NCBI RefSeq assembly: GCF_008369915.1
Contig: NZ_VSRN01000001.1
Location: 3,220,501 to 3,284,500 of the forward strand
Source: Dyadobacter sp. UC 10
GTDB taxonomy: Bacteria > Bacteroidota > Bacteroidia > Cytophagales > Spirosomataceae
Reading direction: 5' to 3'
Length of the DNA: 64,000 nt
Position 1 is the stretch's first letter, and the number at the start of each line of letters is the position of its first letter. The translations under genes were made by a program, and so were the position numbers. Below, piece after piece: positions 1 to 64,000 of this stretch. The notes under the pieces are model-generated. The model had not been told where the DNA came from. It worked only from the letters and a program-made list of their open reading frames with translations, and did not search any database.

Positions 1-624
1 CGTCCAGGGATCGTGATTGGAAAGGGTGGTAGCGAAGTTGATAAAATCAAAGAAGAGCTTAAAAAAATTACAGGGAAAGATGTTCAGATCAACATTTATG
101 AGATCAAACGTCCTGAAATCGATGCTAAGTTAGTTGGAGAGGCTATCGCTCAGCAGTTGCAAGCTCGTATCTCATATCGTAGAGCAATGAAGCAATCAAT
201 CGCTTCTGCAATGCGGGTTGGGACACAAGGCATTAAGATTCGCCTGGCAGGTCGTCTTGGTGGAGCTGAAATGGCTCGTACTGAGGAATACAAAGAAGGA
301 AGAATTCCTCTACATACTTTGAGAGCTGACATTGATTATGCAATCTCAGAAGCACAGACCATTTACGGAAAAATCGGTATTAAGGTTTGGATTTTCAAAG
401 GCGAGTTGTATGGTAAGCGTGATCTTACTCCAAGTGCAGCGACAGCGGCTTCTGACAGAGCTGACAGAAGCGCGTCTTCTGGAAATGATCGTGGAGGAAA
501 CGACCGGGGCGCAAGAGGTGATAGAAGAGGTGGTCGTGGTAACGACGGAGCGCCACGTGGTGAAGGTGGCGGCGGTGGAAGCGAAGCAGATCGTCGCAAG
601 AGAAACAAGAATAAGAAGAAGTAA
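1..624 (+). CDS. rpsC: 30S ribosomal protein S3 (5' end outside window)
   Basis: Reading frame 1 is open from the first base, so the N-terminus lies upstream of the window; 207 C-terminal residues are visible. It opens with the KH-domain loop VIGKGG, which contacts RNA, and continues through the S3 C-terminal domain ([33 protein letters not shown]). S3 binds 16S rRNA at the mRNA entry side of the 30S head. The last roughly 65 residues form a low-complexity Gly/Arg/Asp tail ending in a Lys/Arg cluster, longer than in most proteobacterial S3. rplP follows after 43 bases, as expected for the S10 operon. Confidence 0.97.
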
Positions 625-667
625 TCAGACATTTTCCGGTTTTCACCGGTTCAAATAGATTAGAATC

Positions 668-1093
668 ATGTTACAGCCGAAAAGGACAAAATTTCGCAAG
701 CAACAGAAGGGAAAAGGTTCATACAACGGTTTGGCAACACGTGGACATGAAATCGCTTTTGGATCTTTCGCCATCAAGGCGCTAGAACCAGGTTGGTTAA
801 CAGCACGCCAAATCGAAGCAGCCCGTATCTCAGTAACACGTGCTATGAAACGCGAAGGTCAGGTTTGGATCCGTGTTTTCCCGGATAAACCAATTACTAA
901 GAAGCCTGCTGAGGTTCGTATGGGTAAAGGTAAAGGTGCTCCTGAATATTGGGTAGCTCCTGTGAAACCCGGAACGATCATTTTCGAAGCGACTGGTGTT
1001 GCACTGGATACCGCAAACGAAGCATTGCGTTTGGCTGCACAAAAGTTGCCAATTAAAACCAAGTTCGTGGTGCGTCGGGATTACCAGGAATAG
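668..1093 (+). CDS. rplP: 50S ribosomal protein L16
   Basis: This 141-residue protein matches L16 in length and motifs: the N-terminal [27 protein letters not shown], and the [12 protein letters not shown] segment. L16 sits near the peptidyl transferase centre and helps place A-site tRNA. It lies between rpsC and rpmC, the conserved S10-operon position. The ATG at 668 gives the standard N-terminus. Confidence 0.98.
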
Positions 1094-1134
1094 GACTAAC
1101 CCGAATGTATTAAGAACGCTAATTATTTAAAGCA

Positions 1135-1329
1135 ATGACTAGTAAAGAAATAAAGGATCTTTCGCAAGATCAGCTTAAAGAGCAGATCGCCCAGGAGAGA
1201 GAGCGCTTACTCCGGTTAAAATTCGCTCACGCGATTTCACCGATTGAAAACCCTTTGCGTATTCGCGCCTCACGTAAGGAAATTGCAAGACTCTTAACAG
1301 AGCTGTCGGCTAAATCTAACCAACAGTAA
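1135..1329 (+). CDS. rpmC: 50S ribosomal protein L29
   Basis: A 64-residue helical hairpin protein beginning MTSKEIKDLS and containing RLKFAHAISPIENPLRIR, the typical L29 core. L29 binds 23S rRNA near the polypeptide exit tunnel, where it contributes to docking of the nascent-chain factors. It is followed 15 bases later by rpsQ, the usual partner. Confidence 0.96.
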   Translation: MTSKEIKDLSQDQLKEQIAQERERLLRLKFAHAISPIENPLRIRASRKEIARLLTELSAKSNQQ

Positions 1330-1344
1330 ATCAGTTTAGAAATT

Positions 1345-1608
1345 ATGGAGGCAACAGAAAGAAATTTACGTAAAGAAAGAGTAGGTAAAGTAGTGAGTAA
1401 CAAAATGGAGAAATCCTGTGTAATCACTGTTGAGCGTAAAGTGAAGCATGCGAAGTACGGTAAGTTTATGACTAAGACTACCAAGCTTATGGTGCATGAC
1501 GAAACCAATCAGGTTGGCATCGGTGATACGATCCGCGTGATGGAGACACGTCCGCTTAGTAAGAATAAGCGTTGGAGATTAGTAGAAATCCTTGAAAGAG
1601 CTAAGTAA
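1345..1608 (+). CDS. rpsQ: 30S ribosomal protein S17
   Basis: An 87-residue OB-fold protein with the S17 signature: [23 protein letters not shown], then KHAKYGKFM and a C-terminal [34 protein letters not shown] pattern. S17 is a primary binder of 16S rRNA. Only two bases separate its stop from rplN, so the two are translationally close. Confidence 0.97.
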
Positions 1609-1610
1609 CA

Positions 1611-1979
1611 ATGGTACAGCAAGAATCAAGACTGTCGGTAGCAGACAACAGTGGAGCGAAGGAAGTACTCGTAATCCGTGTACTTGGCGGAACTGGCAAA
1701 CGCTATGCCTCAGTAGGCGATAAAATCGTCGTAACAGTAAAGTCTGCTCTGTCTTCGAGCAATATGAAAAAAGGCACGGTTTCGAAAGCCGTGGTTGTAC
1801 GTACCAAGAAGGAAGTACGACGTAAAGATGGTACCTATATCAGGTTTGAAGATAATGCGGCTGTCTTATTGAATAACAATGATGAGCCTAGGGGTAGCCG
1901 TATCTTCGGACCTGTTGCAAGGGAGCTGCGTGAAAAGCAGTTTATGAAGATCGTATCTCTTGCGCCTGAGGTGTTATAA
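1611..1979 (+). CDS. rplN: 50S ribosomal protein L14
   Basis: A 122-residue L14 with the hallmark start [18 protein letters not shown] and the C-terminal [14 protein letters not shown] motif. L14 lies at the 30S-50S interface and is the docking site of the silencing factor RsfS. It is embedded between rpsQ and rplX, the conserved order. Confidence 0.98.
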
Positions 1980-2025
1980 GAAATCAAGCACAAGTATTTC
2001 TTTAAACTGTAATTAAGAATTACCA

Positions 2026-2367
2026 ATGGAAAGTAAAAATAAAAAGGCACCTGCTAAATTACACATTCGCAAAGGCGATACTGTAAAGGTGATCTCTGGT
2101 AATGCAAAAGGAGAGACCGGCGTGATCAAGAAGGTGCTTGTTGAGAAGTTGAGAGCGACTGTGGAAGGTGTTAATATGATCACTAAGCATGTTAAGCCTA
2201 ATGCACAGAATCCGCAGGGAAGCATCGAAAAGCTTGAAGGAGCGATTCACATCAGTAATTTGATGGTTGTAGATCCCAAAACGGGTGAAGCAACTAGAAC
2301 CGGACGTAAAGCTAATGACAAAGGCAAGCTGCAACGGTTTTCAAAGAAGACAGGAAATCTTTTATAG
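2026..2367 (+). CDS. rplX: 50S ribosomal protein L24
   Basis: A 113-residue KOW-domain protein: [20 protein letters not shown] is the KOW motif, followed by [13 protein letters not shown] and [20 protein letters not shown], all typical of L24. L24 is an assembly initiator for the 50S subunit. The first nine residues (MESKNKKAP) form a short polar extension ahead of the usual start; the ATG at 2026 is the only ATG that precedes the KOW core. Confidence 0.96.
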
Positions 2368-2435
2368 TCCTGTTGGATAGAAATTGAATTATTATCGGAT
2401 AAGTGGGTCGGCAATCCACGTAACTATTTAGGAAA

Positions 2436-2990
2436 ATGGCACAGCCAAGATTAAAAGAAAAATATGTGAGCGAAGTTGTCTCACAATTGAAGGAGAGGTT
2501 TCAGTACAAATCTGTAATGCAGGTTCCGCGTTTGACTAAGATAGTCATTAATAAAGGAATCGGTGCTGCGGTAGCTGATAAGAAACTGGTCGATACAGGA
2601 GTAGAAGAATTAAGTTTAATTACCGGTCAGAAGGCAATTGCTACAATTTCCAAGAAGGCGGTGTCTAACTTTAAGCTTCGAGAAAACATGCCGATTGGAG
2701 CGAAGGTTACTTTGCGCGGAGATCGTATGTATGAATTCCTGGATCGTTTGACCGCAATCGCAATGCCGCGTGTAAGAGACTTCAAAGGTATTAGCGATAA
2801 AGGTTTCGATGGACGTGGAAATTATACCTTTGGTGTAAAAGAGCAGATTATTTTTCCAGAGATAAGCATTGAAAAGGTGAATAAAATCACTGGAATGGAT
2901 ATCACGTTTGTGACTTCAACCAATTCGGATGAGGAAAGTTACGAGCTGTTAAAAGCTTTGGGAATGCCTTTCACCAACGCGAATAAATAA
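2436..2990 (+). CDS. rplE: 50S ribosomal protein L5
   Basis: A 184-residue L5: [11 protein letters not shown] at the N-terminus, [14 protein letters not shown], the P-site loop region [15 protein letters not shown] and the C-terminal [22 protein letters not shown]5 binds 5S rRNA and contacts P-site tRNA. It is 68 bases downstream of rplX and 27 bases upstream of rpsN. Confidence 0.98.
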
Positions 2991-3017
2991 GAAATTACTT
3001 AAGATTATTTACCGACA

Positions 3018-3287
3018 ATGGCAAAAGAATCAGTTAAAGCAAGAGAGAGAAAAAGGCAAGAATTGGTTGCCAAGTATGCTGACAAACGTAAAAAGTTGAA
3101 AGCTGCCGAGGACTGGGTGGGTCTTGATAAGTTACCACGCAACTCATCTCCTGTTCGTCTTCATAACCGATGCAAGATCACGGGAAGACCCCGGGGGTAT
3201 ATGCGTAAATTCGGGATTTCAAGAGTTCTTTTCCGGGATATGGCCTCAGATGGAAAAATTCCGGGAGTTACTAAATCAAGTTGGTAA
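3018..3287 (+). CDS. rpsN: 30S ribosomal protein S14 (zinc-free type)
   Basis: An 89-residue S14 starting [14 protein letters not shown] with [22 protein letters not shown] and a C-terminal KSSW. The CxxC...CxxC zinc knuckle of the short S14 form is absent (one Cys only), so this is the long C-minus type. It sits between rplE and rpsH. The 77-base gap to the rpsH start holds a promoter-like sequence. Confidence 0.97.
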
Positions 3288-3293
3288 GTATAC

Positions 3294-3324
3294 TTTCAAT
3301 TCTGATTTCAATTACTTAACTTTG
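3294..3324 (+). promoter_or_regulatory. Candidate internal promoter before rpsH
   Basis: TAACTTTG at 3317-3324 matches the Bacteroidota -7 consensus TAnnTTTG exactly. TTTC at 3294-3297, 19 bases upstream, resembles the -33 element TTTG. The position between rpsN and rpsH would allow partly independent expression of the spc-operon genes downstream. Sequence match only. Confidence 0.45.
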
Positions 3325-3364
3325 CACTCCCGTTCAAAAAGGGGTGTTTAAACTTGGCATAAAA

Positions 3365-3763
3365 ATGTTAACGGATCCCATAGCAGACTATCTGACGAGA
3401 CTCAGAAACGCTATCAAAGCGAAGCACCGGGTTGTTGAGATACCTGCATCCAACATAAAAAAAGAGATTACCAAAGTACTTTTTGATAAAGGGTATATTC
3501 AAAGCTATAAGTTTGACGAGGTAGGGCCACAAGGCACTATTAAGATTGCATTGAAATACAATCCTGTCACTAAGCAATCTGCAATTGTAAAATTGGAGAG
3601 GGTTAGCAAACCTGGATTACGTAAATATTCGGGTTCTTCTACATTGCCGCGCGTTTTGGGTGGATTGGGAACTGTGATAATTTCGACATCCAAAGGCGTA
3701 ATGACCGATAAAGAGGCGAAGACTCTTAATGTTGGCGGTGAGGTGTTGTGTTTCGTGTATTAA
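3365..3763 (+). CDS. rpsH: 30S ribosomal protein S8
   Basis: S8 of 132 residues. I place the start at the ATG at 3365 (MLTDPIADYLTRLRNA, the family N-terminus) rather than the in-frame GTG at 3344, which would add seven non-conserved residues. The C-terminal region shows the S8 signature ISTSKGVMTDKEAKTLNVGGEVLCFVY. S8 is a primary 16S rRNA binder and in E. coli is the translational repressor of the spc operon. Confidence 0.97.
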   Translation: MLTDPIADYLTRLRNAIKAKHRVVEIPASNIKKEITKVLFDKGYIQSYKFDEVGPQGTIKIALKYNPVTKQSAIVKLERVSKPGLRKYSGSSTLPRVLGGLGTVIISTSKGVMTDKEAKTLNVGGEVLCFVY

Positions 3764-3782
3764 TATTTAAAGATATTCAAGA

Positions 3783-4340
3783 ATGTCACGGATAGGAAAT
3801 AAAGTTATCGTTTTACCAGCCGGTATTTCAGTTGCCGTTGGCGATGATAACGTCGTGTCGGTAAAAGGTCCTAAGGGCACTTTGTCTCAGACAGTTGATA
3901 GCGATATCATTGTTGAAGTAGAAGGAAATGAGCTTAAAGTTAAGCGCCCTACGGAACAGAAACGTCATAAAGCATTGCATGGTCTTTATCGTTCTTTGAT
4001 CAATAACATGGTGATCGGAGTGGGGGAAGGCTACAAGAAAGAGTTAGAGATAATCGGGGTGGGTTACAAGGCGAGCTCAGCAAATAATGTGCTTGAATTG
4101 CAACTTGGTTTTTCTCACAACATTTTCATGGCGATACCAAGTGAAATTAAGTTGACAACAACTTCTGAGAAAGGTCAAAATCCTAAGGTAATACTAGAGG
4201 GAATTGATAAAGAATTGATCGGATCTGTTGCAGCAAAGATCAAATCACTGCGTAAAGTTGAACCTTACAAAGGAAAAGGTATACGTTTTGTTGGTGAAAT
4301 CGTTCGTCGTAAGGCTGGTAAGTCTGCTTCTAAGAAGTAA
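3783..4340 (+). CDS. rplF: 50S ribosomal protein L6
   Basis: A 185-residue L6 built of two related domains: MSRIGNKVIVLPAGISV and VSVKGPKGTLSQ in the first, and IGVGYKASSANNVLELQLGFSH and the PYKGKGIRFVGE(I)VRRKAGK C-terminal signature in the second. L6 binds 23S rRNA by the factor-binding region. It is placed 19 bases after rpsH. Confidence 0.98.
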   Translation: MSRIGNKVIVLPAGISVAVGDDNVVSVKGPKGTLSQTVDSDIIVEVEGNELKVKRPTEQKRHKALHGLYRSLINNMVIGVGEGYKKELEIIGVGYKASSANNVLELQLGFSHNIFMAIPSEIKLTTTSEKGQNPKVILEGIDKELIGSVAAKIKSLRKVEPYKGKGIRFVGEIVRRKAGKSASKK

Positions 4341-4386
4341 TTCGTCGCCACAAAATAGGTTATAAACAAAGTTAGAAAATATTCAG

Positions 4387-4740
4387 ATGGCTAACGCAAA
4401 AGCAGACAGAAGACAGCGCCTGAAGCTTCATATCCGTAAGAAGGTAAAAGGTAGCACGGGACGTCCAAGACTTTCAGTTTTTCGCTCTAATACAAGCATT
4501 TACGCTCAGATTATAGACGATATTAATGGAGTAACACTCGCGAGTGCATCATCAATTGATCTTGGTGGAAGAAAAGAAAACTCCAATGTAGAAGTTGCGA
4601 CTCAGGTAGGCAAAAAGATTGCTGAGAAGGCGCAGGAAGCAGGTATTCAGGCGGTTGTTTTTGATCGCAACGGATATTTGTACCACGGAAAAGTAAAAGC
4701 ATTGGCCGAAGGAGCCCGTGAGGGTGGCCTGAAATTCTAA
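4387..4740 (+). CDS. rplR: 50S ribosomal protein L18
   Basis: A 117-residue L18 with [28 protein letters not shown], a 5S rRNA-binding region, and the C-terminal [27 protein letters not shown]18 brings 5S rRNA into the central protuberance together with L5. rpsE starts 14 bases after its stop. Confidence 0.98.
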
Positions 4741-4754
4741 GTATAACAAAGACT

Positions 4755-5270
4755 ATGTCTATAAATACAAGACCTTCGAAGGTTAACGAATCTGATTTGA
4801 AAGAGCGCGTAGTTGCCATCAATCGGGTAGCAAAAGTAGTGAAAGGCGGTCGTCGTTTCAGTTTCTCAGCAATTGTTGTTGTAGGAGATGGTAATGGTGT
4901 CGTTGGATATGGCCTGGGAAAAGCAAATGAAGTGACTGATGCAATTGCAAAGGGCATCGATGACGCTAAGAAAAACCTGATTCAAATTCCAATGCTCAAG
5001 CATACAGTGCCGCACGAGATGGAAGGAAAATTCAGTGGCGGGTTTGTGCTTATAAAGCCTGCAGCACCAGGAACTGGTGTTCTTGCGGGAGGCCCAATGA
5101 GGGCGGTACTGGAAAGTGCTGGTATTAAAGATGTACTTGCAAAGTCGAAAGGATCCTCCAATCCTCATAATGTGATTAAGGCTACAATTGACGCTCTTTT
5201 GAAAATGAGGGCACCACATCAGGTAGCTTTCCAGCGTGGCGTGAAGTTAGAGAAAGTATTCAACGGATAG
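4755..5270 (+). CDS. rpsE: 30S ribosomal protein S5
   Basis: A 171-residue S5: the N-terminal double-stranded RNA-binding domain contains [21 protein letters not shown] and [16 protein letters not shown], and the C-terminal domain [36 protein letters not shown]5 is involved in decoding fidelity and mRNA unwinding at the entry site. Confidence 0.98.
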
Positions 5271-5301
5271 TCCTTGGGATTTCCTTTATCTGAGAGATGT
5301 T

Positions 5302-5481
5302 ATGTCAAAAGTACGAATTACACAGGTTAAGAGCACAATAGACCGTCCTGAACGCCAAAAACTTACAATCAAAGCTTTGGGTTTGGGCAAATTGAACCGG
5401 TCGGTTGAAAAGGAAAATAGCGAAGCGATTGCGGGGATGATCCGCAAGGTGAGCCATTTGGTTAAAGTCGAAGAAATTTAA
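5302..5481 (+). CDS. rpmD: 50S ribosomal protein L30
   Basis: A 59-residue open frame between rpsE and rplO: it starts MSKVRITQVKSTIDRP, continues with the L30 motif KLTIKALGLGKLNRSV, and ends VSHLVKVEEI. Length and the GLGKLN...V signature identify L30. It is 12 bases ahead of rplO, the standard spc order. The short length makes it easy to miss in automated ORF calls. Confidence 0.96.
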   Translation: MSKVRITQVKSTIDRPERQKLTIKALGLGKLNRSVEKENSEAIAGMIRKVSHLVKVEEI

Positions 5482-5493
5482 TATACGAATAGT

Positions 5494-5940
5494 ATGAATC
5501 TTAGTTCATTAAAGCCGGCTGCTGGTTCCGTTAAGGTTGGAAAGAGGGTTGGACGTGGTCAGGGCTCCGGAAAAGGAGGAACTGCTGCACGTGGGCACAA
5601 AGGAGCTCAGTCACGCTCTGGATATAGCAGGAAGTTAGGTTTCGAAGGGGGGCAAATGCCGCTTCAGAGACGCTTGCCTAAATTCGGTTTCAATAATATA
5701 AATCGGGTTGAATTCAAAGCGCTTAATTTGGACGCTATCCAGGCATTAGCTGAGAAAATCGGTGTAAGTGTTATTACACCTCAAGTAATCAGTGAACACG
5801 GTCTTAGTGCAAAGAAGGATCTTATAAAGGTTCTGAATAGAGGAGCGGTTTCTACGGCTCTCGAAATTCATGCACATGGGTTTTCTGCGACAGCCGTAGA
5901 GGCGATTGAGAAAGCTGGAGGTAAAGCGGTTAAGTTATAA
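5494..5940 (+). CDS. rplO: 50S ribosomal protein L15
   Basis: A 148-residue L15: basic, Gly-rich N-terminus (GRGQGSGKGGTAARGHKGAQ, GGQMPLQRRLPKFGF) that threads into 23S rRNA, and a globular C-terminal half ending in a pattern around HGFSATAVEAIEKAGGKAV. It directly precedes secY, as in almost all bacteria. Confidence 0.98.
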   Translation: MNLSSLKPAAGSVKVGKRVGRGQGSGKGGTAARGHKGAQSRSGYSRKLGFEGGQMPLQRRLPKFGFNNINRVEFKALNLDAIQALAEKIGVSVITPQVISEHGLSAKKDLIKVLNRGAVSTALEIHAHGFSATAVEAIEKAGGKAVKL

Positions 5941-5990
5941 TTACGCTATTAGGCAGTGTTGCGTTTGAATAGCTAATGTAGACCCACAAA

Positions 5991-7304
5991 ATGAAACGAT
6001 TTTTAGAGACTATTAAGCACATATTTGCAATAGAGGAGTTGAGGACACGTATTCTCAACACTCTTTTGTTTATAACCATATTCCGTTTGGGGTCTTACGT
6101 AGCTTTGCCAGGTGTTGAGCCTGATCAAATGAATGTATCTTCTCAAGGGTTGATGGGTCTTTTAGATACTTTCTTAGGTGGAGCCTTTAGCAAGGCTTCC
6201 ATTTTTGCATTAGGTATCATGCCTTACATTTCTGCATCGATCGCTATTCAACTTTTGACAATGGCGCTGCCTTATTTTCAAAAGATGCAGAAGGAAGGGG
6301 AGTCAGGCCGCAAAAAGCTGAATCAAATTACTAGGGTACTTACCATTATTGTGACCTTGGTTCAAGGGACTGCATATTTAAATACTACGGTGCCTGATGA
6401 AGCTTTGTTGGTTCCAAGAAGCCTTTTCTCAATATCGTCTGTTTTTGTTCTCACGGCCGGCACAATGTTTTGCATGTGGCTTGGAGAGAGAATTACAGAC
6501 AAAGGAATTGGGAACGGTATTTCAATGCTGATCATGATTGGTATTGTATCAAGGTTCCCGGGTGCTATCTACAAGGAGTTTGTTTCAAGGGGTAGTGGTG
6601 GAATTCTTTTGTTCGTGCTGGAAATTGTTGCTTTGTACTTTGTAATCATGGGAGCTGTGATGCTCACACAGGCCGTACGAAGAATACCTATACAATACGC
6701 TAAACAGGTAGTAGGTAATAGGGTAATGGGAGGACAGCGCCAGTACCTGCCTTTGAAATTGAATGCTGCCGGTGTGATGCCAATCATTTTCGCACAAGCA
6801 CTGATGTTTATTCCTTCTTTGGGAGCATCTTATTTTGCGGAGAAAAGTGATTTTGCGAGCGATGTCGCTACTATTTTTGCAAATTACACGACCTGGCAGT
6901 ATAACTTGCTTTTTGCGGTATTAATCATTGTCTTTACCTTCTTTTATACTGCAATATCGGTTAACCCGCAGCAAATTGCGGACGATATGAAAAGAGGCGG
7001 AGGGTTTATTCCCGGCGTTAAACCCGGACAGCAGACGTCGGAATACATTAGTTCGGTGTTGGACAGAATAACTTTCCCAGGTTCTCTGATGTTAGCTCTT
7101 GTTGCAATCTTACCTGCTTTTGCGAGCTTGCTGGGGGTTTCAACTGACTTTGCTCATTTCTTCGGTGGAACTTCTCTTCTTATTATGGTAGGTGTTGTCT
7201 TAGATACTTTGCAGCAGGTTGAAAGTTACCTTTTGATGAGACGCTATGAAGGTTTAATGAAATCAGGGAGGGTAAAGGGTAGAACGGAAAGCGTCGCTAT
7301 CTGA
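5991..7304 (+). CDS. secY: Preprotein translocase subunit SecY
   Basis: A 437-residue, strongly hydrophobic protein with the SecY pattern of about ten membrane helices. Recognisable motifs: RILNTLLFITIFRLGSYVALPGV at helix 1, the plug region MGLLDTFLGGAFSKASIFALGIMPYISASI, ERITDKGIGNGISMLI, and FFYTAISVNPQQIADDMKRGGGFIPG in the cytoplasmic C5-type loop. SecY is the channel through which Sec-dependent proteins cross or enter the inner membrane. map starts five bases after its stop, suggesting coupled translation. Confidence 0.98.
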   Translation: MKRFLETIKHIFAIEELRTRILNTLLFITIFRLGSYVALPGVEPDQMNVSSQGLMGLLDTFLGGAFSKASIFALGIMPYISASIAIQLLTMALPYFQKMQKEGESGRKKLNQITRVLTIIVTLVQGTAYLNTTVPDEALLVPRSLFSISSVFVLTAGTMFCMWLGERITDKGIGNGISMLIMIGIVSRFPGAIYKEFVSRGSGGILLFVLEIVALYFVIMGAVMLTQAVRRIPIQYAKQVVGNRVMGGQRQYLPLKLNAAGVMPIIFAQALMFIPSLGASYFAEKSDFASDVATIFANYTTWQYNLLFAVLIIVFTFFYTAISVNPQQIADDMKRGGGFIPGVKPGQQTSEYISSVLDRITFPGSLMLALVAILPAFASLLGVSTDFAHFFGGTSLLIMVGVVLDTLQQVESYLLMRRYEGLMKSGRVKGRTESVAI

Positions 7305-7309
7305 GGAAA

Positions 7310-8107
7310 ATGATTTATCTGAAGACAGAGGAAGAAATAGAGCTGATTAAAGAAAGTGCTCAGGTTCTCGGTAAAGCACATGCCGAGGTAGCGACTTGGG
7401 TTAAGCCAGGTGTTACAACGAAGAAGTTGGACATGGTAGCTGAGGAGTACATTCGGGATTTCGGTGGAATCCCGTCATTCAAAGGATTTAATAACTTTCC
7501 AGCTTCGCTCTGTATTTCTGTAAATGAGGTAGTTGTTCACGGTTTTCCGGGAACATACATGTTAAAAGAAGGTGACATTATCTCAGTAGACTGTGGAGTT
7601 AAATTGAAGGGTTATCATAGCGACAGTGCCTATACATACCCGGTAGGAGAAGTATCTAAGGAGGTAATGGATCTGCTGTCAGCTACGAAGAGATCCCTTT
7701 ATAGAGGAATTGATCAGGCCGTTGATGGCTTGCGAATGGGAGACATAGGGCATGCGATTCAGAGTTATGTCGAAGAAAGAGGATATTCCGTAGTGAGGGA
7801 GCTGGTGGGCCATGGTGTCGGGAGGGATCTACATGAAAGTCCTGAAGTTCCCAATTACGGCAAGCGTGGTAAGGGTGTGAAGTTGCGGGAGGGAATGGTA
7901 CTTGCTATCGAGCCTATGATCAATCTGGGAACAAAGGCAGTAATGCAGGAAAGAGACGGCTGGACAATCCGAACGACTGATCGAAAGTATTCTGCTCATT
8001 TTGAGCACACTGTTGTAGTAAGAAAAGGCAAAGCAGAAATTCTGACAACATTCGATTATATAGAGAAAGTGACGGCCAATACCAGCCTAATGGTTGAAGT
8101 AAAGTAA
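7310..8107 (+). CDS. map: Methionine aminopeptidase type I
   Basis: A 265-residue pita-bread-fold peptidase that removes the N-terminal methionine from nascent proteins. All five metal ligands of the family are visible: Asp in SVDCGV, Asp in HSDSAYT, His in GHGVGRDLHESP, Glu in AIEPM and Glu in HFEHTVVV. There is no N-terminal zinc-finger extension. It lies between secY and infA, its common location in Bacteroidota and Firmicutes. Confidence 0.97.
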   Translation: MIYLKTEEEIELIKESAQVLGKAHAEVATWVKPGVTTKKLDMVAEEYIRDFGGIPSFKGFNNFPASLCISVNEVVVHGFPGTYMLKEGDIISVDCGVKLKGYHSDSAYTYPVGEVSKEVMDLLSATKRSLYRGIDQAVDGLRMGDIGHAIQSYVEERGYSVVRELVGHGVGRDLHESPEVPNYGKRGKGVKLREGMVLAIEPMINLGTKAVMQERDGWTIRTTDRKYSAHFEHTVVVRKGKAEILTTFDYIEKVTANTSLMVEVK

Positions 8108-8119
8108 TTAACGCTACGA

Positions 8120-8338
8120 ATGGCAAAACAGGCATCAATCGAACAAGACGGAGTAATTCTCGAAGCATTATCAAACGCAATGTTTCGGGTAGTATTAGAA
8201 AATAAACACGAAGTTATAGCGCATATTTCCGGGAAAATGAGAATGCACTATATTAAGATATTACCGGGAGACCGTGTAAAATTAGAAATGTCTCCTTACG
8301 ACTTATCTAAGGCGAGAATCACCTACAGATATAAATAA
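8120..8338 (+). CDS. infA: Translation initiation factor IF-1
   Basis: A 72-residue S1/OB-fold protein: [65 protein letters not shown] pattern is the complete IF-1 signature. IF-1 occupies the ribosomal A site during initiation. It is located between map and rpmJ, as usual. Confidence 0.97.
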
Positions 8339-8377
8339 GGAGTCGATCACCTCAAATTAACACTTAAGTATACTCAG

Positions 8378-8494
8378 ATGAAAGTCAAAGCATCAGTTAA
8401 AAAGCGCAGTGAGGACTGCAAAGTTATACGCCGTAAGGGGAAGGTATATGTAATCAATAAGAAGAACCCACGGTATAAACAAAGACAAGGTTAA
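8378..8494 (+). CDS. rpmJ: 50S ribosomal protein L36 (zinc-free form)
   Basis: A 38-residue frame: [20 protein letters not shown], followed by [18 protein letters not shown]. The length, RRKGKVYVI core and KQRQG C-terminus identify L36. The zinc-binding CxxC...C...H set is reduced to one Cys (C14), with Ser, Asn and Tyr at the other sites, so it cannot bind zinc in the usual way. Together with the C-minus S14 this points to a zinc-independent ribosomal protein set. rpsM starts four bases after its stop. Confidence 0.95.
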
Positions 8495-8498
8495 TCAT

Positions 8499-8876
8499 AT
8501 GGCACGTATTTCAGGAGTTGATATTCCCGACCGTAAAAGAGGCGAAATTTCTTTAACGTATATTTTCGGAATCGGTCGCAGTTCTGCTAAGAAGATACTC
8601 GACAAGGCGGGAGTTGATTTGAATAAAAAAGTTGTTGACTGGACAGACGACGAATCAGGTGCGATTCGTGCGGTTATTGCCGGTGAGTACAAAGTGGAGG
8701 GTGCACTGAAGTCGGAAGTTCAATTGAGCATTAAGCGCTTGATGGATATTGCTTGTTACAGAGGTCTTCGTCATCGTAAGGGATTGCCATTGCGCGGACA
8801 GAGAACCAAAAATAACTCTCGTACTCGTAAGGGTAAGCGTAAGACAATCGCTAATAAGAAAAAGGCTACTAAATAA
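8499..8876 (+). CDS. rpsM: 30S ribosomal protein S13
   Basis: A 125-residue S13 starting [30 protein letters not shown], with the helix-turn-helix-like central part and the basic C-terminal tail [29 protein letters not shown] that reaches A- and P-site tRNA. It opens the alpha-operon genes rpsM-rpsK-rpsD-rpoA-rplQ. Confidence 0.98.
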
Positions 8877-8915
8877 ACAATGAGCAGTGGTTAGTCCACA
8901 CTTATTCCTCGAGCA

Positions 8916-9311
8916 ATGGCACAAAATAAAAGAAAAGATAAAGCAAAAAAGAGAGTGGTAGTTGTTGAATCTGTTGGTCAGGTTCATATCAAGGCTTCTT
9001 TCAATAATATAATTATCTCTATTACTAACAACAATGGCCAGGTTATTTCCTGGGGTTCTGCTGGTAAGATGGGATTCCGCGGGTCCAAGAAAAACACTCC
9101 GTACGCTGCTCAGACAGCTGCTCAGAGTGCAGCACAAGTTGCGTTTGATCTTGGAATGCGCAAGGCTGAGGTTTTTGTTAAAGGACCAGGATCTGGCCGT
9201 GAATCGGCAATTCGTACGATTCAAAATGCAGGAATTGAAGTGATGACCATTAGAGATATCACGCCGCTTCCGCACAACGGCTGCCGTCCCCCAAAACGCC
9301 GTAGAGTATAG
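8916..9311 (+). CDS. rpsK: 30S ribosomal protein S11
   Basis: A 131-residue S11: basic N-terminus, then [41 protein letters not shown] and the C-terminal signature [21 protein letters not shown]11 forms part of the 30S platform beside the mRNA exit. rpsD follows after a 79-base AT-rich gap. Confidence 0.98.
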
Positions 9312-9390
9312 TAAAATCATCCATTCGTAATTTGGACACTGGGGTTACAGAATGGTTTTAATTAGTTATAATAAATAAAAAAGTTTTTTA

Positions 9391-9996
9391 ATGGCACGTT
9401 ATACAGGTCCCAAATCGAAGATTGCAAGACGTTATGGAGAACCCATCATGGGTCCAAGCAAAGCGCTTGCAAAGAAAAATTACCCTCCCGGCATGCACGG
9501 AAAGGGTCGCCGCTCCAAAAAATCGGAGTATGCGTTACAATTGATGGAAAAGCAAAAGGTGAAATTCATCTACGGTATTCTTGAAAGACAGTTCCGTAAC
9601 CTTTTTGAGAAAGCATCTGTCAAAGACGGTATCACTGGTGAAAACCTTTTGAAATACTGCGAAGCACGTCTTGACAATACAGTTTACCGGTTGGGTATTG
9701 CTCCCACGAGAAGAGCTGCCAGACAATTGGTTTCACACAAGCATATTTTGGTTGATGGTGAAATCGTTAACATTCCGTCTTACTCACTTCGTCCCGGACA
9801 AGTAGTTACTGTCCGCGAAAAGTCTAAGTCGCTTGAATCTGTTGCAGAAAGCCTTGCAGGCCATAGTTCCAGAGGTTTCAACTGGCTGGAATGGGATGGG
9901 CAGCAGTTGTCGGGTAAATTTGTAACTTTCCCTGAGCGCGAGCAAATTCCTGAAAACATCAACGAGCAGCTTATCGTTGAGTTGTATTCTAAATAA
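9391..9996 (+). CDS. rpsD: 30S ribosomal protein S4
   Basis: A 201-residue S4: [18 protein letters not shown], a zinc-free N-terminal region, and the S4 RNA-binding domain ([32 protein letters not shown]). S4 nucleates 30S assembly and in E. coli represses translation of the alpha operon. In this genome the gene is separated from rpoA by a strong hairpin terminator, which gives a different point of control. Confidence 0.98.
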
Positions 9997-10010
9997 TCTT
10001 CATAATTCTG

Positions 10011-10042
10011 GTACTTCCCCGGCAACCGGGGAAGTACTTTTT
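10011..10042 (+). terminator. Intrinsic terminator/attenuator between rpsD and rpoA
   Basis: A perfect 12-base-pair stem (GTACTTCCCCGG at 10011-10022 against 10026-10037) with a three-base loop CAA is followed by TTTTT. This is a textbook Rho-independent terminator 14 bases after the rpsD stop, inside what is normally one operon. Confidence 0.85.
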
Positions 10043-10118
10043 AGCCGTTAACGGCAATTTTGCGATCGCAAAGGTAACGGTAGCGTGATCAACTATCATT
10101 TACTACTATAAAAGGAGC
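10043..10118 (+). promoter_or_regulatory. rpoA: rpoA leader with two palindromes and a Shine-Dalgarno
   Basis: After the terminator come two self-complementary 12-mers, GCCGTTAACGGC (10045-10056) and TTGCGATCGCAA (10060-10071), then an AT-rich stretch and AGGAG at 10113-10117, eight bases before the rpoA ATG. A good Shine-Dalgarno is uncommon in Bacteroidota. I see no clear TAnnTTTG box here, so whether the leader holds a promoter or an antitermination structure is open. Confidence 0.4.
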
Positions 10119-10125
10119 AAAGACT

Positions 10126-11115
10126 ATGTCAATATTAGCTTTCCAAATGCCTGATAAGGTCGTCATGGAAAAAGCAGATGACTTTCACGGGTTGTTTGAG
10201 TTTAAGCCTTTAGAGAAAGGATACGGCGTAACAATTGGTAATGCGTTACGTAGGATACTTCTTTCTTCTTTAGAAGGTTACGCCATCACGAGTGTGAAGT
10301 TCCCAGGCGTGCTTCACGAATTCTCTTCTATCGAAGGTATTGTAGAGGATGTTACAGAAATCATCCTGAACCTGAAAATGGTTCGTTTCAAAAAAGTTTC
10401 TGATTTGAGTGAAAGCAGGATAGTTGTAAATCTGAAAAATGTTTCTGCTATTACAGCTGGTGACATTGGAAAATTTACAAATGCATTTGAAGTTCTGAAT
10501 CCGGACCAGATTATCTGTCATATAGATGATCAGAAGGAGTTCGAGATGGAACTTTTGCTAGATAAAGGTAGAGGATATGTCCCAGCTGACGAACCACGTG
10601 CAAACGAACTGCCGTTTGGTTACATCGCAGTTGACTCGATTTACACACCTATCAAGAATGTAAAATACAGTGTTGAAAATACACGTGTTGAACAACGTAC
10701 CGACTACGAACGTCTTTTGATTGATATTCAAACTGATGGATCGATTCATCCTGAGGATGCCCTGAAAGGAGCAGCAAATATTTTAATTCAGCACTTTATG
10801 CTGTTCTCGGATCAGACAATGACCTTCGAGAAGCAAAAGGCAGAAGAGGATAACCAGGTTGATGAAGAAATGTTACGCATGAGGAAGCTTCTGAAGACTT
10901 CTTTGTCGGAGCTGGACCTTTCTGTACGTGCATATAACTGTTTGAAATCGGCTGATGTTAAATCACTTGGTGATTTGGTAAGGCTGGAAATTTCGGACAT
11001 GATGAAATTCCGTAACTTTGGTAAAAAGTCCTTGACAGAGTTAGAGCAGCTCGTTGCTGATAAACAACTCACCTTTGGAATGGATGTAGCCAAATATCGC
11101 CTGGACGAGGATTGA
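10126..11115 (+). CDS. rpoA: DNA-directed RNA polymerase subunit alpha
   Basis: A 329-residue alpha subunit. The N-terminal dimerisation domain shows [27 protein letters not shown] and [14 protein letters not shown]; the C-terminal domain (from about residue 250) shows [24 protein letters not shown] and [15 protein letters not shown], the helix-hairpin-helix that contacts UP elements and activators. It is followed by rplQ after 72 bases. Unusually, a terminator and a Shine-Dalgarno precede it. Confidence 0.98.
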
Positions 11116-11187
11116 CAATTATTTCCATTATAAGTATGTATTCTGTAGCGCGCGAATCGCAGCTCGAAGCAACTAAACAACAAAACA

Positions 11188-11748
11188 ATGAGACACGGTA
11201 AGAAAGATAATCATTTAGGAAGAACAGCATCTCACCGCAAGGCGATGCTTTCAAACATGGCTTCCTCTTTGATTCTTCACAAAAGAATTGAAACAACTCT
11301 GGCAAAAGCGAAAGAACTTCGTAAGTACGTTGAACCTTTGCTAACCCGCGCAAAAGAAGATTCTACCCACAACAGAAGAATTGTATTTTCCTATCTGAAC
11401 GACAAGGAATCTACTAAGGAGCTTTTTGGTACAGTATCCGACAAGATTGCTTCTCGCCCAGGTGGTTATACGCGTATTATCAAGCTTGGAAACAGACTTG
11501 GTGATGCTGCTGAGACTGCGCTGATCGAGCTGGTTGATTTCAATGATGCATTACTGCTTGCAAATGCTGACAAGCCTGCGAAGACTCGTCGTAGCAGAAG
11601 AGGTGGTAGCAAGAAAGAAGGAGCTGCTGAAACAACAGCTGCTGCGCCAGTTAAGAAAGAAGATCATCCAATAGTTGAAGAGTCAGAAACAGCTGTTGAT
11701 GAAACTCCGAAGAACGAAGAATCATCCGAAGCTACTGATAAAGAGTAG
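11188..11748 (+). CDS. rplQ: 50S ribosomal protein L17 with C-terminal extension
   Basis: The first 120 or so residues are standard L17 ([65 protein letters not shown] core). A low-complexity tail of roughly 60 residues follows, first basic ([10 protein letters not shown]) then Ala/Glu-rich, making 186 residues in all; E. coli L17 has about 127. Such tails are common in Bacteroidota L17. L17 lies at the exit tunnel rim. The gene ends the ribosomal block. Confidence 0.97.
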
Positions 11749-11772
11749 TTTTGGAAACTGATTAAAATATAC

Positions 11773-11807
11773 AAAGGGTTAAACGTTTTCGTTTAACCCT
11801 TTTTTTT
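11773..11807 (+). terminator. Terminator of the ribosomal/rpoA block
   Basis: AAAGGGTTAAAC (11773-11784) pairs with GTTTAACCCTTT (11791-11802) around a six-base loop and runs into a T tract. It is 24 bases after rplQ and just ahead of the carA promoter box. Confidence 0.88.
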
Positions 11808-11820
11808 GAGCAAAAAGCTG

Positions 11821-11828
11821 TATTTTTG
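11821..11828 (+). promoter_or_regulatory. carA: -7 promoter box of carA
   Basis: TATTTTTG matches TAnnTTTG exactly and would start transcription near 11835, giving a leader of about 57 bases. The region where a -33 TTTG should lie is the T tract of the rplQ terminator, so that element is not clear. Confidence 0.5.
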
Positions 11829-11891
11829 CACGAATTTTGGCGGAATGTATTTTCGCTGCCCGAAAGTGAAGAAAAATCGATAAAACCATAT

Positions 11892-12995
11892 ATGAATCAA
11901 AAAAAGGAAGCTCTGTTGTTGCTTGAAGACGGAACAGCATACAAAGGTCTAGCTTTGGGAATACGTGGAACGACTGGTGGCGAAATTTGCTTCAACACCG
12001 GCATGACTGGTTATCAGGAAATTTATACTGATCCGTCATATTATGGTCAGATCATTGTCAATACCAATTCTCACATTGGGAACTACGGTGTGCAGCTGGA
12101 TGATGAGGAAGAATCAGGCTCCGTAAAGATTCGTGGGATGGTCTGCAATACATTTTCTGCGATTTACTCGAGAGATACCGCCGACTTTTCTTTGCAAGAG
12201 TATTTCGAGAGATCAAATATCGTGGGGATAAGCAATGTGGACACCAGGCATTTGGTACGACATGTAAGAGAAAAGGGTGTTATGAATGCAATCATCTCCT
12301 CAGAAATTCTCGACGAGACGCTTCTTATGGAGGAGTTGAAGAAAATCCCTTCTATGGACGGTCTTGAATTGTCGTCGGAGGTCACGACAATTGAACCTTA
12401 TTTCGTGGGAGATGAGGAAGGCAGCAGGTGGAGAATTGCGGTAATGGATTATGGAATTAAAAAAAGCATTCTCTCTAATCTTACTTCCCGCGGTTGTTAT
12501 TGCAAGGTTTTTCCAGCCAAGACATCTTTCGAAGAAGTAATGAAATGGCAGCCCGACGGATTCTTTATATCGAACGGGCCGGGCGATCCTTCTGCAATGC
12601 TTTACGCTGTGGAAAGTGTGAATGAGATGATTAAAAGCAGCAAGCCATTGTTTGGGATATGCCTGGGGCATCAATTGCTGGCACTCTCAAGCGGTATCAG
12701 TACTTACAAAATGCATCACGGGCATCGTGGTCTGAACCATCCTGTCAAGAATCTTCTTACGGGATTGTGTGAGATAACTTCGCAAAATCACGGTTTTGCA
12801 GTAAATCCGGGCGAGATCGAAAGTCACCCTGATATAGAGATCACGCATGTCAACCTGAATGACAATACGATCGAAGGGATTAGAAGAAAGGATTCTCCGG
12901 CATTCTCTGTACAGTATCATCCGGAGGCATCCCCAGGGCCGCATGACTCAAGGTATTTGTTTGATGACTTTATCAAATTGTTGAAAGAAAACTAA
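11892..12995 (+). CDS. carA: Carbamoyl-phosphate synthase small subunit
   Basis: A 367-residue glutamine amidotransferase subunit that supplies ammonia to CarB for carbamoyl phosphate (arginine and pyrimidines). The N-terminal domain shows GTAYKGLALGIRGTTGGEICFNTGMTGYQEI; the class I amidotransferase domain carries the nucleophile Cys257 in FGICLGHQ and the His/Glu pair in QYHPEASPGPHDS. I choose the ATG at 11892 over the in-frame TTG at 11826, which falls inside the promoter box. carB is not adjacent. Position after rplQ is common in Bacteroidota. Confidence 0.96.
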   Translation: MNQKKEALLLLEDGTAYKGLALGIRGTTGGEICFNTGMTGYQEIYTDPSYYGQIIVNTNSHIGNYGVQLDDEEESGSVKIRGMVCNTFSAIYSRDTADFSLQEYFERSNIVGISNVDTRHLVRHVREKGVMNAIISSEILDETLLMEELKKIPSMDGLELSSEVTTIEPYFVGDEEGSRWRIAVMDYGIKKSILSNLTSRGCYCKVFPAKTSFEEVMKWQPDGFFISNGPGDPSAMLYAVESVNEMIKSSKPLFGICLGHQLLALSSGISTYKMHHGHRGLNHPVKNLLTGLCEITSQNHGFAVNPGEIESHPDIEITHVNLNDNTIEGIRRKDSPAFSVQYHPEASPGPHDSRYLFDDFIKLLKEN

Positions 12996-13000
12996 TTTGT

Positions 13001-13026
13001 AAAAGACCTCCATACGGAGGTCTTTT
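13001..13026. terminator. Bidirectional terminator between carA and the thioredoxin gene
   Basis: AAAAGACCTCC (13001-13011) is perfectly complementary to GGAGGTCTTTT (13016-13026) with a four-base loop. A and T runs lie at the two ends, so it can serve both convergent genes. Confidence 0.88.
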
Positions 13027-13029
13027 ATT

Positions 13030-13734
13030 TTAAATGTTAGCATCCAATAATTCTCGAAAGTCTTCCTCTCTCAGAAGCCCTTCTTTCCGCATTACCAGCT
13101 TTCCACTCTTATATAACAAAAAAGTGGGCACTTCTTCAATTTTAAGCTCCTTAGCCAGCGTCTTATTCTGATCGTAGTTAATTGTCTGGATCTTTGCCTT
13201 TCCACTGTATTCGGACGTGAGTTTCTTGACGGTTGGCAGCATTTTTTGACAAGGTGCACACCATGGAGCGTAAAAGTCAACCAGCACTACCTTGTCAGAA
13301 GCGATCAAATGCTGGAAATCTGTTTTCGATATAGCGCTGACTGATTCGCTTGCAGAGGTACCCTCTGTTTTCTTACCCGCCGCTGACCATTTTAAGTATC
13401 CACCCTTCAGGTCATAAATTTTATTAAAACCGCTCTCCCGCAAGATCTTTGCAGCCGCTCCACTTCGTCCTCCCGAAAGGCAATACACATATACCGGCTT
13501 GTTTTTGTCGAGCCCGCTAACCAGCTGACGAAAATTTGGATCTTTATAATTTATATTCTTCGCATTTCGCAAATGCCCATCCTGGTATTCGTTTGGAGTA
13601 CGCACGTCAAGCAGCTGTGTTTTTTCGTTGCTAGAAATCTGTCGCTCGAATTCATCCGGAGTAAGTTGGATTTGGCCCAGGGCAGCATTCGTCAGGGCCA
13701 GGATCAAAAGAGTTATTGCACTTAAAATTTTCAT
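13030..13734 (-). CDS. Secreted rhodanese-thioredoxin fusion protein
   Basis: A 234-residue protein with a signal peptide (about residues 1-20). Residues 25-118 form a rhodanese domain with LLDVRTPNEYQDGHL and an active-site loop CLSGGRS (C85). Residues 135-234 form a thioredoxin fold with WCAPC (C159, C162) and the cis-proline EVPTF. The fusion would place a persulfide-carrying domain beside a disulfide reductase in the periplasm; possible roles are periplasmic thiol or sulfur handling. The substrate is unknown. It is convergent with carA and divergent from eno. Confidence 0.9.
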   Translation of the reverse strand: MKILSAITLLILALTNAALGQIQLTPDEFERQISSNEKTQLLDVRTPNEYQDGHLRNAKNINYKDPNFRQLVSGLDKNKPVYVYCLSGGRSGAAAKILRESGFNKIYDLKGGYLKWSAAGKKTEGTSASESVSAISKTDFQHLIASDKVVLVDFYAPWCAPCQKMLPTVKKLTSEYSGKAKIQTINYDQNKTLAKELKIEEVPTFLLYKSGKLVMRKEGLLREEDFRELLDANI

Positions 13735-13820
13735 AAAAGCAGGTTGTGTTAATGCATTGTAAATTTAGCCTAAAGTGAATTGTCATTTATGGATGACGAT
13801 TTTTTTGTGTTATTTTGTAG

Positions 13821-15134
<1,314 letters not shown>

Positions 15135-15140
15135 TTAACC

Positions 15141-15172
15141 GAGACCGGAGCCTAGCGCTCCGGTTCTCATTT
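15141..15172 (+). terminator. Hairpin after eno, possible terminator
   Basis: GAGACCGGAGC and GCTCCGGTTCTC pair with one bulged base around a short loop, followed by ATTTTC. The weak T tract suggests partial termination or readthrough into the next gene. Confidence 0.5.
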
Positions 15173-15185
15173 TCGGGTAGTGCTG

Positions 15186-15518
15186 ATGAAAAGTAACTCG
15201 TTCTGGTCCTTCCAAACGCTAAAAAATTTTTATGTCGCCACGCTTGTTGCCTGGCTGATATGGGTATTATTCCTGGATAACAACAACGCGAAAGTGGTGT
15301 TTTCTAACAGGATGAAAATGAAGGAGCTTGAAACCGAGAAGTCTAAGCTATTAGACAAAATCGCGCAAGTGAAAAAGGAACGGAATGAAGTATTTGGGAA
15401 TCCGAAAATGGTAGAAAAATGGGCGCGGGAGAAGTTCCTGATGAGAAAGCCCAATGAAGAGGTTTTCGTGATCGTTGACGAAAACAATCAACCGATAGAA
15501 AGTAAAAAAGAGGAGTGA
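15186..15518 (+). CDS. FtsB/DivIC-like septum formation protein
   Basis: A 110-residue bitopic membrane protein: one transmembrane segment (about residues 13-32, YVATLVAWLIWVLFL) followed by a coiled coil (MKELETEKSKLLDKIAQVKKERNEV) and the family motif GNPKMVEKWAREKFLMRKPNEEVFVIV. FtsB/DivIC proteins form a complex with FtsL and FtsQ/DivIB in the divisome. I start at ATG 15186; GTG at 15180 is also in frame. Position after eno is the same as ftsB in E. coli. Confidence 0.85.
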   Translation: MKSNSFWSFQTLKNFYVATLVAWLIWVLFLDNNNAKVVFSNRMKMKELETEKSKLLDKIAQVKKERNEVFGNPKMVEKWAREKFLMRKPNEEVFVIVDENNQPIESKKEE

Positions 15519-15558
15519 GCCGAGACTCACGGAATATCATATTCTAATATTAAAAACA

Positions 15559-17091
15559 TTGAGCAGAAAAGTAATTCTCATCATCATGGACGGTTGGGGA
15601 ATCGCAAAATCAAGCGAGGAAAACCGTTCAGCTATTGTCGCTGCAAACACTCCATTTTACGATAGTATTCTTCAAAAGTATCCTCACAGCAAGCTGCAGG
15701 CAAGTGGCCTTGCAGTGGGTTTGCCTGACGGACAAATGGGGAATTCAGAAGTTGGTCATACCAATCTTGGCGCAGGAAGGGTTGTTTACCAGGATCTTGT
15801 TAAAATTAATCTAGCTGTCTCAGAAGGTACATTAGCCAGGGAAAAGGCGCTGACCGAAGCTCTGACATATGCGAAGACAAACAACAAAAAGCTACATTTT
15901 ATCGGTCTGGTATCTGACGGCGGTGTGCATTCACACATCGAGCATCTCAAAGGACTATGCAAAATTGCGGCAGATCAGGGACTCGACAAAGTCTTCGTTC
16001 ATGCATTTACAGACGGAAGGGACTGTGATCCGAAAAGCGGCTTGGGATTCCTGACAGATTTGAAGGATACCATGAGCAAAACTACCGGCAGGCTGGCGAG
16101 TGTGACTGGTCGTTATTATGCGATGGATCGTGATAAAAGATGGGAGCGGGTTAAGCTTGCGTACGATGCGATGGTACATGGTGAAGGAAAGAGGGTCGCG
16201 GAAATGGAAGTGCTAAAAGCTGTACAAACGTCCTATGAAGAAGGGGTAACCGACGAATTCATCACCCCAATTATCGCAACGGACGCATTGGGTGAGCCTA
16301 TTGCGGTAATAGAAGACGGTGATGTAGTGTTATGTTTTAACTTCCGTACAGATCGCGGAAGGGAAATTACGGAGGTCCTTACCCAACAGGATTTTCATGA
16401 GCAAAACATGCACAAGCTGAATTTGAAATACATTACAATGACGAATTATGACGATACTTTCAAAGGTGTGGATGTCATTTTCGATAAGGACAATCTGAAT
16501 AATACACTTGGAGAAGTGTTGGAAGCGGCTGGCAAAAAGCAGATTCGTATTGCGGAAACTGAAAAATATCCGCATGTTACGTTCTTTTTTTCCGGCGGAA
16601 GAGAGAAGCCATTTGAAGGCGAGAGCAGACTTCTCTGCCCATCCCCGAAGGTGGCCACTTATGACCTTCAACCGGAAATGTCAGCTTTTGGTATTCGTGA
16701 TTCAATTATTCCGGAACTGGAAAAAGAGGAAGTTGATTTCGTTTGTCTGAATTTTGCAAATCCTGATATGGTGGGTCACACAGGTGTTTTTGAAGCTGCT
16801 GTTAAAGCATGTGAAACAGTAGACCAATGTGTTCAGGCAGTTGTGACAACCGGTCTCAATCATGGATACTCTTCCATTATCATCGCTGATCATGGCAACT
16901 CGGATTATATGTCAAATGACGACGGCTCGCCAAACACCGCCCACTCATTAAATCTGGTGCCTTGTATATTGGTTGATAATAGTTATCAAATGCCTATTAA
17001 CGATGGAAAACTAGCAGATATCGCTCCTACAATTCTGGCTTTAATGGATATACCAAAGCCAGAAGAAATGACGGGGACCAGCATTCTTTAA
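15559..17091 (+). CDS. gpmI: 2,3-bisphosphoglycerate-independent phosphoglycerate mutase
   Basis: A 510-residue alkaline-phosphatase-superfamily enzyme interconverting 3- and 2-phosphoglycerate with manganese. The start is TTG at 15559 (MSRKVILIIMDGWG): the family N-terminus fits only this start because the next ATG falls at the metal-binding Asp11. The phosphorylated Ser is S63 in MGNSEVGHTNLGAGR; DGRDCDP, GRYYAMDRDKRWER, FNFRTDRGREI and IADHGNSDYM are the other family motifs. It is expressed with glycolytic eno upstream. Confidence 0.96.
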   Translation: MSRKVILIIMDGWGIAKSSEENRSAIVAANTPFYDSILQKYPHSKLQASGLAVGLPDGQMGNSEVGHTNLGAGRVVYQDLVKINLAVSEGTLAREKALTEALTYAKTNNKKLHFIGLVSDGGVHSHIEHLKGLCKIAADQGLDKVFVHAFTDGRDCDPKSGLGFLTDLKDTMSKTTGRLASVTGRYYAMDRDKRWERVKLAYDAMVHGEGKRVAEMEVLKAVQTSYEEGVTDEFITPIIATDALGEPIAVIEDGDVVLCFNFRTDRGREITEVLTQQDFHEQNMHKLNLKYITMTNYDDTFKGVDVIFDKDNLNNTLGEVLEAAGKKQIRIAETEKYPHVTFFFSGGREKPFEGESRLLCPSPKVATYDLQPEMSAFGIRDSIIPELEKEEVDFVCLNFANPDMVGHTGVFEAAVKACETVDQCVQAVVTTGLNHGYSSIIIADHGNSDYMSNDDGSPNTAHSLNLVPCILVDNSYQMPINDGKLADIAPTILALMDIPKPEEMTGTSIL

Positions 17092-17121
17092 ACTTAACAT
17101 TTGTAAATCTTGTTGCCTACG

Positions 17122-17150
17122 GAGAGCTTTAAACAGCTCTCTGTTTTTTT
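17122..17150 (+). terminator. Terminator of gpmI
   Basis: GAGAGCT (17122-17128) pairs with AGCTCTC (17135-17141), then a run of seven T. The run ends four bases before the ATG of the next gene, so that gene must be reached by readthrough or start without a normal leader. Confidence 0.75.
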
Positions 17151-17154
17151 AAAT

Positions 17155-17748
17155 ATGAGTTGCTTGACTACAAGGATATTCGTCAGAAATTTTGTGTTCG
17201 CCTTTTTGGCGTGCTTTGTGCTTTTCGGTTGTGATGAACGCAAAACCGATGAAAGGAATGAAAAGGCCTACTACGACTTGCGGGGTTTTGTAGAAGATCA
17301 GATTGTTTACCTGAAAGAAAAAAAGCCACAGGTAACAAAAACGGCAAAGCTGGACGGAGAGGCACAGACGATACAGTCAGCAGAAATTGACTGGGATAAA
17401 GAATTTGGCCTATTTCTTCAAGCAGATATTAACAAGCCTTCCTATGCGCAGAGCTATGACGTTGTACGCAAGGATTCAGCCACATTTGAATACAGATTAA
17501 AGCAAAATGCAGATCTCCCGGTTCGCTATCTCAAAATAGTTGTTGATACTCTTTTAAAATCTCCGGTTCGTGTCACAGCCATAATCCAATCCAAAAACCG
17601 GATTTACGAGTCGGAGAAAAACATCGAATTGACTTATTCCCGGAAAAACAATCTTCCGCAAATCTCTTTTTACTTGGTAAGCGGTTACCAAAAGCTAATC
17701 TTTATGGAGCCCAAATCCTTCAGCATAACTTCAAAAATAGGACAATAG
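17155..17748 (+). CDS. Uncharacterised lipoprotein
   Basis: A 197-residue protein with a lipoprotein signal: hydrophobic stretch NFVFAFLACFVLFG and lipobox LFGC, acylated Cys at residue 26. I take ATG 17155 rather than TTG 17110, which would lie upstream of the gpmI terminator hairpin. After the lipobox come an acidic/basic helical part (EKAYYDLRGFVEDQIVYLKEKKP) and a beta-rich remainder. No enzyme motif was recognised. I considered GldH but see no convincing resemblance. The gene is probably an outer- or inner-membrane lipoprotein of unknown role. Confidence 0.75.
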   Translation: MSCLTTRIFVRNFVFAFLACFVLFGCDERKTDERNEKAYYDLRGFVEDQIVYLKEKKPQVTKTAKLDGEAQTIQSAEIDWDKEFGLFLQADINKPSYAQSYDVVRKDSATFEYRLKQNADLPVRYLKIVVDTLLKSPVRVTAIIQSKNRIYESEKNIELTYSRKNNLPQISFYLVSGYQKLIFMEPKSFSITSKIGQ

Positions 17749-18066
17749 CGGGTTCCTGATGGCGTCCACTCTGTACGCTTACACCATAATTTGGGTAAAC
17801 ATTACCCAAATGCAGCGCTGTATAAATCAACCAAGCTGGGTTTTGCGAGATTGTATCGCTCGGAAAAATATCTCCAAAAAATACTAAAATACCGGCATTG
17901 GTGCATATTTATAGCACTATTTCGAGAAATGTAATTTGCGTATATTCCCTCTTTCTGATTGTGCATTGAAATTCGGCATAGTATTGGATGAATCTGTAAT
18001 GAAACCATGTAGACCCGGACTTACCAGTCAACATGTAAACTAAATCATAAATAAACTTAACATTCA
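17749..18066. other. 318-base intergenic region with a perfect inverted repeat
   Basis: No open frame of note. It contains ATTTGGGTAA (17789-17798) and its exact complement (17802-17811) with a three-base spacer. There is no T tract, so this could be a factor-dependent terminator, an mRNA 3'-end hairpin or an operator. The remainder is AT-rich and presumably holds the promoter of the coiled-coil gene, but no exact TAnnTTTG box was found. Confidence 0.5.
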
Positions 18067-19017
18067 ATGCAACAAGAACAGAAAAATAAGCAAAGCATAG
18101 CCTGGGCGATGGTAGTTGTCCTTGGGCTAGCAACAGCCATGTTTGGCTACTTGTTTACGACTCAAAAACAAGAGTTGACACAGCAGGAATCGATGGTAGT
18201 TGAAAAGGCAAGAGAGTTGGCTGTAACCAAAACTAAATTGGATTCGATTTCCACAGTTCTTGATTCGAAGATCGCCGAAGTAGAAAGATTGGGCGGAGAT
18301 ATCACTGAACTGACGAAAATGAAAGAGAAACTGGAAGCTGATAAAGTGGCTTTCAGCAGAAGCAGAAGAGTTGAGACGAACAAATACCTGGGTAAGATCA
18401 AGGAATATGAAAAATTCCTGACTGAGAAGGATGAAATGATCGCTCAACTGAAAGCTGAAAACGAGCACCTGGTAGCTTCCAACGATTCTTTAAGCACACA
18501 TGTTGGTACATTGACCAGCGAACGTGAGAGACTGGTTCAGCGTCAGACTGAGCTTACTGACTCGGTTGTAACTTTCACTGCGGCTAACAGGGAGTTGAGT
18601 GACAAAGTCAGCAAAGCAGCTGCATTGAGAGCTCAGAACCTTAAAATCCTGACCGTTAATTCAAGAGGCAAGGTGAAAGACAAAGAAGAATATAAAGGCA
18701 AAAAAGTTGACAAGCTGAAACTTGTTTTCAACCTGCCGGAAAATGAGCTTACCGCTCAGGAATCAAAAGATATCTATGTAAGAGTTTTGGATCCACAGGG
18801 AGCTGTTATTGCTGATGATGCAACGGGATCAGGCGAGTTTGAAGTGGATGGAGCACCATCTAAGTTCACAACCCGCGAGTCGGTAGCATTTCAAAATAAC
18901 AACCAAAAAGTTGAGATGCTGTACGATAACGCTTCTCAATTCCGCCCTGGAAAATATAATGTAGAGTTATATGCTGAGGGTTACAAAATTGGAGGTGGTA
19001 ATTTTACCATCAAATAA
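18067..19017 (+). CDS. Membrane-anchored coiled-coil protein
   Basis: A 316-residue protein: one transmembrane helix (about residues 11-30, IAWAMVVVLGLATAMFGYLF), a long heptad-type coiled coil (about 35-195) and a beta-rich C-terminal domain (about 200-316) that ends in a sandwich-like pattern (RPGKYNVELYAEGYKIGGGNFTIK). No catalytic motif is visible. The architecture suggests a periplasmic structural or scaffold role; similar genes in Cytophagales are annotated only as hypothetical as far as I know. It is monocistronic, ended by a strong terminator. Confidence 0.8.
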   Translation: MQQEQKNKQSIAWAMVVVLGLATAMFGYLFTTQKQELTQQESMVVEKARELAVTKTKLDSISTVLDSKIAEVERLGGDITELTKMKEKLEADKVAFSRSRRVETNKYLGKIKEYEKFLTEKDEMIAQLKAENEHLVASNDSLSTHVGTLTSERERLVQRQTELTDSVVTFTAANRELSDKVSKAAALRAQNLKILTVNSRGKVKDKEEYKGKKVDKLKLVFNLPENELTAQESKDIYVRVLDPQGAVIADDATGSGEFEVDGAPSKFTTRESVAFQNNNQKVEMLYDNASQFRPGKYNVELYAEGYKIGGGNFTIK

Positions 19018-19050
19018 GGTTACAACTTCACACCATGCATAGCTATGAAG

Positions 19051-19078
19051 GCGGCCGGTTTATATCGGCCGCTTTTTT
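19051..19078 (+). terminator. Terminator of the coiled-coil gene
   Basis: GCGGCCG (19051-19057) pairs with CGGCCGC (19066-19072) around an eight-base loop and is followed by six T. Confidence 0.88.
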
Positions 19079-19098
19079 CGTATTTAATTCCATAGAAT

Positions 19099-19980
19099 CT
19101 ATTTATTCTGCTCCTTGATCACACCGATGTATTGCTGTAACAATTCGCCGTTTTCTGGGGCAGGGTATGACATCTTCATATTTTTCAGCTCTTCCTGAAT
19201 AATTTTCGCTACACATAGCCTCATATTTTTCTTATCGTCGGCCGGAACTACATACCAGGGCGCTTTTTCGGATGCAGTTGCGTTAATGCACTCTTCGTAA
19301 GCATTCATGTATTCATCCCATTTGGCCCGCACTTTTACATCCTGCTCGTCGAATTTCCAGTTTTTGGAGGGATCCTCAATGCGCTCGATTAACCGCTCAG
19401 CCTGTTCTTCTTTTGAGACGTTCAGAAAAAACTTGATAACCCTGATGCCATTGCGATAGAGATATTTTTCGAGATGACGGATATCAGAATACCGATGTTT
19501 CCAAACTTTGTCCAAATCCTCTGTAAGTTCAAGAGGTAATTTTTGAGATTCTTTCAAAATATCCGGCTCGACCTTCACAACCAACACTTCTTCGTAGTAG
19601 CTACGGTTGAAAATGGTGATTGTGCCTCTTTGTGGCAACACTTGATTGGTACGCCATAAAAAATCATGGCTTAGTTCGGTTTCGGTAGGTCTCTTGAAAG
19701 AATGGATCTTGATACCCACTGGATTGACGCCCGCAAGAACATGCTTGATCGTTCCGTCTTTTCCAGCCGCGTCCATCGCTTGGAATATAACAAGCAGACC
19801 GTAGCGATTGTGGGCATACATCAGCGTTTGAAGTTCGTCCAGTGCCTCAGCCTGTTCTCTTTGCTGCGCCTCATAATCTTCCTTATTGTCATAAATATCT
19901 TTAAAACGGGTCTTTGTTTTGCTGATGTCAAATTTCTTGGTGCCGTCTACACGGAAGTCTGCGGGATCGAAGTCTTGCAT
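19099..19980 (-). CDS. ppk2: Polyphosphate kinase 2 family protein
   Basis: A 293-residue PPK2 that transfers phosphate between polyphosphate and nucleotides. Walker A-like motif FQAMDAAGKDGTIKHV near residue 70, the Walker B-like NRSYYEEVLVVKV near residue 130, and the lid FFLNVSKEEQAERLIERIEDPSKNWKF are all present. Length and single domain place it among short PPK2 enzymes, perhaps the class that phosphorylates both AMP and ADP, which sequence alone does not settle. It is 12 bases downstream of rdgB on the same strand, linking it to nucleotide housekeeping. Confidence 0.92.
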   Translation of the reverse strand: MQDFDPADFRVDGTKKFDISKTKTRFKDIYDNKEDYEAQQREQAEALDELQTLMYAHNRYGLLVIFQAMDAAGKDGTIKHVLAGVNPVGIKIHSFKRPTETELSHDFLWRTNQVLPQRGTITIFNRSYYEEVLVVKVEPDILKESQKLPLELTEDLDKVWKHRYSDIRHLEKYLYRNGIRVIKFFLNVSKEEQAERLIERIEDPSKNWKFDEQDVKVRAKWDEYMNAYEECINATASEKAPWYVVPADDKKNMRLCVAKIIQEELKNMKMSYPAPENGELLQQYIGVIKEQNK

Positions 19981-19992
19981 TTTGAGAGCGGT

Positions 19993-20586
19993 TTAAGGTT
20001 GAATGTCAACACGGTTTGTCTGTAAAAATTTCACAAGTTTCGTAAATGCGCGGGCCCTGTGACTAAGCTGCGATTTTTCTTCCAATGTCATTTCCGCAAA
20101 TGTTTTTTCATAACCATCAGGAACGAACACAGGATCATAGCCAAAGCCATTTGTGCCCCTTTTAGCGGAAATAATGTTGCCCTGAACAATTCCTTCAAAC
20201 TGATGAAATGTTCCATCTAAAACCAGGGTAATGACAGTAACAAAACGTGCGCTCCTGTCGGTAAAAGCAGAAAGCTTTTGAAGTAGTAATGCTATATTAT
20301 CTTCAGAGTCGCGCTGCGGCCCGGCATACCTTGCCGACATGACGCCAGGCTCGCCATTTAATGCACTTACTTCCAGTCCGGTGTCATCCGCGAAACAGTC
20401 TATTCTGAAATTTTTATGCACGTAAGCAGCCTTTCCATATGAATTTTCGGAAATCGTATCATAGGGTTCGGGAATGTCAGTTTCGCAGCCGATATCAGCC
20501 AGCGTGACAAGCTCGAACTGATCGCCCAGGAGCGCTTGTATTTCGGTGAGCTTGTTTAGATTATTTGTAGCGAAGCAAAGTTTCAT
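19993..20586 (-). CDS. rdgB: Non-canonical purine NTP pyrophosphatase
   Basis: A 197-residue RdgB/HAM1 enzyme that hydrolyses ITP, dITP and XTP to keep them out of nucleic acids. Motifs: FATNNLNKLTEI at the N-terminus, CFADDTGLEV (catalytic Asp), PGVMSARYAG, GTNGFGYDPVF and SHRARAF. I choose the ATG whose complement is at 20584-20586 because the family starts at MKLCFATNN; an upstream in-frame extension would run into the terminator of the preceding gene. Confidence 0.95.
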   Translation of the reverse strand: MKLCFATNNLNKLTEIQALLGDQFELVTLADIGCETDIPEPYDTISENSYGKAAYVHKNFRIDCFADDTGLEVSALNGEPGVMSARYAGPQRDSEDNIALLLQKLSAFTDRSARFVTVITLVLDGTFHQFEGIVQGNIISAKRGTNGFGYDPVFVPDGYEKTFAEMTLEEKSQLSHRARAFTKLVKFLQTNRVDIQP

Positions 20587-20620
20587 AAAATGCACAAGTG
20601 AATATCGGCGCATTTTACAC

Positions 20621-20652
20621 AAAAAAACGGCCACTCTTGTGAAGCGGCCGTT
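20621..20652 (-). terminator. Terminator of the FKBP gene
   Basis: Read on the minus strand, AACGGCC and GGCCGTT form a seven-base stem with a 13-base loop followed by a run of T (A run at 20621-20627 on the plus strand). It separates the FKBP gene from rdgB. Confidence 0.78.
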
Positions 20653-20667
20653 CAAATTTTATATTGA

Positions 20668-21573
20668 TTACCTTGATGGAGGGGCAACCGGAGGAGCTGC
20701 CGGAGTGGCTGGTCCTTTTGAAAAATCGATCAATTCCATTTCAAACTGCAATACGGAGTTCCCTGGGATCGGACCGTAAGCTTCCGGCCCGTAAGCAAGT
20801 CCCGAAGGAATTATCAGAAGGCCTTTTTCCCCTTTTTTCATCAGCATGATACCTTCTTCCCAACCAGGGATTACCATCCCCTGGCCAACCTGAAGATCCA
20901 GGGGTTTTCCCTGATTTTTAGAACTGTCAAACTCTTTCCCGTCAAGGAATTTTCCCGTATAATGAACTTTCACATTATCTCCCGACACCGGACTTGCTCC
21001 TGTACCCTCTGTTTGTGGCACATAGACCAGTCCTGATGCAGTTTTTCTGGCTTTGCCGGCCAGGTTATTTTTTGCCAGGAAGTTATCGATCACTTTCGCA
21101 TCGATACCTTTTTGTTTACTGCCTGCTTCTGCCTGTTGCTTCTGGAATTCTTCCGAAGTCAAAACGCTCAATACTTTCACGGTGAAGCTGATCTCCGAGC
21201 CTTTTTTGATCATCGGAGGCATTGGCTGCATCATCTTGGCAAATAATGTATCTGCATTGATCATGAATTTCGCGCTGTCGCCAGTCGCCAGCATTGCAAG
21301 ACCTTCTTCAAAACTACCTTTGAAAGGAGGCGCCTGCAAAACCATTTTCACTGGATTACCTTCCTTGTAAGTATCCCTAAGTGTTGAATCAGTACCATTT
21401 TTCAAAACAAGATGGAAAGACATGATATCTCCAAGCTTCGCTTTTCTGGCGTCGTCTTCATGGTCGAAGATCTGGTATTTAAGGCCGCTGTCCGTAACCT
21501 GCGTCCGGTATTTGTTGCAGGAAGCTGCCAGGATAGTTATGCCCATCGCATAACCGATTGTTTTAAGATTCAT
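20668..21573 (-). CDS. FKBP-type peptidyl-prolyl isomerase lipoprotein with two domains
   Basis: A 301-residue lipoprotein (lipobox LAASC, Cys19) probably acting in periplasmic protein folding. Residues 30-155 form a divergent FKBP-like domain; residues 190-290 form a conventional FKBP with VKVHYTGKFLDGKEFDSS, VIPGWEEGIMLMKKGEKGLLIIPSGLAYG and FEMELIDF. The C-terminal tail is Pro/Ala-rich. The active-site aromatic and Asp residues of the second domain are kept; the first domain is too divergent to predict activity. It is 51 bases downstream of nrnA. Confidence 0.9.
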   Translation of the reverse strand: MNLKTIGYAMGITILAASCNKYRTQVTDSGLKYQIFDHEDDARKAKLGDIMSFHLVLKNGTDSTLRDTYKEGNPVKMVLQAPPFKGSFEEGLAMLATGDSAKFMINADTLFAKMMQPMPPMIKKGSEISFTVKVLSVLTSEEFQKQQAEAGSKQKGIDAKVIDNFLAKNNLAGKARKTASGLVYVPQTEGTGASPVSGDNVKVHYTGKFLDGKEFDSSKNQGKPLDLQVGQGMVIPGWEEGIMLMKKGEKGLLIIPSGLAYGPEAYGPIPGNSVLQFEMELIDFSKGPATPAAPPVAPPSR

Positions 21574-21624
21574 TTGATTGTGTTAATTATGAGATACTTG
21601 TGAATTTGATATATCAATTTAAGT

Positions 21625-22659
21625 TTAGTCAACGCTTAAAAGGGCCTGTTCGTATAATGGAAGTATGCTTAAAAAATACTCAACTGTTTCATTTACTGAC
21701 TGTTCTGATCTTCCTCCGCTGGCATTTTTATGCCCACCTCCATTAAAATGTGCACTCGCCAGATCTCGCACCGAGAACGAGCCAACAGACCTGAAAGAAA
21801 TTTTAATTTCTCCCTTTCTTTCAATAAACATAGCCGACATGACCACGTTCTCCACCTGAAGCCCGTAATTCACTATACCTTCCGTTTCGCCGGTACTTGA
21901 ATTGAATTTCTGCAACTCTGCCTCCGTCAATACCATGTAAGCAGTGCGGTATTTTGGAATAACAACTAGTTTTTGAGAAAGTACGTACCCCAAAAATTGA
22001 AGCCTCGACAGGGGTGCATTGTCATAAATCAGCCTGTGTACCCTGCTTGAATCAAATCCCGTGTGCATCAGATCCGCTACCGCAAGGTGAACGTCGGCAG
22101 TTACATTCGCGTGCCGGAATGAACCTGTGTCGGTCATAATGCCGGCATATAGATATTCAGCCATCGGGATATCGAATATTTGCCGGGCGGGCGCGTCAGC
22201 TTCCAGTTCTTTTATAAGTGCGTAAATAAGCTGCGCCGTTGCAGCTGCGTTGGTATCCCAAACCATCCATTTCGCAAAATGCTCCGGTTCGAGGTGATGA
22301 TCGATCATTAATTTGGGGGCAGGGGCGTCCTGAACTACTTTCCCAAGATCTTTCAGGCGGGATAGGGCCGAGAAATCCAGACAGCATATTAATGTGGCTT
22401 CCTGAATTTTTTGTTTGCATTTATACTGGTCTGCGGCTTTTTCATAAACCAGTACAGAGTTCGGACCAATCATCCATCGCAGGTTCGCGGTGTATTCGGT
22501 AGGGCTTATAACGGTTACATCATGGCCCTTTTTTACCAGATAGCTTGCCCACCCAAGCGATGATCCCAGTGCGTCGGCATCAGGGTCGCGGTGCATCGTG
22601 ATGATGATTTTTTGGGGAAGTGATAAAAAAGAGCTTAGCTCTTTAACAGTTTGATTCAC
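21625..22659 (-). CDS. nrnA: DHH-family bifunctional oligoribonuclease/PAP phosphatase
   Basis: A 344-residue DHH/DHHA1 phosphoesterase. Metal ligands are in MHRDPDADALGSS (motif I), CCLDFSALSRL (II), MIDHHLEP (III, the DHH) and GIMTDTGSFRH (IV); the DHHA1 domain ends with the substrate-binding FNGGGHKNASGG. NrnA degrades short RNA oligomers and 3'-phosphoadenosine 5'-phosphate. Related DHH proteins also cleave cyclic dinucleotide products such as pApA. The gene diverges from ndk. Confidence 0.92.
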   Translation of the reverse strand: MNQTVKELSSFLSLPQKIIITMHRDPDADALGSSLGWASYLVKKGHDVTVISPTEYTANLRWMIGPNSVLVYEKAADQYKCKQKIQEATLICCLDFSALSRLKDLGKVVQDAPAPKLMIDHHLEPEHFAKWMVWDTNAAATAQLIYALIKELEADAPARQIFDIPMAEYLYAGIMTDTGSFRHANVTADVHLAVADLMHTGFDSSRVHRLIYDNAPLSRLQFLGYVLSQKLVVIPKYRTAYMVLTEAELQKFNSSTGETEGIVNYGLQVENVVMSAMFIERKGEIKISFRSVGSFSVRDLASAHFNGGGHKNASGGRSEQSVNETVEYFLSILPLYEQALLSVD

Positions 22660-22705
22660 AGTTATTTGTTTCGAAAAGGGGAATTCCGCGACGCATATAA
22701 GCCCA

Positions 22706-22713
22706 CAAAATTA
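22706..22713 (-). promoter_or_regulatory. nrnA: -7 promoter box of nrnA
   Basis: On the minus strand the bases read TAATTTTG, an exact TAnnTTTG, about 47 bases upstream of the nrnA start. No clear -33 element at the expected distance. Confidence 0.42.
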
Positions 22714-22826
22714 ACAAAACTGTTGGTATTTGCTTAATCCTGACTGCGAAAGGCTTGGTATACATTGCCTTTTAAGCATTTGAGAGCATAGTTGCCGAAC
22801 TATCAGGGATATAAATTGAAAAATAG

Positions 22827-22834
22827 TAGTTTTG
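22827..22834 (+). promoter_or_regulatory. ndk: -7 promoter box of ndk
   Basis: TAGTTTTG is an exact TAnnTTTG 25 bases ahead of the ndk ATG, implying a leader of under 20 bases. No convincing -33 element. Confidence 0.5.
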
Positions 22835-22859
22835 CAGGAAATTAATTTAGCTTTTGAGT

Positions 22860-23279
22860 ATGTCAACGAATAAAACATTCACAATGATTAAGCCGGATGC
22901 CGTACAGGACGGTCACTCGGGATCTATTATCAAGATGATTGAGGCGGCGGGATTTCGTATTGTTGCCTTAAAAAAAACACAACTTACCCCTGAACGCGCA
23001 GGTCAGTTTTATGCTGTTCACAAAGACCGCCCGTTTTACGACGATCTTTGCAAGTATATGTCTTCTGGACCTATCGTTCCAATGATCCTTGAAAAGGAGA
23101 ATGCGGTGGCCGACTTCCGCACCCTGATCGGGGCAACTAACCCGGCCAATGCAGATGAAGGAACGATCCGGAAATTGTTTGCAAAATCAATCGAAGCAAA
23201 TGCAATTCATGGTTCTGATTCTGATGAAAATGGAGAGATCGAAGGCAATTTCTTTTTCGCCCATATCGAGCAGTTCTAA
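22860..23279 (+). CDS. ndk: Nucleoside diphosphate kinase
   Basis: A 139-residue NDK that balances nucleoside triphosphates by ping-pong phosphate transfer. FTMIKPDAV is the N-terminal signature and H117 in NAIHGSDS is the phosphorylated His. GPIVPMILE and [15 protein letters not shown] are also standard. I choose ATG 22860; a TTG two codons earlier is in frame. It ends in a 25-base-pair hairpin shared with the convergent fasciclin gene. Confidence 0.97.
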
Positions 23280-23283
23280 TTAA

Positions 23284-23338
23284 GAAGACCATAAAAAAGC
23301 CCGGCAAATCTGTTTTGCCGGGCTTTTTTATGGTCTTC
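23284..23338. terminator. Long perfect bidirectional terminator
   Basis: A 25-base-pair perfect inverted repeat (23284-23308 against 23314-23338) with a five-base loop. Inside the arms lie A6 and T6 runs flanking a GCCCGGCAAA core, so each strand has a GC stem followed by a U run. It serves ndk and the convergent fasciclin gene. Confidence 0.92.
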
Positions 23339-23343
23339 CTGAA

Positions 23344-23847
23344 TCATTTGATCACTACTACCACACTGTCGATCACGTGGATCACGCCATTATCTGCATT
23401 TACATTCGGGATCACAACGTCTGATTTATTCACCGCGATAACACTGTCTGTTTTAGTGATGACCAGATTTGCCTTGTTCAGGGCAGGATGATCCCCGACT
23501 TTCAGATCAGCTGCTTTTGTCCTGTTTTTGATAATATGATTTTGAAGGAAATACTTCACGGAGTCATCCGGGATCACGGATGAACTGAAAATGTTCGCTT
23601 TGCCGAAAGCATTATTATCAGGGGCAAAAACGGTAAGATTATCCGTTCTCAGCGCATCAGTCATTTTTGCGCGTATCATAATGTCTTTAAGTATGCTGAA
23701 CTGGCCGTTTTCAAGAATGACATCAGCTATAGTTTTAGGTTTTACCAAGTCATCGCTATTCTCTTTGCATGAGAATACAGTTGCCGAAACCAATGTTGCA
23801 ATCAAAAAAAATGTCGCCCAACGCCCTACAAAACGGTTTTTTTTCAT
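23344..23847 (-). CDS. Fasciclin (FAS1) domain lipoprotein
   Basis: A 167-residue protein. The start at 23847 gives a clean lipoprotein signal (MKKNRFVGRWATFFLIATLV, lipobox VFSC, Cys27). The rest is one FAS1 domain: TIADVILENGQFSILKDIMIRA, the H1-like DNLTVFAPDNNAF and the C-terminal NGVIHVIDSVVV. FAS1 domains mediate adhesion or carbohydrate binding at the cell surface. The longer open frame upstream of 23847 overlaps the divergent gene and is not needed. Confidence 0.88.
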   Translation of the reverse strand: MKKNRFVGRWATFFLIATLVSATVFSCKENSDDLVKPKTIADVILENGQFSILKDIMIRAKMTDALRTDNLTVFAPDNNAFGKANIFSSSVIPDDSVKYFLQNHIIKNRTKAADLKVGDHPALNKANLVITKTDSVIAVNKSDVVIPNVNADNGVIHVIDSVVVVIK

Positions 23848-23941
23848 AGCTTTCCAAATCGTTATTTTTTGTAAAACTAATGGAAAATGTATTTTAACTG
23901 CATTTTGCCGGCAATTTTTTAATCCTAATCCCCAAACAAAA

Positions 23942-24577
23942 ATGTTAAAAACAAGACAACTGCTTCTCATTTGCTGCGCCATTCTATTCGTCAATTCCGC
24001 GTTCCTGGCGACGCAGGAAAACGGTGATCCACAGGTGAAAAAACCTGTTAAGCTATTTAATGGAAAAGATTTGAGCGGCTGGAAAATCAATGGTACCGAA
24101 AAATGGTATGTCGAAAAAGGCGAGCTGGTTTGCGAAAGCGGACCCGACAAACAATATGGTTATCTGACCACCGACAAATTTTACAAAAACTTCGACCTTT
24201 CGCTGCAGTTCAAACAGGAGGCAAATGGAAATAGCGGCGTTTTCTTCCGTTCGACGGTCGACGGTACCAAAGTTTCCGGCTGGCAGGTAGAGGTAGCCCC
24301 ACCAAATCACGACACCGGTGGCATTTACGAATCATATGGCCGCAACTGGCTCGTTCAGATCCCGGAAGAAAAGGAAGGTTTCCTGAAAATGGGCGAATGG
24401 AACACGTTGCGGATCCGAGCGGTAGGCGACAAAGTGCAGACCTGGCTGAATGGTAATGCAATGGTCGATCTGGATGATGCGAAGATCGGTGCAGGAAATG
24501 GTTCGATCGCATTGCAGATTCACGATGGCGGTGGTATAAAGGTGCGCTGGAAAAATATCATGCTGGAAGAGCTGTAA
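23942..24577 (+). CDS. DUF1080 secreted protein (3-keto-disaccharide hydrolase-like)
   Basis: A 211-residue secreted protein with a signal peptide (about 1-22) and one jelly-roll domain of the DUF1080 family: LFNGKDLSGWKINGTEKWYVEKGELV, LTTDKFYKNFDLSLQFK, NSGVFFRSTVDG, GGIYESYGRNW, WNTLRIRAVGDKVQTWLNG and GSIALQIHDGGGIKVRWKNI. DUF1080 members act on 3-keto-sugars or related carbohydrates, and Bacteroidota carry many. The ATG at 23942 gives the signal peptide; the open frame extends further upstream over the divergent gene. No sugar-related neighbours are present. Confidence 0.9.
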   Translation: MLKTRQLLLICCAILFVNSAFLATQENGDPQVKKPVKLFNGKDLSGWKINGTEKWYVEKGELVCESGPDKQYGYLTTDKFYKNFDLSLQFKQEANGNSGVFFRSTVDGTKVSGWQVEVAPPNHDTGGIYESYGRNWLVQIPEEKEGFLKMGEWNTLRIRAVGDKVQTWLNGNAMVDLDDAKIGAGNGSIALQIHDGGGIKVRWKNIMLEEL

Positions 24578-24649
24578 GCTTTTTCATTCCTGTGCCGGTG
24601 GGATTCATTCCGCCTAGCTGACAGTTCGTCGGAAATACCTAACAAACAG

Positions 24650-24710
24650 GCTTCATGGAAAATAGATTTGTGTCAATTATAACGCAATCTGTTAGCCATG
24701 AAGCTTTTTT
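24650..24710 (+). terminator. Possible terminator after the DUF1080 gene
   Basis: GCTTCATGG (24650-24658) and its complement CCATGAAGC (24696-24704) are 37 bases apart and followed by six T. The large loop makes this weaker than the other terminators of the window. Confidence 0.4.
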
Positions 24711-24773
24711 ATGTGTCATCAGCTCATCGGGACATAATAGTAAGCCAAACCTATACGAACAAAAGGGTTATGT

Positions 24774-26222
24774 ATGAACGAGAAAAGAACAAAGACGCTG
24801 CGTATGACTGCCGCATCGCTTGACGGCAGGGATTTTAGCAACATGGATCTGGAAAATGCCGATTTTAGCTTTTCGAGCTTAAAGGACATCAATTTCGACG
24901 GGGCTAATCTTCGCAACGCTAAACTTCGTTTTTCAGCCCTTGACCGAACCACATTCCGAAATGCGGATCTGCGAAATGCGGATCTTAGTTTCAGTAGCCT
25001 TTGCGATGTTGATTTGAGCGGAGCAAAAGTAGAGGGCGCTAATTTTAGTTTCACTTCACAGGAAAAATCCTTTAACTGGCAGGATTTCAGTCTGATAGCT
25101 ATTATTCAGAGCCAAAGCTGGATCGGCACCCTGGCAGCGGCTTTTCTGGGTGCAGTAGTCTTGTATGGCTTTAATGCAATAGCCTATTTTACAGCCGAGC
25201 TGTCCTTCACCGAAGAGCCCGTCCGTCTGGCTTTTTACAAATACCTGGTAGTCCTCAATATAGCTACCGGTGTGTTTACAATCCTTGTTACTCAGGGGCT
25301 CACAACCTGGCTCGATTTCATTATCAAGAGCCTGCTTGCCAAACACCTGATCCTTTCGATCACGGTGTTTTTGTTTGATACCCTGCTGGCACTGGGTATA
25401 CACCATTTGTTTGCAACCCATATTGTAAGCGAGTATGTGATGCAATATCCGGACGAACCCTCGCAAAATGCGCCCTGGTACTGGTATGCCTGGGTACCGG
25501 TGGCGATTGCCAATGTTTTTTACTTCTTAAGAAGGAAAGGCCAGCAACTCTCCCGAAAGATCTCTGATCAGGAATATCAATTGTTGAATCTCGAAAAGCT
25601 TAAAACACGTGCCGAGCTGGACGCCTTGCAGGCGCGTATCAACCCTCACTTTCTTTATAATTCATTGAACAGCATTGCCAGCCTGGTACATGAAGATCCC
25701 GACAAGGCGGAGGAAATGACATTGCTGCTTTCCAAATTGTTCAGGTACACAACCGGCCGGAAAACGAACGATTATTTTGACACAATAGAAAACGAGCTGG
25801 AAATGGTGGAAACCTACCTGCAGGTAGAGAAAGTGCGTTTCGGGACAAGGCTGAGGTTTAGCGTTGAAGTAATGAAGGAAGAATTGAGGCAATTACAGGT
25901 TCCCAAATTTATTTTGCAACCTATTGTGGAGAATGCGATCAAGCACGGTATTTCGCATATGGCGGAGGAAGGAAATATTGTGGTTAGGATATATGAAGAA
26001 GAATCCTGGCTGCATCTTTGCGTACACGATAACGGTCCGGCATTCCCCGAAACAATGGGAGCCGGCTACGGGATCAGGAGTATTCAGGATAAATTGAAAC
26101 TGCTTTATGGCGACAATGCCCGGCTTGAACTCCACAATGAGCCCAGCAAGACCGTCAATATTGCGATCCAAAAATCAGTAATGGGACAACACCAAAATTT
26201 TAGTCATGCAGTTTCCTCTTAA
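24774..26222 (+). CDS. LytS-type sensor histidine kinase with N-terminal pentapeptide repeats
   Basis: A 482-residue kinase with an unusual layout. Residues 21-95 are fifteen consecutive pentapeptide repeats with Leu/Phe/Val at the first position (LENAD, LRNAK, FRNAD, LRNAD, LSGAK and so on). Then come about four membrane helices (roughly 107-139, 155-180, 188-216, 236-252), a linker coiled coil, and the His_kinase domain with phospho-accepting H292 in RINPHFLYNSLNS, N-box VENAIKHG (N387), HDNGP and GYGIRSIQDKL. It would phosphorylate the LytTR regulator encoded next, with which it overlaps by 17 bases. The repeats lie on the cytoplasmic N-terminus. The ligand or partner is unknown. Confidence 0.9.
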   Translation: MNEKRTKTLRMTAASLDGRDFSNMDLENADFSFSSLKDINFDGANLRNAKLRFSALDRTTFRNADLRNADLSFSSLCDVDLSGAKVEGANFSFTSQEKSFNWQDFSLIAIIQSQSWIGTLAAAFLGAVVLYGFNAIAYFTAELSFTEEPVRLAFYKYLVVLNIATGVFTILVTQGLTTWLDFIIKSLLAKHLILSITVFLFDTLLALGIHHLFATHIVSEYVMQYPDEPSQNAPWYWYAWVPVAIANVFYFLRRKGQQLSRKISDQEYQLLNLEKLKTRAELDALQARINPHFLYNSLNSIASLVHEDPDKAEEMTLLLSKLFRYTTGRKTNDYFDTIENELEMVETYLQVEKVRFGTRLRFSVEVMKEELRQLQVPKFILQPIVENAIKHGISHMAEEGNIVVRIYEEESWLHLCVHDNGPAFPETMGAGYGIRSIQDKLKLLYGDNARLELHNEPSKTVNIAIQKSVMGQHQNFSHAVSS

Positions 26223-26988
26223 AACCATATTGATCGACGATGAGCCGCTGGCATTAAGCCGTTTGCGAAGATTGCTGGACAAGCATTCGGACGTTTTTAA
26301 TATTGTTTCCGAAGCAAAAAATGGAGCGGAAGGTTTGATCGAGATCAACAGGCACAGCCCGGATGTTATTTTTCTGGATATTGAAATGCCGCTTCTGAAT
26401 GGTTTTGAAATGCTTTCCAAACTCACCAAAATGCCGCTTGTTGTATTTTCAACGGCTTACGATCAATATGCGATCAGGGCTTTTGAAGAGAATTCAGTTG
26501 ACTATCTTTTAAAACCTGTTGAAAATGACAGGCTGCTTAAAACGATCGACAAGATCCGGAATATTACCAAAGCGGGGACGAGCAGCACAGGAAATGTGAA
26601 CCCGTACTCCGAGAACCTGCTGAGGTTACTGGAAGAAATGAAGCCTAAAAAGGAAATATTTTCACTTTCAGTCAAATCGGGCGATCGGATTTTGCTGATC
26701 CCGATGACAGAAATTACCCATTTTGAAGCGGAAGAAAAATATGTGTTCCTCAATACGCTGGACGGACAGAAATACCTTCTCAATTACACTCTGACTTCAC
26801 TTGAAGAAAAGCTTCCCAAGCATTATCTGCGCATCAGCAGAGCAGGCATCGTCAACTCCCATCATATCAAAGAAATCCAGAAGCATTTCAATGGAAAGTA
26901 TGTGATCGTACTACGTGACCGAAAGGCTTCACAGGTTACGAGCGGCAGCACTTACGGGGATGCGATACGTCATCTTCTTGATAATTAA
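26206..26988 (+). CDS. LytTR-family response regulator
   Basis: A 260-residue regulator. Residues 1-120 form a receiver: ILIDDEPLALSRL (D11, D12), phosphoacceptor D58 in VIFLDIEMP, STAYD and DYLLKPV. Residues 150-258 form a LytTR DNA-binding domain (FSLSVKSGDRILLIPMTEITHFEAEEKYVFL, LPKHYLRISRAGIVNSHHI). LytTR regulators bind direct repeats upstream of target genes. The start lies inside the end of the kinase gene, so the pair is translationally coupled. Confidence 0.93.
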   Translation: MQFPLKTILIDDEPLALSRLRRLLDKHSDVFNIVSEAKNGAEGLIEINRHSPDVIFLDIEMPLLNGFEMLSKLTKMPLVVFSTAYDQYAIRAFEENSVDYLLKPVENDRLLKTIDKIRNITKAGTSSTGNVNPYSENLLRLLEEMKPKKEIFSLSVKSGDRILLIPMTEITHFEAEEKYVFLNTLDGQKYLLNYTLTSLEEKLPKHYLRISRAGIVNSHHIKEIQKHFNGKYVIVLRDRKASQVTSGSTYGDAIRHLLDN

Positions 26989-27307
26989 TACGCTTATCAC
27001 CATTCGTTTATTAAGAATTATTGATTTTGTATAGGCAATACTTATTCCTAAATTGCGCCCTCGTTTACAATTTTGATAAATTTCAAGCGTGTAATCTTCT
27101 GTTTATCAGTCGGTTTATTGTAATTCAGGATACAATCAAAATAGATTTTTTTCCGGATTCCGGCACAAAATCTGCTTACTCAGCGTACAGGTTATTAGTT
27201 AAGTGATTCCTGAAAGACTGAGGATGTTGATTTTTTGCCTGAATTGATAAGATCCTTTGATATTGTTCAATTGTTTTGTTAAAAAAGGTTAAAGGGAGTC
27301 AGGAGTA
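26989..27307. other. 319-base intergenic region before uppS
   Basis: AT-rich, no convincing gene: a 61-codon frame at 27021-27206 has no recognisable features. Presumably it holds the promoter of the uppS-bamA-skp operon, but no exact TAnnTTTG box was found; TTGTTTTG near 27270 has one mismatch. Confidence 0.4.
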
Positions 27308-28060
27308 ATGAAGGAGCTCATTGATGCGGGCAATCTGCCAAAGCACATCGCCGTTATCATGGACGGTAACGGAAGGTGGGCTCAAAACCAGGGCGCAGCC
27401 CGGGTTTTTGGCCATCGCAATGCAATTAAGGCAGTTAGGGAGGTGACGGAAGGCTGCGCTGAACTCGGGGTATCATGTTTGACACTCTATGCATTTTCGA
27501 CCGAGAACTGGGCCAGACCGGAGTTCGAGGTCAGGGCTCTGATGGAACTATTGGTGCAATCTATCCGGAATGAACTTCCTACAATGCTTAAGAATAAGGT
27601 GAAGCTGGACACCATTGGCGATACAGAAAGCCTGCCAAGGAGTTGTCAGCGGCAACTTGCCGAAGCTATCGAAGCCACGCGGGAAAATACCGGTCTTAAC
27701 CTGATCCTTGCTTTGGGATATAGCGGTAAATGGGACATTACCCAGGCAGCGAGAAAAATTGCAGAAGATGTTCAGAAAGGAACTTTAATTCCCGGTGAAA
27801 TCAGCGAAGAGTTGCTTTCATCCAGGCTCGCGACCGGTAACAGACCGGAAGTGGATTTGATGTTGCGTACCGGCGGCGATCACCGGATCAGTAATTTTCT
27901 TCTCTGGCAACTGGCTTATTCCGAATTGTATTTTTATGAAAATCTTTTTTGGCCTGATTTCCGTCGGGAGCATTTATATGAGGCGATCCTTTCTTATCAG
28001 AACAGGGAACGAAGATTTGGGAAAACAGGCGAACAAATAAAAGCGAATAGTGCTAAGTAG
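27308..28060 (+). CDS. uppS: Isoprenyl transferase (undecaprenyl diphosphate synthase)
   Basis: A 250-residue cis-prenyltransferase making the C55 lipid carrier for peptidoglycan and polysaccharides. Motifs: HIAVIMDGNGRWA with the Mg-binding D19, GHRNAIKAVREV, LTLYAFSTENWARP and RTGGDHRISNFLLWQLAYSELYF. In the last motif most homologues have Glu (RTGGE) where this protein has Asp, a conservative change at a Mg ligand. bamA begins six bases after the stop, so the two are co-transcribed. Confidence 0.95.
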   Translation: MKELIDAGNLPKHIAVIMDGNGRWAQNQGAARVFGHRNAIKAVREVTEGCAELGVSCLTLYAFSTENWARPEFEVRALMELLVQSIRNELPTMLKNKVKLDTIGDTESLPRSCQRQLAEAIEATRENTGLNLILALGYSGKWDITQAARKIAEDVQKGTLIPGEISEELLSSRLATGNRPEVDLMLRTGGDHRISNFLLWQLAYSELYFYENLFWPDFRREHLYEAILSYQNRERRFGKTGEQIKANSAK

Positions 28061-28066
28061 AACAAT

Positions 28067-30670
28067 ATGAACCTTCTTACCAATTTGAATAAATCATTAG
28101 CACATCTGAAATGTCTTACTGCATTGCTGCTGATCTGCTCCTGCGTATCTGTGAATGCGCAGCGGGTAGGTATCGGTGCAACTAGCCGGCCTGCCGCAGC
28201 CGCAGCCGCCAGTGTGATGGACCCCGCCAATCCGAAAGAATACACGATCGCTGAGGTAACGGTCTCGGGTACCCAGTTTCTGGACCCCAATTCCATGATA
28301 TCTATTTCAGGTTTAAAGCCAGGGGACAAAATCCGTCTTCCAGGACCTGCTATTCCCTCGTCAATCAAAAGAATGATGGACTTCGGTACTTTGGATGACG
28401 TTGAGATTTTGTACACAAAGATTGAAGCTGAAAAAATATGGCTGAACATCCATATTAAAGAAAGGCCACGTCTCTATAAGGTGTCGTTTTCAGGAATCCG
28501 CAAAGGGGAAAAAGAGACATTGAATGATAAGGTTAAGTTGATCAAAGGCCGGGTAATTACGCCGACAGTGATCAAGAATACTCAGCTCGTTATCAAAAAA
28601 TATTATATGGATAAGGGTTTTTACTACACCAAAGTAAAGGTGTTGCAAATCCCTGACTCTACCCGCGGACAGGCAACTCTTAATTTTACTATTACGAAAG
28701 GTAAAAAAGTTAAGATCCAGAAAATAAACATCGAAGGAAATACCGATATCAGTGACAAAACATTGAAGCGGAAAATGAAGGGTACAAAACAGAAAAGAAT
28801 TGGCAGGCTCTTCAACCCATCTAAATACATTCCAAAAAAATACGAGGAAGACAAGGAAAAGCTTATCGCTTTCTATCGCAAAAATGGTTACCGCGACGCT
28901 ACCATCGAATTCGATACAATCAAGAACGGGGAAGAAACCATTAGTATTGATCTCAAAATCGAGGAAGGTACCAAGTATTTCTATCGCGATATCACCTGGT
29001 CGGGCAATTATCTGTATACGTCCAAATACCTGGGTGAGCGCCTGGGTATCAAAAAGGGCGATGTATATAACCCGGAGGAGCTCGATAAAAAGATCAACGG
29101 TATTCCGGGAGGTGACGTGAGTTCGATTTACATGGACGACGGTTATCTGTATTTTCGTATTGAACCTACTGAGAAAGCTGTGGAGGGCGATTCGATAGAT
29201 GTTGAGCTTCGGATGTTTGAAGGAAAGCAGGCTACGATCAACCGGATCTTGCTGAACGGTAATACTAAAACAAGTGACAGGGTTGTTTTGCGAGAGCTTT
29301 TTACATTGCCAGGGCAAAAATTCAGCAAAACTGAAATTATCAATACGCAGCGGCAACTCTCTCAAATGGGATATTTTGACCCTGAAAAAATTCAGATCAA
29401 CCCGATTCCAAATCAGTCAGACGGCACGGTTGATATTGAATATACAGTAGAAGAAAAACCATCTGATCAAATCGAATTATCAGGAGGCTGGGGAGGTTAT
29501 ATTGGTTTTGTAGGAACTTTGGGACTTGTCTTTAATAATTTCTCCCTTAAAAACATACCGAACCGTGAAACCTGGCGGCCACTTCCTTCCGGCGACGGAC
29601 AGAAATTGTCACTCCGCTTCCAGGCGAATGGAAAACAATATCAAACCTATTCGATGTCTTTCAGCGAACCGTGGCTTGGAGGTAAAAAACCTATCAACTT
29701 TGGGGTATCTCTCCAGCGCACAGTTTATCGCCTTACCGACCCGAGCGCAATGTTCGGTATCGGCGGCCTGAACGGCGGGGGCGGGCGGCTTAGCTATCGT
29801 GGAGGATACTATAACAATGGGATAACGGTCTCATTGGGCCGTCGTTTAAAAGAGCCTGATCGTAACCTGGTTATGACACACTCATTGTCGTACCAGCGAT
29901 ATCGCCTGGATGATCTTGACATCTTTGGCATAGGATACACCAACGGTAATTCCAACAACATTTCCTTTAATACGACGATCTCGAGAAATACCCTGAGTGA
30001 TTTCCAATTCCCGAGAAACGGAAGTAATATTTCATTGAGTGCCACAGTTACTCCTCCGTATTCAGCTTTCCGGAAAAAGGAGTTTGCTGACAAAACCGAT
30101 ACTTACCGCTGGGTTGAATACCATAAATGGATGTTCGATGCGAGCTATTACGCGACCATCACAGGTAAGCTGGTATTGAGCACCCGGGCACACATGGGTT
30201 TCCTTGGGAACTATGACAAGACTGACACTTACAGTCCGTTTGGTAGGTTTATTGTCGGTGGATCAGGGCTAGCCGGACAAGGGACTTTTTCGCTCGCTGA
30301 TCAGGATATTATCGGTTTGCGCGGTTATGAGGATCAAAAAGTGGGTCCTATTACGCAACAGGGCCGGCCAGCATCTGGCGGCGGGGTTGTGTATAACAAA
30401 TATGTACTCGAGCTTCGTTATCCTGTTTCGCTTAATCCGCAAGCGACCATTTTCATCCTTGGTTTTGCTGAGGGGGGAAATAACTGGCGCAGCTATAAGG
30501 AATTTAACCCGTTCGATTTGAAAAGATCGGCTGGTGTAGGAGCGAGGATCTTTATGCCGGCATTTGGTCTTCTCGGTATCGACTGGGGTTATGGGTTTGA
30601 TAAAATTCAGGGACAATCGAAGCCAAGCGGGGCTCAGTTCCATTTTACGATCGGGCAACAAATCAGATAA
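28067..30670 (+). CDS. bamA: Outer membrane protein assembly factor BamA
   Basis: An 867-residue outer-membrane insertase. After a signal peptide (about 1-30) come several POTRA domains (about 55-480; for example YTIAEVTVSGTQFLDPN, KKVKIQKINIEGNTDISDKTLKRKMKG, KQATINRILLNGNTKTSDRVVLREL), then an Omp85 barrel with PWLGGKKPINFGVSLQRT, GRFIVGGSGLAGQGTF, LRGYEDQKVGP and a C-terminal MPAFGLLGIDWGYGFD...FTIGQQIR. BamA folds beta-barrel proteins into the outer membrane. It is followed by two Skp/OmpH-like chaperones. Confidence 0.95.
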   Translation: MNLLTNLNKSLAHLKCLTALLLICSCVSVNAQRVGIGATSRPAAAAAASVMDPANPKEYTIAEVTVSGTQFLDPNSMISISGLKPGDKIRLPGPAIPSSIKRMMDFGTLDDVEILYTKIEAEKIWLNIHIKERPRLYKVSFSGIRKGEKETLNDKVKLIKGRVITPTVIKNTQLVIKKYYMDKGFYYTKVKVLQIPDSTRGQATLNFTITKGKKVKIQKINIEGNTDISDKTLKRKMKGTKQKRIGRLFNPSKYIPKKYEEDKEKLIAFYRKNGYRDATIEFDTIKNGEETISIDLKIEEGTKYFYRDITWSGNYLYTSKYLGERLGIKKGDVYNPEELDKKINGIPGGDVSSIYMDDGYLYFRIEPTEKAVEGDSIDVELRMFEGKQATINRILLNGNTKTSDRVVLRELFTLPGQKFSKTEIINTQRQLSQMGYFDPEKIQINPIPNQSDGTVDIEYTVEEKPSDQIELSGGWGGYIGFVGTLGLVFNNFSLKNIPNRETWRPLPSGDGQKLSLRFQANGKQYQTYSMSFSEPWLGGKKPINFGVSLQRTVYRLTDPSAMFGIGGLNGGGGRLSYRGGYYNNGITVSLGRRLKEPDRNLVMTHSLSYQRYRLDDLDIFGIGYTNGNSNNISFNTTISRNTLSDFQFPRNGSNISLSATVTPPYSAFRKKEFADKTDTYRWVEYHKWMFDASYYATITGKLVLSTRAHMGFLGNYDKTDTYSPFGRFIVGGSGLAGQGTFSLADQDIIGLRGYEDQKVGPITQQGRPASGGGVVYNKYVLELRYPVSLNPQATIFILGFAEGGNNWRSYKEFNPFDLKRSAGVGARIFMPAFGLLGIDWGYGFDKIQGQSKPSGAQFHFTIGQQIR

Positions 30671-30721
30671 TATTCTCCTGACAGTTTCGTTAAGAAGTTT
30701 GCAAATTATTAGCAGCTTGAC

Positions 30722-31336
30722 ATGAAGAAGTTTTTAATTTTACTAGTTTTGTCAATTCTATGGCGGTCAGAGGCTAATGCTCAGAAGATTGGGTATACTG
30801 ACATGGAGTTCATAACCAGTAAAATGCCCGAGTATCAGGCTGCACAGGCGGAGATGAAAAAATTCTCTGAAAAGTGGGCCAAGGAAATTCAGGATAAGTT
30901 TGCTGACATCGATCGCATGCAGCGGGCATATATGGCAGAGGAGATCCTGCTCACCGAGGAGTTGAAAAGAAAACGACAAAGTGAGATAAAGGAAAAGGAG
31001 CTGGAAGCGGGCGAGTATAACAGTAAGATTTTCGGCATGGACGGCCTGATGTTCCAGAAGAAAAAGGAACTCATGAAACCTGTACTTGAAAAAGTGCAGC
31101 GTGCCGTTACCAAAGTATGCAGCCAGCGTCGGCTCGATTTTATGTTTGACAAATCCAGCGATGTTGGAATGCTTTACACAAATCCCAAGCACGATTATTC
31201 AGATTACGTGATGGAGGAGTTGGGCATAGACCCGAAAGCGAATAAAGCGTCAGCAAACGAAAAAGCAGATCAATCGGCCAACGTGCCGGCCAGTACCTCA
31301 CCAAAACAAAAGAGTACAACTAGTAAACTTAAATAA
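30722..31336 (+). CDS. OmpH/Skp-family periplasmic chaperone, first copy
   Basis: A 204-residue secreted protein: signal peptide (about 1-20, cleavage near ANA-Q), the OmpH signature KIGYTDMEFITSKMPEYQAAQAEMKKFSEKWAKEIQDK, a long helical hairpin and a C-terminal RLDFMFDKSSDVGMLYTNPKHDYSDYVMEELGI. Skp proteins hold unfolded outer-membrane proteins for BamA. The tail is low-complexity Ser/Thr/Lys-rich. The second copy follows after 11 bases. Confidence 0.9.
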   Translation: MKKFLILLVLSILWRSEANAQKIGYTDMEFITSKMPEYQAAQAEMKKFSEKWAKEIQDKFADIDRMQRAYMAEEILLTEELKRKRQSEIKEKELEAGEYNSKIFGMDGLMFQKKKELMKPVLEKVQRAVTKVCSQRRLDFMFDKSSDVGMLYTNPKHDYSDYVMEELGIDPKANKASANEKADQSANVPASTSPKQKSTTSKLK

Positions 31337-31347
31337 GTAACAAAGCA

Positions 31348-31989
31348 ATGAAACAAAAATTGATGGCTTTTTTGGTCGTGATGACCATAATCACCACCCC
31401 TCTTCTGGCTCAAACTACCCCTGCAGGCGGACTAACCAAAATAGGCTATACCAATGTCGATTATATAATTGCTAAGCTTCCTGAAAGCAAAGTGATGCAA
31501 AATCAACTTGAAGTCACAAAAGCGCAGTTGGATAAAGCGCTTGGAGAAACTTATAAAGAGGCGCAGGATAAGTATGAGGCTTACCAAAAGAATGGTGCTA
31601 ATATGACCGATGTGATTCGTGCGGACAAGGAGAAGGAGTTGGCAAATCTGCAAACACGTATTCAGGAAATGCAGACGAATGCACAAACTTCACTGCAAAC
31701 GAAGCAGCAGCAGCTTTTGGAACCAATCCTGACAAAGGTTAATAATGCAATACAGGAAGTAGGTAAAGAAAACGGCTTTTTGTATATCCTGAACATGGAC
31801 GCAGGAGCAAATTCGACACCTATCATTCTCTTTGCCGCTTCTGAGGAAAATAATGCTACTCCTTTGATCCTTAAAAAGTTGGGTGTTGATCCTGATAAAG
31901 TAGATGCAGCGCCGGCAGCAGCGACTCCTGCCAAGCCAGCAACTACTGCCCCTGCAACGACTCCTGCTGCAACCCCCAAGAAAAAATAA
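31348..31989 (+). CDS. OmpH/Skp-family periplasmic chaperone, second copy
   Basis: A 213-residue secreted protein paralogous to its upstream neighbour: signal peptide, KIGYTNVDYIIAKLPESKVMQNQLEVTKAQLDKAL, long helical arms, then the core-strand region GFLYILNMDAGANSTPIILFAASEENNATPLILKKLGV. It ends in an Ala/Pro/Thr-rich tail closed by KKK. Tandem Skp genes behind bamA are common in Bacteroidota. A strong terminator closes the operon. Confidence 0.9.
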   Translation: MKQKLMAFLVVMTIITTPLLAQTTPAGGLTKIGYTNVDYIIAKLPESKVMQNQLEVTKAQLDKALGETYKEAQDKYEAYQKNGANMTDVIRADKEKELANLQTRIQEMQTNAQTSLQTKQQQLLEPILTKVNNAIQEVGKENGFLYILNMDAGANSTPIILFAASEENNATPLILKKLGVDPDKVDAAPAAATPAKPATTAPATTPAATPKKK

Positions 31990-32008
31990 TAAGTCACATT
32001 TGAACTTA

Positions 32009-32052
32009 AAAAACCGGAGAACAGTCTTTTAAACGGCTGTTCTCCGGTTTTT
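32009..32052 (+). terminator. Terminator of the uppS-bamA-skp operon
   Basis: A perfect 16-base-pair stem (32009-32024 against 32037-32052; core ACCGGAGAACAG) with a 12-base loop and a terminal T run. Confidence 0.9.
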
Positions 32053-32213
32053 GTATATAAGAATGGAGCTGGCAAAAGCGTTAACTTAACTTTTGTTACA
32101 TGTTTAAGACGGACGGTTTATTTGAAAAATACAATTCGTAATTCCTGCAAATGCGAATGAAAGCGTTGTTTCATTTTTGTATCGATTGACAGCGCTTTCT
32201 ATACAGGATTTAG

Positions 32214-32221
32214 TAGTTTTG
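32214..32221 (+). promoter_or_regulatory. -7 promoter box of the Ig-like secreted protein gene
   Basis: TAGTTTTG is an exact TAnnTTTG about 52 bases upstream of the ATG at 32274. A second exact box, TATTTTTG at 32261-32268, lies so near the ATG that its transcript would be almost leaderless. No clear -33 for either. Confidence 0.45.
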
Positions 32222-32273
32222 CGTTTAAATTCAGTGTTCTTCTCAACAAGGGATAAATTATATTTTTGACATC

Positions 32274-33872
32274 ATGCTCATAAAACATATTCATAAAATA
32301 CTGATACTTCTGACAGTTGCTTTAATCGCATCAGGTGCACAAGGACAGGACAATATGAAGAATACCTCAACTGGCCCGTTGCAACTGGTATTTCCTTCGG
32401 AATCAGAATGGAACGTTTTATATGAGGGAAAAGAAATCAACTTTCATCTTCAGGTAAGGGGCGGTAAAGGTGATTCGATCCGGTATAACGCTGTAAGCGG
32501 GCTCACAAAGGAGATGAAATTTGACTCGCTCGGGCATTTTATATGGACCCCTGGATTTGAGGTTGCCGACAGGATCAATACTACAAAGTCCTTTCCGATC
32601 GTATTTGAAGCCCAAAGTGCAACCGGTGAAAGTGTTTCTCGCGAAGTGGTATTCAAAGTAAACCACGTCAATAGGCCCCCTCAAATCGATGAGCTTCACC
32701 CATTCTATGTCCAGTATAAGACACAGAATGTTTATAAAATAGATATGGGCGCAGTGCGAGACCAGGATGCGGATCCGATTGTATTTGTGCCAATACTGGA
32801 ACAAATGCCCGAGGGGATGAAGTTGACAGCTGCTGGCGAGATCACCTGGGAGCCCTCGATCGCTCAATTTAGTATACTTAAGAAGGGCCCTCGCTACGTG
32901 GAGTTCTATGTGGAGGACCAACCGTCAAAGGCAAGAACAAAGGGTCGTCTGAAATTAGATGTGACTCAGATGGACCTGGCCCCGGATTTTACAATTATAC
33001 CACAAAATTCAATCGTTAAAAGCGCAGAGAACAACAGGATTAACCTGCGGTTTACATTGTCGGATCCAAATGGTGAAGATGATATTACTGCATTTAACTT
33101 TGTGTCTGAAAACAAAAAGGTACCTGTAGAAGCGTTGATAAAAAATACACCGACCAGTTACGAGTTCATCTGGGAGCCGGGTTACGATTTTGTCAAGGAT
33201 CCGCTGGATACAATCGCTTTCAACATTACATTCTACGTGCTCGACAAAGCTCAAAACAAAAAGGAGCGGAGCGTTAGGTTTGTGATAAAGAATACGGTTG
33301 ATGAAAGCCTGCGTGACAACTACGTTTATAATCTTTATCGCGGTGCACTTGTAAATGCATGGGGTTTACTGGAGCAAATGACGGAGAAAGAAGGCCAGTT
33401 AAAAAAAGCATATACACGTGCGAAGAAAGGTAAGCGAAGCCGCTCACTTTTGAATGCATCTCTTGGAGCAACAACAGGCCTGGCGCCGGTGATAGCAAAG
33501 GATAGGCCGGACAGGAGAGGTTATATAACGACAATAGGCGGTACAACAGTAGCTACCGTAGGTACTTTGGAAGCTACGGAGGTTATTGGTAAATCGGTAA
33601 ATGGATTGCTCGACCGCTTCAATTATGTAATGCAGAAGAAGAATGAGCTGCAAAATAAAGGGGATGTTTTTGCACGTGAATATGGGCAGAAATCTGCACG
33701 ACGCCATCCGGACTTTATTCGCAAATTAGACGAATTTAAGTCGCTGATGAACCTAAGTGGGTTAGTTGCCCTTGAATTGGATGCGCGGTGGGAGAATAAG
33801 AAAGAAGCGACTGATACTGCCTTGAAAAAGACCTTTAAGGATTTTGTTCCTTTCACGCAGGATGAAAATTGA
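32274..33872 (+). CDS. Secreted protein with tandem Ig/cadherin-like domains
   Basis: A 532-residue secreted protein: signal peptide (about 1-24), then three repeated beta-sandwich units of about 100 residues, each with a phrase like GHFIWTPGFE (about 85), GEITWEPSIAQ (about 190) and YEFIWEPGYDF (about 300), the pattern of putative Ig/cadherin-like modules. The last 170 residues are different: helical, Lys-rich, with a Gly/Ala/Thr-rich hydrophobic stretch (RRGYITTIGGTTVATVGTLEATEVIG) that might insert in or associate with a membrane. No C-terminal type IX sorting domain was recognised. Function unknown; a surface or periplasmic structural role is likely. Confidence 0.8.
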   Translation: MLIKHIHKILILLTVALIASGAQGQDNMKNTSTGPLQLVFPSESEWNVLYEGKEINFHLQVRGGKGDSIRYNAVSGLTKEMKFDSLGHFIWTPGFEVADRINTTKSFPIVFEAQSATGESVSREVVFKVNHVNRPPQIDELHPFYVQYKTQNVYKIDMGAVRDQDADPIVFVPILEQMPEGMKLTAAGEITWEPSIAQFSILKKGPRYVEFYVEDQPSKARTKGRLKLDVTQMDLAPDFTIIPQNSIVKSAENNRINLRFTLSDPNGEDDITAFNFVSENKKVPVEALIKNTPTSYEFIWEPGYDFVKDPLDTIAFNITFYVLDKAQNKKERSVRFVIKNTVDESLRDNYVYNLYRGALVNAWGLLEQMTEKEGQLKKAYTRAKKGKRSRSLLNASLGATTGLAPVIAKDRPDRRGYITTIGGTTVATVGTLEATEVIGKSVNGLLDRFNYVMQKKNELQNKGDVFAREYGQKSARRHPDFIRKLDEFKSLMNLSGLVALELDARWENKKEATDTALKKTFKDFVPFTQDEN

Positions 33873-33879
33873 GCGGTAA

Positions 33880-33910
33880 CAAAAAAGAGAGCTAAATGCT
33901 CTCTTTTTTG
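33880..33910. terminator. Bidirectional terminator overlapping the lspA stop codon
   Basis: CAAAAAAGAGAGC (33880-33892) pairs with GCTCTCTTTTTTG (33898-33910), loop TAAAT. Both strands have GC-containing stems followed by U runs. The lspA stop codon is at 33892-33894 and its last five codons form the other arm. Confidence 0.88.
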
Positions 33911-34656
33911 TCGTTATCATTTTCATTATTGATCTGCTCCTCCGGTGAGACCGGAACTTGCGAAACATCCGCAGAAGGCCCGAGTGTCGAAGAATAATCT
34001 GCGCCTGCCTCGTCCCTGCTCTCATTCTGATCACTTTCTTCCTCTTGGATAAGCCTTTCGTCTTCGACCGGGCCGTGAGAATGAAAGCTGCCCTGAAAAA
34101 TGAGGATGCTGCAAACTCCTATGAAAATGCAGGAGTCGGCGATATTGAAAATGGGCGTTGAATAATACTGACCGCCCCAGAGAGGTACCCAATCAGGGAT
34201 GAACCCCTCCCAAAAATCTACAAAGATCATATCAATAACCTGTCCATGGAACCACGGGGTAGGCGATCCGTAGGGTGCATTTTGCAGGAACACCCCGTAA
34301 AATGTACTGTCTATTACATTACCTACTGCTCCTGCGAGAATCATTGAAAGGGCCCAGAGCAACCCTTTGGAGGCGCCGGCGCGGGCAAGGTGAATCATAT
34401 AACCTCCGATTGCGACCATTGCTACCAGCCGGAACAATGTCAGGAAAAGCTTTCCGTACTCGTGCCCCAGCTGCATACCGAACGCCATTCCGGGATTCAG
34501 CACATAGTGGAGTTTCAACCAGTTTCCTATCAATGCAATCTGGCCTGAAAAACCCGGCTCCATATATTTGTGGACCAGCAATTTTGATGTCTGATCAACC
34601 AGTATGAGCAGCAAGCTGAATAATAAGTAAGGGGCCGGATTTCTGGATTGGTTCAT
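33892..34656 (-). CDS. lspA: Lipoprotein signal peptidase (signal peptidase II)
   Basis: A 254-residue aspartyl peptidase of the inner membrane that removes signal peptides of lipoproteins. The catalytic Asp pair is D116 in GAVGNVIDS and D174 in FNIADS; NPGMAFGM is the third family motif. The start at 34656 (MNQSRNPAPYLLF) fits the first membrane helix; the open frame extends 28 codons further but without homology. The periplasmic loop between the two Asp motifs is longer than in E. coli, and a soluble acidic tail of about 65 residues (190-254) follows the last helix. Several lipoproteins in this window are its substrates. Confidence 0.94.
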   Translation of the reverse strand: MNQSRNPAPYLLFSLLLILVDQTSKLLVHKYMEPGFSGQIALIGNWLKLHYVLNPGMAFGMQLGHEYGKLFLTLFRLVAMVAIGGYMIHLARAGASKGLLWALSMILAGAVGNVIDSTFYGVFLQNAPYGSPTPWFHGQVIDMIFVDFWEGFIPDWVPLWGGQYYSTPIFNIADSCIFIGVCSILIFQGSFHSHGPVEDERLIQEEESDQNESRDEAGADYSSTLGPSADVSQVPVSPEEQINNENDNDKKESI

Positions 34657-34705
34657 TCGGTATGGAAAACTATTGAAATTTAAAAACGTGAAAGTAACAA
34701 GTTCC

Positions 34706-35908
34706 TTATAAAGAACTGATTCCTCTTCTATGCAATTCACTCTTAACTAGTAAAAACTCTCTGCTGCTCTGCCCCGCAATGGAAGTGTTTTCTTCGGCCC
34801 GACGGATCAGATACGGCAATACCGCGTCTATCGGGCCATAAGGGACATATTTGGCAACATTATAGCCGGCTTTGGAAAGATTATACGAAATATTGTCACT
34901 CATTCCCAGCAGCTGGGCAAACCATATCCGTTCATCATTGTTGAGCAGATCAAGTTTTTTCATTTTCGATGCGCAGTACTGCGAGCTAAACTCATTATGC
35001 GTGCCCAGGCAAATTGCGATGTATTCTATATGTTCGAGGCAAAAGTCGATCGCAAGGTTATAGTCGTCGTCGGTAGCCTGCTTGGAAGCATGGATCGGAT
35101 TGAAGTATTCATTTTCACGCGCCCGTAGTCGCTCTTTTTCCATATAAGCGCCTCTAACCAGCTTCCCGCCCAGCTGATAGCCTTTTTGCCTGGCTGTTAG
35201 ATAGGCGGATTTTAGTGATTCAAGTGTTTCATGCCGGTAGAGCTGGTAAGTATTGTATACAATCGCTTTTTCCCGGTTGAATTTTTGCATCATTTGATAA
35301 GTAAGATCATCAATGATTCCCTGTATCCAGCTTTCTTCGGCATCGATAAAGATCCTGACATTCTTTTCGTGCGCGTGGGAACAAAGCTTTTCCACGCGCT
35401 GCTGAACCCGGATATAGGCAGCTTCCTCCTGATCCGACAACGCATCTTTGCGCTGAATTTTTTCCAGCAGGTCCGCGGAAGCTATCCCCGTTACCTTAAA
35501 CACTGAAAATGGAATGCTTTTTGACCCGGCAGCTTTGTCGATCGTTTTAAAAATTTCGGCTGCTGTTGCATCAAAACTTGATTCATCATCCTCTCCCTCG
35601 ACTGAATAGTCCAGAATAGTTCCTATTCCCGAATTACCCAGCTCAGCAATTGTCTGATCACATTCGCTAATTGTCTCACCTCCACAGAATTGTTCAAAAA
35701 TGGTGACCCGGATGAGATTTTTTATAGGTAAGTTTAGTTTTAGTGCAAGCTTTATAAAAAAAGTGCCTAAATTTACCACTCGAGCCTGATTCATGAGGCT
35801 GAATAACCAGTATGTTTTCCGAAGTTTAGCGTCAGATTTAGAAGCGAAAGCAACGTAGGTGTCTTCAAAAAATACAGGTATTTGGTTTATCGGTGAAGAA
35901 TCTGCCAT
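34706..35908 (-). CDS. Proline dehydrogenase (monofunctional)
   Basis: A 400-residue flavoenzyme oxidising proline to pyrroline-5-carboxylate. ProDH barrel motifs: FSVFKVTGIA, RIFIDAEESWIQ, IVYNTYQLYRHETLE, GGKLVRGAYMEKER, LGTHNE and the substrate-binding arginine pair in YLIRRAEENTSIAGQ. No P5C dehydrogenase domain is fused, unlike PutA. It lies 49 bases upstream of lspA on the same strand and diverges from the DAHP synthase gene. Confidence 0.93.
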   Translation of the reverse strand: MADSSPINQIPVFFEDTYVAFASKSDAKLRKTYWLFSLMNQARVVNLGTFFIKLALKLNLPIKNLIRVTIFEQFCGGETISECDQTIAELGNSGIGTILDYSVEGEDDESSFDATAAEIFKTIDKAAGSKSIPFSVFKVTGIASADLLEKIQRKDALSDQEEAAYIRVQQRVEKLCSHAHEKNVRIFIDAEESWIQGIIDDLTYQMMQKFNREKAIVYNTYQLYRHETLESLKSAYLTARQKGYQLGGKLVRGAYMEKERLRARENEYFNPIHASKQATDDDYNLAIDFCLEHIEYIAICLGTHNEFSSQYCASKMKKLDLLNNDERIWFAQLLGMSDNISYNLSKAGYNVAKYVPYGPIDAVLPYLIRRAEENTSIAGQSSREFLLVKSELHRRGISSL

Positions 35909-36081
35909 TTTGAGTACACTTTTTCCCGGGTGGATTTTTATTAATCACAAGAGAAGGCTGTGTTCATTAAGAAGTTATTTGACTTTTATGGCATCAAATG
36001 TACGTCAATCCCGGAAATACGCATGAACTGCCGGGTCAAAATATTGCAATTATCTATTTTATTAAGGACAAGTTTTTGAAT

Positions 36082-37176
36082 ATGAATGCTTCTTTAGATA
36101 TCCTTCCGCTCAGTAGTTGGATCAATACCGAAGGAAAACCTTTGGTAATCGCAGGGCCTTGCAGTGCAGAGACGGAGGACCAAATGTTAGAAACCGCAAG
36201 CCAGATTAAAGAGGAAGGTTTTGCGCATGTAATCCGTGCCGGTATCTGGAAACCAAGGACTCGTCCCGGAAGTTTTGAAGGTATGGGAGAAGCAGCGTTG
36301 CCCTGGTTGCAGGCTGTCAAAAAAGAGACAGGAATGCCTGTTGCAGTTGAAGTTGCTAACCCGCAGCATATTGAATTGGCACTTAAATATGGTGTGGATA
36401 TTCTTTGGGTAGGCGCTCGCACCACTGTAAACCCGTTTAATGTGCAGGAACTAGCTGACGCATTGAAAGGAGTGGATGTACCTGTTCTTGTTAAAAACCC
36501 TGTTAACCCTGACCTGCAACTTTGGATCGGCGCTTTGGAGCGTTTGAACCAGGCAGGCGTGAAAAAGCTCGGTGCTATCCACAGAGGTTTTTCCAATGCT
36601 CAGGAAACTAAGTTCCGCAATTCTCCGATGTGGAATATCGCAATTGAATTGAAAACGCTTTTCCCTGAATTGCCGGTAATAGGTGATCCGAGCCACATGG
36701 CGGGAAAACGCGCTTACCTATATGAACTTGCGCAGCGCGCTCTGGATTTGCACTATGACGGTTTGATCATCGAATCGCACCGGGATCCTGATAAAGCCTG
36801 GTCTGATGCTTCTCAGCAATTGACTCCTGCTGCATTGGGACAAATGCTGCACGACCTGCACGTTCGGAAAGAATCTTATGGAAGTGACTACCAGTCTCAA
36901 CTGGAAATTATCCGTGGAAAGATTGACCATCTTGATCGTGAAATGCTGGAAACACTGGCGCAACGTATGGCTTTGGTTGAGAAATTGGCCGAATACAAAC
37001 GCGACAACAGCGTAGCTGCTTACCAGGTTGATCGTTTCCGTGAAGTGCTCGAAACACGCGCTGGATGGGGGAAAAGCATGAACTTGTACCCAAATCTGGT
37101 TGATGAACTATTCAAGCTGGTCCACATGGAATCTATCCGTAAGCAGACCGAGGTGATGAACCAGGTTAACGCTTAA
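36082..37176 (+). CDS. Bifunctional DAHP synthase / chorismate mutase
   Basis: A 364-residue fusion at the entry to aromatic amino acid synthesis. Residues 1-265 are a type I-beta DAHP synthase: VIAGPCSAE, RAGIWKPRTRPGSFEG, WVGARTTVNPF, LVKNPVNPD, AIHRGFS, VIGDPSHMAGKR and IESHRDPDKAWSDASQQLTP. Residues 275-364 are an AroQ-type chorismate mutase (IIRGKIDHLDREMLETLAQRMALVEKLAEYK). The mutase usually provides feedback inhibition by prephenate. I start at ATG 36082 since the upstream ATG at 35998 adds 28 non-conserved residues. Confidence 0.95.
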   Translation: MNASLDILPLSSWINTEGKPLVIAGPCSAETEDQMLETASQIKEEGFAHVIRAGIWKPRTRPGSFEGMGEAALPWLQAVKKETGMPVAVEVANPQHIELALKYGVDILWVGARTTVNPFNVQELADALKGVDVPVLVKNPVNPDLQLWIGALERLNQAGVKKLGAIHRGFSNAQETKFRNSPMWNIAIELKTLFPELPVIGDPSHMAGKRAYLYELAQRALDLHYDGLIIESHRDPDKAWSDASQQLTPAALGQMLHDLHVRKESYGSDYQSQLEIIRGKIDHLDREMLETLAQRMALVEKLAEYKRDNSVAAYQVDRFREVLETRAGWGKSMNLYPNLVDELFKLVHMESIRKQTEVMNQVNA

Positions 37177-37193
37177 CGTAACTCTGTTATATG

Positions 37194-37230
37194 CAACAAA
37201 GGCTGTCCAATGGGCAGCCTTTGTTGTTTT
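37194..37230 (+). terminator. Terminator of the DAHP synthase gene
   Basis: CAACAAAGGCTG (37194-37205) pairs with CAGCCTTTGTTG (37215-37226) around a nine-base loop, followed by TTTT. Confidence 0.88.
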
Positions 37231-37236
37231 AGGTAA

Positions 37237-37881
37237 TCATAACCTTTTCATTTTTAATACTTTCTTTATCTCTGCTGCCCAAATCTCGTAGGCTTTTTCA
37301 TTCAAATGCGTCTTATCAAAAGCGAATTCAGGTTTGAGACCAGTTGAATCGGCTATCTGCGGGTTCATGTCAATGTAGGTGATACGGTGTTCTTTGCAAT
37401 ATTCCACTAGAAACCGATTTAATTCCACTACTTCTGCCTTGCTGGCAGGATCATTTTGTTCAAACATTGTAAGCGTCACGACCGGGACAATCCCGTTTTT
37501 CTGGATTGTTTCGAGCAGTAACCTGAAATTCGCCTGGATCTTTTCCTGAGACACGCCCACTGTTATATCATTGATCCCGCCTTCCAGAAAACAAATCTTA
37601 GGCTGCAAATCCACTACGTGCGTTTTGATCAATTGGACAAAATGATATGTGCACAGCCCAGGTAATCCATTGTTCATCACGTCTGTCCTGCCAAGCAGCT
37701 CCACCCACTTTCCCTGCGCTGTAATTGAATTACCATACATAACGATCTGAGGGTTTCCTTTCATTGATACAAATCGTTGGAAAATCTTGTCGCGGTAAAT
37801 GTATGCGGTCGCTAAAAAGAGTGTAATCAGGAGCACATTAAGTGCAAGTGAAGCTTTATATAACCTTCTGTAACTCATCAT
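37237..37881 (-). CDS. SGNH/GDSL-family hydrolase, membrane-anchored
   Basis: A 214-residue protein with one N-terminal hydrophobic anchor or uncleaved signal (about 9-28) and an SGNH fold: block I VMYGNSIT, block II NNGLPG, block III EGGINDI and block V DKTHLN. The family catalyses hydrolysis of esters such as acetyl groups on sugars. Block I reads GNS rather than GDS: the Ser is kept and the Asp is replaced by Asn. It begins three bases after the tdk stop, so it is co-transcribed with tdk. Confidence 0.85.
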   Translation of the reverse strand: MMSYRRLYKASLALNVLLITLFLATAYIYRDKIFQRFVSMKGNPQIVMYGNSITAQGKWVELLGRTDVMNNGLPGLCTYHFVQLIKTHVVDLQPKICFLEGGINDITVGVSQEKIQANFRLLLETIQKNGIVPVVTLTMFEQNDPASKAEVVELNRFLVEYCKEHRITYIDMNPQIADSTGLKPEFAFDKTHLNEKAYEIWAAEIKKVLKMKRL

Positions 37882-37884
37882 AAT

Positions 37885-38481
37885 TTATGGCAAATAGGCT
37901 TTGTCGCCCAGGTTGAAGCACCTTCTGCACCTCGCCTCGTAATGTTCTGTTTCGCCCAGCAAAACCCGCTCGCTTGACGGAGAAATGCGATAGGAGTGAG
38001 ATGCAACCTCTCCGCAAACCATGCAAATCGCGTGCACCTTGGTCACATATTCTGAAATAGCCATCAGCTGAGGCATGCAACCAAAAGGTTTGCCCAGGTA
38101 ATCCATATCAAGGCCTGTAACGATAACCCGTTTTCCGGCATTAGCCAACGCATCGCATACTTCAACGATCTTGTCGTCAAAAAACTGCGCTTCGTCGAGT
38201 CCTACCACTTCGCAACTTTCCGCCAATTGCGCAATTTCAAGCGCCGTTTTGACGGGAATAGAGCGGATCGAATTGTCATTATGAGAAACAATGTTCTCAT
38301 CGTGGTATCGTTTATCGAGTGCCGGTTTAAAAATCTGTATCCTTTGCCGGGCGATCTTGGCGCGGTTCAGTCTGCGGATCAGTTCTTCCGTTTTACCGGA
38401 AAACATCGAGCCGCAAATGACTTCGATCCAACCGGTTTTCGGACCCTGACTTTCTCTTTTATGGGATGGTTCTACGAACAT
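37885..38481 (-). CDS. tdk: Thymidine kinase (type II)
   Basis: A 198-residue salvage enzyme phosphorylating thymidine. P-loop GSMFSGKT (about residues 24-31), VVGLDEAQFFD with the catalytic Glu, GLDMDYLGKPFG lasso region, and four zinc-binding cysteines in CMVC and CRRC. I take the ATG at 38481 (MFVEPSHKR); a TTG 11 codons upstream is also in frame. It is followed at once by the SGNH hydrolase gene. Confidence 0.95.
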   Translation of the reverse strand: MFVEPSHKRESQGPKTGWIEVICGSMFSGKTEELIRRLNRAKIARQRIQIFKPALDKRYHDENIVSHNDNSIRSIPVKTALEIAQLAESCEVVGLDEAQFFDDKIVEVCDALANAGKRVIVTGLDMDYLGKPFGCMPQLMAISEYVTKVHAICMVCGEVASHSYRISPSSERVLLGETEHYEARCRRCFNLGDKAYLP

Positions 38482-38583
38482 CTTTGGCGTCGGATTGACC
38501 TGCGGGCAAGCCAATTTTGATTATATTTACAAAGCAAACATATTTTTTTTAAACACGATCGTTATCAAAAGCTCATATTCCTT

Positions 38584-39690
38584 ATGCCGGATAATTTGAA
38601 TTCAAACGCCCTTAACCAATATGCCGCCAGGTTCACAACGACAGTCCTGAATGAGGTGTACAAATCGCAGAATGCTATTAATGGGGCTATTTTATTGAAG
38701 CTGACGCCAGTAAGGCAGGTGAATCTCGGAATTTTGAACCGGTTATTCGAAGCCTGGAAAAGTAATGCAGAATCTTTTCGCAGCCCCTACTTTGACTTTT
38801 CGAATGATGAGGTAAAGCGTGCGCTGGAAGAATTTATGAACACCGCTTCTCAACATATTTCGGTAAAGCGTACTGACCTGGAACCGTTGCTTTCCGAATC
38901 TGTGAAGGAGGCACTGAAGCTATTACTTACTCCGGCCATTTACTTCGAGGAGAAGATCAGGGCAGTTCCGGAAGCAGAGTTTACGCAGGAGAGAGCAGAG
39001 CAGATATTAAAGTACACGCATATTCACAGGGGTATCGCTGAGGCAATGCTTGGAAGGCTGACCGACAGTGGTTCTGATTCCGTTTACCAAACACAGGCAG
39101 TAAGCTGGCTTTATGAATTGAAAGATAATGCAGATCTGATCGATGATGTGGATACGCATTTGATGCAGTTTGCGGATGTATTTCCGATCAATATCAACGA
39201 AATCAGGATACAAGAACCAAGTAAGCCGCTGGTGGGCAACAAAAATGAGTCGAAATCATTCTTCGATTCTGCGTTTAATGAGTTGGAGGAAGTTGCTCCT
39301 AAAACAACGCCTCCACGCGCTGAACCGGTTTCGGTTATAATTGGTGATATTGTAAAAAAGGCGACGACCGTTGAAAGCGAGTCTTTAAATAACCGTTTCA
39401 AGGTCGATATTCCGAAGCCGGGCGACGATAAATCTTATGGAAGCGTTCCGTTCAAAGTAGAGAGCATAGCCACTTCCATTCCCTTAGGCCAGCGGTTTAT
39501 GTTCGTCAATCAGCTTTTCGATAAAAACAGCGAACATTTCGACAAAGCAATCTATGAGTTGGATGCCGTGAAAAGTTTTGAAGAGGCTGAGAACCTGATC
39601 TGGCACCGGTACGCTTCAAAATATGCGTGGGATGTCAATGGAGAGGCAGTAACTGCCCTGCTCGCGATTGTGAAAAGGAAATTCGCCTGA
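38584..39690 (+). CDS. Uncharacterised protein, probably cytoplasmic
   Basis: A 368-residue protein without signal peptide or membrane segment. Residues 1-190 are mainly helical (NQYAARFTTTVLNEVYKSQ, TERAEQILKYTHIHRGIAEAML-like), 205-285 are a low-complexity, partly disordered linker, and 285-368 form a compact conserved-looking end (PLGQRFMFVNQLFDKNSEHFDKAIYELDAVKSFEEAENLIWHRYASKYAWD). I recognise no enzyme or binding motif. Downstream is a terminator whose arm enters the convergent lyase gene. The tdk gene is divergent, 102 bases upstream. Confidence 0.75.
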   Translation: MPDNLNSNALNQYAARFTTTVLNEVYKSQNAINGAILLKLTPVRQVNLGILNRLFEAWKSNAESFRSPYFDFSNDEVKRALEEFMNTASQHISVKRTDLEPLLSESVKEALKLLLTPAIYFEEKIRAVPEAEFTQERAEQILKYTHIHRGIAEAMLGRLTDSGSDSVYQTQAVSWLYELKDNADLIDDVDTHLMQFADVFPININEIRIQEPSKPLVGNKNESKSFFDSAFNELEEVAPKTTPPRAEPVSVIIGDIVKKATTVESESLNNRFKVDIPKPGDDKSYGSVPFKVESIATSIPLGQRFMFVNQLFDKNSEHFDKAIYELDAVKSFEEAENLIWHRYASKYAWDVNGEAVTALLAIVKRKFA

Positions 39691-39705
39691 GACTTAATAG
39701 AATGA

Positions 39706-39748
39706 AGCAATTCTCCTGGCTGTCCTGGTCAGGAGAATTGCTGTTTTT
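39706..39748 (+). terminator. Terminator of the 38.6 kb gene, entering the lyase coding region
   Basis: AGCAATTCTCCTG (39706-39718) pairs perfectly with CAGGAGAATTGCT (39730-39742) and is followed by GTTTTT. The right arm lies in the last codons of the convergent HMG-CoA lyase gene, whose stop is at 39729-39731. Confidence 0.88.
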
Positions 39749-40589
39749 GTACCAGCTGTAAAAACATGGTGCGGGCGAGCAATAATGCATCAGTATTAAG
39801 ATGAACGGAACTTCCCTGCTCGTTCGCAAAATCAACCAGGTGTTCTGTCGGCATATTTCCTACGAGGTCATTTTGCGCCATCGGGCAGCCGCCGTAGCCC
39901 AGCAGCGCTCCATCGAACCGGCGACAACCTGACTGATAGGCGGCTTCAATTTTATTTCTCCATTGATCGGGTACAGTGTGAAAATGGGCACCAAATTCCA
40001 AATCCGGGGAACCAGGGATCAGTTGTGCGAAGAGAGCACTGATATCTTCGGATTTAGCTAATCCAACCGTGTCGGCAAGTGAAAATACCCTGACGCCCAG
40101 CTTTACTAATTTTTCTACCCAATCCATTACAATTGCCGGTTCCCATGGATCACCATAAGGATTTCCAAACCCCATTGAAATATAGATAACCACCTGCTTT
40201 TTACTTATCAAAGCAACTTCACAAATACGCTTCACCCGCTCCACTGATTCGGCGATAGAAGCATTTGTGTTGCGCAGCTGGAAGGTTTCTGAAATAGAGA
40301 AAGGATAACCAAGGTGGGTAATCTGTTCAAAGCGACACGCTTCTGCGGCCCCACGCTCGTTGGCTACAATTGCGAGCAGTTTGGTTTTCGATTGCGCAAC
40401 ATCCAGTTGATTAAGCAACGATGCGGTGTCGCTCACCTGCGGCATTGCTTTCGCGGAAACAAAGCTTCCAAAGTCGATCGTATCAAACCCTACTTTCAGC
40501 AACTGATTAATGTAAGCAGCCTTTTGATTCGTAGGAATGAAAGGATGAAAGCCTTGCCAGGCATCGCGTGGGCATTCGATGATTTTCAA
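39729..40589 (-). CDS. Hydroxymethylglutaryl-CoA lyase
   Basis: A 286-residue TIM-barrel lyase that cleaves HMG-CoA to acetoacetate and acetyl-CoA at the end of leucine breakdown. Family residues: Arg-Asp in ECPRDAWQG, Asp/Glu-lined barrel with DFGSFVS, His pair in FGAHFHTVPDQW, and the catalytic Cys loop GYGGCPMAQNDLVGNMPTE. The N-terminal motif differs from the common RDGLQ. Next upstream on this strand is a homopurine inverted repeat, then the epimerase end. Confidence 0.9.
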   Translation of the reverse strand: MKIIECPRDAWQGFHPFIPTNQKAAYINQLLKVGFDTIDFGSFVSAKAMPQVSDTASLLNQLDVAQSKTKLLAIVANERGAAEACRFEQITHLGYPFSISETFQLRNTNASIAESVERVKRICEVALISKKQVVIYISMGFGNPYGDPWEPAIVMDWVEKLVKLGVRVFSLADTVGLAKSEDISALFAQLIPGSPDLEFGAHFHTVPDQWRNKIEAAYQSGCRRFDGALLGYGGCPMAQNDLVGNMPTEHLVDFANEQGSSVHLNTDALLLARTMFLQLVQKQQFS

Positions 40590-40602
40590 TGTGTCGTTGA
40601 TT

Positions 40603-40728
40603 AGGGGAGGAAGGAGGAAGGGAGGATGGAGGAAGGGAAAAAAGGGAAGGAAATAAATAGCGAAACCTTCCTTTTCTCCTTCCTCCCTTTCTCCCTTTCT
40701 CCTTCCTCCATTCTCCCCCTTCCTCCTT
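40603..40728. repeat. Homopurine/homopyrimidine inverted repeat, copy 1
   Basis: Purine-only arm at about 40603-40653 and pyrimidine-only arm at about 40666-40728 face each other across a short loop (TAAATAGCGAAAC). The arms pair imperfectly over roughly 45 bases. The right arm runs into the stop codon of the epimerase gene. It contains the 17-mer AAGGGAGGATGGAGGAA (40618-40634), which recurs in the copy near 52 kb. Confidence 0.85.
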
Positions 40729-41788
40729 ATTTCAATATCGGTGCCAAATCGGCTTCGTTTTCCTGTAGCCAGGCTGTGATTTCTTCGACAATCTGCCGGA
40801 TGCCGATTTCCGGTTTCCAGCCTGTCAATGCAGTTACCCTCGTATTATCAGTTACGTACAAACGTATATCCGCTGTCCGGTTTTCGGGTACAACTTTGAT
40901 CGGGATCGTTTTGCCGGTCACTTCCTGACAAATTTTCGTTAGTTCCTGTAAGGATGCGCTACTTTGCAATCCGCCGCCCGCATTTAGTATCTCGCCATTT
41001 ACTTTTTCCAAATTGTGCAACTGCCAGTCGATCAGTCTGTAAAGGTCTGCTACATGCAGCATGTCACGGATTTGCTTACCCGTTCCACCGTAACCAAAGT
41101 ACCCCAGCTGTTGCTCAAAATAGTGTTTGGCAATCCATAAAACCATAACTCCCTGGTCAACCTTGCCCATTTGCCACGGACCGGTGATCACGCCGCAGCG
41201 ATTGATGACCGTTTTAAGATTATAAAATTCATTGTACTCCTGAATAATCAGCTCCGAGGCGAGCTTGGTGGTTCCATAAAGCGAACGCGCGCCATTCAGT
41301 GGAAAATCTTCTGCAATACCTTTGGACGAAACGCCCGGAACGGGTTGTTCGTCAGACAATGCAAACCTCGTTTCCTCCTCAACAAAATTCAGCGTTTCGA
41401 TGGTTTTGATCGGATACACGCGGCTCGTCGAAAGAAATATGAAACCGGCCTTGTGCTTCAAAGCATAATTGAGGCAATTGACCGTTCCGACCAGATTGGT
41501 ATTGATCAGATAATCAGGTGTTCCATCAAGTCCAGCAAGTACTGATGGTTCAGCAGATGCTTCTATAACAGTATCGACTGCCGGTATCGCGTCGAAATCT
41601 TCTTTATTTCTGATATCACCATGAACAAACTCTACGCCGTGCTTTTTCAGCCGGCTGATATTGAGCTCGGATCCGCGACGTTTCAGATTATCAAGTGCAA
41701 ATACCTGATAATCAGGATAATTTATTTTTAAAGAAATGGCCAGCGCCGACCCGACAAAACCTGCTCCTCCGGTGATTAAAATTTTCAT
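40727..41788 (-). CDS. NAD-dependent sugar-nucleotide epimerase, CDP-paratose 2-epimerase-like
   Basis: A 353-residue extended SDR. Rossmann motif ITGGAGFVGSALA, DNLKRRGSELNISRL, HGDIRNKEDF, FLSTSRVYP with the active Ser, and the catalytic YGTTK pair; RCGVITGPWQMGKVDQGVMVLWI and GTGKQIRDMLHVADLYRLI resemble CDP-paratose/tyvelose epimerases (RfbE type). The start at 41788 (MKILITGGAG) matches the family. There are no neighbouring glycosyltransferases, so the exact sugar is unknown. Confidence 0.82.
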   Translation of the reverse strand: MKILITGGAGFVGSALAISLKINYPDYQVFALDNLKRRGSELNISRLKKHGVEFVHGDIRNKEDFDAIPAVDTVIEASAEPSVLAGLDGTPDYLINTNLVGTVNCLNYALKHKAGFIFLSTSRVYPIKTIETLNFVEEETRFALSDEQPVPGVSSKGIAEDFPLNGARSLYGTTKLASELIIQEYNEFYNLKTVINRCGVITGPWQMGKVDQGVMVLWIAKHYFEQQLGYFGYGGTGKQIRDMLHVADLYRLIDWQLHNLEKVNGEILNAGGGLQSSASLQELTKICQEVTGKTIPIKVVPENRTADIRLYVTDNTRVTALTGWKPEIGIRQIVEEITAWLQENEADLAPILK

Positions 41789-42037
41789 AAAGGTTTTTTG
41801 AAGTGAACTGAATGTGTGGAATTCCAGTAAAGCCAAAGTTAGGATATTCCCGAAAAACGGGTAACCATCAGCAGGAATTTTATAATTAAATCTTCTTTAA
41901 AATTCATCTGATGCATATATGTAAATAAATGTATTATCCTTGAAGTATGTAACTCACGATCACTTCTTTAAATACTTGGCCCCGGGATTGCAACAAGTGA
42001 ACATGTTTTCGTAGTATTGACCTTAAAAATTTCGTGC

Positions 42038-42760
42038 ATGTCGCATTATACCTTTGTGTTTTTTCTGATCACTGGCTGCACCGGTATATCCTTTGGGCAG
42101 GCAACAACCGCCAGCATAGCCGCACCGGAAGCCTATCCCGTTTCGATATACAAGGAAGCGACCGCGCAATCTCAAAACCTCTACAACGGGCGGCAGTATT
42201 ACGTATATGATGCCAGAAGCGAAGAACATCAGTTTTTCAACGATAGAAAATGGCGAAAAGGAGTTGTCAGATATGATGAACAGCAATTTGACAGCATTCC
42301 GATGATATATGATATTTTCCGGGACGAGCTGGTTGTTAAGCATTTCAATGGCGACCATTTGCTGCTGCAGTCCGAGAAGGTAGATTTTTTCATGCTCGAC
42401 GACCACAATTTTGTCCGCATGGAATCAGGGAAGGATATTAATCCGCAAATGCGTACAGGATTTTATGACATTCTTTACGATGGCAAATCGCGCACGATCG
42501 TCCGAAGGGCTAAACAGCGACAGGAAAAGATTGTAGACAAGCGTGTGATCGCCCTTTATCCTCAAAAGAGCTTTTTCTACATACTCAAAGACGGCAAATA
42601 CCACGCTTCGCAGACAAAAAAGGCGGTTTTAAATCTTTTTCCTGAACATAAAAAAGAGCTGCGAAAGGCACTGCGGGACGGCAAGCTCAGATTCAGGAAG
42701 CAGAAAGACCTGGCCATTGCCAAAATGGTGTCCATTCACGACGAATTAGCCAAGCCATGA
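42038..42760 (+). CDS. Uncharacterised secreted protein, first gene of TonB-receptor operon
   Basis: A 240-residue protein with a signal peptide (about 1-21, MSHYTFVFFLITGCTGISFG). The mature part is rich in aromatic and charged residues (YNGRQYYVYDARSEEHQFFNDRKWRKG; DDHNFVRMESGKDINPQMRTGFYDILYDGKSRTIVRRAKQR) and looks like an all-beta repeat followed by a helical Lys-rich end. No family recognised. The stop overlaps the start of the TonB-receptor gene (ATGA), so the two are translationally coupled. Confidence 0.8.
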   Translation: MSHYTFVFFLITGCTGISFGQATTASIAAPEAYPVSIYKEATAQSQNLYNGRQYYVYDARSEEHQFFNDRKWRKGVVRYDEQQFDSIPMIYDIFRDELVVKHFNGDHLLLQSEKVDFFMLDDHNFVRMESGKDINPQMRTGFYDILYDGKSRTIVRRAKQRQEKIVDKRVIALYPQKSFFYILKDGKYHASQTKKAVLNLFPEHKKELRKALRDGKLRFRKQKDLAIAKMVSIHDELAKP

Positions 42761-45528
42761 AAATACTTCTACCATTAATTCTTTCGGCAAGCCTTGTTTT
42801 TCTTTCCAACCTGGTCCTGGGACAGGGAACTGCTGAAAAAAAGATTACAGTTCAGCTTGATTCAGCAAGGTTCGGAGATTTTGTGAAGCAGGTCGAAGCA
42901 CAAACCGGGTACTATTTTTATTACGATGCGACGCGGTTCGATAGCCTTACCCTTGACTTGAAGGTCGAGAACCTTACGATCCGGGAAGTGCTCGATCAGG
43001 TTTTCAGAGGTTCGGAATTCGAATATGCGATAGATGCTCAAAAAAGGATCTTTATTACCCAGGGGCCGAAGATTATCACGCAGCTGGTGCCGGGTATTTT
43101 CGAACCGGACAGAGCCAGCGATAACGACTCAATAGCATATGTAGGTCCCGGGGACGACGCGAAAGAAAAGTTACTATCGACCGCCGAAAGCAAAGTGCAC
43201 GATATCGGCATCCGGAAACACAGGATCACGCCCGGAAACTCTACCATCACAGGATATGTACGAAATGCGGTGACTGGCGAGCCGGTTATCGGTGCCGCGG
43301 TATTTATTGCTTCGCCTTCTATCGGGGTCACTACTGACGCACTCGGTTTCTATGCGCTCACTATTCCCCGCGGCAAGCAGATTCTCAGGATCAGGAGCAC
43401 TGGAATGCGTGAAACCCAGCGGCAGGTAATACTTTATTCGGATGGAAAGCTGGACATTGAAATGCGCGAAAGCGTAATCGCCCTGAAAGAGGTTTCGGTA
43501 AAAGCAGGAATGGATAAAAACGTGGTAGGCACGCAAATGGGAACGGTAAAACTCACCATTAAAAACCTGAAACAGGTGCCGACCGTATTTGGAGAAACCG
43601 ACCTGCTGCGTACTGTATTAACGATACCGGGAATCAAATCAGTTGGTGAAAATAGTACCGGATTGAACGTTCGCGGCGGCTCGACGGATCAGAATCTGAT
43701 TCAGTACAACGACGCGGTGATTTATAATCCATCCCACCTTTTTGGTTTTTTCTCCGCATTTAACCCTGATGTACTGAAAGATGTTGAATTGTATAAAAGT
43801 ACGATCCCTTCAAAATTTGGCGGCAGGCTGTCTTCTGTGCTCGATATCAACAGCCGGGACGGTAATAAAAAGAAATTTGTCGCGTCGGGGGGAATTGGGT
43901 TGGTGACCGGGCGATTGACCCTTGAAGGCCCGCTTATTAAAGATAAAACTTCCTTTTTACTCGGTGGCCGGTCAACCTATTCGAATTGGGTTATCAAGGC
44001 GCTTGATAATGAAAATTATAACAAAAGCTCTGCGTCTTTCTATGATGTAAACCTGAATATCAGTCATGAAATCAATGAAAAAAACAGTTTGTTCCTGACT
44101 GGCTACATCAGCGACGACCGGTTTAAACTTGCGGGAGATACGCTCTACAATTACCAGAACCAGCTCGCTTCCCTGAAATGGAAGCATACTTTTAATACCA
44201 GATTATACGGAGTACTCACCGCCTCCCACAGCAAATACCAGTACGGAATGGAGGCCGAGGGTTTACCGCTGAATGCATTTGACCTTAAATTCGACATCAA
44301 TCAATCCAATTTCAAGGCCGATTTCAGCTATTCCTTAAATCCCAGACATACGTTGGAATTCGGTTTGAGCAGTATTTATTATAAGCTGCATCCCGGATCC
44401 TTCCAGCCGAGGGGAAGCCAGTCGCTGATCGTTCCTGACGAATTGCAGGCAGAGCAGGCAGTGGAAAGCGCCATTTACCTGGAAGACAAATTTGAAGTTA
44501 ATCCGAGGTTATCAATCTCCGCAGGGATCAGGTATTCCTTCTTTCAGTATCTGGGGCCAAGAAATGTAAATACCTATGTGCCCGGCCTGCCGATCGACTA
44601 TATCTACCAGAACGGTGTGAAAGAATATAAGTCCGGGAAGAACATTAAAACATATGGAGGCCCGGAATATCGTGCGTCGGTGCGTTACAGCGTGTTTGAC
44701 AACCTTTCACTGAAAGTCAGCTACAATACATTAAGGCAATACATTCACTTGCTGACAAACACGATGACCATTTCTCCGACTGATATCTGGAAGTTGAGCG
44801 ATCCGTACATTAAACCCCAGATCGGTGACCAGTTTTCACTGGGACTTTACCGCAATTTCAGGGGAAATAAAATAGAAGTCTCGCTAGAAGGTTATTACAA
44901 AAACATCCAGAACTTCCTCGATTACAAAGGCGGTGATTCGCTGATCATGAACCACAATATCGAAGCAGCCGTATTGAATACAAAAGCGAAAGCTTACGGA
45001 GTGGAATTTATGATTAAGAAAATGACCGGCAAGCTGAATGGTTGGCTAGGTTATACCTACGCGAGAACATTGCTCCGGGCTGTTGACCGCGAGTCACCCG
45101 ACGCGCCCAATGACGGTAATTTCTACCCGAGCAATTATGACAAGCCGCACGATTTTACGCTGATTTCCAATTATCGGTTCTCACACCGTTTCAGTCTGTC
45201 ATTCAATTTTACTTACAGCACGGGAAGGCCCTACACGCCGCCGATCGGGAAATACTTGATTGACGGTGCCCAGCGGGTGTATTATGCAGACAGGAACCAG
45301 TTCAGAATCCCTGATTACTATCGCACCGACCTTGCTATGAATATTGAAGGAAACCATAAAGTCAAAAAGCTGGCGCACAGCTCGTGGACTGTGGCGGTTT
45401 ATAATCTTTTTGGAAGAAAAAATCCGACCTCAGTTTATTTCCAGACGGTCGGAGGCAGGGTTAATGGTTACCAGCTTTCCATTTTCGGACAGCCGATCCC
45501 TACGATTACCTACAATTTCAGATTTTAA
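42757..45528 (+). CDS. TonB-dependent receptor with STN and carboxypeptidase-like domains
   Basis: A 923-residue outer-membrane transporter. In order: signal peptide (1-22), STN domain (about 28-105, VQLDSARFGDFVKQVEAQTGYYFYYD), a linker, a CarboxypepD_reg-like domain (about 164-245, TGYVRNAVTGEPVIGAAVFI), the plug (about 260-375, LNVRGGSTDQNLIQYNDAVIYNPSHLFGFFSAFNPD) and a barrel to the C-terminus, which ends in NFRF. An STN domain usually signals to an anti-sigma factor, yet no ECF sigma/anti-sigma pair is nearby. No SusD partner is present; a DUF4249 lipoprotein follows instead. Confidence 0.93.
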   Translation: MKILLPLILSASLVFLSNLVLGQGTAEKKITVQLDSARFGDFVKQVEAQTGYYFYYDATRFDSLTLDLKVENLTIREVLDQVFRGSEFEYAIDAQKRIFITQGPKIITQLVPGIFEPDRASDNDSIAYVGPGDDAKEKLLSTAESKVHDIGIRKHRITPGNSTITGYVRNAVTGEPVIGAAVFIASPSIGVTTDALGFYALTIPRGKQILRIRSTGMRETQRQVILYSDGKLDIEMRESVIALKEVSVKAGMDKNVVGTQMGTVKLTIKNLKQVPTVFGETDLLRTVLTIPGIKSVGENSTGLNVRGGSTDQNLIQYNDAVIYNPSHLFGFFSAFNPDVLKDVELYKSTIPSKFGGRLSSVLDINSRDGNKKKFVASGGIGLVTGRLTLEGPLIKDKTSFLLGGRSTYSNWVIKALDNENYNKSSASFYDVNLNISHEINEKNSLFLTGYISDDRFKLAGDTLYNYQNQLASLKWKHTFNTRLYGVLTASHSKYQYGMEAEGLPLNAFDLKFDINQSNFKADFSYSLNPRHTLEFGLSSIYYKLHPGSFQPRGSQSLIVPDELQAEQAVESAIYLEDKFEVNPRLSISAGIRYSFFQYLGPRNVNTYVPGLPIDYIYQNGVKEYKSGKNIKTYGGPEYRASVRYSVFDNLSLKVSYNTLRQYIHLLTNTMTISPTDIWKLSDPYIKPQIGDQFSLGLYRNFRGNKIEVSLEGYYKNIQNFLDYKGGDSLIMNHNIEAAVLNTKAKAYGVEFMIKKMTGKLNGWLGYTYARTLLRAVDRESPDAPNDGNFYPSNYDKPHDFTLISNYRFSHRFSLSFNFTYSTGRPYTPPIGKYLIDGAQRVYYADRNQFRIPDYYRTDLAMNIEGNHKVKKLAHSSWTVAVYNLFGRKNPTSVYFQTVGGRVNGYQLSIFGQPIPTITYNFRF

Positions 45529-45543
45529 AACAGTGAAAGTAGT

Positions 45544-46671
45544 ATGAGATATTTCCTGATAAAGCTTAGTTTTTTCGCTTTGCTGCTTTTTCTGGACAGT
45601 TGTATTGAACCGTTTTCTCCGCCGGAAGTGAATTCTGTCGAGAATCACCTGGTAGTAGACGGTTTCCTGAATGTTGGGCAGGATACGACCCGGATTGAAT
45701 TGAGGAGAACGCAGAATGTAAATGAAACCGCAACCTCTGTTGGTGAGATTATGGCATCACTGGCGGTAGAGTCTGAAGGAGGCGAGAGTTACAGTTTCAC
45801 AGAAGTGGGTGGCGGGCTTTACGTTTTACCTCCAAATCAATACAATGCCGCTGCCAAATATCGGTTGCGGGTTAAAACTGTGGATGGTAAGGAATACCTT
45901 TCAGATTATGTGGATGTTACGGCAACTCCGCCGATCGACAGCGTTGAAAGTCGCTATGACCAGGGGCAGGACGCTATGGTTTTTTATGTAAATACCCATG
46001 ACCCGAACAACAAGACGCATTTTTACCGGTGGAAGTTTGAGGAAACATGGGAATACCGCGCCGCTTACTTTTCCTATCTGGAAGTGATCGATAAGGAAAT
46101 TGTTCCACGCACAGAGGATATCAATCTATGCTGGGGCAGTAGCCGTTCCGGTAGTATTTTGCTGGGCTCGACGATCAAGCTAACCAGTGACGTGATAAAG
46201 GACCTCCCGCTTTTCAGGGTGCCTGTTTCTACCAACAAGCTTTATATTAAATACAGTGTTTTAGTGCGGCAATATGCATTGTCCAGGCCAGCATTTGAAT
46301 ACTGGACAAGTCTAGCAAAAACAACGCAGGGAACAGGAAGCCTCTTCGATCCGCAGCCATCGCAGGTGACGGGAAACATTCATAATGTAGAAGATGCGAA
46401 AGACCTTGTTTTCGGTTACTTCAGTGCATCCACGGAGCAAACCAAGCGTCTTACGATTACTCCAAGACTTGGAAGCTACCCGCGTTGTATGCCCCCTGAT
46501 ACCTTCGATATCGTCTGCAGGCCGATGAGTGACCGGCAATGCGCATTGGAAACCACTGCTTTGCTGATGTCTTACGGAGGCGAGCGCTCGGAATATATTC
46601 TGGGCGCACCGTCAAGCTGCATCGATTGCCGCACGCAGGGTGGAACCACGAGAAGACCGCCTTTTTGGTGA
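45544..46671 (+). CDS. DUF4249 outer-membrane lipoprotein
   Basis: A 375-residue lipoprotein (lipobox LDSC, Cys20) of the DUF4249 family. Typical features: CIEPFSPP after the lipobox, NHLVVDGFLN, a first beta-sandwich with VESEGGESYSFTEVGGGLYVLP, GKEYLSDYVDVTATPPIDSV, and the Cys-rich C-terminal end APSSCIDCRTQGGTTRRPPFW-like. DUF4249 genes regularly accompany TonB-dependent receptors in Bacteroidota and probably act as extracellular substrate-binding or accessory proteins. It starts 15 bases after the receptor stop. Confidence 0.9.
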   Translation: MRYFLIKLSFFALLLFLDSCIEPFSPPEVNSVENHLVVDGFLNVGQDTTRIELRRTQNVNETATSVGEIMASLAVESEGGESYSFTEVGGGLYVLPPNQYNAAAKYRLRVKTVDGKEYLSDYVDVTATPPIDSVESRYDQGQDAMVFYVNTHDPNNKTHFYRWKFEETWEYRAAYFSYLEVIDKEIVPRTEDINLCWGSSRSGSILLGSTIKLTSDVIKDLPLFRVPVSTNKLYIKYSVLVRQYALSRPAFEYWTSLAKTTQGTGSLFDPQPSQVTGNIHNVEDAKDLVFGYFSASTEQTKRLTITPRLGSYPRCMPPDTFDIVCRPMSDRQCALETTALLMSYGGERSEYILGAPSSCIDCRTQGGTTRRPPFW

Positions 46672-46696
46672 AAATGAGTCATTCTAAAAAGATAAA

Positions 46697-49099
46697 ATGA
46701 AGACAAGAATCCTAACCTGCATCTGTTTTCTGCTGGCAGCGCCGCTGATTGTCGCTGCGCAGGAAGACGCCATGGTAACTTCCATGAAGCAGCGCTTTGG
46801 CCTGTACACAGAAAGGGCTGTGCAGGAGAAAATGTACGTGCATCTGGACAGGCCATTTTACCTGGTTGGAGAAACCGTCTGGTTCAAAGCCTATCTGCTT
46901 AACGGGGCGACTCACCGCTTTCTGGATCTGAGCAAAGTGGGGTATCTGGAAATATTGGATAGTGAAAATAATCCGGTCGTTCAAACCAAGTTCTCAATGA
47001 GCACAGGGCAGGGAAACGGCTCTGCGCAGATTCCGGCGACGATTGTCAGCGGGAAATATAAGGTACGCTGCTATACCAACTGGATGAAGAATTTCAGCGC
47101 CGATCAGTTTTTTGAAAGTGATATCACCGTCGTCAATCCATTCATCAGGTTTGATCCCGATCGCATTGTTAACGACAATGCACATTACGATGTTCAGTTT
47201 TTTCCGGAGGGCGGCAGGCTGGTAAAGGGGGTTGAAAGTAAAATAGCTTTTCGGGCTGTTGCTGCCGATGGAAAGGGTATTCGTTTCAATGGAGCGATTG
47301 TGAATGCGCAAAATGATACCGTTCAGAAGTTTACGCCGGAAGTGAGCGGAATCGGAAATTTTACATTTACTCCCAAAGAGGGCGAGACTTATAAAGCGTT
47401 TGTTACCGACGCCAAAGGTCTGAAGTCGGAATACCAGTTTCCTGCTGTCGAAGATGCGGGTTACGTAATGCAGGTAAAGGATTCGACAGAAACCTGGTTG
47501 AAAGTATCTGTATCAGCCCGACTGAATACGGATGAGCCCACCTACATATATATGCTTGCCCATACGAGGCAGGCGAATCCTGTGATCGAGAAAAAGGCTG
47601 TTGTGAGAAACCGCGCGGTGTTTTTGCTTGATAAAAGCAAGCTGGGTGAAGGGATTTCGCACATCACGATATTCAATGAAAAGGTAAAGCCGGTTACCGA
47701 GCGGCTGTACTTTAAGCGGCCAAAGGCAAAGCTGGAAGTGGATGCCCAGCTGGCAAGGACCTTTATCACAAGAGAAAAGGTGGTATTAAACCTTTCGTCC
47801 TCTGTCGCAGCCGCTACCGATCAGATGTCTAATTTGTCGGTTGCAATATACCTTGATGATTCGATCAAGGGCGATCTGCAACAAGATATCAATACCTACC
47901 TCTGGCTTACTTCGGACCTGAAAGGCACCATTGAGTCTCCCGAATACTATTTCAGCAATGCAACCGAAGAATCGGATCGGCAGATTGATAATCTGATGCT
48001 TACGCATGGTTGGCGCAGGTTGAACTGGGAAGGTGTGTTTGGAAGTCAGCCACCCAAATTTGCAAACCTGCCAGAGTACGATGGTCATTTCATTTCGGGA
48101 AAAATTGTTGACAGGGTAAGCGGCGATCCCGCGAAAGGGAAGGATGCGTTTCTCGCGGCGCTTGACGTGCCGGCCCGGTTATATGCAGCGCAGAGTGATC
48201 AGCAGGGAAAAGTGACTTTTGAAGTGCGCCGTTTTATTGGTCCGAAGGAAATTACAGTTCAGACTAATCTTGGCATCGATTCTACCTACAAAATTGAAAT
48301 TCTGAGCCCCTTCTCAAAGCAATATTCTCCCAACCCATTGCCCGCTTTTTATTTCGATAAAACATTCGAAAATCAGTTGCTGACGCGCACTATTAATATG
48401 CAGACAGTCAATTCCTATATTCCAAGGGTTTATAATCAGAAAAAGCCGACTCTTACCGATTCGCTCGCCTTTTTTGGGATGCCTGACGAAAAGTATTTTC
48501 TCGATGATTTCACCCGTTTCCCCACGATGGAAGAGGTGCTGAGAGAATATGTAAAAGGTGTGCTTGTGAGAAGGCGGCAGAAGGAATTTCACTTCAGGAT
48601 GATCGACAAGCTGTTGCCCAATACCTACTATACCACCGATCCATTGATGCTGGTTGACGGTATCCCGATTTTTGACGCCGATCAAATTATGGAATTCGAT
48701 CCTCTCAAAATCAAGAAGATTGAGGTTTTAAACTCGCGCTATTTCCTCGGGCCTATGACTTTCACAGGTATCGTCAGCTTTTCTACCTACGGCAACGATC
48801 TGTCGGGTTTTGAGCTCGATCCGAAAGTGTTGGTAATGCCTTACGAGGGGGTTCAGGCACAGCGGGAGTTTTATGCCCCGAAATACGACGGCGGTAATGC
48901 GAACAGCCGGGTTCCGGATTTCAGAAATCTGCTTTTTTGGGCTCCGAATGTAGTAACTGACAAAAAAGGCAAAGCTTCGCTGGAATTTTACACCTCCGAT
49001 CAAACTGGCAAATACAGCGTCGTTATCCAGGGAATTACACCTTTCGGGGTAGCTGGCAGCAAGAAGCTTTCTTTCGAGGTGGGCAAACGTAATTTCTAG
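46697..49099 (+). CDS. Large secreted MG2/plug-like protein
   Basis: An 800-residue secreted protein with a signal peptide (1-21). Near residue 45 it has EKMYVHLDRPFYLVGETVWFKAYL, a macroglobulin MG2-like segment found in many Bacteroidota secreted proteins. Several beta-sandwich units follow. Around residues 620-700 it has a TonB-plug-like patch (MLVDGIPIFDADQIMEFDPLKIKKIEVLNSRYFLGPMTFTGIVSF), but no barrel follows. The end resembles an MG-type domain (WAPNVVTDKKGKASLEFYTSDQTGKYSVVIQGI). It is 25 bases after the DUF4249 gene. Function unknown. Confidence 0.8.
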   Translation: MKTRILTCICFLLAAPLIVAAQEDAMVTSMKQRFGLYTERAVQEKMYVHLDRPFYLVGETVWFKAYLLNGATHRFLDLSKVGYLEILDSENNPVVQTKFSMSTGQGNGSAQIPATIVSGKYKVRCYTNWMKNFSADQFFESDITVVNPFIRFDPDRIVNDNAHYDVQFFPEGGRLVKGVESKIAFRAVAADGKGIRFNGAIVNAQNDTVQKFTPEVSGIGNFTFTPKEGETYKAFVTDAKGLKSEYQFPAVEDAGYVMQVKDSTETWLKVSVSARLNTDEPTYIYMLAHTRQANPVIEKKAVVRNRAVFLLDKSKLGEGISHITIFNEKVKPVTERLYFKRPKAKLEVDAQLARTFITREKVVLNLSSSVAAATDQMSNLSVAIYLDDSIKGDLQQDINTYLWLTSDLKGTIESPEYYFSNATEESDRQIDNLMLTHGWRRLNWEGVFGSQPPKFANLPEYDGHFISGKIVDRVSGDPAKGKDAFLAALDVPARLYAAQSDQQGKVTFEVRRFIGPKEITVQTNLGIDSTYKIEILSPFSKQYSPNPLPAFYFDKTFENQLLTRTINMQTVNSYIPRVYNQKKPTLTDSLAFFGMPDEKYFLDDFTRFPTMEEVLREYVKGVLVRRRQKEFHFRMIDKLLPNTYYTTDPLMLVDGIPIFDADQIMEFDPLKIKKIEVLNSRYFLGPMTFTGIVSFSTYGNDLSGFELDPKVLVMPYEGVQAQREFYAPKYDGGNANSRVPDFRNLLFWAPNVVTDKKGKASLEFYTSDQTGKYSVVIQGITPFGVAGSKKLSFEVGKRNF

Positions 49100-49105
49100 C
49101 AGCCT

Positions 49106-49567
49106 TCAAATATAAAATTCAGAGGTGTGCTTGATCTCTTTCAGAACAAAGGTTGAGTTTAGCACACCGATATTGTCTATTTTAGAAAGCTTGTATTTGA
49201 CAAAATCGTGGTATTCATCCAGGCTGGCGACGTTGATTTTTAATAAAAAGTCCACCTGCCCGGCCATGTGATAGCATTCCTGCACCTCGTCCAGGTTCTG
49301 GATCTCCTGCTCGAACTTCTCGATAAATGCCTCGTTGTGGTACCGCATTGATACCTGGCAAATTGTGGTTACCTGTCGGTTAATCAGCTTTTTGTCCAGT
49401 ATCGCGACGTACTGTTTAATGAACCCCAGGCTTTCCAATCTCCTGATCCTTTCATAAACCGGCGAGATCGTCAGATTGAGCATCGCAGCGATTTCCTTCG
49501 TTGTTTTTTTTGCATCTTTTTGCAGGATGCGGAGTATTTTGGTATCAATTTTGTCCAACTGTTCCAT
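49106..49567 (-). CDS. Lrp/AsnC-family transcriptional regulator
   Basis: A 153-residue regulator: N-terminal helix-turn-helix (LDKIDTKILRILQKDAKKTTKEIAAMLNLTISPVYERIRRLESLGFIKQY) and C-terminal RAM ligand-binding domain (ECYHMAGQVDFLLKINVASLDEYHDFV). These proteins respond to amino acids. It is divergent from tdh-kbl, and Lrp controls that pathway in E. coli, so regulation of threonine breakdown is a fair guess. It converges with the MG2-like gene with only six bases between the stops and no evident hairpin. Confidence 0.92.
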   Translation of the reverse strand: MEQLDKIDTKILRILQKDAKKTTKEIAAMLNLTISPVYERIRRLESLGFIKQYVAILDKKLINRQVTTICQVSMRYHNEAFIEKFEQEIQNLDEVQECYHMAGQVDFLLKINVASLDEYHDFVKYKLSKIDNIGVLNSTFVLKEIKHTSEFYI

Positions 49568-49734
49568 GGTGCAATAATATTTGCTGCGTAGCGCCGGTTA
49601 ATGGGTTCGGTAAAGTAATATTTTAGATAAATATCGTATTGTCCGGGAATATTTACTGTCTAATGCGCCATTTATTGAAAATAATTTCCATAAATGACAA
49701 ATTGCAAGTGATTTATGCTTTAAAGTTTATGCTT

Positions 49735-50688
49735 ATGAAGTCTGAAAATATCCTTGTAATCGGGGCAAATGGCCAGATCGGATCTGTACTGGTTGAATAT
49801 CTGCGGGAAATTTATGGCGTGGGCCATGTGATTGCTTCCGACATTCGGAAACCGGAAATTGAATCTGGTATTTTTGAGCAGCTTGATGCAACAAATGCAC
49901 AAGCACTTTCGGCAATTGTTAAGAAATTTAAGATAACCCAGATTTATCACCTGGCGGCTATTCTATCGGCAAAAGGTGAGCAGGAGCCACTGAAAACTTG
50001 GGACATTAATATGCAAACCTATTTCAATGTGCTGGAAATAGCCCGCGAAAACCAGGTTGAAAAAATATTCTATCCTAGTTCGATCGCCGTTTTTGGCGAA
50101 CAGGTTGACACCAAAGCAGAACAGTGGTCTTATCTTGATCCATCGACCGTTTACGGAATTAGCAAGGCGGCAGGAGAAAACTGGTCAAACTATTACTTTA
50201 AAAGGTACGGGCTTGATATCCGTTCGTTACGGTACCCTGGTATCATAGGATACCAATCCATGCCCGGCGGCGGAACTACCGATTATGCGGTCGATATTTA
50301 TCATAAAGCAGTGAAGGGAGAGTCTTTTGAATGTTTTTTAAAATCAGATACCACGCTTCCGATGATCTATATTACCGACGCGATGGACGCGACGGTACGG
50401 TTGATGGAAGCGCCAAAAGAAAAAATTACAGTCAGGACAAGCTATAACCTGGCGGGAATCAGTTTTTCTCCGGAAGAAATCGCCACCAGTATCAAAGAGA
50501 TCATCCCTGATTTTGATATTACTTACAAACCGGACTTTCGCCAGCAAATAGCAGCATCCTGGCCACAGGAAATAGACGACACGCAAGCCAGAAAAGACTG
50601 GGGCTGGCGACCAACCTATAATCTCGAAAAAATGACGCAGGAAATGATCAAAGAATTGACAAAGAAATACCAGACAGTAAAAGGGTAA
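49735..50688 (+). CDS. tdh: L-threonine 3-dehydrogenase, SDR type
   Basis: A 317-residue extended SDR that oxidises L-threonine to 2-amino-3-ketobutyrate with NAD. Motifs: VIGANGQIGSVL, VIASDIRKPE, AAILSAKGEQEPLKTWDINM, PSSIAVFG, the active STVYGISKAAGE and SLRYPGIIGYQSMPGGGTTDYAVDI. These match the SDR-type enzyme known from Flavobacterium-like bacteria rather than the zinc-dependent Tdh of E. coli. The start is taken as ATG 49735 (ATG 49729 also in frame). kbl lies 150 bases downstream and completes the pathway. Confidence 0.93.
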   Translation: MKSENILVIGANGQIGSVLVEYLREIYGVGHVIASDIRKPEIESGIFEQLDATNAQALSAIVKKFKITQIYHLAAILSAKGEQEPLKTWDINMQTYFNVLEIARENQVEKIFYPSSIAVFGEQVDTKAEQWSYLDPSTVYGISKAAGENWSNYYFKRYGLDIRSLRYPGIIGYQSMPGGGTTDYAVDIYHKAVKGESFECFLKSDTTLPMIYITDAMDATVRLMEAPKEKITVRTSYNLAGISFSPEEIATSIKEIIPDFDITYKPDFRQQIAASWPQEIDDTQARKDWGWRPTYNLEKMTQEMIKELTKKYQTVKG

Positions 50689-50738
50689 TAGTTACACCGG
50701 AAAAAAAGTAGTCAAGTATCAAACTCAGGTTTCTAATT

Positions 50739-50806
50739 GAGTCATTGTAATTGTCATCGAGTCATTGAGTCATTCGGTCATTCAATTATTCAGTCATTCA
50801 GTCATC
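50739..50806 (+). repeat. Degenerate GTCATT short repeat tract
   Basis: The gap between tdh and kbl contains about eight imperfect units built on GTCATT (GAGTCATTG, GTCATCGA, GTCATTGA, GTCATTCGG, GTCATTCAA, then TATTCAGTCATTCAGTCATC). The unit spacing is irregular at 7-12 bases. Confidence 0.75.
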
Positions 50807-50838
50807 GCACCGGCGGCCCGGTCAATCATTCATAAATC

Positions 50839-52026
50839 ATGTACGGAAACATTCAGCAAGAACTGCAAAAAGAACTCGACGCGATCAAAGAAGCGGGTTT
50901 ATATAAGAAGGAAAGAATTATTACCACGCCACAGTCGGCCAGTATTGCCACGACCGACGGCAAGGATGTCCTTAACTTTTGTGCAAACAATTACCTCGGA
51001 CTTTCCTCTCACCCGGAAGTGATCAAAGCAGGTATCGAGGCGATCAACACGCATGGATTCGGAATGTCCTCGGTGCGTTTTATTTGCGGCACGCAGGATA
51101 TTCACAAGGAACTTGAACGGAAGACGGCGGAATTCTTGGGCACAGAGGACTGTATTTTGTACGCAGCCGCTTTCGATGCGAACGGAGGTTTGTTCGAGCC
51201 GCTGCTAAACGAGCAGGATGCAATTATTTCCGACGAACTCAACCACGCTTCCCTCATTGACGGGATCAGGTTATGCAAGGCAAAACGCTTTCGCTACAAA
51301 CACAATGATATAGCGGATCTGGAAACCCAGCTCAATGATGCAGCTGGAAGCCGCCGGATCCTGATTGTGACCGACGGCGTATTTTCGATGGACGGAACAA
51401 TTGCGCAGCTCGATAAAATTTGCGACCTCGCCGAACAATATCAGGCAATGGTCATGATCGATGAATGCCACGCGAGCGGGTTCATGGGGAAAACCGGCCG
51501 CGGCTCGCACGAGTTCAGGAACGTTATGGGGCGAATCGACATCATTACAGGCACTTACGGAAAAGCGCTGGGTGGAGCCTCGGGCGGTTTTACAGCCGCT
51601 AAAAAGGAGATCGTTGAAATATTGCGCCAGCGGTCGAGACCTTATCTGTTCTCAAATACACTGGCACCCTCAATTGTCGGCGCTTCAATCAAGGTATTAG
51701 ATCTGCTATCCTCGTCGACGGAGCTTCGTGATAAGCTGGAAAAAAACACCGCTTTTTTCAGAAAAGAAATGACGGAAGCCGGCTTTAATATTCTGCCAGG
51801 CGAGCACCCGATCGTACCGATCATGCTTTACGACGCAAAACTCGCACAGGAATTCGCGGCTAAATTACTCGACGAAGGCATTTACGTAATAGGTTTCTTC
51901 TACCCCGTAGTACCACAGGGAAAAGCAAGGATCCGTGTACAAATTTCAGCCGGCCACGAACAGGAACACCTGGAAAAAGCGGTGGCGGCATTCACGAAAG
52001 TAGGGAAAGAGCTGGGAGTCATTTGA
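50839..52026 (+). CDS. kbl: Glycine C-acetyltransferase (2-amino-3-ketobutyrate CoA ligase)
   Basis: A 395-residue PLP enzyme of the alpha-oxoamine synthase family. It splits 2-amino-3-ketobutyrate with CoA to glycine and acetyl-CoA. Motifs: [62 protein letters not shown] and PLP-binding K242 in TYGKALGG. It follows tdh, forming the threonine degradation pair. The sequence pattern fits Kbl rather than serine palmitoyltransferase. Confidence 0.95.
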
Positions 52027-52111
52027 AGGGAGGAAGGAAGAAGGGAGGATGGAGGAAAGGCGAAAGTAAAAAGTCCCTTCCCCCCTTCCTCCCTTCCTCC
52101 ATCCTCCCTTT
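52025..52111. repeat. Homopurine/homopyrimidine inverted repeat, copy 2
   Basis: A purine arm at 52025-52065 and a pyrimidine arm at about 52074-52110 flank a short loop. The core AAGGGAGGATGGAGGAA (52041-52057) has a perfect complement at 52094-52110 and is identical to the 17-mer of the copy at 40.6 kb. It fills the gap between the kbl and transglutaminase stop codons. Confidence 0.88.
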
Positions 52112-52901
52112 ATCCCAACAACGACGCTTCCACGTGCAGGGATTGTAAAGTGGCATTTCCGTATTGTGTCACCATCGCTACGTCGGCGGCGTCCCTGCCG
52201 TGGCCTATTTCAATGCGGTAGCCTTCGGTTTTCTCCTGTACCGCGTCGAAAGTATACCAGTCTCCACCGATATAGACGTCGAACCAGGCGTGTAAGTCCA
52301 TCACTTTAAGCCTGTCCAGATAGCCGACTGTCATGCGGGCCGGGATACAAAGGTTCCGGCACAATGCAATGGCAAGGTGGGTGAAATCGCGGCAAACGCC
52401 TATGCGGTTTCTAGCCAGATCCAGTGCGGTTGTGCTGGCGTCGGTAACACCATATTGATACGTAATATTTTTGTGTATCCACGTCCTGATCGCCTCAACC
52501 TGTTCGTAACCGGGAACCAGGTTTCCCGCTATTTCCATGGCCAGCATATTGATCTCATGGAGGTCCGACTGGCAGTAGCGGCTTGGTAAAATGTAATGCA
52601 TCACTTCATCCGGCAGATCTCCGACAAGCACATAAGCCGGCGGCGGACTTGGGATCGGCTTGGTTGCGTTCACCTGCGCCTGTACTTCGGTCGTAATCGT
52701 TACCCTGCCTACCGGCAAAATTGTGCGTTGGCAAGGATTTCCATAAATATCGATATATTCTGAAAATGGCACCTGTGGCTCGATATTGAAGCCCTCCTGG
52801 ATAATAGATTGGCCTTCCTGGCGACGGGGGCGTAACATGGTGGTTACTGTAGTGGGAGCATACACGTCGTACGTAAATATGCTTCTTCCCTGCATTTTCA
52901 T
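52110..52901 (-). CDS. Transglutaminase-like cysteine peptidase family protein
   Basis: A 263-residue protein with an N-terminal beta region (about 1-100) and a transglutaminase-like domain with the full Cys-His-Asp triad: C170 in RIGVCRDFTHLA, H204 in MDLHAWFDVY and D219 in WYTFDAVQ. No signal peptide is visible. Proteins of this type often occur with Alpha-E and circularly permuted ATP-grasp genes; here an Alpha-E gene is 6 kb away. Substrate unknown. Confidence 0.88.
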   Translation of the reverse strand: MKMQGRSIFTYDVYAPTTVTTMLRPRRQEGQSIIQEGFNIEPQVPFSEYIDIYGNPCQRTILPVGRVTITTEVQAQVNATKPIPSPPPAYVLVGDLPDEVMHYILPSRYCQSDLHEINMLAMEIAGNLVPGYEQVEAIRTWIHKNITYQYGVTDASTTALDLARNRIGVCRDFTHLAIALCRNLCIPARMTVGYLDRLKVMDLHAWFDVYIGGDWYTFDAVQEKTEGYRIEIGHGRDAADVAMVTQYGNATLQSLHVEASLLG

Positions 52902-53078
52902 GTGGAATCGATTTATGTTTAGTAAATATAGTGATAGGGTGCCACTTAAAAATTACGTGCCATTTATCTTGTCAATAAACCGCTATACGTTCTGAATTAA
53001 AACATATTAATACGCGTTTTCAGACTGGAATACTATTTTAGCATTCATAGGAATATGTAGCATTTAAATTTTTTATCT

Positions 53079-53612
53079 ATGGCAGTTACCAAATGGATCG
53101 TAGACCCTGTACATTCTGAGGTTCAGTTTAAAATCAAACACCTGGTCATTTCAACGATCACAGGTTCGTTCAATAATTTTGAAGGAGGCGCAACCTCGGA
53201 TATGAGTAATTTTGAGGATGCTGAAATTCACTTTTCGCTGGATGTGAGCAGTATCGATACGAATATTGAAGCCCGCGACAAGCATTTGAGGTCGGCCGAT
53301 TTTTTCGATGCAGAGCAATTTCCGCACATCACTTTTCAATCTAATTATTTTCATAAGGTAAAAGGTGACAACTACAAATTGTCGGGCTTACTGACCTTAA
53401 AAGGTATTACGAAACCCATCGAGCTCGACGCCGAATACGGAGGCTCCGAGCGGGACGCGGAAGGTAAGTTAAGAGTTGGTTTTGAAGTAGAAGGAAGGCT
53501 GAGCCGGCAGGAATTCGGGCTGAATTATATGCAGCTCACAGATTCCGGCGGCCTGGTCGTCGGAGAAGATGTGAAGCTCATCGCCAATATCCAGCTTGTG
53601 AAGCAGTCTTAG
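53079..53612 (+). CDS. YceI family protein
   Basis: A 177-residue YceI/lipocalin-like beta-barrel that binds isoprenoid-type lipids in related structures. Motifs: KWIVDPVHSEVQFKIKHLVISTITGSF, ARDKHLRSADFFDAEQFPHITFQS, LKGITKPIELDAEY and RQEFGLNYMQLTDSGGLVVGEDVKLIANIQL. There is no signal peptide, so this copy is probably cytoplasmic. Monocistronic with its own terminator. Confidence 0.92.
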   Translation: MAVTKWIVDPVHSEVQFKIKHLVISTITGSFNNFEGGATSDMSNFEDAEIHFSLDVSSIDTNIEARDKHLRSADFFDAEQFPHITFQSNYFHKVKGDNYKLSGLLTLKGITKPIELDAEYGGSERDAEGKLRVGFEVEGRLSRQEFGLNYMQLTDSGGLVVGEDVKLIANIQLVKQS

Positions 53613-53632
53613 ACTGGAATTTAATAGCTATG

Positions 53633-53667
53633 AAAACCCGTCGGCTAAACTGTCCGGCGGGTTTTTT
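53633..53667 (+). terminator. Terminator of the yceI-like gene
   Basis: AAAACCCGTCGG (53633-53644) pairs with CCGGCGGGTTTT (53654-53665), including one G-U pair, and continues into T. Confidence 0.85.
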
Positions 53668-53701
53668 CATATATGAGGATATGAAGGGGTTGTTTTCCTT
53701 T

Positions 53702-53709
53702 TATATTTG
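53702..53709 (+). promoter_or_regulatory. -7 promoter box of the ceramidase-like operon
   Basis: TATATTTG is an exact TAnnTTTG 27 bases ahead of the ATG at 53737 and just downstream of the preceding terminator. No -33 element identified. Confidence 0.45.
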
Positions 53710-53736
53710 ACCGACTTAATCTTCAAAGTACGCTTC

Positions 53737-55089
53737 ATGAGATTTCTTAGAATTCTGCTGCGGATCATTGGTTCGATCGTTCTGCTTTTGGTATTGATTC
53801 TCGCGGCGCTCGTCACCACGATGGACAAAACGCCTTACAGGGAAATGCCCTATTATGCGGAATGGAAGAAGATAATCAGTCAGGTCAAGACAGCGCCACC
53901 CGATTCAGCCGGTCAGCTGAGGGCAGGTTGGGCGAAAGTAAATATTACTCCCTCTTCACCGACCCCGACTGCGGGATATGGTAACAGAAAAGGCAAATTG
54001 TACACGGAAATTCATGACTCTGTTTATGTGAGAGCAATGGTGGTGGATAACGGGGCTTCGCTGGCGGCCATTGTTTCGGCCGACCTGCTTATTATTCCGC
54101 CTACCATAGTCAAAGTGCTGCAATCTCGTCTTACTGAAAAAGAAGTACCTTTTGATCAGGTGTTTTTTGGGGCTACCCACACACATAATAGTGTCGGCGG
54201 CTGGGGTACGGGCGTTTCTTCCTTATTTTTTTCGGGCAAATATGATCCTAAGATGGTCGATCGCCTGGCTGACGCATTTTACACAGCCATAGTGGAAGCG
54301 AAGAACAAGCTGCAGCCCGTTGAGCTGACCTATCTGGAGTCAGTTGATACGCTCGATATTCGAAACCGGCTGGTAGGAGAGGAAGGGGAGGTCGACCCGG
54401 AAATACGATCGGCCGCTTTTGTAACTAAAAAAGGCGAAAAGGCTATTCTAAGCTCCTTCGGGGCACATTCTACGGTTTTGGGTTCAAGAAACATTGTGCT
54501 TTCAAGAGACTATCCTGGCGCACTGGTGGATTCTCTGGAAAATGGGCGCTACAATTTCGCGATGTACATGGCGGGTGCAGTGGGCAGTATGGGGCCGATT
54601 GAAAAAGGTACTGACGATTTTGATGAAATAAAAAATCAGGCATTTGGCGTACAGAATGCGATTCTTTCACCGGCTACTTTAACAGAACCTTCCAAACAGC
54701 CGGTAATCCGGTCGCTTACATTACCTCTGCCGCTGCGTGAGCCAAGCCCCAGACTGACAATGAACCTGGTACTGCGCTCATGGGCCTTCAAAAAGGCATT
54801 CGGTGAATATCCGATTTTTGTAAAAGCATTACGGATCGGGAATATTTTAATGGTAGGAATGCCCTGCGACTTTTCAGGTGAGCTGGTGGCGGGCCTCGAT
54901 GCCTACGCAAAAACGAAGGGATTAAACCTGATGGTAACCAGCTTTAATGGGGGTTATATCGGTTACATTACTCATGACAAGTACTTTGACCGGGATTTGT
55001 ACGAAACCAAAACAATGAATTGGTATGGACCTTACAACGGCGCGTATTTCCAGGAAGTGATCAAAGATATTATTGATAAAATGTCCTAA
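53737..55089 (+). CDS. Neutral/alkaline ceramidase-like hydrolase, membrane-anchored
   Basis: A 450-residue protein with an N-terminal membrane anchor (about 4-27) and a domain resembling the neutral/alkaline non-lysosomal ceramidase family: AGWAKVNITPSSPTPTAGYGNRKGK, VVDNGASLAAIVSADLLIIPP, the metal-site motif FFGATHTHNSVGGWGTG, SFGAHSTVLG, MAGAVGSMGP and VGMPCDFSGEL. Family members hydrolyse ceramide; many Bacteroidota proteins of this type lack a proven substrate. It is 11 bases upstream of the oxidoreductase gene. ATG 53737 chosen over TTG 53707, which lies in the promoter box. Confidence 0.85.
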   Translation: MRFLRILLRIIGSIVLLLVLILAALVTTMDKTPYREMPYYAEWKKIISQVKTAPPDSAGQLRAGWAKVNITPSSPTPTAGYGNRKGKLYTEIHDSVYVRAMVVDNGASLAAIVSADLLIIPPTIVKVLQSRLTEKEVPFDQVFFGATHTHNSVGGWGTGVSSLFFSGKYDPKMVDRLADAFYTAIVEAKNKLQPVELTYLESVDTLDIRNRLVGEEGEVDPEIRSAAFVTKKGEKAILSSFGAHSTVLGSRNIVLSRDYPGALVDSLENGRYNFAMYMAGAVGSMGPIEKGTDDFDEIKNQAFGVQNAILSPATLTEPSKQPVIRSLTLPLPLREPSPRLTMNLVLRSWAFKKAFGEYPIFVKALRIGNILMVGMPCDFSGELVAGLDAYAKTKGLNLMVTSFNGGYIGYITHDKYFDRDLYETKTMNWYGPYNGAYFQEVIKDIIDKMS

Positions 55090-55100
55090 ACTGCTCAAAC

Positions 55101-56186
55101 ATGAAAGCATTTGTATTACTGATTTTTGGAATAATGAGTATTCAGGCAATCGCGCAGGCTCCCGTGAAGGTTGCAGTTGCAGGATTGACGCATGGGCACG
55201 TCGGCTGGATATTTAACAGATCCGATAAAAAGGATATTCAGCTGGTTGGTATTTACGAAACCAACCCCGAGCTGGTCAATCAGTTTGCTTCGAAATACAA
55301 GCTGGATAAAAAGCTATTCTATTCCGACCTCAACAAAATGCTGGATGAGACCAAACCGCAGGCCGTTTCTGCATTTGGTGCGATTAGTGAGCATATTATG
55401 GTGGTACGCGCGTGTGCGCCTCGAAAAATCCACGTGATGGTTGAAAAGCCGCTGGCCACGACTTTTGCGGATGCAAAGGAGATCCAGAAGCTGGCTGGTC
55501 AGAACGGGATACAGGTATTGACCAACTTCGAAACTTCCTGGTATGCGAGCAATCAATATGTGAAAGACCTGGTGGAGCAGGGAAAACTAGGCGAGATCCG
55601 CAAAGTAATGGTCAATGACGGTCACCAGGGACCAAAGGAAATCGGGGTAAGCAAGGAGTTTCTGGAAATACTCACTGATCCCGCTAAAAATGGGGCCGGC
55701 GCGCTGGTTGATTTCGGTTGTTACGGTGCCAATTTAATGACCTGGCTTTTGAAAGGCGAACGCCCCCTTTCAATTACGGCGGTCACACATCAGAATAAGC
55801 CGGAAATTTACAAGCAGGTGGACGATGAGGCTACTATTATTTTGCAATATCCCGAAGCACAGTGCGTAATCCAGGGTTCCTGGAACTGGTCCTTTGCGCG
55901 GAAGGATATGGAGGTTTTCGGAAACAAAGGTTACGCGGTCGCCGTAAACCCAACAGTTGTGCGTCAGAGGTTGCAGGAGAAAGCGCCGGAGGAAACGATC
56001 AGGCTTGACCCGCGCCCAGCTCCGTTTACTGATCCTTTTTCAGTATTAGCGGATGTGGTGACGGGTAAATTAAAATTGGAACAATACGATATGTACGGTT
56101 TGCCGGTGAATTTGACAGTGGTCGAAATCCTCGAAACCGCGAAGGAATCGGCGAAAACGGGCAAGACAATTTTCTTGAAAAAATAG
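55101..56186 (+). CDS. Secreted Gfo/Idh/MocA-family oxidoreductase
   Basis: A 361-residue protein with a signal peptide (about 1-19, MKAFVLLIFGIMSIQAIAQA) ahead of a Rossmann domain (VKVAVAGLTHGHVGW) with the family motif VEKPLATTFADAKE, then the C-terminal alpha/beta domain (GGAGALVDFGCYGANLMTWLL-like, WNWSFARKDMEVFGNKGY). Such exported oxidoreductases are typical of Bacteroidota, usually acting on sugars with a bound cofactor. Here it follows the ceramidase-like gene closely, suggesting one substrate pathway at the periplasm. Confidence 0.9.
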   Translation: MKAFVLLIFGIMSIQAIAQAPVKVAVAGLTHGHVGWIFNRSDKKDIQLVGIYETNPELVNQFASKYKLDKKLFYSDLNKMLDETKPQAVSAFGAISEHIMVVRACAPRKIHVMVEKPLATTFADAKEIQKLAGQNGIQVLTNFETSWYASNQYVKDLVEQGKLGEIRKVMVNDGHQGPKEIGVSKEFLEILTDPAKNGAGALVDFGCYGANLMTWLLKGERPLSITAVTHQNKPEIYKQVDDEATIILQYPEAQCVIQGSWNWSFARKDMEVFGNKGYAVAVNPTVVRQRLQEKAPEETIRLDPRPAPFTDPFSVLADVVTGKLKLEQYDMYGLPVNLTVVEILETAKESAKTGKTIFLKK

Positions 56187-56194
56187 ACGAAAAC

Positions 56195-56755
56195 ATGGAG
56201 CCACGCTCAGTACGGTATTCACAGAGTACACTAACCGAATTAATGATACCTGCCTACGCTAATTTTGGCGGAAAAATACACGGTGGAATATTGCTTTCGC
56301 TGATTGACAAAGTGGCTTATACCTGTGCTTCGAGGCACGCAGGCGCCTATTGCGTAACTGTTTCTGTCGACGGTGTCGATTTTCTGCAGCCGGTCGAAGT
56401 AGGCGACCTGGTGTCGTTGCATGCGTCGGTGAACTATGTCGGAAGGACTTCGCTGGTGATCGGGATCCGTGTAATCGCTGAAAATGTGCGTAACCGTACC
56501 GAGCGGCATACCAATACTTCGTATGTTACGATGGTTGCGAAAGGTGATGACGATAAACCGACGGTAGTTCCGGAATTGCTTCTTGAAAACGAAGAAGATG
56601 CACGGCGTTTCCTTGAAGCGATCAAAAGGCGGGAACTCCGGGAGAGATATAAAGACGCATTTGATAATGCAATAACCCGGTTAGATGTGCAGCATAATCT
56701 GGACCAGCTAACCGGGCATCGATGTGTTGTGGGGTGGAAGCACGACTCTGATTAA
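56195..56755 (+). CDS. Acyl-CoA thioesterase, hotdog fold
   Basis: A 186-residue hotdog-fold thioesterase: ELMIPAYANFGGKIHGGILLSLIDKVAYTCASRHAG is the YciA/BACH-type active region with Asp, followed by VSVDGVDFLQPVEVGDLVSLHASVNYVGRTSLVIGIRV. The C-terminal 60 residues are a charged helical extension. It starts eight bases after the oxidoreductase gene. Its stop overlaps the stop of the convergent HerA-like gene by four bases (TTAA). Confidence 0.88.
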   Translation: MEPRSVRYSQSTLTELMIPAYANFGGKIHGGILLSLIDKVAYTCASRHAGAYCVTVSVDGVDFLQPVEVGDLVSLHASVNYVGRTSLVIGIRVIAENVRNRTERHTNTSYVTMVAKGDDDKPTVVPELLLENEEDARRFLEAIKRRELRERYKDAFDNAITRLDVQHNLDQLTGHRCVVGWKHDSD

Positions 56756-58308
56756 AACCCGAAAAGCCCGCCCGATTTCTTGGTCCTGGACCGGGTGGTT
56801 TTCCCAAAAAGCATCCCGAAAACGCCCCGCACAACTTCTCTTCCTATTTGTTTTGCCAAAGGTGAGTTGAGCGCCTCAGAAATCATGCCCTTTTCTTCTT
56901 TCTCTTTTTTAACCTCCTGAACTTCCTCTTTCGCCTGGGCTTCCACCTTTGCATGCTCTTCCATTCGCCTGGTCAGCATTTCATAGGCACTTTCCGGATC
57001 GACCGGATCTTTATACTTCTGATACAAGCTCGACTGCTGCACGTGCTGGTCGTATTCTGCCTGCACCATCGGGCCCATAATGGAAGTAGGAGGCAGCAAA
57101 TGCGTTGCGGCTACTTCCGTCGGGATTCCCTTTTCGTTGAGCACTGTAATAAGCGCCTGGCCTATTCCCAACGTTGTGAGTATCTGGTCGATCTGGTAAA
57201 AATCTGATTTTGGGTAGGTTTTTACAGTTTGTTTCAAACCATCCGCATCCTGCGGCGTGAATGCACGCAATACGTGCTGCACGCGGTTTCCAAGCTGAGA
57301 AAGTACCGAAACCGGAACATCCTGTGCCATTTGGGTACAGAAAAAAACGCCGACTCCTTTGGAACGTATCAACCTGATGACCTGCTCAATCTGATCGAGA
57401 AATGCTTTTGGAGCATCCTTGAACAATAAATGTGCTTCGTCGAGGAAGAATACTAATTTAGGTTTATCAAGATCGCCCGCTTCGGGAAGTTTTTGATACA
57501 GCTCGGCCAGGAGGCTCAGCATGAATGTGGAAAACAATGCAGGCTTGTCCTGAACGTCAGAAATATTCAGCAGGCTGATAATGCCTTGCCCGTCCACGCG
57601 GTCTATCAAATCGTTGATATCGAACGATCTTTCACCGAAAATACTTCCTACACCCTGTTGTTCGAGCGCAACGATCTTACGTAAAATGGTACCAGCGGTA
57701 GAGCTGGAAATACTGCCGTAGTCACCCTTAATTTCCGCCGCACCTGGGCCTTCCGATAAATAATTGAGGACCTTTTTTAAGTCATTCAGATCTACCATCG
57801 GTAAATCCTTGTCGTCTGCATATTTAAAAAGGATTGCCAAAACGCCCGACTGCGTATCATTCAGCTCAAATATTTTGGACAAAAGAATAGGGCCGAATTC
57901 CAGAATGGTAGCCCGCATCTGAGCTCCTTTCTGCCCACTAAGGGAATATAACTCAACCGGGTAACCTTTCGGCGTAAATACATTCCCGAGGACCTGCGAC
58001 CGCTCCTCCAATGCCGCATTTGTCTTGCCAGGCTGCGCAATTCCTGACAGGTCTCCCTTAATATCTGACATAAACACTGGCACACCTGCAGCTGAAAGTT
58101 GCTCGGCGAAAACCTGCAGGGTGCGCGTCTTACCCGATCCTGTCGCTCCGGCAACGAGCCCGTGCCGGTTCATCATCCGGAGGGGAAGACTAACCTTTGC
58201 TTCGCCTATTATTTCACCATCCAGAATTGCAGATCCCAGGTGGATAACGGGCTTGTCTGTTTGGTAAGATTTCTGGATCGCGGCAACAAACTGTTCTTTT
58301 TTTGACAC
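56752..58308 (-). CDS. HerA-like helicase-domain ATPase (DUF853)
   Basis: A 518-residue P-loop ATPase of the HerA/FtsK superfamily. Walker A is GATGSGKT (54-61), Walker B LVFFLDEAH (about 285-295), with sensor-like STMLSLLAEL and FFCTQMAQDVP. The C-terminal 60 residues are a Lys/Glu coiled coil followed by a short Gly/Phe tail (KKSGGLFGF). Function of DUF853 proteins is not well established; a DNA-translocating role is inferred from the fold. No NurA nuclease gene is adjacent, so the HerA-NurA repair pair does not apply here. Confidence 0.9.
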   Translation of the reverse strand: MSKKEQFVAAIQKSYQTDKPVIHLGSAILDGEIIGEAKVSLPLRMMNRHGLVAGATGSGKTRTLQVFAEQLSAAGVPVFMSDIKGDLSGIAQPGKTNAALEERSQVLGNVFTPKGYPVELYSLSGQKGAQMRATILEFGPILLSKIFELNDTQSGVLAILFKYADDKDLPMVDLNDLKKVLNYLSEGPGAAEIKGDYGSISSSTAGTILRKIVALEQQGVGSIFGERSFDINDLIDRVDGQGIISLLNISDVQDKPALFSTFMLSLLAELYQKLPEAGDLDKPKLVFFLDEAHLLFKDAPKAFLDQIEQVIRLIRSKGVGVFFCTQMAQDVPVSVLSQLGNRVQHVLRAFTPQDADGLKQTVKTYPKSDFYQIDQILTTLGIGQALITVLNEKGIPTEVAATHLLPPTSIMGPMVQAEYDQHVQQSSLYQKYKDPVDPESAYEMLTRRMEEHAKVEAQAKEEVQEVKKEKEEKGMISEALNSPLAKQIGREVVRGVFGMLFGKTTRSRTKKSGGLFGF

Positions 58309-58409
58309 TGGAATCTCTGGTTTTAGGTTATGAAATGATATTTTACAAAATTTAAATGTTTCGTCAATAATCCAAGTCAGAAAGTCTATTTATTAGTAAA
58401 TAATACTCT

Positions 58410-58443
58410 TTTGAGATATAGTATTACTTTTCGCATAGTTTTG
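58410..58443 (+). promoter_or_regulatory. Promoter of the Alpha-E gene
   Basis: TAGTTTTG (58436-58443) matches TAnnTTTG and TTTG at 58410-58413 lies 22 bases upstream, near the usual -33 spacing. The leader would be about 80 bases to the ATG at 58529. Confidence 0.5.
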
Positions 58444-58528
58444 TATTTGCAAAATATTATTAGGTATTTTGGTGGAACTGCTTAATAATTATTCTGAATA
58501 TTTATTTTAGAGACTATAATTGCCGTTT

Positions 58529-59545
58529 ATGCTTAGCCGAGTTGCGAATTCGATTTACTGGATGAACCGTTATATGGAACGGGTTGAAAATTATGCCCGC
58601 TTCGTAGGAGTTAACTTTAATCTGGCCCTGGATTTGCCGCCTGATGTGGACGAGCAATGGGAGCCGCTGCTGGTCGCCACGGCGGATCACTACCTCTTTT
58701 ATAAGTACTACGACAAGCCCACCAAGGAGGATGTGATCCATTTCATGACCTTTGACAAGCGCAATCCCAATTCCATTATCAGCTGTCTTTATGAAGCGCG
58801 GGAGAATGCGCGGACGATCCGGGAGGCGATCTCGAAGGAAATGTGGGAAAGTATCAATACTTTTTACTTATCGATTCGTGCCACTTCACCTGATAATTTC
58901 CGGAATATGGACCATATGCAATCCTATTTCTCGGATATCCGCAAAAGCTGCCAGCTTTTTCATGGTGTCGTGGATACTTCTATAACCAGAAATGAGGCAT
59001 GGCATTTCGGCAGGCTGGGACGTCATATCGAGCGTGGCGACAAATGTTCGAGGTTTCTGGATGTTAAATATTTTACGCTGCAGCAGGATTCTGGGACTTC
59101 CGGATCTACATTGGATCTGATGCTCTGGACAGCAGTTTTGAAATCTGTGAGCGCCTATAATATGTACCGGCAAACGCACCGGGCACTTACCTCAATGAAT
59201 ATAGTGGCGTTTCTGATCCTGGATAAGCTTTTTCCACGGTCGATCGCCTATTGCGTCCGTCAGGCCGAACTTTCGCTTTACGCGATCGGCGGGTCGATCC
59301 CGGAGCGGGGCCACAATAATCCGGCGGAAAGGGCATTGAGTAAAATCCGCAGTGAGCTGGAATTTACCGACGTGGAGGAAATCTTCAAGACGGGCCTGCA
59401 TGATTACCTCGATACATTCCAAACCAAAAACAACGTGGTCGACAATGCAATTTTCGATATGTATTTCGGATTGGAAACCGGGCAATCGCAAAGCCAGTCG
59501 ATGGGACAAACTTCCGGCCAGTTTCGGACACAATGGATGAACTAA
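58529..59545 (+). CDS. Alpha-E domain protein
   Basis: A 338-residue, almost all-helical protein of the Alpha-E family (bacterial domain of unknown function): MLSRVANSIYWMNRYMERVENYARFV at the N-terminus, ENARTIREAISKEMWESINTFY, WHFGRLGRHIERGDKCSRFLDVKY and AYNMYRQTHRALTSMNIVAFLILDKLFPRSIAYCV. Usually encoded next to a circularly permuted ATP-grasp gene and a transglutaminase gene, forming a probable peptide-modifying system. Here no ATP-grasp partner is beside it. I use ATG 58529, not TTG 58520. Confidence 0.9.
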   Translation: MLSRVANSIYWMNRYMERVENYARFVGVNFNLALDLPPDVDEQWEPLLVATADHYLFYKYYDKPTKEDVIHFMTFDKRNPNSIISCLYEARENARTIREAISKEMWESINTFYLSIRATSPDNFRNMDHMQSYFSDIRKSCQLFHGVVDTSITRNEAWHFGRLGRHIERGDKCSRFLDVKYFTLQQDSGTSGSTLDLMLWTAVLKSVSAYNMYRQTHRALTSMNIVAFLILDKLFPRSIAYCVRQAELSLYAIGGSIPERGHNNPAERALSKIRSELEFTDVEEIFKTGLHDYLDTFQTKNNVVDNAIFDMYFGLETGQSQSQSMGQTSGQFRTQWMN

Positions 59546-59728
59546 CCTCAGATTGCGCAACTACATACCTTCTTCAAAAGTAATGTGTCTGGTATTCAGA
59601 AAAATACGAGGATTTCAAAAATAACAGCTGGGGAGTCATATTCTAACCGGAAAGTCCCTTTTAGCAGACCGAAAGATAGATGGCGTTATTAGTTGTAGAA
59701 AAAGCTAAGGGCGGAGAGGGAAATTTCG

Positions 59729-59736
59729 TATTTTTG
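59729..59736 (+). promoter_or_regulatory. glmM: -7 promoter box of glmM
   Basis: TATTTTTG is an exact TAnnTTTG 26 bases before the GTG start at 59763. No -33 element at the expected place. The rest of the 217-base gap shows no other feature. Confidence 0.5.
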
Positions 59737-59762
59737 CAGCAAACAAAGAGATATACCAACAC

Positions 59763-61166
59763 GTGACGTTAATTAAATCTATCTCCGGAATCAGAGGTAT
59801 TGTAGGTGGCAAGTCCGGGGAAGCACTGACTCCGATTGATGTAGTAAAGTTTGCAGCTGCATATGGAACATGGTTGAGGCGCGCAAATCCGCAGAATTCC
59901 AAAGTTATCATAGGCAGAGATGCAAGGCTTTCCGGTGAAATGGTCAGCCGGCTCGTTGCCGGGACATTACAGGGTGTAGGCCTGAATGTAGTGGATCTCG
60001 GCTTGTCTACGACACCAACCGTCGAAATAGCGGTGACTGCGGAAGACGCGGCGGGCGGGATCATCCTCACAGCCAGCCACAATCCTATCCAATGGAATGC
60101 ATTAAAACTGCTCAACCATCTCGGTGAATTCATTTCCGAGACAGATGGGGAAGAAGTGCTCCGGATCGCAAAAGAGGAAGATTTCATTTTTGTTGATGTC
60201 AAAAAGCTGGGCAGTTACAGTACGGACGATTCTTATCTTCAAAAGCATATTGACCAGGTACTTGCCCTTCCGCTGGTGGACAGGGAAGCGATCGCAAATG
60301 CAAATTTCAAGATTGTCGTAGATGCGGTCAATTCTACCGGCGGTACTGTTGTTCCTATGCTTTTAGAGGCACTTGGTGTATCGTCAAAAAATATCAGGAA
60401 GCTTAATTGCGAACCGACAGGGAATTTTGCCCACAATCCCGAACCGTTACCGGAACATCTCAGGGAGATCAGCAAAGAGCTGGACAATGGTTCTTATAAC
60501 CTGGGTATCGTAGTTGATCCTGATGTGGACCGGCTGGCGCTGATGTGTGAGGACGGAACACCTTTCGGTGAAGAATATACACTGGTAGCAGTTGCGGATT
60601 TTGTTCTTAAAAACACACCTGGCAATACAGTTTCCAACCTTTCTTCCACAGCCGCATTGCGTGATGTGACTGTTAAAGCAGGAGGCTCTTATTTTGCTTC
60701 TGCCGTTGGAGAAGTGAATGTCGTCAATATGATGAAAGCCAATAATGCGGTCATCGGCGGGGAGGGAAACGGAGGGGTTATCTATCCTGAAAGTCACTAT
60801 GGTCGTGATGCATTAGTTGGTATTGCGCTATTTTTGACGCATTTGGCAAAGTTTGGAAAAACTGCTTCCGTCATGCGCAGGTCTTATCCTAACTATTATA
60901 TTTCAAAAAATAAAATAGAGCTGACTGCTGATATCGATGTGGACAACATTTTGAGCCGCATTCAGAGCAGATATTCAAAACAGCCACTCAATACAACGGA
61001 CGGTGTAAGGATCGAATTCGATAAAGAATGGGTTCATTTAAGAAAATCCAACACCGAACCAATTATCAGAATTTACTCCGAGTCTGAAACGCAGACCACT
61101 GCAATGAATCTGGCTAATAAGATTATTTCGGATATCAAGGAGATTATTTCTGAGCCTAAAAACTGA
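59763..61166 (+). CDS. glmM: Phosphoglucosamine mutase
   Basis: A 467-residue alpha-D-phosphohexomutase converting glucosamine-6-phosphate to glucosamine-1-phosphate for UDP-GlcNAc. The start is GTG at 59763, giving MTLIKSISGIRG, the family N-terminus. The phosphorylated Ser is S105 in LTASHNPIQWNALK, the Mg loop is DPDVDRLAL, the sugar loop is GEGNGGVIYPE, and the phosphate-binding end contains RKSNTEPIIRIYSE. Phosphomannomutase activity cannot be excluded by sequence alone. Confidence 0.92.
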   Translation: MTLIKSISGIRGIVGGKSGEALTPIDVVKFAAAYGTWLRRANPQNSKVIIGRDARLSGEMVSRLVAGTLQGVGLNVVDLGLSTTPTVEIAVTAEDAAGGIILTASHNPIQWNALKLLNHLGEFISETDGEEVLRIAKEEDFIFVDVKKLGSYSTDDSYLQKHIDQVLALPLVDREAIANANFKIVVDAVNSTGGTVVPMLLEALGVSSKNIRKLNCEPTGNFAHNPEPLPEHLREISKELDNGSYNLGIVVDPDVDRLALMCEDGTPFGEEYTLVAVADFVLKNTPGNTVSNLSSTAALRDVTVKAGGSYFASAVGEVNVVNMMKANNAVIGGEGNGGVIYPESHYGRDALVGIALFLTHLAKFGKTASVMRRSYPNYYISKNKIELTADIDVDNILSRIQSRYSKQPLNTTDGVRIEFDKEWVHLRKSNTEPIIRIYSESETQTTAMNLANKIISDIKEIISEPKN

Positions 61167-61194
61167 TTCAGAAATAGTAACAACAAGTAAGAAC

Positions 61195-62343
61195 ATGAAA
61201 GCATATCTGGACAACGCCGCTACTACCCAACTTGATCCGGAAGTTTTGGAAGTAATGCTTCCGATGATGACCGAGCAATTTGGTAACCCTTCTTCCATTC
61301 ATGCTTATGGACGATCCGTACGTTCGGCCATAGAGCGCGCAAGGAAAAGTATAGCGGGTATCCTGAATGCCGCACCTGCGGAAATCTTTTTTACTTCGGG
61401 TGGTACAGAAGCAGATAATACGGCGATCAGGGGCAGCATTGAAACGCTGGGCCTTAAACATGCGATCACTTCGCGCATCGAGCACCATGCGGTTTTGCAT
61501 ACATTGGAACACCTTCAAAAAACCGGTGTCATCAAGCTGAGTTATGTAAACCTGAACGAAAAGGGTGAAGTAGATCTCGCGCACCTGGAAAATCTTCTGG
61601 CTACGAACAGCCGCTCACTGGTTTCTTTAATGCACGGCAATAACGAGATCGGAAACTTGCTTGATCTGGAAGTTGCAGGGGATATTTGTGAGCAGTATGA
61701 CGCTGTTTTTCACAGTGATACCGTTCAAACGATGGGTCATTTTTCCCATGATCTGCAAAAACTGAAAACCAATTTTATCGTAGGCGCGGCACATAAATTC
61801 AATGGCCCGAAAGGAGTGGGGTTCCTTTACGTTCGTCCGGGAATCAAAATCGCGCCTTTCGTTCACGGCGGCGCGCAGGAGCGTAATATGCGGGGCGGAA
61901 CTGAAAATATCTACGGTATCGTAGGTTTGGCCAAGGCGCTGGAAATTGCTTACCGGGATATGAATGCGCATAGAACGCACATTGAAGGTCTGAAATCAAG
62001 AATGATCGAAAGCCTCAAAAGTAAAATTGAAGGGGTAACTTTTAATGGAAATTCCGCGAACCTTGGGAATAGTTTATATACGGTACTGAGCGTAAGTTTG
62101 CCACCTTCGGACATTAGCGATATGCTGTTGTTCAATCTGGATATTGCCGGGATTGCGGTTTCGGGAGGCAGCGCCTGTTCAAGCGGGACTGAAATTGGTT
62201 CGCACGTATTGAATGAGCTTCAAATCGATCCCGAGCGGGCGAATGTCCGTTTCTCTTTTGGCAAATACAATACCGTAGCCGAGATCGACTATGCGGTTAA
62301 TACCCTCGCAGATCTCTATAAAAAAGAAACCGTTACGCTTTAA
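61195..62343 (+). CDS. Cysteine desulfurase
   Basis: A 382-residue PLP enzyme (IscS/NifS type) that takes sulfur from cysteine for Fe-S clusters and thiolation. PLP lysine K201 in GAAHKFNGPKGVGFLYVR; catalytic Cys328 in SGGSACSSGTEIGSH; HH at 97-98 in RIEHHAV, and SDTVQTMGH. The short gap to glmM (28 bases) suggests co-transcription. Its last 11 bases overlap the convergent hemH gene. Confidence 0.93.
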   Translation: MKAYLDNAATTQLDPEVLEVMLPMMTEQFGNPSSIHAYGRSVRSAIERARKSIAGILNAAPAEIFFTSGGTEADNTAIRGSIETLGLKHAITSRIEHHAVLHTLEHLQKTGVIKLSYVNLNEKGEVDLAHLENLLATNSRSLVSLMHGNNEIGNLLDLEVAGDICEQYDAVFHSDTVQTMGHFSHDLQKLKTNFIVGAAHKFNGPKGVGFLYVRPGIKIAPFVHGGAQERNMRGGTENIYGIVGLAKALEIAYRDMNAHRTHIEGLKSRMIESLKSKIEGVTFNGNSANLGNSLYTVLSVSLPPSDISDMLLFNLDIAGIAVSGGSACSSGTEIGSHVLNELQIDPERANVRFSFGKYNTVAEIDYAVNTLADLYKKETVTL

Positions 62344-63424
62344 GTTCTGCCGGTTTTGGCTGGCCGGTGATCAGGTCTTCCAAAGTCTCAATCCAGATAT
62401 CGCTGTCATTGAGACTTTCTACAAGCTGCCAGTGCTGGCCACCTTCTTTCTCAAACAGCTCCTTATACTCTTCACCGACTTCGATGGTTGTTTCCAAACA
62501 ATCGGCCACGAAAGACGGAGAAAATGCAAGCACATTCTTCACTCCCTTTTTGGTCAGCTCAGGAATCACTTCGTCTGTGTAAGGTTTGATCCATGGCGTT
62601 TTGCCCAGGCGTGACTGGAAGCAGGTCGTGTATTTTCCTTCTGGTATCCCTAACGCTTTTACCAGCAATCTTGTGGTCTCGTAACTCTGAGCGCGGTAAC
62701 AATGCTGGTTACGGTGATCAAGCTGGTTGCAGCATTCTCCAAACTGGCAGAAACTTCCGGTAACATCTCCTTTTGTAATCTGCCGCTCAGGCAGCCCATG
62801 GTAGCTGAATACAAAGTGATCATATTCATGCGCAGCCATGTGTTTTTTTCCTAAGTCAGCAAATCCCTGAATAAATTTAGGGTGATCCAAAAAACGGTTA
62901 ACAAAACGGATTTCAGGCAATACTTCCCAATCCTGTACTACCCGCATAACTTCTTTATAAACAGAACCCGTTGAAGCAGAGGCGTACTGGGGGAAGAATG
63001 GTACAACAATGATCTCGGAAAAGCAATGTTTGCGAAGGCCATTTAATGCGCCCTCAATGCTTGGGCTCTGGTAACGCATGGCGAGCTCCACCACATAGTC
63101 GTCGCCCAGGGCTTTCTGCAATTTTTCTTTTACTGAAAATCCATAAATTTTAAGCGGAGACCCCTCGGGCCGCCAGAGTTGCTTGTATACTTTGGCTGAT
63201 TTCGGCGCCCTGAAAGGAGCGATGATCAGGTTGATCAGAAACCATCTGTTTAAATAAGGAATATCGATCACCCTTTCGTCCATCAAAAACTGGCGCAGGT
63301 ATTTGCGAACATCCGGCACCGATGGGCTATCCGGCGTTCCGAGGTTTACAATGAGAACACCTGTTTTTTTAATTGATTTTGCAGACGTTGAAGCAGTTGG
63401 CTGTGCCAGGATATCAGTATTCAT
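62333..63424 (-). CDS. hemH: Ferrochelatase
   Basis: A 363-residue enzyme inserting ferrous iron into protoporphyrin IX. Motifs: VLIVNLGTPDSP, VIVVPFFPQYASASTGS-type strand, the catalytic His in FSYHGLPERQ, and FQSRLGKTPWIKPYTDEVIPEL. Cysteines in FCQFGECCNQLDHRNQHCYRAQ recall the Cys-rich insertion of some ferrochelatases. About 25 N-terminal residues precede the conserved core. It converges with the cysteine desulfurase gene and overlaps it by 11 bases. Confidence 0.95.
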   Translation of the reverse strand: MNTDILAQPTASTSAKSIKKTGVLIVNLGTPDSPSVPDVRKYLRQFLMDERVIDIPYLNRWFLINLIIAPFRAPKSAKVYKQLWRPEGSPLKIYGFSVKEKLQKALGDDYVVELAMRYQSPSIEGALNGLRKHCFSEIIVVPFFPQYASASTGSVYKEVMRVVQDWEVLPEIRFVNRFLDHPKFIQGFADLGKKHMAAHEYDHFVFSYHGLPERQITKGDVTGSFCQFGECCNQLDHRNQHCYRAQSYETTRLLVKALGIPEGKYTTCFQSRLGKTPWIKPYTDEVIPELTKKGVKNVLAFSPSFVADCLETTIEVGEEYKELFEKEGGQHWQLVESLNDSDIWIETLEDLITGQPKPAELKA

Positions 63425-63509
63425 TATTGGTATTGAGTCAAATCCGGTAGTACTATTGAATAAATGTTTCCGGAGTTTTAAAAGTTCGAATTTGCAAGTA
63501 TGATTATGA

Positions 63510-64000
63510 TCACATTCCGAGCAAAATCTCCTTCAAAGCAGCCTGTGCCGACCATTCGCGATTGGCGGCCTGCTCAATTACGATGGATCTTGGTCCGTCG
63601 AGCACTTCGTCCGCTACCTTCATATTCCGGCGCAGCGGAAGGCAATGCATGAATTTTCCATTGTCGGTCAGTGCCATTTTTGCCTCGTTGATCATCCACG
63701 ACGGATCATCAGTAAGTACCTGTCCGTAGCTTTGGTATGACGACCAGTTTTTACCATATACAAAATCAGCTCCTTCCAATGCCTTGTTTTGATCGTAAAT
63801 CACCTGGCCTTTTCCTACGAATTCCGGTGCCAGGTCGTAGCCTTCCGGGTGGGTGATGACCAGCTCCACATCCATTGGGTTCATCCATTCGCAGAAAGAG
63901 TTGGCCACGGCTTGCGGTAATGCCTTAAAATGGGGCAGCCAGGTCAATACCACTTTTGGGCGCTGCTTTATTTTAAATTCTTCAATCGTAATACAATCTG
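63510..64000 (-). CDS. argF': N-acyl-ornithine carbamoyltransferase (N-terminal part outside window)
   Basis: The C-terminal 162 or so residues of a carbamoyltransferase; the frame stays open to the last base, with an internal GTG at 63953 that is not the real start. Visible: VVLTWLPHFKALPQAVANSF, HPEGYDLAPEFV, ADFVYGKNWSSYQSYG, and the HCLPLRRNMKVADEVLDG signature. The pattern matches the N-acetyl- or N-succinyl-ornithine transcarbamylases of Bacteroidota rather than ordinary ArgF. It supplies carbamoyl-group transfer in arginine synthesis, using carbamoyl phosphate from CarAB; carA is in this window. Confidence 0.85.
   Translation of the reverse strand, partial: DCITIEEFKIKQRPKVVLTWLPHFKALPQAVANSFCEWMNPMDVELVITHPEGYDLAPEFVGKGQVIYDQNKALEGADFVYGKNWSSYQSYGQVLTDDPSWMINEAKMALTDNGKFMHCLPLRRNMKVADEVLDGPRSIVIEQAANREWSAQAALKEILLGM

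Follow-up and report, generated by a model that had tools for sequence, protein, structure and literature searches.

A sensor kinase bearing one rod, another rod or none among relatives of a soil bacterium suggests an exchangeable docking part

The window analyzed here, a stretch of 64,000 nucleotides from Dyadobacter sp. UC 10, encodes a LytTR-type two-component system in which the sensor kinase carries an N-terminal pentapeptide-repeat rod with a conserved aromatic stripe, or ladder, on one face. In relatives of this soil bacterium the same kinase occurs in three forms, bearing this rod, another rod or no rod; this pattern suggests that the rod is a swappable docking part. We read it as a sub-membrane docking or dimer-contact module that may tune the kinase, and give this reading a probability of about one half. 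The family offers a natural comparison, with one kinase in one kind of operon bearing the rod, another solenoid or neither. Swaps can thereby put the role of a β-solenoid on a sensor kinase to a direct test, with the conserved stripe pointing to the residues for mutation.

Domain architecture

Table 1. Features of the kinase-regulator locus (positions are those of the window)
Feature	Position	Strand	Evidence
Pentapeptide-repeat sensor histidine kinase, 482 aa	24774..26222	+	ORF call, Pfam
Pentapeptide β-helix, about residues 9-98 (16 in-register quintets at 14-93)	24798..25067	+	Pfam, model, register count
Aromatic stripe, codons of F33, F53, F73 and F93 (i+2, one face, 20-residue spacing)	24870..25052	+	Register, conservation, control
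Membrane region of four predicted TM helices with short loops (about residues 107-258)	25092..25547	+	Model, hydropathy
His_kinase (PF06580) phosphoacceptor region, H292 in NPHFLYNSLN	25611..25853	+	Pfam E 3.6e-27, residues 280-360
HATPase-type ATP-binding domain	25911..26171	+	Pfam, Foldseek
LytTR response regulator, 260 aa	26206..26988	+	ORF call; Pfam Response_reg + LytTR
Conserved 22-mer upstream of uppS, candidate promoter or regulator site	27039..27060	+	Alignment, genome search

The kinase and regulator reading frames overlap by 17 nt (Table 1). With a PF06580 kinase and an adjacent LytTR regulator, the pair belongs to the LytS-type kinase/LytTR two-component systems, and the product of the first gene is the sensor kinase of such a system. 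It shares with these systems the His_kinase domain, the HATPase domain and the adjacent regulator, and differs from LytS-type kinases in its four predicted transmembrane (TM) helices, its N-terminal pentapeptide rod and the lack of a detected LytS sensor domain. An earlier note on this DNA had called the protein a LytS-type kinase, which is apt for the kinase domain but not for the sensor domain: the LytS 5TM domain, which we take to be the Pfam family named 5TMR_LYT, was absent from the eight Pfam families matched at E≤10, a scan in which HMMER filters drop most weak matches. The solved chain nearest to the kinase domain by sequence is 6swj, named GanS. The 6.93 Mb genome contains 26 matches to the kinase protein, of which this one alone takes in the repeat. 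The best named relative among the matches listed is Dyadobacter crusticola (86% identity). Rfam at gathering scores gave no match over positions 24000-28500.

The four membrane helices proposed in the earlier note are present in the predicted model (residues 116-145, 149-183, 187-224, and from 235 onward into the linker), while simple hydropathy at a cut-off of 1.4 finds only three in the window protein. As four TM helices precede a cytoplasmic kinase, the N-terminus with its rod is probably cytoplasmic. In the linker that joins the rod to TM1 (residues 94-112) the pLDDT is below 50, and the pTM of the model is 0.40; coupling of the rod to TM1 is therefore not supported by the model.

The pentapeptide rod

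The match to PF00805 is strong (E 2.8e-16; 59.2 bits against a cut-off of 20.2). In the register in which i falls at L16, F21, L26, F31 and so on, with the repeat unit running from i-2 to i+2, the rod comprises 16 quintets at residues 14-93. The contiguous repeat reported earlier stands, while its number and limits (fifteen quintets at 21-95) do not; its quintets begin at i, two residues late. The strand pattern of the predicted model begins at residue 10. Structure prediction and the pentapeptide matches of Foldseek bear out a quadrilateral β-helix; with the whole model as query, histidine-kinase entries were among the best 50 Foldseek matches, and a second look with VIA-align led to the pentapeptide matches. 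The solved chains nearest to the rod by sequence are designed β1 solenoids, and the Pfam scan of the window protein found no match to Toastrack (PF13349).

Members of the pentapeptide superfamily have at least eight contiguous pentapeptides, and a right-handed quadrilateral β-helix; the rod has 16 quintets and, in the predicted structure, this fold. It departs from the expectation of a charged or polar i+2, since 4 of its 16 i+2 residues are Phe and are kept aromatic. A polar i+2 is a soft consensus, and failing it does not bar membership. The core of the rod is an ordinary pentapeptide core. In repeat consensus and predicted quadrilateral β-helix it resembles HetL, NP275, MfpA and Alr5209; unlike these proteins, it has a conserved i+2 aromatic ladder and is fused to a membrane kinase.

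The aromatic ladder

The 20-residue recurrence of Phe-Ser-rich quintets described in the earlier note is real, and the four aromatic i+2 residues are F33, F53, F73 and F93. The stripe is, however, not the FSFSS quintet as such. Only its second aromatic, at i+2, holds; the remainder mixes i, i+1, i+2 and the i-2 of the next quintet, with core i residues F31/L51/L71/F91 and following i-2 residues S34/S54/S74/T94. Four aromatics distributed over 16 i+2 positions would share one face in 4 of 1,820 ways.

Across 100 pentapeptide-type orthologues the one-face stripe over four coils and its period are conserved. All four positions are aromatic in 92 of the 100 (unweighted; 390 of 400 cells), while at the remaining twelve i+2 positions 4 of 1,200 cells hold an aromatic residue. 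Weighted to an effective number of 28.5 sequences, F or Y occupies the four positions in 100, 82, 95, and 96%. The other eight orthologues are without one or two of the aromatics, some lineages having lost rungs: the second rung is Ala in L068, L069, L070 and L075, and L074 and L126 retain only two rungs.

As a control, 28 pentapeptide-like runs outside these kinases were taken from 30 loci of the best PF00805 matches in the order, some of the runs being spurious frames. Aromatics occupy 59 of their 666 i+2 positions and never align on one face for more than two coils, whereas three kinase proteins within the control locus set give a same-face run of four. Two other pentapeptide proteins of the order, L300 and L309, have aromatic i+2 residues at 9 of 39 and 6 of 40 positions, with same-face alignment over at most two coils. 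The two further pentapeptide proteins found in the genome itself (L129, L130) resemble Qnr and are without the ladder, both judged by eye.

In PMC7337050, the structure-based consensus has i+2 charged or polar, and i-1 and i+1 pointing away from the axis. As the outward positions of that consensus are i-1 and i+1, the Phe residues of the stripe can only be presumed to point outward.

N-terminal types and history of the rod

A near full-length orthologue is present in 45 of 48 genomes of the genus, the window's own included, and a query of the TM region plus linker matches 145 of 222 family genomes at E≤1e-30. Sorted by N-terminus, 147 kinase loci comprise 100 with the pentapeptide rod, 21 with a GG-repeat, taken as Toastrack-like, and 26 with neither, ten of which come from other families of the order. 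Types were assigned by script from pentapeptide count, GG-motif count or neither; L074 and L126, with 10 quintets found against a cut-off of 11, were added to the pentapeptide type by hand. The Toastrack assignment is based on PF13349 matches above cut-off in five of six long orthologues scanned (L085, L091, L092, L093 and L096; not L107), on the model of an Emticicia kinase with a β-solenoid at residues 11-330 (block pLDDT 76-96), and on a weak Foldseek match to 4qrk (E 1.9e-6, TM 0.30 by target, rmsd 15.4), an entry given as a Toastrack example in PMC11237479.

Homologues with a non-repeat N-terminus, which the earlier note had named as counting against its reading, do exist in the form of bare (Larkinella) and Toastrack homologues, while the pentapeptide-type orthologues keep the period. 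For this reason the repeat is best seen as an optional module, for which a single gain is the simplest account. A quick maximum-likelihood tree was built from the TM-kinase regions (114 of the 147 kinases, genus rows thinned, midpoint root, with a long-branch warning). In it the 67 pentapeptide rows fall within a single group of 70 (SH-aLRT 98), and the nearest rows outside it, G221 and then Larkinella and G220, are all bare. Of the 21 Toastrack rows, 20 form one group together with the bare row L097; L096 lies beside it on a long branch, its place uncertain. The rod would most simply have been gained once, on a bare four-TM kinase, in an ancestor within the Spirosomaceae.

Three bare rows lie inside the pentapeptide group: L101, L156 and L173. 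L101 and L173 have no full rod. In L156 (L156:2227-3722; the same gene as L221) a pentapeptide solenoid, and in L097 (L097:1343-3674) a Toastrack-like one, is encoded in a frame of its own that shares about 13-16 nt with the kinase frame; these are therefore broken or split genes rather than clean losses, whether by frameshift, assembly error or natural division into two proteins. In Larkinella L222 the frame of a small upstream gene ends where the kinase frame starts, so no rod is hidden there. Outside the family, each of the matches listed starts at query residue 100 or beyond (order, 390 genomes, E≤1e-45; class, 395 genomes, E≤1e-42). The two samples overlap, and scoring took in the four best candidates of each genome; the scans concern relatives of this kinase, not pentapeptide fusions of unrelated kinases.

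Gene neighborhood

Of 60 loci tested (L068-L127), 57 have the LytTR regulator next to the kinase; the exceptions L074, L081 and L126 all belong to the genus of Runella zeae. In five kinase-less genomes tested, one of them 81% complete, the regulator had no match at E≤1e-60. Upstream of the kinase, many relatives encode a protein of about 730 aa with CarboxypepD_reg-like and TonB Plug domains, and one of about 215 aa that looks secreted by eye and gave a TPR match, weak and below cut-off, in one of three scanned. The counts that follow take in genes on the strand of the kinase that lie no more than 1.8 kb (small protein) or 2.6 kb (receptor) from its frame, and are lower bounds where the flank is short. 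The small TPR-like protein precedes at least 58 of 100 pentapeptide, 14 of 16 bare family, 12 of 21 Toastrack and 7 of 10 order loci. For the TonB-type receptor, many flanks being short, the corresponding figures are at least 51 of 100, 6 of 16, 4 of 21, and 6 of 10. All three N-terminal types therefore share one operon type, consisting of TonB-type receptor, small TPR-like protein, kinase and LytTR regulator. At E≤1e-6 a profile of the small protein matches 132 of 222 family genomes and finds nothing in the genome of the window.

Several Toastrack loci have an extra gene upstream of the kinase, placed between it and the small-protein gene (L242:4292-4867, L241:4196-4771, L234:4301-4867); its product of about 190 aa looks membrane-like by eye, and the two scanned (L242, L234) had no Pfam match. 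In Runella zeae (L219:3881-8242) the pentapeptide kinase is preceded by a SpoIIM-family protein and a protein without assignment, and followed by a pseudouridine synthase, not a response regulator. The same genome has a second kinase, of Toastrack type, with its own regulator.

Proposed mechanism and alternatives

The starting point would have been a bare four-TM kinase whose gene lay with those of a TonB-type receptor and a small TPR-like protein, and which then gained a rod at its cytoplasmic N-terminus. The rod would stand beneath the membrane just before TM1, with the four-rung aromatic ladder forming one corner. This ladder may serve as a protein contact surface, most simply from rod to rod across the kinase dimer or toward a partner docked on the rod, and the contact could fix how the two TM1 helices lie relative to each other, thereby biasing autophosphorylation and LytTR output. 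The earlier note had likewise suggested a binding or interaction face that feeds into the kinase. A contact module is the most economical reading, since kinases of this class work as dimers, a hydrophobic stripe left unburied carries a cost, and in relatives Toastrack takes the place of the rod. Toastrack itself has been proposed, in PMC11237479, as a scaffold for sub-membrane signaling complexes. Against a contact module stand the low-confidence linker, the loss of rungs in some lineages and the persistence of bare kinases. Bare orthologues lie beside intact-looking TPR-like and regulator genes, so the kinase can do without a solenoid.

A more specific version, which we put forward tentatively, treats unrelated β-solenoids as regulatory caps that can replace one another functionally on one lineage of four-TM LytS-type kinases and the pentapeptide form as an aromatic zipper. 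The two rods of a dimer might join along F33/F53/F73/F93, or open to dock a partner, and thereby set the geometry of TM1. We know of no description of such a zipper mode of signaling for pentapeptide proteins.

It is rather unlikely that the rod is instead a passive stabilizing or spacing cap, in which stacked corner rings stabilize a short helix and contact nothing else. Stacking at a 20-residue period would be a natural stabilizer, bare kinases exist, and the ladder is complete in the window protein although its genome has no match to the small TPR-like protein. However, other pentapeptide proteins of the order manage without a ladder, as the control runs show, and i+2 is otherwise polar in solved structures (PMC7337050).

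More doubtful is a role for the rod as a membrane-state sensor, its stripe lying against the inner membrane surface or the segment leading into TM1, and the rod reacting to lipid or envelope stress. Only a few residues separate the end of the rod from TM1, and in the window protein they include Phe and Trp; Toastrack is tied to envelope stress in PMC11237479. In the window the kinase-regulator pair precedes uppS (PF01255), a gene for a POTRA (BamA-like) protein and two for OmpH-like proteins, and uppS also follows in Dyadobacter, in certain further pentapeptide genera and at three of the four Larkinella loci (L223 being the exception). Yet the orientation that such a sensor would need is without support from the model at residues 94-112, and the Spirosoma and Fibrisoma loci examined showed no neighboring uppS, nor did those of Fibrella, Runella or the Toastrack type. 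Lastly, a Qnr/MfpA-like DNA mimic, putatively binding gyrase and reporting topological stress, is very improbable and was rejected, as no NCBIfam Qnr or MfpA model reached its cut-off (QnrC, the best of the Qnr type, 22.3 bits against 500; MfpA 19.5 against 360), the conserved stripe is aromatic rather than acidic, and MfpA is about twice as long as the rod.

Relation to known systems

The component parts are already known. In PMC11237479, the Toastrack (DUF4097) proteins of PSP/Lia systems and the HAAS proteins likewise tie an intracellular β-solenoid to a TM signaling module, and the same two solenoids alternate, HAAS proteins carrying either Toastrack or pentapeptide repeats. This is an independent case of the solenoid alternation seen on the kinases. 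The modules named there are HAAS, PspC or LiaI-LiaF-TM, whereas here, in Cytophagales, the solenoid is fused directly to a LytS-type kinase. HglK of Nostoc/Anabaena also combines four predicted TM regions with a pentapeptide domain, of 36 pentapeptides, but its repeat is C-terminal, the excerpt of PMC8145042 names no kinase, and the protein is tied to heterocyst glycolipid localization. According to the same paper, a biochemical function is known for few pentapeptide proteins. Among the open-access literature matches listed, with subscription journals mostly outside, none reports the direct fusion, the conserved i+2 ladder or unrelated solenoids on one kinase lineage.

Sequence upstream of uppS

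Among 11 aligned Dyadobacter and Telluribacter sequences, none differs by more than one base in the 22-mer between the regulator gene and uppS. A role as a regulon site was rejected: the genome has no second copy of the 22-mer at up to three mismatches, and no regulon can therefore be read from it. A second conserved block, rich in A, lies immediately before the uppS start.
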